42,339 nucleotides of DNA from the NCBI GenBank assembly GCA_001724275.1, contig MEDZ01000028.1:1-42339 (forward strand). The letters run 5' to 3'. This document shows positions 1 through 42,339 of this stretch, piece after piece. The translations under genes were made by a program, and so were the position numbers. How positions within the stretch are numbered: position 1 is the stretch's first letter; every line of letters starts with the position of its first letter. Below the pieces are notes generated by a model. It saw only the letters and a program-made list of their open reading frames with translations. It ran no database searches and was not told where the DNA came from. This DNA comes from Gemmatimonadetes bacterium SCN 70-22. Lineage in GTDB: Bacteria > Gemmatimonadota > Gemmatimonadetes > Gemmatimonadales > Gemmatimonadaceae.

Positions 1-1473
1 CTACCGCCAGCGCTCCAGCTGCGTCCCCTGCGCAGTGTCCTTCACCACGAAACCCGCCCCCTCCACCTCCGCCCGGATCGCGTCCGACGTCGCAAAGTCC
101 CGCCGCGCCCGCGCCGCCAGACGCTCCTGCAACCGCCCCACCGCCCACGTCATCCGTTCACGCTCCGACGCCCCCACCCCCTCCAGCGCCGCCACCTCCG
201 GCTCCACCCGCGACGCCCCCACCACCACCCGCGTCGCCCGCGGCTGGATGTCCAGCACCGAATCCATCAGCCCGAAGACCCGCCGCGCCTCGGCCAGCGC
301 CGGCGTATCCCCCCCCCTCCGGTCGAGCTCGGCATTGGCCCGCTGCAAGAAGGTGAACAGCGCCGCCACCGCCTCGGGGGCGTTCAGGTCGTCCCGCAGT
401 GCCCCCCGGAACGCGCCCTCCCCTTCCCGCGCCGCCTCCGCCAGCTCCAGCGTCCCCCCCCGCGCCGTCTCCAGGCGGTGGGCCAGCTCCCCCACCCGGC
501 GCACCGCCTCGAGCGAGGCCTCGAGCCCTGCCCCCGACAGGTTCATCTGCTTCCGGTAATGCGTCGAGAAGACGAAGTGCCGGAGTGCCGCCGCCGACAC
601 CCCCCGCTCCCGCAGGTCCTTCACCGTCGTGATGTTCCCCAGCCGCTTCGACATCTTGGTCCCGTCGATCTGGAGGAACTCCCCGTGGCACCAGAAGCGG
701 GAAAACGTCTTCCCGGTCGCCGCCTCGGACTGCGCGATCTCGTCCTCGTGGTGCGGAAAGACCAGGTCGATCCCGCCACAATGGATGTCCAGCGTCTCGC
801 CCAGGTACTTCATCGCCATCGCCGAGCACTCCAGGTGCCACCCGGGGCGCCCCCGGCCGAACGGAGCATCCCAGGCTGCCCCGGTGACCTCGTCCTCGGG
901 TTTGGCCGCCTTCCACAGCGCGAAGTCCTGCGCGTTCTCCTTCGTATAGTCGTCCTGCGCGACGCGCGCGCCGCTCCGCACCTCCCGGGCGTCGAGCCGC
1001 GACAGCTTGCCGTATCCCGGGAAACGGTCGATCGCGAAGTAGATCGACCCGTCCTCCGCCTTGTAGGCCACCCCCTTGTCCAGCAGCCGCTGCACGAGGG
1101 CGATCATCTCGGGGATGTGCGTCGTCGCCTTCGGGTACGCCTCGGCGTCCTCGATGCGCAGGTAGCGGCGATCCGCATGGAAGATCTCGGTGACCGGCTC
1201 GGTGACCTCGGCGATCGTCTTCCCGGTGGCTTCGGCGCGCCGGATGATCTTGTCGTCGACGTCGGTCAGGTTTTGCACCTGCACGACCTTCCACCCTTCC
1301 AGGCGCAACGCCCGCCGCAGCAGGTCGTTGAACAGGAAGGTGCGGAAGTTCCCGACGTGGGCCGGGTCATAGACCGTCGGGCCGCACGAGTAGAAGCGGA
1401 CGGTCTCGCCGTCGAGCGGCTGGAAGGGCTCGACGGTGCGTGACATCGTGTTGTAGAGGCGAAACTCGCTCAT
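1..1473 (-). CDS. cysS: cysteinyl-tRNA synthetase
   Basis: Charges tRNA-Cys with cysteine in the cytoplasm. The 490-residue length is normal for a class I CysRS. The nucleotide-binding motif appears as HVGN (residues 39–42), and the zinc ligands are visible as C30, C216, H241 and E245, at the expected spacing relative to the E. coli enzyme. The second signature is KMSKR (273–277) rather than the usual KMSKS. The C-terminal third is the helical tRNA-binding part. The stop codon is the first triplet of the window, so the gene is complete. A 164-base gap separates its start from the upstream permease gene, so it may have its own promoter; a GGGGGA run lies directly before the ATG. Identification is secure. 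Confidence 0.97.
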   Translation of the reverse strand: MSEFRLYNTMSRTVEPFQPLDGETVRFYSCGPTVYDPAHVGNFRTFLFNDLLRRALRLEGWKVVQVQNLTDVDDKIIRRAEATGKTIAEVTEPVTEIFHADRRYLRIEDAEAYPKATTHIPEMIALVQRLLDKGVAYKAEDGSIYFAIDRFPGYGKLSRLDAREVRSGARVAQDDYTKENAQDFALWKAAKPEDEVTGAAWDAPFGRGRPGWHLECSAMAMKYLGETLDIHCGGIDLVFPHHEDEIAQSEAATGKTFSRFWCHGEFLQIDGTKMSKRLGNITTVKDLRERGVSAAALRHFVFSTHYRKQMNLSGAGLEASLEAVRRVGELAHRLETARGGTLELAEAAREGEGAFRGALRDDLNAPEAVAALFTFLQRANAELDRRGGDTPALAEARRVFGLMDSVLDIQPRATRVVVGASRVEPEVAALEGVGASERERMTWAVGRLQERLAARARRDFATSDAIRAEVEGAGFVVKDTAQGTQLERWR

Positions 1474-1637
1474 TCCCCCAATCTAGCCGCGCGGCCGCCG
1501 ATCGACGAAGCGACCGGGCGTCCCCCGTTCCGCGCGCGGTGCCCCCCCCGGCGAGGCAGGCGGACCCCGATGCCGGCCGCCAGCCCCTCCCGCGGGAGCG
1601 TCTCGTGGCCGGGCTCGAAGGTCACGCGGCGCGGCTC

Positions 1638-2834
1638 CTATGCGCCCCGGCGCTCGCCTCCCGACAGCCGCAACACGTCGAGCGGCGGGTCGGCGGTGAC
1701 CAGGACGCCCCCATCGGCCGCCGGGACGCGCAGCACCAGCACGCGCCCCTGCCCGCCCCGCTCCATCCCCTGCGCGTCGTAGATGCGGTTGATGAGGATG
1801 CGCCGCACCATGACGATCAGCACGGCCAGGAGCGGGACCGCCACCGGCAGCCCCATCGGCCCCAGCAGGCGCCCCACGACCAGCACCGCCATGATGCTCA
1901 GGACCGGCGGGATCTCCACCTGCTTCGCGGTGATGATGGGGACGACGAAGTTGGCCTCGATGATGTGGATCAGGAAGCCGAGGACGATCACGAGGAGCGC
2001 GTGCATCTCCGGCCCCATGCCGAACACCCCCTCCCCCCCGAGCACGAAGAAGGCCGGGAGGACGGACGACACCAGGGTCCCGAAGAACGGGATGATGGCC
2101 ACGGCGCCGGTGAAGACGCCGAAGGTGAGCCAGTACGGGACGTCGAGGAGGTAGAGGCCGATGGCGGTGAGGATCGCCAGCACGGTCATCGCCAGGAGCT
2201 GCCCCACGATCCACGCGCGCAGGGTACCGGCGATGTCGCCCAGGACGTCTCGCACCAGGTCGCGCCGTACCGGGGGAAAGAGGGCGATGAGCCACTCGCG
2301 ATACGTCGCCGGGTGCAACGCGAGGAAGATCCCCATCACCAGGATGGAGACGATGTTGACGACGGCGTGCCCGATCCCCACCACCTGCGGCAGGATCCCG
2401 CTCACCGCCCCCTCGGCCTGCGAGACGATCCCGCTCACCAGCTTGGCCGACTCGGTGCGCCAGATCTCCTGCAGGCGCGGATAGCGCAGGAGAAGTCGTT
2501 GCAGCCACTCCTGCCAGGCGGTCACGTAGCCGGGAAGGTTGCCGATCAGCTGCTGCGTCTGCTCGACGACCGGGGGGACGAGGAGGGTGACGAGCCCCGC
2601 CACGGCGGCGATCGTGCCGGCGACCGCCAGGGAGAAGGCGATCGATCCCGGGAGGCGCGTGCGCCTGACGAGGGCGTCGCGCACGGCGCCGAGAAAGAGC
2701 GAGAGGAGGGCGGCGACGAAGAAGAGGAGGAAGATGTCCGCCGCCCGGTAGAACAGCCCCAGCAACAGAACGGTCGCGACCGTCGACGTCAGGACGGGCG
2801 CGACCTTGAGGGGGGCCGAGGGGGACGTCGTCAA
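1638..2834 (-). CDS. AI-2E family transporter / permease
   Basis: A polytopic inner-membrane protein of about 398 residues with the layout of the AI-2E (PerM/YdgG) family. Two hydrophobic helices come first, then a soluble stretch (about residues 85–145), then several further helices in the C-terminal half, where the family signature region PFFGTLVSS occurs. Family members export small molecules or exchange ions; the substrate cannot be told from sequence. The start is taken as TTG because it overlaps the pspA stop as TTGA and no ATG or GTG precedes the first membrane helix. No clear Shine-Dalgarno is visible, which fits translational coupling to pspA. Longer readings upstream are the antisense-like frame of pspA. 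A soluble tail of about 40 residues follows the last helix. Confidence 0.85.
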   Translation of the reverse strand: MTTSPSAPLKVAPVLTSTVATVLLLGLFYRAADIFLLFFVAALLSLFLGAVRDALVRRTRLPGSIAFSLAVAGTIAAVAGLVTLLVPPVVEQTQQLIGNLPGYVTAWQEWLQRLLLRYPRLQEIWRTESAKLVSGIVSQAEGAVSGILPQVVGIGHAVVNIVSILVMGIFLALHPATYREWLIALFPPVRRDLVRDVLGDIAGTLRAWIVGQLLAMTVLAILTAIGLYLLDVPYWLTFGVFTGAVAIIPFFGTLVSSVLPAFFVLGGEGVFGMGPEMHALLVIVLGFLIHIIEANFVVPIITAKQVEIPPVLSIMAVLVVGRLLGPMGLPVAVPLLAVLIVMVRRILINRIYDAQGMERGGQGRVLVLRVPAADGGVLVTADPPLDVLRLSGGERRGA

Positions 2835-3619
2835 GCGCCTGGCGAGTCGTCGGCGTCCTCGATCTCGGCGTGCACGGTCTCCTCGCCGGGAGCCGAGCCG
2901 GCGCCGAGCTGCCGCTTCTCCGCCGGCGGCGCCGGCGGCAGGAGCCCCATCTTCTGCTTGAGCGCCAGGAGCTGTGCGTCGGCGCTCGCCCCCCCGGCGG
3001 ACTTCTCCAGGAGCTTGAAGTCGCGTTGCAGCCGGTCGCCCGAGAACTCCTCGTCGATCTCGGTCGAGGCCTTCAGCATGCGCTCGTTCTGGTCGATCTT
3101 CTCCTCCATGCGGGCGAAGGCCTCGAAGGCGGACTTCTCCGACAGCCCCGACATCGTCTCGGAGATGCGCTTCTGCGCCTGGGCGCGCCGCTGGCGGGCG
3201 AGGAGGAGGTTCTTCTTTCGCTTGGCTTCCTCGATCTTCTCGTTGAGGTCGCGCAGCGCGTTCTTCAGCTTTTCCGTCTCGAGCTGGTGCGCCTGCCACG
3301 TCATCTCGAGCTGCTGGGCGTGGGCGTAGTGTTCGCTCTGCCTGACGAGGGCCTGCTTCGCGAGGTCGTCGCGTCCCTCCTTGATGGCGAGCATCGCCTT
3401 CTGTTCCCAGTCCTGCGACTGCTTGTATTCCGCCTGGAACTGGTCGTGGAGCCGCTTCTCGTCGGCGATGGCGGCCGCGACCTGCTGCTTGGCCTTCACC
3501 AGCTGGTCGCGCATGTCGACGATGATCTGGTTGAGCATCTTCTCCGGGTTCTCGGCGGAGGAGATCAGATCATTGATGTTCGACTTGATCAGTGAGGCGA
3601 GACGGTCGAAGATCCCCAT
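2831..3619 (-). CDS. pspA: PspA/IM30 family membrane-stress protein
   Basis: A 262-residue, almost entirely helical and highly charged protein. It begins MGIFDRLASLIKSNIND, the amphipathic first helix by which PspA/IM30 (Vipp1) proteins bind membranes. The long coiled coil runs to about residue 215, followed by a Pro/Ala/Glu-rich acidic tail. The family forms ESCRT-III-like oligomers that protect or remodel the inner membrane under stress. A good Shine-Dalgarno (GAGGAAG) precedes the ATG. The gene starts 2 bases after the YbjN-like gene ends, and its stop overlaps the start of the AI-2E permease, so the three are probably one operon. No PspF-type regulator or PspB/PspC gene is present nearby. 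Confidence 0.93.
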   Translation of the reverse strand: MGIFDRLASLIKSNINDLISSAENPEKMLNQIIVDMRDQLVKAKQQVAAAIADEKRLHDQFQAEYKQSQDWEQKAMLAIKEGRDDLAKQALVRQSEHYAHAQQLEMTWQAHQLETEKLKNALRDLNEKIEEAKRKKNLLLARQRRAQAQKRISETMSGLSEKSAFEAFARMEEKIDQNERMLKASTEIDEEFSGDRLQRDFKLLEKSAGGASADAQLLALKQKMGLLPPAPPAEKRQLGAGSAPGEETVHAEIEDADDSPGA

Positions 3620-3621
3620 GC

Positions 3622-4032
3622 TCAGGCTTCCTCGCGGAATGACGCCAGTTCGCGCATGTGCGTGGCGAGCGCCAGCGTCATGCCCTCGTACGATGCCAGG
3701 AACTCCTCGAAGTCCAGGTGCGACAGCTCGAGCGCCTCGGTGAGGACGATCGCCCCATCACTGATGCCGTACGACCCGTGCACCAGGTCGCTGGCGTTGA
3801 GCTCGAGGAGGCGCCGGTTGAGCTTGTCCTCGGTGGCGGCATCCTTGGGGACGTCCATCACCTTCAAGCGCAACACGACGACGGGCGGATTGTGGTGCAC
3901 GATGACGTCCGCATCGAGCATGCCGCCTGGCTGCACCCGCCAGAGCCCCGGCTGCACCTCGTCGTACGTCGCCCCCTCGTGCGAGAGGCGGTCCAGGAAC
4001 AACTCGATGTCTTCGCGACTGACCATGTGCAC
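3622..4032 (-). CDS. YbjN/CesT-like small protein next to pspA
   Basis: A 136-residue acidic soluble protein with alternating helices and strands. It resembles the YbjN / type III secretion chaperone-like (CesT) fold: an N-terminal helix (SREDIELFLDRL), a short beta region with hydrophobic VIVHH and VVVLRLKV strands, then the helix-strand pattern around LNASDLVHGSYGISDGAIVL. YbjN-like proteins are commonly annotated beside PspA homologues and may act as chaperones or sensors; the exact role is unknown. The start at 4032 gives MHMVSRED; an internal ATG two codons later is also possible. It lies 2 bases upstream of pspA in the same orientation, so co-transcription is very likely. The fold assignment is from pattern only. 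Confidence 0.75.
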   Translation of the reverse strand: MHMVSREDIELFLDRLSHEGATYDEVQPGLWRVQPGGMLDADVIVHHNPPVVVLRLKVMDVPKDAATEDKLNRRLLELNASDLVHGSYGISDGAIVLTEALELSHLDFEEFLASYEGMTLALATHMRELASFREEA

Positions 4033-4165
4033 CTTGAACGAAAGGTCTGGCGGACCCTACGGCGGGAGGGGGGGAGAGGTTTCTCGGGCGAGAAGACGAG
4101 AAGACGAGGGAAAACCTATAGGGCAGGCTTCGGTTGGAACAGCATGGGGCGCGTGGTGCTCGCGG
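4033..4165. other. intergenic gap with octamer repeat
   Basis: A 133-base gap between the sdaAA stop and the YbjN-like start. It contains a GA-rich copy of the dispersed octamer repeat (4089–4108) and a small inverted repeat, TTCTCG/CGAGAA with a 2-base loop, at 4081–4094. The promoter for the YbjN–pspA–permease operon should lie here, but I could not identify convincing −35/−10 boxes. Confidence 0.5.
4089..4108. repeat. AGACGAGA octamer tandem repeat, copy A
   Basis: About 2.5 units of the 8-base word AGACGAGA (complement TCTCGTCT), located just upstream of the YbjN–pspA operon. The same word recurs in other intergenic gaps of this window at 5060–5096, 28321–28353, 28427–28450 and 32873–32925. 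Confidence 0.8.
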
Positions 4166-5050
4166 CTAGGGCTCGGCGCGCTTGATCTGGACCAGGCGCT
4201 CTCGCGCCAGGCGCCGGCCGGTGGGGGTGGCGGCCAGCCCTCCGCCGGCGGTCTCGCGGTAGCGGACGTCCATGCTCCGCCCGATCTCGCCCATGGTGTC
4301 GATCACCTCGTCGGCGGGGATGGCGAAGGTGATCCCGGCGAGCGCCATCTCGATCGCGGCGAGCGCGATCGCCGCCCCCGTGGCGTTGCGGAAGACGCAC
4401 GGAAGCTCGACCAGCCCGCCTAACGGGTCGCAGACGAGCCCCAGCGTCCCCTGCTGGGCGAGGGCGACGGCGTGGCCCGCCTGGGATGGGGTCCCTCCCA
4501 GCATCTCGGTCGCCGCACCGGCGGCCATCCCCGCGGCGGCCCCGGTCTCCGCCTGGCACCCCCCCTCCGCTCCCGACAGCGATGCCCGCTCGGCGACGAC
4601 GGCGCCGATGAGCCCGGCCGTGGCCAGGGCGTCGATGAGCGCCTCCTCGCCCACGCCGCGCGCCTCGGCGAGGCCGAGGAGGACGGCGGGGAGGACACCC
4701 GCCCCACCCGCCGTCGGGGCCGCGACGATCACCCCCATCGCCGCATTCACCTCCTGCACCGCCAGGGCCCGGGCCAGCACGTCGCGGAAGGGGGTCCCGG
4801 CCAGTGGGCCGGGCGGTCCCTGGCGCAACTTGGCGGCATCGCCACCCACCAACCCGGACGCCGAGCGCAACTCGCCGGTGAGCCCCTGGCTCACGGCGCC
4901 GCGCATCACGTCGAGGGCGCGCGCGAGCGTCGCGCGGATGTCGTCCGCCGTGCGCCCCTGGTCGCGCGACTCGGCGGCGAGGGCGACGGCGGCCAGGGTC
5001 GTGCGCTGCGACTCCGCGTCGCGGATGGCGTCGGCGAGGGATTTGTACAT
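4166..5050 (-). CDS. sdaAA: L-serine dehydratase, iron-sulfur type, alpha subunit
   Basis: The catalytic subunit of the two-subunit, oxygen-sensitive [4Fe-4S] L-serine ammonia-lyase, which converts L-serine to pyruvate and ammonia. At 294 residues it is the expected size. Conserved cysteines for the cluster are visible at C165 (in SGAEGGCQAETG), C207 (GLVCDPLGG) and C218 (VELPC). The motif APTAGGAGVLP (111–121) is also typical. It follows sdaAB in the same orientation across a 48-base gap filled with a degenerate octamer repeat. The pair makes the heterodimer found in Gram-positive-like bacteria, rather than the fused single-chain E. coli form. A TTA leucine codon inside the word CGTTAGGC encodes L210. 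Confidence 0.95.
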   Translation of the reverse strand: MYKSLADAIRDAESQRTTLAAVALAAESRDQGRTADDIRATLARALDVMRGAVSQGLTGELRSASGLVGGDAAKLRQGPPGPLAGTPFRDVLARALAVQEVNAAMGVIVAAPTAGGAGVLPAVLLGLAEARGVGEEALIDALATAGLIGAVVAERASLSGAEGGCQAETGAAAGMAAGAATEMLGGTPSQAGHAVALAQQGTLGLVCDPLGGLVELPCVFRNATGAAIALAAIEMALAGITFAIPADEVIDTMGEIGRSMDVRYRETAGGGLAATPTGRRLARERLVQIKRAEP

Positions 5051-5059
5051 GGTCGAATC

Positions 5060-5096
5060 AGAAGACGAGAAGATGAGAAGGCGAGAAGGCGAGAAG
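5060..5096. repeat. degenerate GA-rich octamer repeat, copy B
   Basis: An imperfect run of AGACGAGA-like units (agaagacgag, then agaagatgag, then two copies of agaaggcg) filling nearly the whole gap between sdaAB and sdaAA. It occupies the region where the sdaAA ribosome-binding site is expected. Confidence 0.7.
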
Positions 5097-5098
5097 GG

Positions 5099-5773
5099 TC
5101 AGGCGCCGACCTTGTCGAGGCGGTAGGCCCAGCTGACCCAGGGGAGGGCGCGAATGTGGTCGCGGACCTCGGGGCCCGGCTCGTCGTCCAACTCGATCAC
5201 CATGAATGCGTCGCCGCCGCGCTGCTTCCTCGTCAGGCGCAGGTTGGCGATGTTGACGCCGTCGTCGGCGAGGAGGCCGGCGATGCGGGCGACGGAGCCC
5301 TTGATGTCCTCGGCCACGAGGACGATGGTGTGGTAGGTGCCGTGCACCTCCACGGGGAAGCCGTCGACCTCGGAGACGAGGATGCGCCCGGCGCCTAACG
5401 ACGATCCGACCATCACCGCATGGCGGTCGCCCCGCTCGAGCGTGATGCGGACGGTGTTGGGGTGGGTCTCCCCCTCCTCCCCGAGCTTGGTCTTCTCGAA
5501 CTCGTAGGCGAGCCCCTCGCGTTCCATGATGTCGAGGGCGTCGCGCAGGCGCTCGTCGTCCGGCCGGAACCCCATCAGCCCGCCGGCGATCGCCTTGTCG
5601 GTCCCGTGCCCCTCGCCGGTCCGGGCAAAGGAGCCGTGCAGCTCGATGCGGGCCCGCTGGGGCGTGCCGCCCACCAGCCCGCGGGCGAGGAGCCCGAGCC
5701 GGCAGGCGCCGGCGGTGTGCGAGGAACTCGGCCCCACCATGACGGGGCCGATGATGTCGAGCAGCGAAACCAT
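5099..5773 (-). CDS. sdaAB: L-serine dehydratase, iron-sulfur type, beta subunit
   Basis: Partner of SdaAA. At 224 residues, its N-terminal beta domain carries the family motif GPSSSHT (14–20) and the GHGTDKA region. The C-terminal part (about 145–224; TYHTIVLVAEDIKGSVARIA, DGVNIANLRL) is an ACT domain that usually gives allosteric control by serine. It starts 34 bases downstream of the uvrA stop in the same orientation, so it may be co-transcribed with uvrA, although the two functions are unrelated. The SSLGAG segment uses a TTA codon in the word CGTTAGGC. Confidence 0.95.
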   Translation of the reverse strand: MVSLLDIIGPVMVGPSSSHTAGACRLGLLARGLVGGTPQRARIELHGSFARTGEGHGTDKAIAGGLMGFRPDDERLRDALDIMEREGLAYEFEKTKLGEEGETHPNTVRITLERGDRHAVMVGSSLGAGRILVSEVDGFPVEVHGTYHTIVLVAEDIKGSVARIAGLLADDGVNIANLRLTRKQRGGDAFMVIELDDEPGPEVRDHIRALPWVSWAYRLDKVGA

Positions 5774-5807
5774 CGATGCAGAGACGAAAGGAGGAAGGGC
5801 CGGGCGA

Positions 5808-8711
<2,904 letters not shown>

Positions 8712-8719
8712 AGATCCCG

Positions 8720-8749
8720 AATATTGACCGAAGGCCGGGCGCGCTTCAA
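8720..8749 (-). promoter_or_regulatory. candidate uvrA promoter
   Basis: Read on the minus strand: −35 TTGAAG (8749–8744), an 18-base spacer, −10 AATATT (8725–8720), directly upstream of the uvrA ATG at 8711. The AT-rich −10 stands out in GC-rich sequence. The leader would be very short. The assignment is tentative because only 4 of 6 bases match the consensus in each box. Confidence 0.35.
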
Positions 8750-8848
8750 GGCTGGCAGCTGGCGCGACCCGCGTGACTTCCGCTACCTCTGCGCTGTCCC
8801 TGCTGGGGCGGCGTGCCCCGGCCACCGCCCCCCGGACCAGTCGAATCC

Positions 8849-9187
8849 ATGCCCCACACCGATGCCGTCGTCGTGATGACGACCGTGGCCTCCCCCGACG
8901 AGGGGGCAACGCTCGTGCGTGCCCTCCTCGAGCGCCGCCTGATAGCCTGCGGCACCCTCCTCCCCGGCTCCCGGTCGCTGTACCGGTGGGAGGGGAGAAT
9001 CGCCGACGAGCAGGAGACCGTCATCCTGATGAAGACCCGCTCCGCGGTCCTGCACGCGCTGGAGCGGGCCTTCGCCGAGTTGCACCCGTACAAGGTGCCC
9101 GAGCTGCTCGCCCTCGAGGTGCAGTGGGGACTCGAGAAGTACGTGAACTGGATCAACGACGAGACCTCGATGGCCCTCCTGTCATGA
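8849..9187 (+). CDS. cutA: CutA1 divalent-cation tolerance protein
   Basis: A 112-residue protein with the full CutA pattern: an N-terminal [20 protein letters not shown] strand-helix, [18 protein letters not shown] in the middle, and [15 protein letters not shown] near the end. CutA proteins are very stable ferredoxin-like trimers linked to copper tolerance and protein folding; their exact job is unclear. The start is placed at 8849 (MPHTDAV) because the 12 preceding in-frame residues are Pro-rich and not conserved. The gene is divergent from uvrA. Its TGA overlaps the ATG of the next gene (ATGA), which makes it the first gene of a coupled four-gene operon. Confidence 0.93.
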
Positions 9188-10731
9188 ACGCGCGCGGCGC
9201 CCTGGCGATCGGGATCCTCGCGGCATGGGGGGCGGGGATCGCCGCCTTCGCGCAGCGCGAGCTCTCGCGCTCTCCGCGCGAGAAGCTGGCGGCGGCGGCG
9301 ATGCGCGTGGCCCCCGGCGCCACCTTCTTCGCCGTGGAGCGCGACGGTCGGCATGTGGGGTTCGCGTCGAGCACCATCGACACGGTGCCCGGCGGCGTGC
9401 AGGTGACCGACTACCTGGTCGCCGACCTCACCATTCGCGGGGCGCTCCAGCGCTCGACCGCGCAGTCGGTGGTGCGCCTGTCGCGCGCCCTGGCGCTGCG
9501 CGACTTCGCCATCACCGTCGCCAGCGACTCGATGGCCCTCCGGGCCGACGGCCGCACGGTCGGCGACTCCCTCCTCCAATACGTGGTGCAGGCCCCTGCC
9601 ACCCCCGCCGACACCATCCGCGTGCAGCTGGCGGGGCCGCTCCTCCTCCCCACCGTCGTCCCGCTGGCGGTCATGCTGGGCGATGCGCCCGAGGTGGGGC
9701 GCGACGCCACGGTCGACATGTTCGACCCCGTGACCATGTCGGCCCGCCCGCTGCCGGTGTCGATCCGCGCCGAGTCGACCTTCGTGCTCGTCGACAGCGC
9801 CGCCTTCGATCCCAACTCGCGCCGCTGGCTCGGCGCCCACGCGGACACCGTGCGCGGCTTCCACCTGGTGGCCACGGATGGTGGCCCGTTCGATGCCTGG
9901 GTCGACGATCTCGGGCGAATTATCACCCTCCGGGCGCCGGGCGGGCTCACCGTGCGGCGCACGGCCTACGAGGTGGCGTTCGAGAACTGGCGCGCCGCCA
10001 GCTCGCTGCGCGCCCGCGCCGCCAGGGGTGAGCGTGCCACCCTTCCCCCGGCGCGCGCGGCCGGGACGCCGCTCGACACGCTGCGCGTCCGCATCCGCGG
10101 GCTCGACCTCGCGCGCCTTCCCGTGCACGGCGGCTCGCAACGCGTGCAGGGCGATACGGTGACCGTGGTCCGCGACGACCAGCGCGCGCTGCTCCCTTCA
10201 TTCCCCCTCCCGCCGAGCCCGGCGACCCGCGCGCGCTTCGCCCGCGAGCTGCGCGCCGAGCCGTTGCTCGAGGTCGAGCACCCGGTCATCGTGGCGCTGG
10301 CGCGGAAGCTGCGACGCCGCGAGGCGCAGACCGACCTGGTCGCCCGACGCATCGCCGAGTGGGTCCACGACTCGCTGGTGGTGGAGCCATCCGTCACCCT
10401 CCCGAGCGCCGTGGGGACGCTCCGCTCGCGTCGCGGCGATGCCGCGGAGCATGCGCAGCTGTTCGTGGCGCTCGCCCGCGCCGCCGGGATCCCGGCGCGC
10501 ACCGTCAGCGGCATCCTGCTGGCGGACGGCACGCCGTACCGCCACGCGTGGGCCGAGGTGATGCTGCAACGCTGGGTTGGGGTCGACCCGACCCTCGGGG
10601 CGTTCCCCACCGACGCCTCGCACATCCGCCTCTGGGTGGGGAGTCTCTCGTTGGAGGCGGAGCTCGCCCGCGTCATCGACCCCATCGGCCTCGACGTCAT
10701 CTCCCGGACGCCCCGCCCCGCATCACGATGA
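9184..10731 (+). CDS. transglutaminase-like protein lacking the catalytic cysteine
   Basis: A 515-residue protein with one N-terminal hydrophobic helix (about residues 5–20), so exported or membrane-anchored. A long beta-rich region follows, then a C-terminal transglutaminase-like core (about 365–480). The core reads RRGDAAEHAQLFVALARAAGIPAR. Active relatives have GDCxEHA, so the nucleophile is replaced by alanine at residue 420 (codon 10441–10443). The histidine (H454, YRHAWAE) and aspartate (D468, GVDPT) of the triad remain. It is therefore probably a binding or structural pseudoenzyme. It is coupled to cutA by ATGA and to the downstream ABC ATPase by another ATGA, which suggests work with that transporter. 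Family assignment is firm; the function is unknown. Confidence 0.85.
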   Translation: MNARGALAIGILAAWGAGIAAFAQRELSRSPREKLAAAAMRVAPGATFFAVERDGRHVGFASSTIDTVPGGVQVTDYLVADLTIRGALQRSTAQSVVRLSRALALRDFAITVASDSMALRADGRTVGDSLLQYVVQAPATPADTIRVQLAGPLLLPTVVPLAVMLGDAPEVGRDATVDMFDPVTMSARPLPVSIRAESTFVLVDSAAFDPNSRRWLGAHADTVRGFHLVATDGGPFDAWVDDLGRIITLRAPGGLTVRRTAYEVAFENWRAASSLRARAARGERATLPPARAAGTPLDTLRVRIRGLDLARLPVHGGSQRVQGDTVTVVRDDQRALLPSFPLPPSPATRARFARELRAEPLLEVEHPVIVALARKLRRREAQTDLVARRIAEWVHDSLVVEPSVTLPSAVGTLRSRRGDAAEHAQLFVALARAAGIPARTVSGILLADGTPYRHAWAEVMLQRWVGVDPTLGAFPTDASHIRLWVGSLSLEAELARVIDPIGLDVISRTPRPASR

Positions 10732-11486
10732 TCGAACTCACCGGACTCACCAAGAAGTACGGCAACTTCACGGCCGTCGACGCGATCGACCTCTTCGTCC
10801 CGAAGGGAGAGCTGTTCGGCTTCCTCGGGCCGAACGGCGCCGGCAAGACGACGACGCTCCGGATGATCGCCGGGATCCTCCGTCCCACGGCGGGGAGCGT
10901 GCGCATTGCCGGGTTGGACCTGGCCGCCGACCCGATGGCGGCCAAGGCGAAGCTCGGCTTCATTCCGGATCGCCCGTTCATATACGAGAAGCTGACGGGG
11001 ATGGAGTTCCTGCGCTTCGTCGCGGGGCTGTTTCGCGAGGACGGCGCCAGGGTCGAGCAGCGCGCGCGCGAGCTGCTGGCGCTCTTCGACCTCGAGGACT
11101 GGCGCGACGAGCTCGTGGAGTCGTACTCGCACGGCATGCGCCAGAAACTGATCATTTCCAGCGCCTTCGTGCACCGCCCGGAGGTGATCGTCGTCGACGA
11201 GCCGATGGTGGGGCTCGATCCGAAGGCGGCGAGGACGCTGAAGGACCTGTTCCGTGAATACACCCGCCGCGGGCACACGATCATGATGTCGACGCACACG
11301 CTCGAGGTGGCGCAGGCGATGTGCGACCGGATCGGGATCATCCAGAAGGGGCGCATCCGCGCCTGCGGGACGATGGACGACCTGCGACGGCACGCGGAGC
11401 GCGGCGATGAGGGGCTGGAGGAGATCTTCCTGCGGCTGACGGGCGAGAACGCGGTGCGGGGGCTCGTGGAGGTCCTCGATGCCTGA
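10728..11486 (+). CDS. ABC transporter ATP-binding protein (ABC-2 type)
   Basis: A 252-residue nucleotide-binding subunit: Walker A GPNGAGKTTT (34–43), signature SHGMRQK (134–140) in the form common to ABC-2/DrrA-type exporters, Walker B VIVVDEP (153–159) with E158, and switch histidine H190. It powers export by the membrane subunit encoded next. Its ATG overlaps the stop of the transglutaminase-like gene (ATGA), and its last 8 bases overlap the permease start (ATGCCTGA). The coupling implies fixed stoichiometry. The substrate is unknown. Confidence 0.95.
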   Translation: MIELTGLTKKYGNFTAVDAIDLFVPKGELFGFLGPNGAGKTTTLRMIAGILRPTAGSVRIAGLDLAADPMAAKAKLGFIPDRPFIYEKLTGMEFLRFVAGLFREDGARVEQRARELLALFDLEDWRDELVESYSHGMRQKLIISSAFVHRPEVIVVDEPMVGLDPKAARTLKDLFREYTRRGHTIMMSTHTLEVAQAMCDRIGIIQKGRIRACGTMDDLRRHAERGDEGLEEIFLRLTGENAVRGLVEVLDA

Positions 11487-13314
11487 CCATCCGCTCCCGC
11501 CGCTCCCGGCTGCCCCGACGCCGGGGGTGGTGGAGCGACACCGTCTCCTCTCGGGAGCGCACCCGTTGGTGGCAGGTGACGATGCCCGCTACACCCCCGC
11601 CGGAGGACGGGTCGTCCCGGGGGCGGGCAAGGGGAGCACGCTCCTCCATCTCCTCTCCCCCAAGTGGCTCACCGCCCGCGCCCGCGCGGCAACCGCCGAG
11701 ACGGGGCGCGCCGCGCGCTACGCGCTTCTCGGGGTCATCGGGCTGGGATTCTGGGCCTTCGCCTTCGGCGCGCTCTACCGGGTGCTGGCCTACTTCAAGG
11801 GCGTCGAGGAGATCGGGGCGCTGCTCGCGGGGAAGCTCCTCGGGATCCTCCTCCTTTCGTTCGTCTCGATCCTCCTGCTCTCGAACATCATCACGTCGCT
11901 GTCCAGCTTCTTCCTCGCCCGCGACCTCGACCTGCTCGTCGCGGCACCGGTGGACTGGCTCACGCTGTATGGCGCGAAGCTGCTCGAGACGATGGTGCAC
12001 TCGAGCTGGATGGTGGTGCTCCTCGCCATCCCGATGCTGAGCGCGTATGGAATCGCGTACCAGGGCGGGCCGCTCTTCCCGCTGGTGGCGCTGGTGGCGT
12101 TCGTCCCGTTCCTCATCATCCCCTCGGTGGTGGGGAGCGCCATCACGTTGCTCCTGGTCAACATCTTCCCCGCCAGGCGCACCCGCGACATCCTGTCGGT
12201 CATCACGGTGCTTGCCGGGGCGGGCGTGGTGATCCTCTTCCGCCTCATGCGCCCGGAGCAGCTGGCCCGGCCCGAGGGGTTTCGTTCGCTCGTGGAGTTC
12301 ATCGCCATCCTCCGGGGCCCCACCTCGCCGGCGCTCCCCAGCGAATGGATGCAGCGAACGCTGATGGGATGGCTCACCGGGGACTTCGACCCGCTCCCCC
12401 TCTACCTCTTGTGGTCGACGGCCGCCGCGTTCGTCGTGCTCGGGGCGTTGCTGCACCGCCGCCTGTACGCCGTCGGCTTCACCAAGGCGCAGGAGAGCGC
12501 ACAGCAGGGCGTGCGCAGCACGGGGCGCCCGGCAATCGTGGCCCGGCTCCTGGCGCCGTTCGGGACGCTGCGGCGCGAGCTGATCCTCAAGGAGCTCCGC
12601 GTCTTCTTCCGCGACACCACCCAGTGGTCGCAGCTGATCCTGCTGGGGGTGCTGGTGGTCGTGTACGTCGTGAACATCAAGTTCCTGCCGCTCACCGGCG
12701 ACGGGATCACCTTCTTCATCGTGAACCTCATCCCCTTCCTCAACCTCGGGCTGGCGGGATTCGTGCTGGCGTCGGTCGCCGCGCGCTTCCTCTTTCCCGG
12801 CGTGAGCCTGGAGGGACGCTCGTGGTGGCTGCTGCGCTCGAGCCCGATGTCGATGCGCGAGCTGCTGTGGTCGAAGTTCTGGGTCGGGACCGTCCCCCTC
12901 CTCGTCCTCGCGCTCGCGATCGTCACCGTGACCAACACGCTGCTGCAGGTGAGCGCCTTCATGTTCGCCGTCTCGGTGGGATCGATCACGCTCCTCACCT
13001 TCGCCATCGCCGGGCTCGCGGTCGGGTTCGGGACGCTCTACCCGCGCTTCGAGACCGAGAACGCGGCGCAGATCCCCACCTCGTTCGGCGGACTGATGTT
13101 CATGATGACCGCCGTGGTCGTGATCGGGGGGATGATCTTCCTCGAGGCGCGCCCGGTGTACCAGTACCTGTCGGCCCGGCTGTACGGCGCGCCGGAGACG
13201 GTCGATCCGACCCAGATGGTGCTGGGCTTCGGCCTCGCCGCGCTCCTCTGCCTGCTGGCGACGTTCGTCCCGCTGCGCATGGCGCAACGGCGGCTGGAGG
13301 CACTGGAGCGTTAG
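11479..13314 (+). CDS. ABC-2 type exporter permease
   Basis: A 611-residue polytopic membrane protein with two clusters of about six hydrophobic segments each (about residues 80–330 and 380–605), separated by a charged cytoplasmic loop. This is the layout of the large putative ABC-exporter family, rather than the usual 6-helix ABC-2 permease. The first 60 residues are Pro/Gly-rich and soluble. A segment around EGRSWWLLRSSPMSMRELLWSKF in the second half, likely cytosolic, is typical of the family. It partners the preceding ATPase. The stop codon TAG lies within the octamer CGTTAGGC (13309–13316). The gene converges on the zinc-ribbon gene 31 bases away. Confidence 0.88.
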   Translation: MPDHPLPPLPAAPTPGVVERHRLLSGAHPLVAGDDARYTPAGGRVVPGAGKGSTLLHLLSPKWLTARARAATAETGRAARYALLGVIGLGFWAFAFGALYRVLAYFKGVEEIGALLAGKLLGILLLSFVSILLLSNIITSLSSFFLARDLDLLVAAPVDWLTLYGAKLLETMVHSSWMVVLLAIPMLSAYGIAYQGGPLFPLVALVAFVPFLIIPSVVGSAITLLLVNIFPARRTRDILSVITVLAGAGVVILFRLMRPEQLARPEGFRSLVEFIAILRGPTSPALPSEWMQRTLMGWLTGDFDPLPLYLLWSTAAAFVVLGALLHRRLYAVGFTKAQESAQQGVRSTGRPAIVARLLAPFGTLRRELILKELRVFFRDTTQWSQLILLGVLVVVYVVNIKFLPLTGDGITFFIVNLIPFLNLGLAGFVLASVAARFLFPGVSLEGRSWWLLRSSPMSMRELLWSKFWVGTVPLLVLALAIVTVTNTLLQVSAFMFAVSVGSITLLTFAIAGLAVGFGTLYPRFETENAAQIPTSFGGLMFMMTAVVVIGGMIFLEARPVYQYLSARLYGAPETVDPTQMVLGFGLAALLCLLATFVPLRMAQRRLEALER

Positions 13315-13357
13315 GCCACGCGGGGGCCGCGGAAACGGCGCCCGCTCAGGGCGTGGC
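13315..13357. terminator. possible bidirectional hairpin between convergent genes
   Basis: Inverted repeat GCCACGC (13315–13321) / GCGTGGC (13351–13357) enclosing a GC-rich partly self-complementary loop, spanning the gap between the convergent permease and zinc-ribbon genes. There is no T-tract, and the right arm lies inside the zinc-ribbon coding end, so this is weak. Confidence 0.25.
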
Positions 13358-14002
13358 GAGCGCCGCCCCGCAGTGGTCGCAGAAGCGGGCCCCCGGGACG
13401 CGGAGCTCGCGCCCGCACGACGGGCAGCCGCCCAACGCCCGGCCGCAGTGCGAGCAATGGCGCGCCCCGGGCTCGGGGCGCGGCCCGCACGTCGCGCACG
13501 ACACGGCGCGCTGACGCGCTTCGCGCACGAGGCGCTCCGCCATCGCGTCCAGCTCCAACGGCGCATCGCCCGGCGGCGCGGGGATCGACTCGACCGTCCC
13601 GGCGCTGGGAGGGGTGCGGCCGGCCGCAGCTGACGGAGATGCGGTCGCCCCCTTCGCCGCCCGCCGCTCGAGCCCAGCGCGCAGCGTCCGGTAGTCACCC
13701 TCCGACAGCTTCCCCATCGCCAGGTCGAGCTCCAGCTCCTCGAGCTCGGCGGCCAGCGACGCCGGCAGCGCGGCGAATCGGGCGCGTGGAGCGCCGGCCG
13801 GCGCCGGCAGCGCCCCGGCGGGAACGGTCGCGCTCCCCGATTCGGCGTCCGCGGCGCGCCCGGATGCGGCAGATGCGGGATCGGCCGCGGCGCCATGCCG
13901 GCGGGGGCCTTCGCCAGCTGCAGTGTGACGCCGCAGGAAGGGGGCCGCGGCAAAGGCCACCCCTCCGACGACGAGCACGATTCCGATGATGAGCGCAGTC
14001 AT
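13346..14002 (-). CDS. membrane-anchored CcmI-like double zinc-ribbon protein
   Basis: A 218-residue protein with an N-terminal membrane helix (residues 3–22), then an Ala/Pro-rich linker. A short helical segment LEELELDLAMGKLSEGDYRTL (87–107) resembles the repeat just after the membrane helices of CcmI-type cytochrome c biogenesis proteins. At the C-terminus a double zinc ribbon has eight cysteines as four CxxC pairs (169/172, 183/186, 193/196, 208/211). The ATG overlaps the stop of the CcmF-like gene (ATGA), so the two are coupled and probably act together at the membrane. The longer upstream reading is not used because it lies within the neighbouring gene. The function is inferred from context only. 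Confidence 0.8.
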   Translation of the reverse strand: MTALIIGIVLVVGGVAFAAAPFLRRHTAAGEGPRRHGAAADPASAASGRAADAESGSATVPAGALPAPAGAPRARFAALPASLAAELEELELDLAMGKLSEGDYRTLRAGLERRAAKGATASPSAAAGRTPPSAGTVESIPAPPGDAPLELDAMAERLVREARQRAVSCATCGPRPEPGARHCSHCGRALGGCPSCGRELRVPGARFCDHCGAALATP

Positions 14003-15804
14003 TCGCAGGTCTCGCCGGGTGCAACCCCGGCCGGTGATGAGGTGAGGAGCGTCGCCGCCCGGACCAGCGCGGCGAGGACGACCAATACGAGGGCGAGGGT
14101 CCATCCCGCGGCGAACGGCACGACCGTCACCGACAGGCGCACCCCCTCGTCGGCACCGACCTCGGCCAGTTCGACGCGCACCTCCTGCGACCGCGTCCCG
14201 AAGTCCGCCGGGCGCGAGGCCGCCGGGCCCAGCGTCTCGTCACGCGAGTCGACATATTCGCGCAGCTCCACCGACACCAGGGGGAGCGGTCGCCCCCCGC
14301 GGCCCGGCTCGAGGGCGACGGCGAGGACGTGGGCGTTGCGATCGGGGAAGCGGGAGACGCCCTGGTGGGCGAGCGTGACGGGGGGACCGAAGCGCATCGC
14401 CACCTCGCCCTCTCCTCCGCTCGGGATGGCGATGGCGGTGCGGACGGCCCCTCCCTCCCCCGCCGACGCGAGGGCGGCCGCGGCCGTGGCCAGCGAGAGG
14501 ATCGTCAGCGGGAGCGTCGCCACGCCCCCCGTCGCACCCGCCAGCCGCAAGGCGGCCATCCCCGTCGCGAGCCCCGCCAGGACCGACCAGGCGAGGGAGG
14601 GTGATGCGCTCGGCGACAGCCAGGCGCCAAGCGCGCCCCCGGCCACACCGCCGGCCACCACCCATGCGGCGCCGTACCGCGGCGCGCGGACGGCGGTCGC
14701 CTCCGGCCCCGGGACCTCCGCAAGGACCAGGGCCGCGCCGCCCGCGGCGAGAAGCCACTGGGCCGCGGGGACGCTCCAGGCCCCTCCGTCTCCCGCCAGC
14801 CACAACGTGGTCGCCGCTCCGCTCGCGAGGGCAGAGATCGCCAGGAGCGCCAGCACGCGCCGCACGCCGGCCCGCGCGCGAACGGCGCCCCGGGCCGCTC
14901 CCCAGGTGGCCGCACCGAGGGAGGCCACGGCGAAGGCCGCCATCGCCGGCGCCGCCGCGGCGCGCCCGGGAGGGGCGAGGACGACGACGCACATGAGTCC
15001 CAGCGCGCCGAGGGCGGTGCCCAACGCCGCGGCCCCGCCGGCACGCCCCCCGTGCCACGCGAAAACGGTCGCGACGAGCGCCGGGACGAGGGCCCCGCCC
15101 CATGCAGCTGGCGGGGCCGGCGAGGCCTGGGCGCCGGCGACGAACGCCCCGCGCGCCGACGCCCACATCGCCACCCCCAGCAGGGCGAGCGTGCCAAGCG
15201 GCAGCAGCGCCTGCAGGCGCGGTGCGGCCGCGGTGGCTCCCCCCTGCGCCAGGCGGTCGGCCGCCGCCACGCTCGCGACCGTCGCCAGCGCGATGGCCGC
15301 CACCAGCGCCATGCGCCCCGCGACCGACCACGCATTCTGCAGCACGGGCGCCAGGCCGAGCCCCTCGGTGGGAATCCACGGCAGCGTGGTGAACGGTGCG
15401 GCCGCCAGCGAGGCGGCGCACAGCGACATCACGATGGCCCCCGCCACCGCCACACCGAGCGAGCCGCGCGCACGTACCGACGCCAGGCTCCCGGTGACGG
15501 CGACCAGCGCCGCCGTCGGGAGGACCGCGCCGGCCGGGAGGTTCCAGATGGCGGCCAGCCGGTACGGCGCCGGGACGTTTCGCGCGATGCTGCGCGCCAC
15601 GTAGCTGACCGTGACGTCTCCCGACAGGAGCAACGCCAGCATCACGGCGGTGGCGCCGGCGGCCGCCACCGCGCTCGCGACGAGGGCCCGCTGGGCCGAC
15701 CGCCGGGCCGGGTGACCGGGGGACTGCGCGGCAAGACCGCCGATGAAGGCCCAGGCCGCGAACAGCGCGGCCGCCCAACTGGCCAGGAGTCCCGCAGGAG
15801 CCAT
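13999..15804 (-). CDS. CcmF-like membrane protein, degenerate
   Basis: A 601-residue, very hydrophobic Ala/Gly/Leu-rich protein with about 14 membrane segments and a final soluble loop before the last helix, which is the plan of CcmF/NrfE heme lyases. Two regions align recognisably: VSYVARSIARNVPAPYRLAA (67–86), and PTEGLGLAPVLQNAW (145–159), which corresponds to the CcmF EGxGLNPLLQ segment. The tryptophan-rich heme-handling WGGxxGS segment and the HPP motif after the QNAW region are absent (SVAGRMA instead). It is probably not an active heme lyase by itself. It is followed by the coupled CcmI-like zinc-ribbon gene. An alternative is simply an unassigned polytopic membrane protein. Confidence 0.65.
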   Translation of the reverse strand: MAPAGLLASWAAALFAAWAFIGGLAAQSPGHPARRSAQRALVASAVAAAGATAVMLALLLSGDVTVSYVARSIARNVPAPYRLAAIWNLPAGAVLPTAALVAVTGSLASVRARGSLGVAVAGAIVMSLCAASLAAAPFTTLPWIPTEGLGLAPVLQNAWSVAGRMALVAAIALATVASVAAADRLAQGGATAAAPRLQALLPLGTLALLGVAMWASARGAFVAGAQASPAPPAAWGGALVPALVATVFAWHGGRAGGAAALGTALGALGLMCVVVLAPPGRAAAAPAMAAFAVASLGAATWGAARGAVRARAGVRRVLALLAISALASGAATTLWLAGDGGAWSVPAAQWLLAAGGAALVLAEVPGPEATAVRAPRYGAAWVVAGGVAGGALGAWLSPSASPSLAWSVLAGLATGMAALRLAGATGGVATLPLTILSLATAAAALASAGEGGAVRTAIAIPSGGEGEVAMRFGPPVTLAHQGVSRFPDRNAHVLAVALEPGRGGRPLPLVSVELREYVDSRDETLGPAASRPADFGTRSQEVRVELAEVGADEGVRLSVTVVPFAAGWTLALVLVVLAALVRAATLLTSSPAGVAPGETCE

Positions 15805-15836
15805 GTCAGCGGGACGACGAGGGGAGCGCCACGCGC

Positions 15837-16040
15837 TCAGCGATCTCCGTCACGCAGCGCTTCCTGCCGCACTTGCGACATGATGCGCTCCAGCGCCCGC
15901 TCGGCCGTTTCACGATCATTCGGGTCCCACGGCCCCGTCGCCTGCCGATGGATCTCCCGCACCTGCGCGAGCATGTCGTCGATGAGAATCCGGAGCAGGA
16001 CGTTCTTGCGCTGTTCGCGCGGGACGTCGTCGTCGGTCAT
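15837..16040 (-). CDS. small conserved-looking helical protein
   Basis: A 67-residue, highly charged protein predicted to be two helices (VLLRILIDDMLAQVREIHRQ, then NDRETAERALERIMSQVRQEA) with a short GPWDPND link. No family recognised. It sits 32 bases upstream of the CcmF-like gene in the same orientation and may be its first operon partner. Coding is supported by amphipathic spacing and a clean start-to-stop frame, but there is no good Shine-Dalgarno. Confidence 0.55.
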   Translation of the reverse strand: MTDDDVPREQRKNVLLRILIDDMLAQVREIHRQATGPWDPNDRETAERALERIMSQVRQEALRDGDR

Positions 16041-16202
16041 GGGCGGTGGGGGATATGAGGATCCCGCGCGCGGGAATCGCTGTCACTCGCGCAGCGCGTG
16101 AATGATGGTGTGACTGGCCGCCCCGGTCCAGCGATGGCCCGACGGAGACCGGACGGCGCGCGGACGGGGAACGGCGAGTGCGACGCCCGGCGCCCGCCGG
16201 CC
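16041..16202. other. intergenic gap with GC palindrome
   Basis: 162 bases between the glpK stop and the small helical gene. It contains the perfect 14-base palindrome TCCCGCGCGCGGGA (16062–16075), followed by an imperfect inverted repeat around 16082–16100. It could hold a terminator for glpK or an operator for the CcmF-like operon; no T-tract is present. Confidence 0.4.
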
Positions 16203-17675
16203 TCATGGGCGATCATCGGCCCAGGCGAGCGCCGCGCGCACCGCCCGCTGCCACCCCGCGTACCCCGCCCGCACCTCCGCCGCCGCGCGCTGCGGCGAGA
16301 ACCGCGTGAAGTCATGCGCGGCCAGGAACTCGCCGGGCGAGCGCCACACGCCGGCGGTGACTCCCGCCAGCCCGGCCGCGCCTAACGCCGTGGTCTCGAT
16401 CATCGCCGGGCGCTCGACCACCACCTGCAGGACGTCGGACTGGAACTGCATCAGCCAGTCGTTGGCCGTGGCCCCGCCATCGACGCGGAGACGGTCGAGC
16501 GCCACGCCCTGCTCCCGCACCGCGGCCGCGACATCGGCCGTGCCATAGGCCATGGCCTCCAGCGCCGCCCGGGCCAGGTGGGCGCGCGACGTCCCGCGCG
16601 TGATCCCCACGATGGTGCCGCGCGCCTCCGGGGCCCAGTGCGGGGCACCAAGCCCCACCAACGCCGGGACGAAATACACGCCCCCCGTCGACTCGACCGA
16701 CCGGGCCAACGACTCGGTCTCGGCGGCGCTCTCCACCAGCTGCAACCCGTCGCGGAGCCACTGCACCGCGGCACCGGCCACGAAGATCGCCGCCTCGAGG
16801 GCGTAGACCGGACCACCAGACGCGTCGCACGCGACCGTGGTGAGGAGTCCTCCCCCGCCCTTGGGGCGCGCCGCACCGGCATTGAAGAGGAGAAAGGCAC
16901 CCGTGCCATACGTGTTCTTCCCCTCGCCGCCGGCCCAGCATCCCTGGCCGTACAGCGCCGCCTGCTGGTCGCCCGCGACGCCGCAGATCGGGAGCTCCAC
17001 GCCCAGGTGCTCGCGCCGCGCGACACCGAAGTCGCCTGCCGAACGACGCACGTCCGGGAGCATTGCGAGCGGAACTCCGAAGAGGGCACACAGCTCCGGG
17101 CTCCACGCCCCCGCGTCGATGTCATAGAGCATCGTACGCGAGGCATTGGTGGGATCGGTGGCGTGCACCTCCCCACCCGTGAGGGTCCAGATGAGCCACG
17201 CGTCGATCGTGCCCGCCAGCAGCTCGCCCCGGGCGGCGCGGCGCTCGAGCGCTTCCTCGCGCAACAACCACTCCAGCTTGGTCGCCGAGAAATAGGGATC
17301 CACGACGAGCCCGGTGCGCGTCGCGATCTCCGCCCCCCGTGGCGCGAGCTCGGCGCAACGCGCGGACGTCCGGCGATCCTGCCACACGATGGCGCGCGAC
17401 ACCGGGCGTCCCGTCTCGCGTTCCCAGACGATGATCGTCTCGCGCTGGTTGGTGATGCCGACGGCGACCGGCGTGACACCCGCCATCTCGATGGCCTCGC
17501 GCGCGGCCTCGCACGTCCGCTGGAAGATCTCGACCGCGTCGTGCTCCACCCACCCGGGCCGTGGATAGTGCTGCGTGATCTCGCGGTAGGCACGTGCCGC
17601 AACGGCGCCGTCGGCGCGGACGACGAGGCAGGTGGTGCCGGTCGTCCCCTGGTCGATGGCGAGCACGTGCTTCAT
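16203..17675 (-). CDS. glpK: glycerol kinase
   Basis: FGGY-family kinase making glycerol 3-phosphate from glycerol and ATP. About 490 residues, normal size. The N-terminal ATPase loop AIDQGTTGTT, the glycerol-contacting NQRET motif, IVWQDRRT, the YGTGAFLLFN segment and the GGATANDWLMQFQSD region are all present. The start is set at the ATG whose ATGA overlaps the mtnA stop; a GTG four codons upstream is possible. No glpF or glpD gene lies nearby, so the coupling to mtnA is unusual. The ALGAAG stretch uses a TTA codon in CGTTAGGC (16380–16387). Confidence 0.96.
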   Translation of the reverse strand: MKHVLAIDQGTTGTTCLVVRADGAVAARAYREITQHYPRPGWVEHDAVEIFQRTCEAAREAIEMAGVTPVAVGITNQRETIIVWERETGRPVSRAIVWQDRRTSARCAELAPRGAEIATRTGLVVDPYFSATKLEWLLREEALERRAARGELLAGTIDAWLIWTLTGGEVHATDPTNASRTMLYDIDAGAWSPELCALFGVPLAMLPDVRRSAGDFGVARREHLGVELPICGVAGDQQAALYGQGCWAGGEGKNTYGTGAFLLFNAGAARPKGGGGLLTTVACDASGGPVYALEAAIFVAGAAVQWLRDGLQLVESAAETESLARSVESTGGVYFVPALVGLGAPHWAPEARGTIVGITRGTSRAHLARAALEAMAYGTADVAAAVREQGVALDRLRVDGGATANDWLMQFQSDVLQVVVERPAMIETTALGAAGLAGVTAGVWRSPGEFLAAHDFTRFSPQRAAAEVRAGYAGWQRAVRAALAWADDRP

Positions 17676-18718
17676 GCGCTGGTCCACCAGGCGCTCGTGA
17701 AGTCGTACGGCCCCCGCACGATCCCCCGGTGGGTGATGATCGCCGTCACGAGTGTCGCCGGCGTCACGTCGAAGGCGGGGTTGCAGACCATGACGTCGCT
17801 CGGCGCGGTCGCGGCGCCGAAGGGGCGCACCACTTCCTCGCGCGCGCGCTGCTCGATGACGATCTCGCGTCCGGTCGGCGTCGTCGGATCGATCGTGGAC
17901 GACGGGGCCGCCACGTAGAAGGGGATCCCATGATGGTGCGCGAGGACCGCGACTCCATAGGTCCCGATCTTGTTGGCCACATCACCGTTGGCGGCGATGC
18001 GATCCGCCCCCACGATCACGAGGTCGATCGCCCCGAGCGCCATGAGCGACGCGGCCATGCTGTCGGCGATGACGGTGACCGGGATCCCCGCCCGGGCCAG
18101 CTCCCACGCCGTCAGGCGGCTCCCCTGCAACAGGGGGCGCGTCTCGTCCGCATAGACCACCACCCGGCGCCCGTTCCGCGCCGCGTGGTAGACTGGGGCC
18201 AGCGCCGTCCCGATGCCCCCCGTGGCCAGCGCCCCGGCGTTGCAGTGGGTGAGGACCCGAGCCCCCTCCGGAAGGAGCGGCTCGCCGTGGGCGCCAATGG
18301 CCTCGCACATGGCCCGGTCCTCCTCGAGAATCGCCGTCGCCTCACGCCGCAGCGTGGCGAGGAGGAGCTCGTTGCTCCCGTCCGTCACGTCGGCCAGGCG
18401 CTGCATCCGGTCGACGGCCCAGCCGAGGTTGACGGCGGTGGGTCGCGCCTCGCGGATCTCCGCCGCCACCGCCCGCAAGCGATCGCGAAACGCCCCCGGC
18501 GCCTCTCCGGCATGCGGAGCCAGGGCGGTGACGATCCCCATGGCGCCCGCGATCCCGATGGCTGGCGCCCCGCGGACCGCGAGAGTCCTGATGGCATCGC
18601 GCACCTCGTCCACCGTGCGCAGGTCGCGCTCGGCGAACGTCCCCGGGAGCTGGGTCTGGTCGATGATGCGCACGGCGTCGCCGCCCGGCGACCAGCGCAC
18701 CGCCTGAATGATCTCCAT
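17672..18718 (-). CDS. mtnA: S-methyl-5-thioribose-1-phosphate isomerase
   Basis: An aldose-ketose isomerase of the methionine salvage pathway, converting methylthioribose 1-phosphate to methylthioribulose 1-phosphate. The 348-residue length is typical. Family blocks are visible: VRGAPAIG (48–55), THCNAGALAT (157–166) with catalytic C159, ADETRPLLQGSRLTAWEL (190–207), and VGADRIAANGDVANK (236–250) with catalytic D239. Some homologues act on related ribose 1-phosphates, so substrate specificity is not absolute. It is the first gene of a leftward unit, divergent from the enoyl-CoA hydratase gene, with glpK coupled downstream. Confidence 0.95.
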   Translation of the reverse strand: MEIIQAVRWSPGGDAVRIIDQTQLPGTFAERDLRTVDEVRDAIRTLAVRGAPAIGIAGAMGIVTALAPHAGEAPGAFRDRLRAVAAEIREARPTAVNLGWAVDRMQRLADVTDGSNELLLATLRREATAILEEDRAMCEAIGAHGEPLLPEGARVLTHCNAGALATGGIGTALAPVYHAARNGRRVVVYADETRPLLQGSRLTAWELARAGIPVTVIADSMAASLMALGAIDLVIVGADRIAANGDVANKIGTYGVAVLAHHHGIPFYVAAPSSTIDPTTPTGREIVIEQRAREEVVRPFGAATAPSDVMVCNPAFDVTPATLVTAIITHRGIVRGPYDFTSAWWTSA

Positions 18719-18850
18719 GGCGGGCTAAGCTACCCCGTCCCCATCGTGAGCGGGAGCGGATCGACGGCATCACGCCCGAGGGGCGCATGGCGGTAGATTT
18801 CACCCGGCTGACGTACGCGGCCCCACCCTCGTCCCTCTCGTGCCTGCGCC

Positions 18851-19630
18851 ATGTCCTTCGACAACCTCACGCTCGGCGTCACCGATCGCATCGCCCTCCT
18901 CACGGTGAACCGCCCCGACAAGCTCAACGCGCTCAACGACGCCACGATCGCCGAGCTCGGTCGGGCCATCGACGAGGTGCGCCGCCGCGATGACATCGGT
19001 GGGGTGATCGTGACCGGGGCGCAGCGCGCGTTCGTGGCCGGGGCCGACATCGGCGAGCTGTCGAGCCAGCGGCCGATGGATGCCAAGATGCGCGCCGCAC
19101 ACGGGCAGCGCGTCTTCGACGCCTTCGAGCAGTCGCCGAAGCCGGTCATCGCCGCGGTGAATGGCTTCGCGCTCGGCGGCGGGTGCGAGCTCGCGATGGC
19201 GTGCCACATCCGCATCGCCTCCGAGGCGGCCAGGTTCGGCCAGCCGGAGGTGAAGCTCGGCATCACCCCGGGATACGGCGGGACGCAGCGGCTGCCGCGC
19301 CTCGTGGGACGCGGGCGCGCGCTGCAGTTGCTTCTGACGGGGGAGATGGTCGATGCGCAGGAGGCGCTGCGGATCGGTCTCGTGAACAAGGTGGTGCCGG
19401 CGGCCGAGCTGCTCCCGGCCGCCGAGGCGATGATGCGGCAGATCCTGGCCAACGCGCCGCTCGCCGTCGCGCACTGCATCGAGGCGGTGAACCGTGGCAG
19501 TGAATCCACGCAGGACGACGGGCTCAACCTCGAGGCCAACCACTTCGCGATCCTCTCGGGGACGGCGGACATGGCCGAGGGGATGGCGGCGTTCCTGGCC
19601 AAGCGTCCCCCGAACTTCACGGGCCGGTGA
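18851..19630 (+). CDS. enoyl-CoA hydratase/isomerase family protein
   Basis: A crotonase-fold enzyme of 259 residues, cytoplasmic, expected to hydrate trans-2-enoyl-CoA in fatty-acid breakdown. Both catalytic glutamates of true hydratases are present: E113 (GGGCELAMACHIRIA) and E133 (FGQPEVKLGITPGYGGTQ). The oxyanion-hole segments FVAGADI (61–67) and NGFALGGG (104–111) are intact. Its TGA overlaps the recF start (GTGA), so recF is translationally coupled to it, which is an odd partner. It is divergent from mtnA across a 132-base gap. Confidence 0.94.
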   Translation: MSFDNLTLGVTDRIALLTVNRPDKLNALNDATIAELGRAIDEVRRRDDIGGVIVTGAQRAFVAGADIGELSSQRPMDAKMRAAHGQRVFDAFEQSPKPVIAAVNGFALGGGCELAMACHIRIASEAARFGQPEVKLGITPGYGGTQRLPRLVGRGRALQLLLTGEMVDAQEALRIGLVNKVVPAAELLPAAEAMMRQILANAPLAVAHCIEAVNRGSESTQDDGLNLEANHFAILSGTADMAEGMAAFLAKRPPNFTGR

Positions 19631-20799
19631 CACTCGCCCTGGCCGCGCTCTCCATCCGCGACTTCCGGAACCTGGCGCGCGTCGAGCTCGAGGTGCCGGT
19701 GGCGGGGATGGCGATCGTCGGCCCGAACGGGCACGGCAAGACGAACCTGCTCGAGGCGATCCGCTACCTGCACACGCTGCGATCGGTGCGGGGGGCGCGC
19801 GACGTGGAGCTGGTCCGCTTCGGCGCCGAGGCCTTCCACGTGAAGGCGTGCCTGGCGGGGGCACGGGTGGACGTGATGGGGGTCGGCTTCGCGCGCGCGG
19901 CGCGGCGCAAGAAGGTGACCATGGACGGCGTGGAGTGCGAGCGGCTGGCCGATGCCTTCGGGGCGGTGCCGTCGGTCATGTTCTCGCCGCGCGACGTGGA
20001 GCTGGTGGCGGGGGCGCCGACCGAGCGCCGGCGCTTCCTCGACATCGCGCTGGCCTCCACCTCGCGACGCTACCTGACCGCGCTGCAGCGTTACCGGGCG
20101 GCGCTCGTCAGGCGCAATGCCTCGCTCCGCGAGGCGGTGCGGCGGGGCGACGGCGCCCAGCGGGCCACGGTGTGGGAGCCGGCGCTGGCCGAGGCCGGCG
20201 CGACGCTGTGGTGCGAGCGCCTGCAGTGGAGCCGCTGGGCCGCCCCCCGGCTCGAGGCGCTCTGTGCGGCCATCGGCGAGCGACAGCGGGTGACACTGGA
20301 GTACCACACCGCCCTCGCGGTGCCGGGGAACGATGCCGGGGAGGAGGGGGCGGTGAGGATGCAGCTGGCGGCGGCGCTCGAGCGCGACCGCGCCCACGAC
20401 CTCCGGCGCGGGGTGACGCACAGCGGTCCGCACCGTGACGACCTGGCGCTCGAGATGGGGGGGAAGGCGCTGCGCGCCTTCGGGTCGGCGGGGCAGCAGC
20501 GCACCGCAGCGATCGCCCTTCGCCTGCTGGAGCGCGAGACGCTGCGGGAGCGCGGGGGGCGCACCCCGCTGGTGCTCCTCGACGACCCGTTCGCCGAGCT
20601 CGACGTGGAGCGTGCGCGCCGGATCCTCGGGGTCCTGCGGGAGGGGCCTGCCGGACAGACGTTCCTCGTCGTGCCGCGCGAGGGCGATGTGCCGCCGGAG
20701 TACACCTCGCTGCCGCGCTATCGCATTCTCGACGGGGAGTTGGCGCCAGAGGGCGTGACCGGCGCCGGGGTGGCCACCGGGAGGCGGGGCGATGCCTAA
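19627..20799 (+). CDS. recF: DNA replication and repair protein RecF
   Basis: An SMC-like ATPase that helps load RecA at gaps through RecFOR. 390 residues. Walker A is GPNGHGKTN (32–40). The SPRDVELV and RRRFLDIALA blocks, the THSGPHRDDL segment, the signature-like GSAGQQRTAA and Walker B LVLLDDPFAELD are all present. The start is GTG, overlapping the stop of the upstream enoyl-CoA hydratase gene. The stop codon TAA lies in GCCTAACG (20794–20801), which also contains the start region of dciA. dnaA and dnaN, the usual upstream neighbours, are absent. Confidence 0.96.
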   Translation: MTLALAALSIRDFRNLARVELEVPVAGMAIVGPNGHGKTNLLEAIRYLHTLRSVRGARDVELVRFGAEAFHVKACLAGARVDVMGVGFARAARRKKVTMDGVECERLADAFGAVPSVMFSPRDVELVAGAPTERRRFLDIALASTSRRYLTALQRYRAALVRRNASLREAVRRGDGAQRATVWEPALAEAGATLWCERLQWSRWAAPRLEALCAAIGERQRVTLEYHTALAVPGNDAGEEGAVRMQLAAALERDRAHDLRRGVTHSGPHRDDLALEMGGKALRAFGSAGQQRTAAIALRLLERETLRERGGRTPLVLLDDPFAELDVERARRILGVLREGPAGQTFLVVPREGDVPPEYTSLPRYRILDGELAPEGVTGAGVATGRRGDA

Positions 20800-21100
20800 C
20801 GGGCCGGACTCACCGGAGCGCCTGGCCGACCTCCTGACGCAGTTCCTCAAGCGCAGCGGGATCGACGCGCGGGTGAAGCAGGCGGCGGTGCTCGAGCAAT
20901 GGGGGGCGCTGGTGGGGCCGCAGATCGCCGCCGTGACGCGCCCCCTCTCCATCACCGAAGACGGGACGCTCTTCGTCGCTGTCCGCAGCCACACCTGGAT
21001 GTCGGAGCTCACGATGATGGAGCGCGAGCTCCTGGCCTCGATCAACCGGATCACGGGTGACAAGCCGATCCATCGGCTGCGCTGGACGCTGATGCGCTAG
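20792..21100 (+). CDS. dciA: DciA/DUF721 family helicase-loading protein
   Basis: A 102-residue protein of the DUF721 family, whose studied members (DciA) help load the replicative helicase DnaB in bacteria without DnaC/DnaI. The typical pattern is visible: an N-terminal helix with LADLLTQFLKRSGI, then VLEQWGALVGPQIAAVTRPLSITEDGTLFVAVRSHTW and a C-terminal ELLASIN helix. It overlaps recF by 8 bases and precedes gyrB, the classic recF–DUF721–gyrB order. Confidence 0.92.
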   Translation: MPNGPDSPERLADLLTQFLKRSGIDARVKQAAVLEQWGALVGPQIAAVTRPLSITEDGTLFVAVRSHTWMSELTMMERELLASINRITGDKPIHRLRWTLMR

Positions 21101-23220
<2,120 letters not shown>

Positions 23221-23270
23221 CGATCCCCCCCTCCTCCCCCGAGGGGCCGGAGCCCACGCTCGGCGCCCTG

Positions 23271-23570
23271 GTGACGTCGCTCACGCGGCGAGCCCCCGAC
23301 GCGCTCCTGGTGGTGATGACGGTCACCGGACTCGTGGGAGGAGTGGCACTCGTCCTCCTCGCCCCTGGCGCGTGGCATGCCCTCCCCCCGTTCCTCCTGT
23401 TGGCAGCTGGCGGCGCGTGGGGCATCGCGGCGAAGGAGCGGGGGGACACGAAGAGGCGAGCGCGGGCGCTGACGACGCTGCGCGCGGCGGCGGTCCTGCT
23501 GGGGATCGTTGCCGTGGCGCTGCTCGTGCTTGCCTTCTTCGGCGTCGCACTCGGCACCTGGATCTCGTAG
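23271..23570 (+). CDS. small membrane protein after gyrB
   Basis: About 99 residues from a GTG. It has two or three hydrophobic helices (LLVVMTVTGLVGGVALVLLA; PFLLLAAGGAWGIAA; AAAVLLGIVAVALLVLAFFG) and a basic loop (KERGDTKRRARAL) between the second and third. No family recognised. The frame runs open from inside gyrB, so the start is uncertain; ATG or GTG codons near 23309–23317 are alternatives. It is probably in the gyrB transcript, with no promoter visible between. Confidence 0.5.
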   Translation: MTSLTRRAPDALLVVMTVTGLVGGVALVLLAPGAWHALPPFLLLAAGGAWGIAAKERGDTKRRARALTTLRAAAVLLGIVAVALLVLAFFGVALGTWIS

Positions 23571-23575
23571 CACCG

Positions 23576-23604
23576 TTGCGCCGCAGGCTCGACCCGCCTA
23601 TCTA
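23576..23604 (+). promoter_or_regulatory. candidate promoter of the outer-membrane protein gene
   Basis: −35 TTGCGC (23576–23581), a 17-base spacer, −10 TATCTA (23599–23604), about 57 bases before the ATG at 23661. The match is moderate, but spacing and position are good. Confidence 0.4.
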
Positions 23605-23660
23605 GGAACCGCGGTCGCCCTGGCTCACAGGCACCGCTGACTTCAACCCGGAGCGTATAC

Positions 23661-24320
23661 ATGAAACGCCAGATCCTCGCTGCATTCGCTGCCTCGCTTC
23701 TGCCGCTTGCCGGTGCGCAGGCACAGGCCTGCCTGGGCCTTTCGTCGTTAGTCACCAACTCGACCAACCTGACGGTCGGCGGCCTGTTCACCAGCGGCGC
23801 CAAGGCCATCGACGCGCGCCTCGGCCTCGGCTCGTCCATCGCCTTCGGCGGGGTCTCCGCCCAGCTGCGCGACATCGATCACGTCGACGGCACCGCCAAG
23901 TCGGTCGCCATCGACGGTGGCCTCTCCTACATGGTCGGCACCCGCAAGAACGTCGCGGTCTGCCCGGTCGGCACCCTCGGCTACGTCAACTACCCCGATG
24001 TCGAGGTCCTCGGTGGCAGCTACGGCTCGAGCGAGACCTACGGCACCGCCGGCATCGCGATCGGGAGCGAGGTCGGGACCAGCTCCACGATGCGCCTCAT
24101 CCCCTTCGCGGCGCTCCAGGCCGCCTACACCCGCTTCACCGTCGACGTCGCGGGCGGAACGGAGTCTGATACCGAGACGTTCGGCATCCTCTCGGGCGGC
24201 TTGAGCTTCGTCCTCACCCCCACCTTCCTCATTCGCCCGCACATCTCGCTCCCGTTCGGGGTCGAGGACGCCGACCCCACGTACGGCGTCGGCTTCTCCT
24301 TCGCCTTCGGTCGGCGTTAG
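23661..24320 (+). CDS. outer-membrane beta-barrel protein
   Basis: A 219-residue exported protein. A signal peptide covers residues 1–20 or 22 (MKRQILAAFAASLLPLAGAQA). The mature part alternates polar and hydrophobic residues in strands rich in Gly, Ser, Tyr and Phe, and ends in GVGFSFAFGRR, close to the aromatic end of outer-membrane barrels. About 8 strands are plausible. Two cysteines (positions near 24 and 101) could form a disulfide. No specific family named. The TAG stop lies in CGTTAGGC (24315–24322), and a near-match CGTTAGTC early in the gene carries another TTA codon. A strong hairpin follows. Confidence 0.8.
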   Translation: MKRQILAAFAASLLPLAGAQAQACLGLSSLVTNSTNLTVGGLFTSGAKAIDARLGLGSSIAFGGVSAQLRDIDHVDGTAKSVAIDGGLSYMVGTRKNVAVCPVGTLGYVNYPDVEVLGGSYGSSETYGTAGIAIGSEVGTSSTMRLIPFAALQAAYTRFTVDVAGGTESDTETFGILSGGLSFVLTPTFLIRPHISLPFGVEDADPTYGVGFSFAFGRR

Positions 24321-24361
24321 GCGACGCGCGGGCCCGGCTCGCCGGGCAGGGAGGAAATGAC

Positions 24362-24399
24362 AACGGCGGCACGCGCGAGACGATGCGCGTGCCGCCGTT
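24362..24399. terminator. perfect 15-bp hairpin between convergent genes
   Basis: Arms 24362–24376 and 24385–24399 are perfect reverse complements, with an 8-base loop. It lies 42 bases after the outer-membrane protein stop and upstream-facing to the end of the leftward small membrane gene. Only short T stretches follow on either strand (CCGCTT; GTCATTT), so termination may be weak or assisted, but structure and location fit a bidirectional terminator. Confidence 0.6.
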
Positions 24400-24550
24400 C
24401 CGCTTGACGCCCCACGGCGGGCGCTGGCCCGGTCCGACCGGAAGCGAGACGGCCCACGCCGGACTGCCCGTCACCGCATCCCCGGCGGGGAGCGCGCCGA
24501 CCGTGCGTGCCGGCGCCGACCGCGCGTACGGCGCGCGTTGCCGTGCGGGC

Positions 24551-24790
24551 CTACTCCGACTTCGCGTACCTCGCGAGTTGCCGCGCGTACACCACGTGCA
24601 CGGCGATGATGGCGGCCAGCGGGACACCCACGCCGATGTAGGCGATGGTCGCATGTACGCCGTCGATGCCGCCGGTCGCGGTGGGCGTCGCCACCCAGGC
24701 CAGCAGCGCGAAGAGCGCCACACACCCCGCGGCGACTCCGAAGGCGCCGAGCGAGGCGAGCTTGCCGTACTTCTTCAGGTCGATGTCCAC
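24551..24790 (-). CDS. small two-helix membrane protein
   Basis: 79 residues from a GTG preceded by GAGGA at 4-base spacing. The sequence is (M)DIDLKKYGKLASLGAFG..., with two hydrophobic helices (about 14–34 and 47–68) joined by a TPTATGGIDGVHAT loop and a basic-acidic tail RQLARYAKSE. No family recognised. The gene is isolated, divergent from the Asp-box protein and convergent with the barrel gene. Longer frames upstream are GC-driven and lack conserved features. Confidence 0.5.
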   Translation of the reverse strand: MDIDLKKYGKLASLGAFGVAAGCVALFALLAWVATPTATGGIDGVHATIAYIGVGVPLAAIIAVHVVYARQLARYAKSE

Positions 24791-25119
24791 GGAGTCCTCG
24801 ATGGCGTGATGTGGATGGCGGGCGAGAGCGGCGGGATGGAGCGGCGGGATGGAGCGGCGTCCGCACGATCCCGTTCGGCGGGCGATTGCGACAAGATGTC
24901 GCGCGTGTTTCCCACGGAGAAGGGGGGCGCCATGGGACGGCACGGGGGCGGAGGCGCCCGGGCGCGCGGCGGGCGGGCGCGCGATGGGTGGTCGCGCCGC
25001 GAGGGCGCGGTGGCTGGTCGCGCCGTGGCCGCTCCCGCGATCGTCGACGGCGGCGTATGATTGCCGCGCGCGATGCCACGAGGCATCGCCCTCCCAATTC
25101 CCCAGAGGTACGCGTCTCC
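24791..25119. other. 329-base divergent intergenic region, low complexity
   Basis: No gene seen. It holds a 13-base tandem repeat (24828–24859), the inverted repeat GCGACA–AGA–TGTCGC (24888–24902), two direct copies of TGGTCGCGCCG (24989–24999, 25015–25025), a lone −10-like TATGAT (25056–25061) with no −35, and a Shine-Dalgarno-like AGAGG (about 25104–25108) for the next gene. Promoters for both flanking genes should be here. Confidence 0.45.
24828..24859. repeat. 13-bp tandem repeat (about 2.5 copies)
   Basis: GCGGCGGGATGGA is repeated at 24828–24840 and 24841–24853, followed by a partial copy GCGGCG, just upstream of the leftward small membrane gene. Confidence 0.75.
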
Positions 25120-28100
25120 ATGACTCCTCGCGCCACCTGCCGCGGCCGACGCACGGCGTCGATCCTGGTCCTCGCCCTCCTCGGCGCCACCCTGCCGGCG
25201 GCTGCCCAGGTGCAACGCGCCGCACCGCCGGCGATGGGCGGCTCCATTGCCGAGTCCACCTTCGCCGGGCTCGCCTGGCGCAACATCGGCCCGGCCAACA
25301 TGTCGGGGCGCATGGCCGACATCGAGGGGGTCGCCGGCGACCCGGCGATCCTGTACGCCGGGAGTGCCTCGGGCGGCGTCTGGAAGTCCATCAACGGCGG
25401 GACGAGCTGGACCCCGGTCTTCGACAGGGAGCCGGTGCAGTCGATCGGCGACCTCGCCGTCGATCCGACGAACCACGAGGTGGTATACGTGGGGACGGGT
25501 GAGGGGAACGTCCGCAACTCGGTCTCGTTCGGCAATGGGATCTACCGCACCACCGATGGCGGGCGCACGTGGAAGCACCTGGGGCTCGCCGACACGCGGC
25601 ACATCCCGCGCGTGGTGATCCACCCCAGGGATCCGCGCAAGGTGTACGTGGCGGCGATCGGCCACGCGTTCGGCCCCAACGCGGAGCGCGGCGTCTTCAT
25701 GAGCGAGGACGGGGGCGACAGCTGGAAGCCGGTGCTGCACACCGACGACCGGCACGGCGCCTCGGACCTCGACATCGATCCGCAGAATCCCAACATCCTC
25801 TACGCGGGGATGTGGCATTTCGACCGCAAGCAGTGGACGTTCCGCTCCGGCGACACGCTCGGTGGCGTGTACCGCTCCACCGATGGCGGGCGCTCGTGGC
25901 AGAAGATGACCAAGGGGCTCCCGAAGCTGATGGGGCGCATCGGGATCAAGGTCGCGCCGTCGTCGCCGAACGTGGTCTACGTGGTGGCCGAGACGAAGGA
26001 GGGGTACGTCTTCCGCTCCGACGACCACGGCGAGAGCTGGCGCAAGGTGAGCGACAACGCCCACACGCTCGGGCGCGGCTTCTACTATGCGGACCTGCGG
26101 GTGGACCCGCAGAATCCCGACCGCGTGTATACGTTAGGCATGTCGTACATGGTGTCGATCGACGGCGGGCTGACCTTCAAGCCGATGACCGGGAACTTCC
26201 ACGGCGACCACCAGACGATGTGGATCGACCCGTCCAACCCGAAGCGCCTGTTGATGGGGGACGACGGGGGACTCAACGTCTCGTACGACCAGGGGAAGAC
26301 GTGGGAGTGGTTCCAGAACCTCCCGGTGGGACAGTTCTACCAGCTCAGTTACGACATGCGCGAGCCGTTCTACCACGTGGCCGGCGGGCTGCAGGACAAC
26401 GGCGTCTGGACCGGCCCGTCGCGCACGCGCGGGGCCGCCGTGCTGGCCAGCGACTGGCGCTTCATCCAGAACGGCGACGGCTACTACGCGGTGTCGCACC
26501 CGGACAACCCGGACCTCTTCCTGAGCGACTACCAGGCCGGGGGGATCCAGGCGACCAACCTGCGCACCTACGAGCAGCGGGAGGCGTCGCCACAGGTGAA
26601 GCGCATGGACGGTTATGCGGCGGACTCCAACGCGGTGCGCTTCAACTGGAACGCGCCCATCGTGCAGTCGCCGCACGACCGGAAGGTCGTCTATTTCGCC
26701 GGCAACATCGTGTACCGCTCCAGCGACTGGGGGAAGACCTGGACGGCGCTGTCCGGCGACCTCTCGAAGAACGACCGGTCAAGGCAGGGCGACGCCGGCG
26801 GGCCGATCCTGAAGGAGAACACCGTCGCCGAGTACTACGGCAACGTGTATTCGCTCGCCGAATCGCCGGCGCAGCCGGGGGTGCTCTGGGCGGGGACCGA
26901 CGACGGCAACCTGCAGGTGACGCGGGACGACGGGAAGACATGGGTCAACGTGGCGCCTAACGTGGGCGGAGTCGGCCCCGACGCCGTGGTGAGCGGCGTC
27001 GAGCCATCGCGCACGGCGGCGGGGACGGCGTATGCCGCCTTCGAGCGCCACATGATGGACGACTACCGGCCCTACGTCTTCAAGACGACCGATTTCGGGC
27101 GCACGTGGAGCAACATCACCGGGAACCTCCCGGCCAACGCGTACGTGCAGGTGATCCGCGAGGATCCCCGGAATCCCAACCTGCTGTACGCGGGGACGGA
27201 GCTCGGGCTCTACGTGTCGTGGACCGGCGGGACCAGCTGGACGCGGTTGCACCTGAAGAATCTCCCGTCGGTCGCCGTGCACGAGGTGCTGGTGCATCCG
27301 CGCGAGAACGACCTGATCCTGGCCACGCATGGCAGGGCGATCTGGATCCTGGACGACGCCGCGCCGGTGCAGCAGATGTCGGCGCAGGTGGCGGCGAAGG
27401 CGTCGCACCTCTTCCCGGTGCGCACGGCCACCCGCTACAACCAGGGGGACCAGCAGTGGAACTGGGGAAACAAGCAGTTCCGCGGCCAGAACGCGCCCTA
27501 TGGCGCGATCATCTCCTACTGGCTGGGGCAGAAGCCGGCAGCCGACTCGCTGCTCAAGCTCGAGATCCTCAGGGACGGTGCGGTGATCCGGACCCTCAAG
27601 CGCCCGGGCACCGACGCCGGCTTCAACCGCGTGACGTGGGACCTGCGCATGGATGCGCCCAAGGTGCTGAGCGACATGCCGCCCGACAGCGCCGATCCCT
27701 CGGACTGGCGTGCGCGCCCGATGGGGCCGCAGGTCCTGCCCGGACAGTACGTGGTGCGGCTGACGGTCGCCGGTGCCTCGCAGGAGCAGTCGCTGACGGT
27801 GCGCATGGATCCCAGCGCCGAGGTCACCGAGGGTGAGCCCCGCCAGCAATTCGAGCAGGCGACACGCCTCAACACCGTCATCGCCTCGCTGATCGACACC
27901 GAACGCAACCTCGTCGCCTTCAAGGGGGAGATCGAGGAGCGCCGGGCCAGCGGGACCGAGATGCGCGGCGACGCCGCCCGGGACATGGCGACGGCAGCCG
28001 GCGAGGAGATCGTCAAGCTGGACAGCGTCCGCCTGCAGCTGACGAGACCGCGCAGCGACGTGGTCCCCTTCTATTCCGAGGGGCCGCGCCCGCTCGAGCG

Positions 28101-28314
28101 CGCGATGTCGCTCATGGGGAGCATCGACAACGGCCTCACCCCCGTCATCGCCGCCCAGCGCGAGTACATGGGCGACGTGCGCCGCGACGCCCAGACGGTG
28201 ATCGACATGGTGGAGCGGCAGGTCAATGCCAGCGTGCAGCGGATGAACCCGATTCTCCGGGCGCTGGGCCTCCCGGAGTTGGTGCCGCCGCCGAAGAAGA
28301 CGACGGCCATGTGA
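25120..28314 (+). CDS. secreted Asp-box / sortilin (VPS10)-like beta-propeller protein
   Basis: A 1064-residue exported protein. The signal peptide is residues 1–29 (hydrophobic SILVLALLGATLPAAA, then Q). The next roughly 750 residues carry many Asp-box (BNR) repeats of the SxDxGxxW type: TTDGGRTW, SEDGGDSW, STDGGRSW, SDDHGESW, SSDWGKTW, TRDDGKTW, TTDFGRTW. These are typical of the sortilin/VPS10-like and WD40/BNR glycosyl-hydrolase-like families. A beta-sandwich-like part (about 770–890) and a helical tail (about 895–1064) follow. It is often annotated as a glycosyl hydrolase, but no catalytic residues can be assigned here; binding or peptidase-accessory roles are equally possible. Two CGTTAGGC words (one in each orientation) occur within it. 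Confidence 0.9.
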   Translation: MTPRATCRGRRTASILVLALLGATLPAAAQVQRAAPPAMGGSIAESTFAGLAWRNIGPANMSGRMADIEGVAGDPAILYAGSASGGVWKSINGGTSWTPVFDREPVQSIGDLAVDPTNHEVVYVGTGEGNVRNSVSFGNGIYRTTDGGRTWKHLGLADTRHIPRVVIHPRDPRKVYVAAIGHAFGPNAERGVFMSEDGGDSWKPVLHTDDRHGASDLDIDPQNPNILYAGMWHFDRKQWTFRSGDTLGGVYRSTDGGRSWQKMTKGLPKLMGRIGIKVAPSSPNVVYVVAETKEGYVFRSDDHGESWRKVSDNAHTLGRGFYYADLRVDPQNPDRVYTLGMSYMVSIDGGLTFKPMTGNFHGDHQTMWIDPSNPKRLLMGDDGGLNVSYDQGKTWEWFQNLPVGQFYQLSYDMREPFYHVAGGLQDNGVWTGPSRTRGAAVLASDWRFIQNGDGYYAVSHPDNPDLFLSDYQAGGIQATNLRTYEQREASPQVKRMDGYAADSNAVRFNWNAPIVQSPHDRKVVYFAGNIVYRSSDWGKTWTALSGDLSKNDRSRQGDAGGPILKENTVAEYYGNVYSLAESPAQPGVLWAGTDDGNLQVTRDDGKTWVNVAPNVGGVGPDAVVSGVEPSRTAAGTAYAAFERHMMDDYRPYVFKTTDFGRTWSNITGNLPANAYVQVIREDPRNPNLLYAGTELGLYVSWTGGTSWTRLHLKNLPSVAVHEVLVHPRENDLILATHGRAIWILDDAAPVQQMSAQVAAKASHLFPVRTATRYNQGDQQWNWGNKQFRGQNAPYGAIISYWLGQKPAADSLLKLEILRDGAVIRTLKRPGTDAGFNRVTWDLRMDAPKVLSDMPPDSADPSDWRARPMGPQVLPGQYVVRLTVAGASQEQSLTVRMDPSAEVTEGEPRQQFEQATRLNTVIASLIDTERNLVAFKGEIEERRASGTEMRGDAARDMATAAGEEIVKLDSVRLQLTRPRSDVVPFYSEGPRPLERAMSLMGSIDNGLTPVIAAQREYMGDVRRDAQTVIDMVERQVNASVQRMNPILRALGLPELVPPPKKTTAM

Positions 28315-28455
28315 GGAGCAGAAGACGAGAGGACGGGAAGACGAGAAGACGAGAGCACGCCCCGCCGCCTGCCCCGCCGCCTGCCCCGCCGCGTGCGAGT
28401 GCGGCGTCCGAAGGCTCCCTGGATCCCGTCTTCTCGTCTTCCCGTCTTCTCCCCA
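28315..28455. terminator. long inverted repeat between convergent genes, built from octamer repeats
   Basis: The gap between the Asp-box gene and deoA. A perfect 20-bp inverted repeat pairs 28332–28351 with 28427–28446 and extends a few pairs outward with a G·T pair (25 bp in all). Both arms are copies of the AGACGAGA octamer family in opposite orientation. The loop holds a 12-base unit repeated three times (28359–28394). It could act as a bidirectional terminator or simply mark two repeat insertions; no T-tract is present. Confidence 0.45.
28359..28394. repeat. 12-bp tandem repeat, 3 copies
   Basis: GCCCCGCCGCCT repeated three times (the last copy ends GCGT), lying in the loop of the long inverted repeat. 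Confidence 0.75.
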
Positions 28456-29835
28456 CTATCTCGGTTCCACGTACACCGGGAACTCCGCCGTCCGCACCCA
28501 CGGCTCCGCCTCGTACGGTTCCACCCCCGCCCGGGTCACGCGGTGCGACACGAGCGGGAGCGGCGGCTCGGCCTCGTCGGCAATCACGAACGCCTCGGCC
28601 AACGACGCCATGCCGGCGGCGATCCCGGCTTCGTCGCGCGCGAAGATCGTGGCCAGCGGCTCCCCCAGCCGGACCACGTCGCCCGGGCGCGCCCGGATCA
28701 CGAAGCCCACGCTCGGGTCCACCGCGTCCTCCATCCGGGTGCGCCCTCCTCCCAGGGCGATGACCCCCCGCCCCACCGCGCGCGGCTCCACCCGCGCCAC
28801 CACCCCGCCGCGCGGCGCGGAGTAGATCTCGACCTCGCGCGCCTGGGGAAGGCGCGACGGATCGTCGACCACCGACGGATCGCCCCCCTGCGCCGCGATG
28901 ATGCGCTGGAACATCTCGGCGGCCCGCCCGTTGGAGATCGCCACCTCCATCTTGCGCCTGGCGTGGTCCGCATTGGGCGCCACGCCGCCCAGGACGAGCA
29001 TCTCCGCGCCTAACGCGTACGTCACCTGCATCAGGTCCGGCGGCCCCTCGCCGCGCAAGGCGTGGATCGCCTCCTCGACCTCCAGCGCATTGCCGCACGC
29101 GCGTCCGAGCGGCCGGTCCATCGCCGTCAGCAGCGCCACCACCGGACAGCCGTGCTCCGCCCCCAGGTCGATCATGAGCCGCGCCAGCTCCACCCCCCGA
29201 TCGAGATCCGGGAGGAAACCACCCGAGCCCCGCTTGATGTCCAGGACCAGTCCGGTGAGCCCTTCCGCCAGCTTCTTGCTCATGATCGACGCCGCGATCA
29301 GGGGGATGCTCTCCACCGTGCACGTGGCGTCCCGCAGCGCGTACAAGCGGCGGTCCAGCGGGGCGATCTCCTCGCTCTGCCCGATCAGCGCGCAACCGAG
29401 CTCGTCCAGCTGGCGGCGCGCCTCCGCAAGGGAGAGCCGCGTCCTGAAGCCGGCAATCGACTCGAGCTTGTCGAGCGTCCCCCCCGTATGCCCCAACCCG
29501 CGCCCCGACATCATCGGGACCACCACGCCCAGCGACGCTACCAGGGGAGCGAGGACCAGCGACACCTTGTCGCCCACGCCACCGGTGGAATGCTTGTCGA
29601 TGCGCCCCGCCGCAAGGTGCGCGAGGTCGAGGCGTTGCCCGCTATCGAGCATCACGCGGGTCAGCGCTCCGACCTCCTCACGGTCGAGCCCGCGGAGGAA
29701 GGCGGCCATGAGGAACGCCGCCATCTGGTACTCGGCCATGCCTCCCGTCGCGTAGGCGCGCGCCAGCGCTTCCCACTGGCCCGGGGAGAGCTTCCCGCCA
29801 TCGCGCTTCAGTTCGATCAATCGCTGGGCAAGCAT
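28456..29835 (-). CDS. deoA: thymidine / pyrimidine-nucleoside phosphorylase
   Basis: Splits thymidine (and perhaps uridine) with phosphate into base and (deoxy)ribose 1-phosphate. 459 residues. The phosphate-binding KHSTGGVGDK (81–90) and the family signature SGRGLGHTGGTLDKLE (110–125) are exact, and KRGSGGF and the MDRPLGRACGNALEVEE block follow. The C-terminal PYNP domain occupies about 345–435. The length and domain set fit either DeoA or Pdp; I cannot separate them by eye. The ATG at 29835 gives the conserved opening MLAQRLIELKRDG. The gene stands alone, divergent from the TPR gene. A TTA codon in CGTTAGGC lies at 29008–29015. Confidence 0.95.
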   Translation of the reverse strand: MLAQRLIELKRDGGKLSPGQWEALARAYATGGMAEYQMAAFLMAAFLRGLDREEVGALTRVMLDSGQRLDLAHLAAGRIDKHSTGGVGDKVSLVLAPLVASLGVVVPMMSGRGLGHTGGTLDKLESIAGFRTRLSLAEARRQLDELGCALIGQSEEIAPLDRRLYALRDATCTVESIPLIAASIMSKKLAEGLTGLVLDIKRGSGGFLPDLDRGVELARLMIDLGAEHGCPVVALLTAMDRPLGRACGNALEVEEAIHALRGEGPPDLMQVTYALGAEMLVLGGVAPNADHARRKMEVAISNGRAAEMFQRIIAAQGGDPSVVDDPSRLPQAREVEIYSAPRGGVVARVEPRAVGRGVIALGGGRTRMEDAVDPSVGFVIRARPGDVVRLGEPLATIFARDEAGIAAGMASLAEAFVIADEAEPPLPLVSHRVTRAGVEPYEAEPWVRTAEFPVYVEPR

Positions 29836-29928
29836 GTGCGGTCGGTTTGGGGTATTATCTCTCACCCCCACGACCTCGCCCCTGTCAGCGCTGCTGCGCG
29901 CCGCGTAGCGGAGCCGCGGAGACCCATC
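29836..29928. promoter_or_regulatory. divergent promoter region deoA / TPR gene
   Basis: A 93-base gap with one AT-rich spot, GGTATTATCTCTC (about 29851–29863), giving −10-like GATAAT on the minus strand and TATTAT on the plus strand. Neither has a clear −35 at normal spacing, so only the location is suggested. Confidence 0.3.
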
Positions 29929-30723
29929 GTGTCGTTGCAGACCATCCGATCCCTGCTGCTGGCCGCCTCGGCCCTCCTGCTCTCCTCGGTCGCCGGCGGT
30001 CAGTCGGTCGCCGAGCAGATCGCGCGCGGTGACCGGGAACAGGAGACTTTCAACCCCGCCGCCGCACTCCTCCAGTACGAGGCGGCGCTGGCCGCCGACC
30101 CGCAGAACGGGGAAGCGCTCGGCAAGGCCTCGCGAAGTGCCGTGGACATCGGGGAGCGGACCGCCGACCCCCGCGAGCGAACGGCGCTCTTCCGCAAGGG
30201 AGAGCAATACGCCCGCCGGGCCGTCGAGGCAAGCCCTAACGATCCGGATGCCCACTTCCACCTTGCCCGCGCGCTCGGCCGCAATGCGCTCACCCTCGGC
30301 GTGCGCGACCGCGTGAAGTACGCAACCGAGATCCGGGCGCAGGCGCTGGAGGCGTTGCGCCTCGACCCCAACCACCCGGGCGCCTTGCACGTCCTCGGCG
30401 TCTGGAACGCCGAGATCATGCGCCTCAACGGATTCGAGCGCTTCTTCGCGAAGAACGTGTTGGGCGGCAAGGTCTTCGGCCAGGCGAACTGGAAGGACGC
30501 GGTCGCGTTCATGGAGCGAGCGGTCGCGGTCGATCCCGACCGCCTCACGCATCGACTCGACCTGGGCAAGATCTACGCCGACATCGGCGAGAAGGCAAAG
30601 GCACGGGAGCAGTTCGAGCTCGTGATCCGCGGACGGCATACCGACTTCAACGACCCGCTGTACAAGCAGGAAGCCGATGCGGCGTTGCGCCGCCTCGACG
30701 GCCGCAGCAAGGAGGGGGGATGA
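29929..30723 (+). CDS. exported TPR-repeat protein
   Basis: 264 residues from a GTG with GGAG about 8 bases upstream. The signal peptide is about residues 1–24 (SLLLAASALLLSSVAGGQ). The mature protein is helical with TPR-like repeats: NPAAALLQYEAALAADPQNGEAL, YARRAVEASPNDPDAHFHLARALG, ALEALRLDPNHPGALHVLG, AVAFMERAVAVDPDRLTHRLDLGKIYADIG. The layout resembles periplasmic TPR/RMD1-like proteins, which act as scaffolds. Its TGA overlaps the ATG of the CheY-like regulator, so the two are coupled, which is unusual for a periplasmic and a cytoplasmic protein. Confidence 0.85.
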   Translation: MSLQTIRSLLLAASALLLSSVAGGQSVAEQIARGDREQETFNPAAALLQYEAALAADPQNGEALGKASRSAVDIGERTADPRERTALFRKGEQYARRAVEASPNDPDAHFHLARALGRNALTLGVRDRVKYATEIRAQALEALRLDPNHPGALHVLGVWNAEIMRLNGFERFFAKNVLGGKVFGQANWKDAVAFMERAVAVDPDRLTHRLDLGKIYADIGEKAKAREQFELVIRGRHTDFNDPLYKQEADAALRRLDGRSKEGG

Positions 30724-31124
30724 CAGGACGGGACCGCAGGGTCCTCATCATCGAGGACAACGAGGACAACCGTATCGTCTACTCGACCATTCTTCGCCAC
30801 CACGGCTTCCGCGTCAGCGAGGCGCTGGACGGCGAGGAAGGGATTGCCAGGGCGCGGCAGGAGCTCCCCGACCTCATCCTGATGGACATCTCGATCCCGC
30901 TGGTCGACGGGTGGGAGGCGACGCAGCGGCTGAAGAGCGAATCGCTGACGCGCCACATTCCCGTGATCGCCCTCACCGCCCACGCCATGCCCGGTGACCG
31001 CGAGCGCGCGCTGCAGGCCGGATGCGACGGATATCTCGCGAAGCCGTGCGCACCGCAGGCAGTCCTGGCCGAGGTGAACCGGCTGATCGACCGCGGCCCT
31101 CACACCCTTCCCGGCCCGGGATGA
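30720..31124 (+). CDS. single-domain CheY/DivK-like response regulator
   Basis: A 134-residue receiver domain with no output domain. Acidic pocket E12/D13, phospho-acceptor D56 (LILMDISIPL), the conserved Thr in ALTAHAM and Lys in LAKPC are all present. The EDNEDNR opening and LTAHAM segment resemble DivK-type regulators or those that relay to hybrid kinases. No histidine kinase is encoded nearby. It overlaps the TPR gene by 4 bases; a perfect hairpin follows its stop. Confidence 0.93.
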   Translation: MTGRDRRVLIIEDNEDNRIVYSTILRHHGFRVSEALDGEEGIARARQELPDLILMDISIPLVDGWEATQRLKSESLTRHIPVIALTAHAMPGDRERALQAGCDGYLAKPCAPQAVLAEVNRLIDRGPHTLPGPG

Positions 31125-31133
31125 TGGTACACA

Positions 31134-31163
31134 CCGGTCGCGTGACGCTGCTCACGCGACCGG
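31134..31163. terminator. perfect 12-bp hairpin after the response regulator
   Basis: CCGGTCGCGTGA (31134–31145) and its exact complement (31152–31163) with a 6-base loop, starting 10 bases after the regulator stop and ending before the GAF gene. It lacks a T-tract. It could be a factor-assisted terminator or an operator palindrome controlling the GAF gene. Confidence 0.45.
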
Positions 31164-31277
31164 CGCGCGGCGGCGCACGCAATGACCCGCACCCGTGCTG
31201 GCGCGTCCTTGGGCGGAGATCCCGCCGCCCGGTCGGCGGGACCCGCATCGCCCTCCACGAGACGCGCCGCGCTCCGC

Positions 31278-32129
31278 ATGTCCCTGCCAACGCCTGCTTC
31301 CCTCGACGCGCCGCCGACGGCAGACGCGTCCACCTCGCTCGACACCTCGACGCTCCGCCACACGGCGGAAGACGAGGCCGTCCGGCTCCGCGAACGCATC
31401 GACGACCTGACCCGGGAGCGCGACCAGCTCCTGGTGGTCGTCGACCTGCAACGGGAACTCGGGAGCTCGTTGCAGGTGGCGGAGGTGCTGCAGCGCATCG
31501 CCCGCCGGCTCGGCGAGCTCTTCGGGCTCGACCGTTCGTCCATCTACCTGGCCGGTGAGGGGAACCGAGAGGTCCACCTGGTGGCCACCTACGAGGACCC
31601 CACGCTCTCGAACCTGGCCATCGACCTGGACCGCTACCCCGAGCTCGCCCATGCCTTCACCTCGGGACAGACGGTCTTCATTCGGGACGTGCAGGTCGAC
31701 CCGCGACTGGAGAGGGTGCGCGAGGCGCTCGACCTGCGGAGCGTCCGCTCGATCGTCGTCGTCCCGATCCGCTGGCGCACGGCGGTGATCGGCGCGATCG
31801 TGCTGCGCACGGAGCGTGGCAGCACGCCGTTTTCCGACCGTGACATCCAGTTCTGCGAGGTGATCGCCTCGCTCGCCGCGCGCGCCCTGCGCAACGCCCA
31901 CCGCTTCGAGCGGGTGCAGCGTGCCGAGGATGCAGAGGACGCGCGCCGGCGGCGCCTGGAGATGGAGCGGATCGCCTTCGTCGGCTTCATCCGGCGCCTG
32001 GTGGCACGTTATGCCCGCAGCGAAGACCAGCTCTGGGCCGAGACGCTGCTCCCGCGCGAGTCGGACGAGGAGCTGGATCGCCTGGTCTCGGTCGCGCTGC
32101 AGGTGATCGCCGAGGAATCGAAAGGGTGA
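31278..32129 (+). CDS. GAF-domain protein with coiled coil
   Basis: 283 residues from the ATG at 31278; an ATG at 31182 would add 32 Arg/Ala-rich residues and cannot be excluded. A coiled-coil helix (about 35–60; VRLRERIDDLTRERDQLLVVV) leads into a GAF domain (about 65–215) with QVAEVLQRIARRLGELFGLDRSSIYL, the VVVPIRWRTAVIGAIVLRTE strand pair and FSDRDIQFCEVIASLAARALRNAHRF. A charged helical tail follows. There is no kinase, cyclase or HTH domain, so it is a stand-alone sensor or adaptor; the ligand is unknown. It may act with the nearby response regulator. Confidence 0.85.
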   Translation: MSLPTPASLDAPPTADASTSLDTSTLRHTAEDEAVRLRERIDDLTRERDQLLVVVDLQRELGSSLQVAEVLQRIARRLGELFGLDRSSIYLAGEGNREVHLVATYEDPTLSNLAIDLDRYPELAHAFTSGQTVFIRDVQVDPRLERVREALDLRSVRSIVVVPIRWRTAVIGAIVLRTERGSTPFSDRDIQFCEVIASLAARALRNAHRFERVQRAEDAEDARRRRLEMERIAFVGFIRRLVARYARSEDQLWAETLLPRESDEELDRLVSVALQVIAEESKG

Positions 32130-32241
32130 CGCGGCTGGCGCGGTAGCACACCGCGGCTAGCTTGCCCGGGGAGCGCCGCCGGGAACGGTGGGCGCGTTGG
32201 GCGCGTTTACCGTGCAGACACCCTTCACCCAGCGACGCGAC

Positions 32242-34945
<2,704 letters not shown>

Positions 34946-34961
34946 CCACACGGGATTCCCC

Positions 34962-35522
34962 ATGCCTCAGCCGCTCGACCTCACCGGACACGGGATGCTT
35001 GCGCTCACGCGCGCGTCGCTCGCCACGCTGCGCTCGGCCCTCCTGCGCGATGGCGGCCCGGATGCCGCGGTGTACCTCCAGGAAGCGGGCTACGCCGGCG
35101 GCGATGCCATGTGGGAGGCCTTTCGCCGATGGCTCGGCGAACGGAGCGAGATCCCCGCCGAGTCGCTCGACGTCCAGGCGTTCGAGCAGCGGGCCTCGGA
35201 ATTCTTCCGCGACGCCGGCTGGGGGAGTCTCTCGATCGGCTCGATGGGCGATGTCGTCGCCACCCTCGACTCCCCCGATTGGGGCGAGGCAGACCCGTCG
35301 AGCGCCATGGACCAGCCCTGCTGCCACCTCACCACCGGGATGTTCGCCGACCTCTTCGGCCGCGTGGCCGGGGCGCCGGTGGCGGTGCTGGAGGTGGAGT
35401 GCCGCTCCGCGGGAGCGCCGCGCTGTCGCTTCCTCGTCGGGAGTCCGGCGGTGATGGAGCAGATCTACGACGACATGGGGCGCGGCCTCCCGTACGAGGA
35501 CGCCATCACCGCCCACGCCTGA
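34962..35522 (+). CDS. V4R-domain protein
   Basis: A 186-residue soluble protein. The C-terminal part (about 115–170) shows the V4R (4-vinyl reductase-like) pattern: PCCHLTTGMFADLFGRVAG, then VLEVECRSAGAPRCRFLVGS, with the characteristic spaced cysteines (ECRSxGxxxCRF). V4R domains bind hydrophobic small molecules or metals and occur in regulators and in bacteriochlorophyll enzymes. The N-terminal half is helical and unassigned. It lies 16 bases downstream of ligA in the same direction and may be co-transcribed. The role is unknown. Confidence 0.8.
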   Translation: MPQPLDLTGHGMLALTRASLATLRSALLRDGGPDAAVYLQEAGYAGGDAMWEAFRRWLGERSEIPAESLDVQAFEQRASEFFRDAGWGSLSIGSMGDVVATLDSPDWGEADPSSAMDQPCCHLTTGMFADLFGRVAGAPVAVLEVECRSAGAPRCRFLVGSPAVMEQIYDDMGRGLPYEDAITAHA

Positions 35523-35537
35523 CGTCGGCCGGGGCGC

Positions 35538-36056
35538 CTAACGCACCTCGTGGTACTTCGGGTTGGGGATCAGCTCCCCGCCCACCAGCACCTCGCGGTC
35601 CCAGGGCAGGACGATCGTGCTCTCGGTGGCCAGGGCGTGGAAGTCGGGCTCGTAGCTCCCGGTCTTGAACGAGACCGCGGTCCGGACCTCGGACGCCCCC
35701 GCATTCACGATCGCCGCCACCGCCAGGCGCATCGTGGCCCCGCTGTCGCACGTCTCGTCGACGATCAGCACCCGGCGCCCGCGCACCTCGTGAGGGGCCG
35801 CCCCGAGGACGGCCGGCGTCTCCCGGACCCCCGCCGGGTCACGTCGACTCACCAGGATCGATCGGAACTCGCGCTCGAGGATCGCCGCGACGACCGCCGC
35901 CGGGATGACCCCGGCCGTGGCCACGCCGACCACTATCTCCGGGTCGTAGGCCCTGGCCACCTTCAGGGCGAGCGCACGGGAGAGCTCGCCAAAGAGCGGC
36001 CATTCCACATCAAACCGTCCCTTGGTGGGATCGATCTCGTAGCGACGCGGCGACAT
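35538..36056 (-). CDS. phosphoribosyltransferase-family protein
   Basis: 172 residues with a type I PRTase core. The PRPP loop VLIVDETCDSGAT (96–108) is intact, preceded by VVGVATAGVIPAA and ILVSRRD strands. It resembles xanthine/guanine/hypoxanthine transferases of the COG2236 type, so a purine-salvage role is plausible, but the base specificity cannot be read. It is convergent with the V4R gene, with a 15-base gap. The stop TAG lies in CGTTAGGC (35536–35543, minus orientation). Confidence 0.85.
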   Translation of the reverse strand: MSPRRYEIDPTKGRFDVEWPLFGELSRALALKVARAYDPEIVVGVATAGVIPAAVVAAILEREFRSILVSRRDPAGVRETPAVLGAAPHEVRGRRVLIVDETCDSGATMRLAVAAIVNAGASEVRTAVSFKTGSYEPDFHALATESTIVLPWDREVLVGGELIPNPKYHEVR

Positions 36057-36425
36057 GTCTCAACCTCGGCGTGAACGTCCTCGGCATCGTGCGGCGCCGT
36101 GCGGGCGCGCCATCGGCGATGGCTCCCCACCCGGCCCTGCCGGAACTGCTCGAGGCTAACCTAGCGAGGCGCATGCGTGGGGGCGAGTTGGTGATCTCCG
36201 ACGCACGCGTCGGGCGCAACGCGCGCCGCCGCGTCCGTTCCCGCCACCTCGCCGTGCGCGCTGCCGGCACGGGGCCAAGAGGTGCGATCGGCGGCGGCGG
36301 CGCAGCTGCCCTGCGGTTGCCCATGCTGGCGATGCACGATAGCTTTGCGCCTCAAGCGCCTGGCCGTGCGCACGAGGTGCGCGCGAGCGCGCCGGCCGCC
36401 CTCCCTTCAGACCAGCCTCGATCGC
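36057..36425. other. 369-base divergent intergenic region
   Basis: No convincing gene on either strand; the open frames are Arg/Ala/Pro-rich GC artefacts. It should contain the promoters of both the phosphoribosyltransferase and the TPR–ParA operon. One candidate for the latter is TTGCCC (36317–36322), a 17-base spacer, TAGCTT (36340–36345), which is weak. GGCTAACC near 36155 is a two-mismatch relative of the recurring octamer. Confidence 0.4.
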
Positions 36426-36884
36426 ATGTCATGGTTGAGCCGCCTTCTTGGCGGCCGGAGCGAGAAGGAAACCCGGCGCCTCGACTACCTCGGCGAGGCG
36501 CTGTCCCTCGAGAAGTCGGGGGACCTCGACGCTGCCCTCACCTCGTACCGACTCGCCCTGCGGGAAAAGCCGGACGACCACAAGATCCTGCTCAACATGG
36601 CCATCGCCTATTCGCGCCAGTCGCGAATGGACGAGGCGATCCGCTGCTACAAGCGCGCGCTCGAACTGCAGCCCGCCCTTCCGGGTGCCCATTACGGCCT
36701 CGCCTTCCTCCTGATCAAGCGGGGCGACCGCGACGAGGCGGCACAGCACCTCGAGGCATTCCTCGCCTCCCCCTCCAGGAGCGCCGATTCGGCCAACATC
36801 GAGCACGCGCAGCGTGCGCTCGACGAGCTGCGTTCGCCGCAGGTGGCCGAGCCAGCGGCGGAGTCGCCAGAGCTCGAGAAGTAG
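36426..36884 (+). CDS. cytoplasmic TPR protein upstream of parA
   Basis: 152 residues with no signal peptide, although the start MSWLSRLLGG is amphipathic. Two to three TPR motifs: YLGEALSLEKSGDLDAALTSYRLALREKPDD, KILLNMAIAYSRQSRMDEAIRCYKRALELQP, and AHYGLAFLLIKRGDRDEAAQHLEAF. A low-complexity acidic tail follows. TPR modules mediate protein contacts; the partner is probably the ParA-like ATPase encoded 1 base downstream. Confidence 0.88.
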   Translation: MSWLSRLLGGRSEKETRRLDYLGEALSLEKSGDLDAALTSYRLALREKPDDHKILLNMAIAYSRQSRMDEAIRCYKRALELQPALPGAHYGLAFLLIKRGDRDEAAQHLEAFLASPSRSADSANIEHAQRALDELRSPQVAEPAAESPELEK

Positions 36885-36885
36885 G

Positions 36886-37653
36886 GTGGGGCGCGTCCTC
36901 GCGGTCGTCAGCCAGAAGGGGGGAGTGGGGAAGACCACGACCTCGGTCAACCTCGCCGCCGCCTTCGCCCGGCGCGGGCTCAAGACGCTCGTCATCGACG
37001 TCGACCCGCAAGGTGCCGTGCGCTACGGGATCGGGCTGCGCCGCGGGCACCCCTCGTACGGCTTCGCCGATTACCTCAACGGCGTCCGCAACCTGCGGGA
37101 GATCATCCTCCCCACCGCGCTCCCCTGGCTTCGTGTGATCCTGGCCGGCTCCGTGTCGGATTCGGCAGATCACACCTTCTACCAGCAGCTCATCGCGGAG
37201 ACATCGGTACTGCGCGACCTGCTGGCGACCGCTCGCGAGCGGTGCGACGTGGTGGTCGTCGACACGCCGCCCGGCCTCGGCCCCATCGTCCATCGCGTCC
37301 TCGAAGCCAGCCAGCACGTCATCGTCCCGCTCCAGTGTGAGCCGCTCGCCCTGCAGACAACTCCGCAGATCCTGCGGGGTATCCAGGAGATCGTGGAAAG
37401 CAACCGCGACCTCACGCTGGACGGCATCCTGCTCACGATGTTCGAGGCGGGGCATCCCTCGTCGCAGCGCGTGGCCGATTACGTTCGCGAGCACCTGCCG
37501 CGGAACATGGTCTTCGACGTCGTGATCCCCCGCACCGAGGCGGCGCTGGAAGCGTTCGCCGCCGGGCAGCCGGTGGTGCTGCGGACCCCGGCCGACGCCG
37601 CGGCCCAGGCGTACGTGAACCTCGCCACGCTCCTCGCGGAGCGATTCCGGTGA
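36886..37653 (+). CDS. ParA/Soj-family ATPase without adjacent ParB
   Basis: 255 residues from a GTG one base after the TPR stop. Deviant Walker A KGGVGKTTT (11–19), Walker A' VIDVDPQG (36–43) and the VVVDTPPGLGP switch region are present. QCEPLALQTTPQIL and TMFEAGHPSSQRVADYV are Soj-like. ParA ATPases move DNA or protein cargo over the nucleoid. Here there is no parB or parS-like gene; the operon instead pairs it with a TPR protein and a probable lipoprotein. A dedicated cargo-positioning role is therefore as plausible as chromosome partition. Family identity is firm; the function is inferred. Confidence 0.9.
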   Translation: MGRVLAVVSQKGGVGKTTTSVNLAAAFARRGLKTLVIDVDPQGAVRYGIGLRRGHPSYGFADYLNGVRNLREIILPTALPWLRVILAGSVSDSADHTFYQQLIAETSVLRDLLATARERCDVVVVDTPPGLGPIVHRVLEASQHVIVPLQCEPLALQTTPQILRGIQEIVESNRDLTLDGILLTMFEAGHPSSQRVADYVREHLPRNMVFDVVIPRTEAALEAFAAGQPVVLRTPADAAAQAYVNLATLLAERFR

Positions 37654-38423
37654 CCCGCCGCCGGGCGGCGCTGGCGTGCCTGGCCCTCGTGTCTGGCACG
37701 GTGTCGTGCATCGACGTGAGTGTCGATCCCCACGCCATCTCCGCCATCGAGTTCGTCGCCACGACCAACCCGTCGGTGGTGACTGGTGACACCTTGCGCG
37801 ACACCCTCGGCGTCGCCGAGGTGCTGCGCGCCCAGGTGTACGGCGGGGACGGGGAACGACTCCCGGATGTCCCGGTGTCCTTCGTCACCACCGACACGTT
37901 CGCCACGATCGCGAACGGCAACCTGCTCGTCGCCCGGAGCGGCGTTCGAGGGACGGCCAAGATCTATGCGGTCGCCGGCGGGTTGCAGAGCCTCGTGCGC
38001 AACGTCGAGGTCATCCCTCGCCCCGACTCGATCGCCCCGAACGGTGCCGCGACCGACACGGTGAGCTACCGGCTCCCCGCCACGGGGACGTCGATCGATT
38101 CGTCCACGACCGTCGGCTTCATCGTCCGCGCGGGGCAAGGGGTGGTGAACGCCGTCCGCGTGAAGTTCGAGATCGTGCGCGGGGGGACCGTCCTTGGCCC
38201 GGGCGACACGACGACGTACTCGCTCGTCGGCCCCCAGGGGCGCGCGTCGGCGGTCGACACCACCGACGGGCAGGGCATCGTCAGCCGCACGTTGCGCGTA
38301 CGTACGGTGGCGGGAACGGTGATTCGGGATACTATCGTGGTGCGCGCGAACGCGACCATCGGCGGCGCCGCGCTGAAGGGTGCCCCGGCGCGCGTCACCA
38401 TCGTCGTCATCCCCGCCCCGTAG
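37650..38423 (+). CDS. probable lipoprotein with Ig-like (Big-type) regions
   Basis: 257 residues, GTG start overlapping the parA stop (GTGA). The N-terminus MTRRRAALACLALVSGTVSC is a lipoprotein-like signal; the cysteine at position 20 has a non-canonical lipobox (TVSC). The mature part is beta-rich, with two invasin/Big-like stretches (about 55–115 and 145–235; VLRAQVYGGDGERLPDVPVSFVTTD; AVRVKFEIVRGGTVLG). It is likely a surface or periplasmic protein. Coupling to ParA suggests joint expression, not necessarily contact. Confidence 0.75.
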   Translation: MTRRRAALACLALVSGTVSCIDVSVDPHAISAIEFVATTNPSVVTGDTLRDTLGVAEVLRAQVYGGDGERLPDVPVSFVTTDTFATIANGNLLVARSGVRGTAKIYAVAGGLQSLVRNVEVIPRPDSIAPNGAATDTVSYRLPATGTSIDSSTTVGFIVRAGQGVVNAVRVKFEIVRGGTVLGPGDTTTYSLVGPQGRASAVDTTDGQGIVSRTLRVRTVAGTVIRDTIVVRANATIGGAALKGAPARVTIVVIPAP

Positions 38424-38542
38424 CGCTGGATCGGGTGCTCGATCCGGTGTGGCCGCCGGCCCTCAGCGGGGTGACGGCGCTGCCCGGCGCGAGGCGTGGC
38501 GCAAGATCGTTGGCTTGTCCTCATCGTCCGCAGGAGTCGCCG

Positions 38543-40369
38543 ATGTACGCTAGTGGAGGCCCACGCCCCCCCGAGGGGACGCTGACCCGGCTCTTTTTCG
38601 ACGCACTGGAGCGGTACGACAAGCCCGACGCCATGCTCGTGCGCGTCGCGACGAATTCGTGGGAGCCGATCTCGCATCGGGCCATTCGTGACCGCGTGCG
38701 TCGCATCGCGCTCGGCCTGGGCGCCCTGGAGATCATCCGGGGCGACCGCATCGCCCTCCTGTCGGAGAACCGCCCCGAGTGGGCGCTGACGGATTGGGGG
38801 TGCCTGAGCATCGGCGTGGCCGACGTCCCGATCTACCCGACGCTCCCGCCCGAGCAGATCCCGTACCTGCTGAACGACTCCGGCGCGGTGGCCCTCTTCG
38901 TCTCCTCGCGCGCACAGGCGCAGAAGATCGCCGCCGTGCGGGACCAGGTGCCCGGGCTGCGGCTCGTCATCGCCTTCGACGCCGATGCGAGGGACCTGGC
39001 CGACCTCACGCTGGCGGACGTCGAGGCCAAGGGGGCGGAGTGCGACACGCCGGAGCGCGCCGAGGCGTGGGAGCGTGAGGCGCGCGCGGTGATGCCCGGC
39101 GACCTCGCCACGATCATTTACACTTCCGGCACGACCGGCGCCCCGAAGGGGGTGATGCTGACGCACGACAACTTCTGGTCGAACATCGCGGCCACCCGCG
39201 ACGCGATCCCGATGGAGGGGAACGACGTGGCGCTGTCGTTCCTGCCGCTGAGTCACATCTTCGAGCGCACGGGGGACTACTGGTTCTACGCCACCGGGAC
39301 GTCGATCGCCTACGTCGACTCGTTCGACCTGGTCCCGATCTGCATGCAGGAGGTTCGCCCGACCATCGCCATGTCGGTGCCGCGCCTGTACGAGAAGATG
39401 TACGCCCGCGTGCTGGAGAACGCGCTGTCAGGGGGCGCGCTCAAGAAGCGGATCTTCTTCTGGGCGCGCGCGGTGGCCGAGCGCTGGGCGGAGCGGCGAC
39501 TGGCGGGCGAGGCGCCGCGCGGGCTGCTGGCGCTGCAGTATGCGCTGGCGCAGAAGCTGGTCTTCTCCAAGCTGAAGGCGCGCACCGGGGGGCGGCTGCG
39601 CTACTTCGTGTCCGGGGGAGCGCCGCTGGCGAGCGAGATCAACAAGTTCTTCTTCGCGGCGGGGATGACGATCCTCGAGGGGTACGGGCTGACGGAGACC
39701 TCGCCGGTGATCGGCGTGAACACCCCCGAGGCGTTCCGCATCGGGACGATCGGGAAGCCGGTGCGCGGCGTGGAGGTCATGATTGCACCTGACGGGGAGA
39801 TCCTGACCCGTGGGCCGCACGTGATGAAGGGCTACTGGAACAAGCCGGAGGCGACGGCCGAGGCGATCGACGCCGAGGGCTGGTTCCATACGGGCGACAT
39901 CGGGGTGATCGAGGACGACTTCATCCGCATCACCGACCGCAAGAAGGACATCATCGTCACGGCAGGGGGGAAGAACATCGCCCCGCAGCCGATCGAGAAC
40001 CTGATCAAGACGAACAAGTACGTGAGCCAGGCGGTGATGATCGGCGACCGCCGCAAGTTTCCCGTGGTCCTCGTCGTCCCCAACTTCGACCAGCTGGAGA
40101 AGTGGGCGGCGCTCAAGGGGCTCATCTGGACCGAGCGCGCGCAGCTGTTGCAGATGCCGACCGTGCAGGCCAAGATGGAGAAGGAGGTGCACAAGCAGCT
40201 GCCGGGGCTGGCCAGCTTCGAGACGCCCAAGAAGGTGGCGCTGCTGGAGCACGACTTCTCGGTCGAGTCCGGGGAGATGACGCCGACGCTCAAGGTGAAG
40301 CGTCGGGTGGTGGACCAGCGGTACCGGGCGTTGATCGACCAGCTGTACGAGGACGAGCACACCGCCTGA
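38543..40369 (+). CDS. long-chain acyl-CoA synthetase (AMP-forming)
   Basis: 608 residues, an ANL-superfamily ligase that activates fatty acids with ATP and CoA. CAGGAG lies 6 bases before the ATG. Motif IIYTSGTTGAPKGVMLTH (about 190–207), YGLTETSP, GWFHTGDIG (about 446–454) and DRKKDIIVTAGGKNIAP are all intact. The layout is that of FadD15/ACSBG-like long-chain enzymes. It is followed by a convergent gene; a GGCGCGCC pair (40412–40419, 40430–40437) could form a weak hairpin after the stop. The chain-length preference cannot be read by eye. Confidence 0.95.
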   Translation: MYASGGPRPPEGTLTRLFFDALERYDKPDAMLVRVATNSWEPISHRAIRDRVRRIALGLGALEIIRGDRIALLSENRPEWALTDWGCLSIGVADVPIYPTLPPEQIPYLLNDSGAVALFVSSRAQAQKIAAVRDQVPGLRLVIAFDADARDLADLTLADVEAKGAECDTPERAEAWEREARAVMPGDLATIIYTSGTTGAPKGVMLTHDNFWSNIAATRDAIPMEGNDVALSFLPLSHIFERTGDYWFYATGTSIAYVDSFDLVPICMQEVRPTIAMSVPRLYEKMYARVLENALSGGALKKRIFFWARAVAERWAERRLAGEAPRGLLALQYALAQKLVFSKLKARTGGRLRYFVSGGAPLASEINKFFFAAGMTILEGYGLTETSPVIGVNTPEAFRIGTIGKPVRGVEVMIAPDGEILTRGPHVMKGYWNKPEATAEAIDAEGWFHTGDIGVIEDDFIRITDRKKDIIVTAGGKNIAPQPIENLIKTNKYVSQAVMIGDRRKFPVVLVVPNFDQLEKWAALKGLIWTERAQLLQMPTVQAKMEKEVHKQLPGLASFETPKKVALLEHDFSVESGEMTPTLKVKRRVVDQRYRALIDQLYEDEHTA

Positions 40370-40411
40370 CGGCGCGGCGCGGCAGGCGGTACCGGCGCAC
40401 CGCACGGCACC

Positions 40412-40437
40412 GGCGCGCCCAACGGCGCGGGCGCGCC
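40412..40437. terminator. weak GC hairpin between convergent genes
   Basis: Two copies of the palindrome GGCGCGCC (40412–40419 and 40430–40437) can pair with each other across a 10-base loop, 42 bases after the acyl-CoA synthetase stop. There is no T-tract. The surrounding 40370–40436 gap is a simple GCGC/CGGC-rich sequence. Confidence 0.25.
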
Positions 40438-41150
40438 TAACGGCGCCGGAGCGCGACGGGGGCGCTGACGCCCCCCTCCCCTTCCGCCACCCACTCCCCC
40501 GCGTCGCGCGCCAATTCCCGCACCCCCGCCGGGAGCGAGGCGTCGGTCGGTGCCACGAGTCGTCCCCCCCGGCGCAGCCCCCGCGCCACCGCCGCCAGGA
40601 TGCCGGGGGTCGCGGTGGTGCGGTCGAGCCACGCCGCGCGCAGCGCCCCGCTCGCCACCGGAACGCCGTCGGCGGCACGCATCGCCGACGGTGGGCGCCC
40701 CCACCCCCCCGGAGGGTGCGACGCATTCAGGAGGAGCGTCATCACCTGCCCCTCGTCCTCGAATGCTTCGGCGTGGCGCGCGTGCACGCCGCCCAGCAGG
40801 ACGATCCCACCGGGCTCGGCGAGGGCGAGGAGTGCGCGAGCGCGCAGGAACGTCCCCTCGTCGGACGCCTCATCAGACGCCTCGTCGTCGGGCGCCTCGC
40901 CGGACGCCCGGCCATGGTCGCGACCTTCCGCCGGGGGGATTGCGGCTGGCGGCTCTCCGCCGGCCCCGCTCCCGTCGCCCGCCGTGAAGTCGACCTCGCC
41001 GCCGCGCACCGGGAACTGCCGGCGGCACGCGGGGCACCCCAGCGTCCCCTCGACGACCTCGCGCCCGTCGAAGCGCGTCACGCTCGCCACCAGCCACGTG
41101 TCCTCGTGCGGGTGCGGGCAGCGCAGGGTATCGACCAGCTCGATGTGCAT
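40437..41150 (-). CDS. Trm112-like zinc-binding protein with methyltransferase-like remnant
   Basis: 237 residues. The first about 53 residues resemble a Trm112p-type domain: MHIELVDTLRCPHPHEDTW, then GTLGCPACRRQFPVRGGEVDF, with CP…CPAC zinc ligands. A Gly/Glu/Asp-rich linker with a short repeated DEAS unit follows. The C-terminal half (about 100–237) looks like a Rossmann methyltransferase fold (FLRARALLALAEPGGIVLLGG; LAAVARGLRRGGRLVAP) but lacks the usual GxGxG SAM motif. The stop TAG lies in the octamer CGTTAGGC. It sits 15 bases downstream of the SDR gene. The function is unknown. Confidence 0.65.
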   Translation of the reverse strand: MHIELVDTLRCPHPHEDTWLVASVTRFDGREVVEGTLGCPACRRQFPVRGGEVDFTAGDGSGAGGEPPAAIPPAEGRDHGRASGEAPDDEASDEASDEGTFLRARALLALAEPGGIVLLGGVHARHAEAFEDEGQVMTLLLNASHPPGGWGRPPSAMRAADGVPVASGALRAAWLDRTTATPGILAAVARGLRRGGRLVAPTDASLPAGVRELARDAGEWVAEGEGGVSAPVALRRR

Positions 41151-41165
41151 GCGACGAATGCTCGC

Positions 41166-41879
41166 CTACGCGTGGCTCAGCCGCAACTCGTCGACGTTCA
41201 CGTCGGCCGGGCGCGTGACGACCCAGGCGACCGCATCGGCGACCGCCTCCGGCCGCAGCATGAGGGCGCGGGGAGTGAAGCCGGGGCGCGTCTCGGGGTG
41301 GATGGGATCCCACATCGCCGTATCGACGGGCCCCGGGGAGACGAGCGACGTGCGCACGCCGGTGCCGCGCAGCTCCTGGCGCAGGATCTCGTGCATGGCC
41401 CGCGCCCCGAACTTGGATGCCGCGTAGGCCGCGTTTTCCGGGAAGGTCTGCCGGTCGGCGATCGAGCCGATCGTCACCAGGTGCCCGCTCCCCCGCGCAC
41501 GCATCCGCGGCACCAGCGCGTGCAGCAGGCGATACGGCGCCAGGAGGTTCAGCGACACCATCTGCTCCACCTCGGCCGGCGGCATCGCGCCGATCGCTCC
41601 CAGGGCGAAGATTCCGGCGTTGTTCACGAGGACGTCGGGGACGCCCATCGCCCGTTCGATGGCGCCGAGCGCCGCGTCCACGTCCTCCGTGCGCGCGAGG
41701 TCGCAGGGGATGGGGAGGGCGTGCGTCCCCAGCGAGCCGGCGGCCGCGTGCAGCGCGTCGCGGTTGCGCGCCAGCAGGGCGACGCGCGCGCCGTCAGCCG
41801 CAAGGGCGCGCGCGATGGCCAGCCCGACCCCGCGCGAGGCCCCGGTGACGACCGCGCTGGTCCCCTCGAGCGCCCGCAT
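41166..41879 (-). CDS. short-chain dehydrogenase/reductase
   Basis: 237-residue classical SDR. NAD(P)-binding TGASRGVG (12–19), NNAG (86–89) and catalytic N111, S139, Y152, K156 (YAASK) are all present. R16 after TGAS, with the following basic residues, suggests NADP preference. The substrate is unknown. It starts one base after folE ends, so it is probably co-transcribed with folE. SDRs beside folE can act on pterins, but that is only a suggestion here. Confidence 0.92.
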   Translation of the reverse strand: MRALEGTSAVVTGASRGVGLAIARALAADGARVALLARNRDALHAAAGSLGTHALPIPCDLARTEDVDAALGAIERAMGVPDVLVNNAGIFALGAIGAMPPAEVEQMVSLNLLAPYRLLHALVPRMRARGSGHLVTIGSIADRQTFPENAAYAASKFGARAMHEILRQELRGTGVRTSLVSPGPVDTAMWDPIHPETRPGFTPRALMLRPEAVADAVAWVVTRPADVNVDELRLSHA

Positions 41880-41880
41880 C

Positions 41881-42339
41881 TCAGCGGCCGTTGCCCGCCC
41901 CGTGCGCGAGGCGCAGGAACTCGTCGCGGGTCCGCGCGTCGTCGCGGAAGCAACCCAGCAGCGCCGACGTGATCGTCTTCGAGTTCTGCTTCTCCACCCC
42001 CCGCATCATCATGCACAGGTGGTACGCCTCCACCACCACCCCCACCCCGTGCGGCGCCAGCACCCCCGCGATCGCCTCCGCAATCTCCCCCGTCAGCCGC
42101 TCCTGCACCTGCAGCCGCCGCGCGAACATGTCCACCAGCCGCGGCAGCTTGCTCAACCCCACGATCTTCCCGTTCGGGATGTACGCAATGTGCGCCTTCC
42201 CGAAGAACGGCAGCAGGTGGTGCTCGCACAACGAGTACAACTCGATGTCCCGCACCATCACCATGTTCTCGTGCGCCTCCGCGAACACCCCCTCCCCCAC
42301 CACGTCCGCCACCCGCTGCGTGTACCCCCGCGTCAGGAA
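41881..42339 (-). CDS. folE: GTP cyclohydrolase I (5' end outside window)
   Basis: The C-terminal 152 residues of FolE, first enzyme of folate/pterin synthesis (GTP to dihydroneopterin triphosphate). The frame runs off the window end; the visible residues begin [19 protein letters not shown], followed by [20 protein letters not shown] with zinc ligands C and H, and the later [17 protein letters not shown] with the third ligand. About 40–60 N-terminal residues are missing. An internal GTG at 42312 is not the real start. Confidence 0.95.

Follow-up and report, generated by a model that had tools for sequence, protein, structure and literature searches.

A CcmF-derived membrane protein without heme ligands remains under selection at an eroded cytochrome c maturation locus in Gemmatimonadota

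CcmF is the heme lyase of System I cytochrome c maturation, and its partner functions with CcmE, CcmH and the apocytochrome are taken here as given in an excerpt of PMC10746174. The names of its heme ligands, P-His1/2 and TM-His1/2, and of its WWD motif follow excerpts of PMC10746174 and PMC10663686. Cytochrome-dedicated paralogues of CcmF are known or proposed. According to an excerpt of PMC9012536, NrfE is required for a modified heme-binding site, and ANME archaea carry divergent CcmF paralogues that are thought to serve large cytochromes. Shewanella oneidensis has a second ccmF locus (ccmF2-nrfF-SO0476) in addition to the complete one; an excerpt of PMC3769277 describes this second locus as dispensable for cytochrome c maturation. 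In plants and algae, whole cytochrome c systems have repeatedly been swapped (PMC10879542). No description of a heme-less, eroded CcmF in Gemmatimonadetes, or of a zinc-ribbon CcmI, was found in the titles and abstract starts of the open PMC papers listed.

The locus described here lies within a window of 42,339 nucleotides, the whole stretch analyzed, from Gemmatimonadetes bacterium SCN 70-22. Its minus strand encodes, in order, glycerol kinase (glpK, our own assignment; 16,203–17,687), a charged helical protein of 67 aa (15,837–16,040), a CcmF-like membrane protein of 601 aa (13,999–15,804) and a CcmI-like zinc-ribbon protein of 218 aa (13,346–14,002). A convergent gene on the plus strand (11,479–13,314) encodes an ABC transporter membrane protein (PF16949, 387.8 bits), and the preceding ORF encodes an ABC transporter ATPase (PF00005). 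Although the zinc-ribbon ORF was listed from 14,104, its true start is most likely 14,002 (MTALIIG...), because this start forms an ATGA overlap with the stop of the CcmF-like gene and is shared by the relatives G295 and G156. The three ORFs otherwise agree with an earlier sequence-only reading, which had named a CcmF-like protein, a CcmI-like zinc-ribbon protein and a small helical protein at 13,346–16,040.

As with NrfE, ANME CcmF2 and the second Shewanella locus, the 601-aa gene is a second member of the CcmF family beside a complete system. Compared with System I CcmF (Thermus thermophilus, 6ZMQ), its product retains profile similarity over the full length, together with the loops near the N terminus and the extracytoplasmic domain at the C terminus, and the gene adjoins one for a CcmI-like protein. 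It differs in lacking P-His1/2, TM-His1/2 and the WWD motif, at a locus devoid of ccmE and ccmH. A comparison with NrfE, made by description, likewise sets a modified heme-binding site against a protein without the CcmF ligands.

The gene traces back to the ccmF of an ancestral ccm locus that lay between glpK and the ABC transporter, and an origin from CcmF combined with loss of heme binding is nearly certain. A profile of the three members of the window's genus aligned with one of eight intact CcmFs over 565 columns (hhalign probability 99.5, E 9.9e-23), in line with the CcmF-like assignment made earlier. BLASTP against the intact CcmF of a relative gave two separate blocks, residues 1–157 (E 5e-16) and 472–560 (E 1e-11), and tblastn matched CcmF loci of other genera with E down to 3.8e-14. 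When a profile of 11 eroded proteins was searched against the PDB, CcmF from Thermus (6zmq) was the sole match (E 7.4e-47), part of its strength being due to the less eroded members. Proteins at the corresponding place in other genomes form a graded series of intermediates, some of which exceed the Pfam CcmF cut-offs. A crude hydropathy count gave 11 membrane helices in the window protein and 11–13 in eight intact relatives, against 15 for CcmF, and an AlphaFold2 model built from the protein and one relative reached a pLDDT of 37.8.

The protein matched 203 of 295 genomes of the class, mostly through their ordinary CcmF, whereas near-full-length matches at E <1e-80 were confined to the window's genus (G156, 47% identity; G295, 62–63%, found by a genus search). 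A scan of named genomes with a narrower profile returned one locus, in L083, a metagenome-assembled genome named Gemmatimonadetes bacterium isolate clean1220; over the stretch tested, its DNA is identical to that of the G295 contig.

The heme-holding residues of CcmF are all missing from the window protein. The ligand columns were located in the alignment from four motifs (HPP, FLHS, SVH and YGGYxxH), which we take to mark the respective histidines. These columns read G, G, S and S in the window protein, with G and S at both the P-His1/P-His2 pair and the b-heme pair TM-His1/TM-His2; they read HHHH in all eight intact type-A proteins (those of the ancestral locus) and in the organism's own type-B protein, encoded by a second ccm cluster. 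In a larger set, HHHH is found in 20 of 21 intact type-A proteins and in 29 of 30 type-B proteins; the one remaining protein of each type is truncated where its contig ends. The protein contains only four histidines in all (H31, H251, H480 and H492), a count independent of alignment, and none occupies a ligand column. The WWD motif (WGGYWAWDPVEN) is also absent, its aligned stretch reading WGG--ALVPALV. Since all four heme histidines and this motif are gone in the window's genus, its protein cannot hold either of the two CcmF hemes by the known route, and heme lyase activity is not to be expected of it.

Three segments stand out as conserved. The first, an extracytoplasmic loop at residues 62–93 (15,526–15,621, minus strand), includes the place of the WGGxxGS motif, here replaced by WNLPAGAV. 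The second loop, residues 136–157 (APFTTLPWIPTEGLGLAPVLQN; 15,334–15,399, minus strand), precedes HPP in CcmF; the place of the lost P-His1 and HPP follows at residues 161–166 (VAGRMA; 15,307–15,324, minus strand). The recognizable stretches that the sequence-only reading had placed at residues 67–86 and 145–159 fall in these loops, and the absence of WGGxxGS and HPP that it reported holds, as does the loss of heme ligands once the histidines are mapped (none of four retained). A third segment, which that reading had missed, forms the core of the C-terminal extracytoplasmic domain (residues 473–523, HQGVSRF...REYVDSRD; 14,236–14,388, minus strand). All three segments probably face the periplasm, given the topology of CcmF, in which P-His1 follows the second loop and the C-terminal domain is periplasmic.

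Despite the loss of its ligands, the protein remains under purifying selection, which acts most strongly on the pair of N-terminal loops and on the extracytoplasmic domain at the C terminus. The reading frames of all 26 eroded genes tabulated are open and show a coding-type GC bias at third positions. NG86 omega lies between 0.11 and 0.52 in all 23 eroded pairs computed (window–G295 0.32, window–G156 0.51, G121–G150 0.11, G102–G184 0.34), whereas simulated neutral evolution of the same gene gave medians of 1.08–1.26 and a minimum of 0.85 in 480 runs. A plain pseudogene is thus rejected, the window–G295 value of 0.32 standing against a lowest neutral value of 0.85 while every eroded frame is open. 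Constraint is nevertheless relaxed, as omega in the window's genus amounts to two to four times the value for the neighboring GlpK and ABC transporter membrane protein. Across the same eroded pairs these two neighbors give 0.03–0.18; intact pairs, at 0.08–0.27, are similar to their neighbors. Within the gene, omega against G295 and G156 is 0.21 and 0.17 for residues 62–93, 0.12 and 0.15 for residues 140–157, and 0.16 and 0.28 for residues 473–523. The other N-terminal residues up to 161 give 0.15 and 0.51, and the middle (residues 162–460) gives 0.41 against G295. Residues invariant among intact type-A proteins are retained by eroded ones at 62% (62–93), 57% (136–157) and 60% (473–523), compared with 32% elsewhere. 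The protein is thus under selection and very probably has some function.

The order of the genes is inherited. Intact type-A loci of Gemmatimonadota relatives are arranged as ccmE-ccmF-ccmH-ccmI, the last with a zinc ribbon, and are often adjoined by glpK, the ABC transporter or both; the window locus is this same place minus ccmE and ccmH. Neither of these two genes was found at eroded type-A loci. The 67-aa gene belongs to the same ancestral neighborhood, and lies upstream of ccmE in the intact loci of G286 and G209.

A separate ccm locus, which the sequence-only reading had proposed to look for, is carried by the window's genome on contig C7. It comprises ccmA, B, C, E, F, G and H, with ccmC and ccmF recognized by PF01578, CcmE by PF03100 and CcmH by PF03918, and with ccmA, B and G named by us from position and sequence. 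C7 holds the only CcmE and CcmH copies over the cut-off in this genome, and no CcmI was identified among the genes adjacent to the cluster. The type-A and type-B CcmFs fall on opposite sides of a fully supported branch.

Erosion of the type-A gene closely accompanies the type-B cluster. Among 75 genomes of the family in the class sample, scored from tables and fetched loci, 30 carry type B, with type-A CcmF eroded in 25, absent in two (G166 and G277) and intact in three (G016, G033 and G118, all of genus g3); at the type-A locus of G033, neither ccmE nor ccmH was matched. Type B in G164 was assigned from CcmC and CcmE, its type-B CcmF lying beyond the contig end. Type-A CcmF is intact by PF01578 score in 44 of the 45 genomes without type B, three of these being cut by contig ends, and the exception, G203, is eroded; it has neither a type-B CcmF nor a CcmE, and its genome gives no CcmH above the cut-off. 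Eroded or lost type-A CcmF thus occurs in 27 of 30 genomes with type B and in 1 of the 45 that lack it (Fisher p 6e-16, with kinship ignored). Six phylogenetically independent pairs could be formed, too small a number for significance, of which three agree, none opposes and three show no difference (p 0.25). G188 and G075, neither of which gave a match to CcmF or the window protein at E 1e-3, were counted as eroded because of their position, coding signature and resemblance to congeners.

Loss of the heme site seemingly arose several times over in lineages with the second cluster. In a tree of GlpK and the ABC transporter membrane protein from 47 genomes, several of whose rows cover less than half of the columns, well-supported branches force at least six changes of the eroded label, and a tree that groups the eroded or lost genomes into one clade is rejected by the AU test (p 0.0001). 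A single decay path, with the same ligand always lost first, is also rejected, as the order varies by lineage. In the table of 26 eroded proteins, from which G284 was excluded, its gene being spread across two contigs, nine retain no ligand (window, G295, G156, G229, G069, G116, G063, G238 and G148) and G160 alone keeps HHHH in a shortened protein. Partial sets include HHHQ (G121 and G150), HHHY (G164), HYHC (G184), HYHY (G102) and QHLH (G054), and eroded proteins of genus g11 retain mainly P-His2.

The zinc-ribbon protein was described by the sequence-only reading as a membrane helix joined to a CcmI-like segment and eight zinc-ribbon cysteines, and all three elements are present. A single helix (13,937–13,996, minus strand; hydropathy count) precedes a segment (LELDLAMGKLSEGDYRTL; 13,619–13,750, minus strand) that matches TIGR03142 at 17.7 bits, below the cut-off of 29.3, and a double zinc ribbon of four CxxC pairs (13,367–13,498, minus strand) that matches PF12773 at 30.6 bits, above the cut-off of 27.3. 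The protein shares with CcmI the N-terminal helix and the ELDxAxGKLSExDYxxL segment; it differs in its sub-threshold score, in its double zinc ribbon and in giving no match to a TPR model in the Pfam scan, a C-terminal TPR domain being a feature of CcmI. Among three intact type-A CcmI orthologues, two also scored below the TIGR03142 cut-off and one had no match. The zinc ribbon is probably cytosolic, as one helix is followed by arginines.

This combination is ordinary for type-A loci and not peculiar to the degenerate one, being carried by all eight intact loci checked and by G078. A full CcmI is kept in genus g1, G215, G166 and G277, and in six genomes (G184, G164, G102, G245, G203 and G284) it is cut to the helix and one zinc ribbon. 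A profile search over the loci found none in others, such as G069, G116 and G121. CcmF remnants therefore occur without CcmI, as in G069, and CcmI without CcmF, in G166 and G277. Such frequent parting speaks against an obligate pair, and a fixed three-gene module is rejected. The earlier proposal of a repurposed cytochrome maturation module accordingly stands in part. It is supported by descent from CcmF, by the lost heme handling, by the presence of a second ccm locus and by continued selection, the last making repurposing possible; a module of genes that do not stay together, with a special CcmI/zinc-ribbon pairing, does not hold.

Our preferred reading, which we hold tentatively and at slightly less than an even chance, is that the protein is a CcmF-derived, heme-less but still selected pseudo-lyase kept for docking or assembly. 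Such a protein would serve as a scaffold in the membrane and would still dock a partner, apocytochrome c or else the type-B CcmF/CcmH, on its periplasmic side. At the inner face the scaffold would pair with the CcmI-like protein, whose zinc ribbon is probably cytosolic, and it would assist the type-B machine without touching heme. By our own mapping, the conserved segments sit on the side of the protein at which CcmF would be expected to meet CcmE, CcmH and the apocytochrome. This position, together with the lack of an identified CcmI beside the type-B cluster, favors a docking or assembly role in support of the type-B machine; that this role specifically concerns c-type cytochromes is possible, if doubtful. 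However, constraint on the gene is relaxed, two type-B genomes have lost it outright, CcmI has often disappeared where the CcmF remnant persists, and G203 is eroded without a type-B CcmF.

There is a serious rival, unlikely as we judge it, in which type B took over and the useless type-A CcmF is drifting toward loss but is not yet broken. The complete absence of the gene from G166 and G277, the missing ccmE and ccmH, the raised omega of the window's genus relative to its neighbors and the different ligands lost in different lineages would all be expected of such a relic. The open frames with third-position GC bias in 26 of 26 cases are not, nor are omega values below the simulated neutral minimum in 23 of 23 pairs or the uneven constraint within the gene, with 0.41 in the middle and 0.12–0.21 in the conserved loops.

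It is very improbable that the protein is a specialized second heme lyase for particular cytochromes, comparable to NrfE for NrfA, with a rebuilt heme site involving residues such as H480 and H492. Dedicated paralogues provide precedents, both histidines are conserved in 3/3 members of the genus, and three or four ligands persist in some relatives at this locus (G121, G150 and G160); against this stand the four histidines outside every ligand column, the missing WWD motif and a locus without ccmE and ccmH. A role in glycerol metabolism or with the convergent ABC transporter, both of which neighbor the locus in many relatives, is highly improbable. Intact ccm loci are flanked by the same neighbors, so this linkage is older than the erosion; moreover, the transporter lies on the opposite strand, and no glpK turned up in the segments retrieved from genomes of g11 and g13. 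That the protein is an Ala-rich polytopic membrane protein resembling CcmF by chance is almost certainly wrong, for although Pfam and NCBIfam scans gave no match and the genus-only profile of three members (A5) matched no PDB chain, the two BLASTP blocks, the hhalign probability, the graded intermediates at one locus and the conserved synteny argue otherwise.

The pseudo-lyase reading, if true, would expose a CcmF function that has not yet been separated from heme. At one syntenic place, CcmF ranges from intact proteins to partly eroded ones and on to some that have no ligand left, with extracytoplasmic parts still under selection. These natural mutants could be used to ask what parts of CcmF are important independently of heme, and they bear on the question of a System I requirement for a docking component that works without heme. 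To our knowledge, no comparable erosion series exists for ccmF2-nrfF-SO0476 of Shewanella oneidensis. CcmF may, though this too is doubtful, repeatedly yield heme-free pseudo-lyases in independent lineages of the family, a second cluster freeing the old protein to lose its heme sites while its periplasmic face is kept for a heme-independent job, the docking of apocytochromes or of the new lyase. Caution is also warranted in annotation, as genes labeled CcmF or NrfE from position or weak similarity may not encode lyases. As for the type-B cluster, its tree conflicts in places with that of host markers, for example in grouping B_G148 with g13 and G016, which suggests that the cluster has moved horizontally.

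The C-terminal extracytoplasmic domain of the window's CcmF-like protein carries two histidines, H480 and H492 (14329-14367, minus strand), that are kept in all three genus members. Neither aligns with any CcmF ligand column, and H480 occupies the position of the serine of SQG. Together, these residues may form a new, putative metal site.

Six of the fetched loci (L037, L038, L039, L057, L079 and L080) encode a shortened CcmI-zinc-ribbon protein, from which the CcmI segment has been deleted, leaving one membrane helix and one zinc ribbon; each of these genes lies downstream of the CcmF remnant.

The type-B ccm cluster of the window genome is followed, after ccmH, by an ORF for a 554-aa multiheme cytochrome with many CxxCH motifs (L003:10759-12423, contig C7), a position that hints at multiheme cytochromes as the clients of this cluster. 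The relative G238 possesses two differing type-B clusters in one genome (G238:C42 and G238:C124).

Elsewhere in the window, two long ORFs, 6774-8873 (700 aa) and 21219-23567 (783 aa), have no Pfam match at E 1e-5, and 24811-28311 encodes a 1167-aa protein with Sortilin-Vps10 and BNR repeat matches in Pfam.
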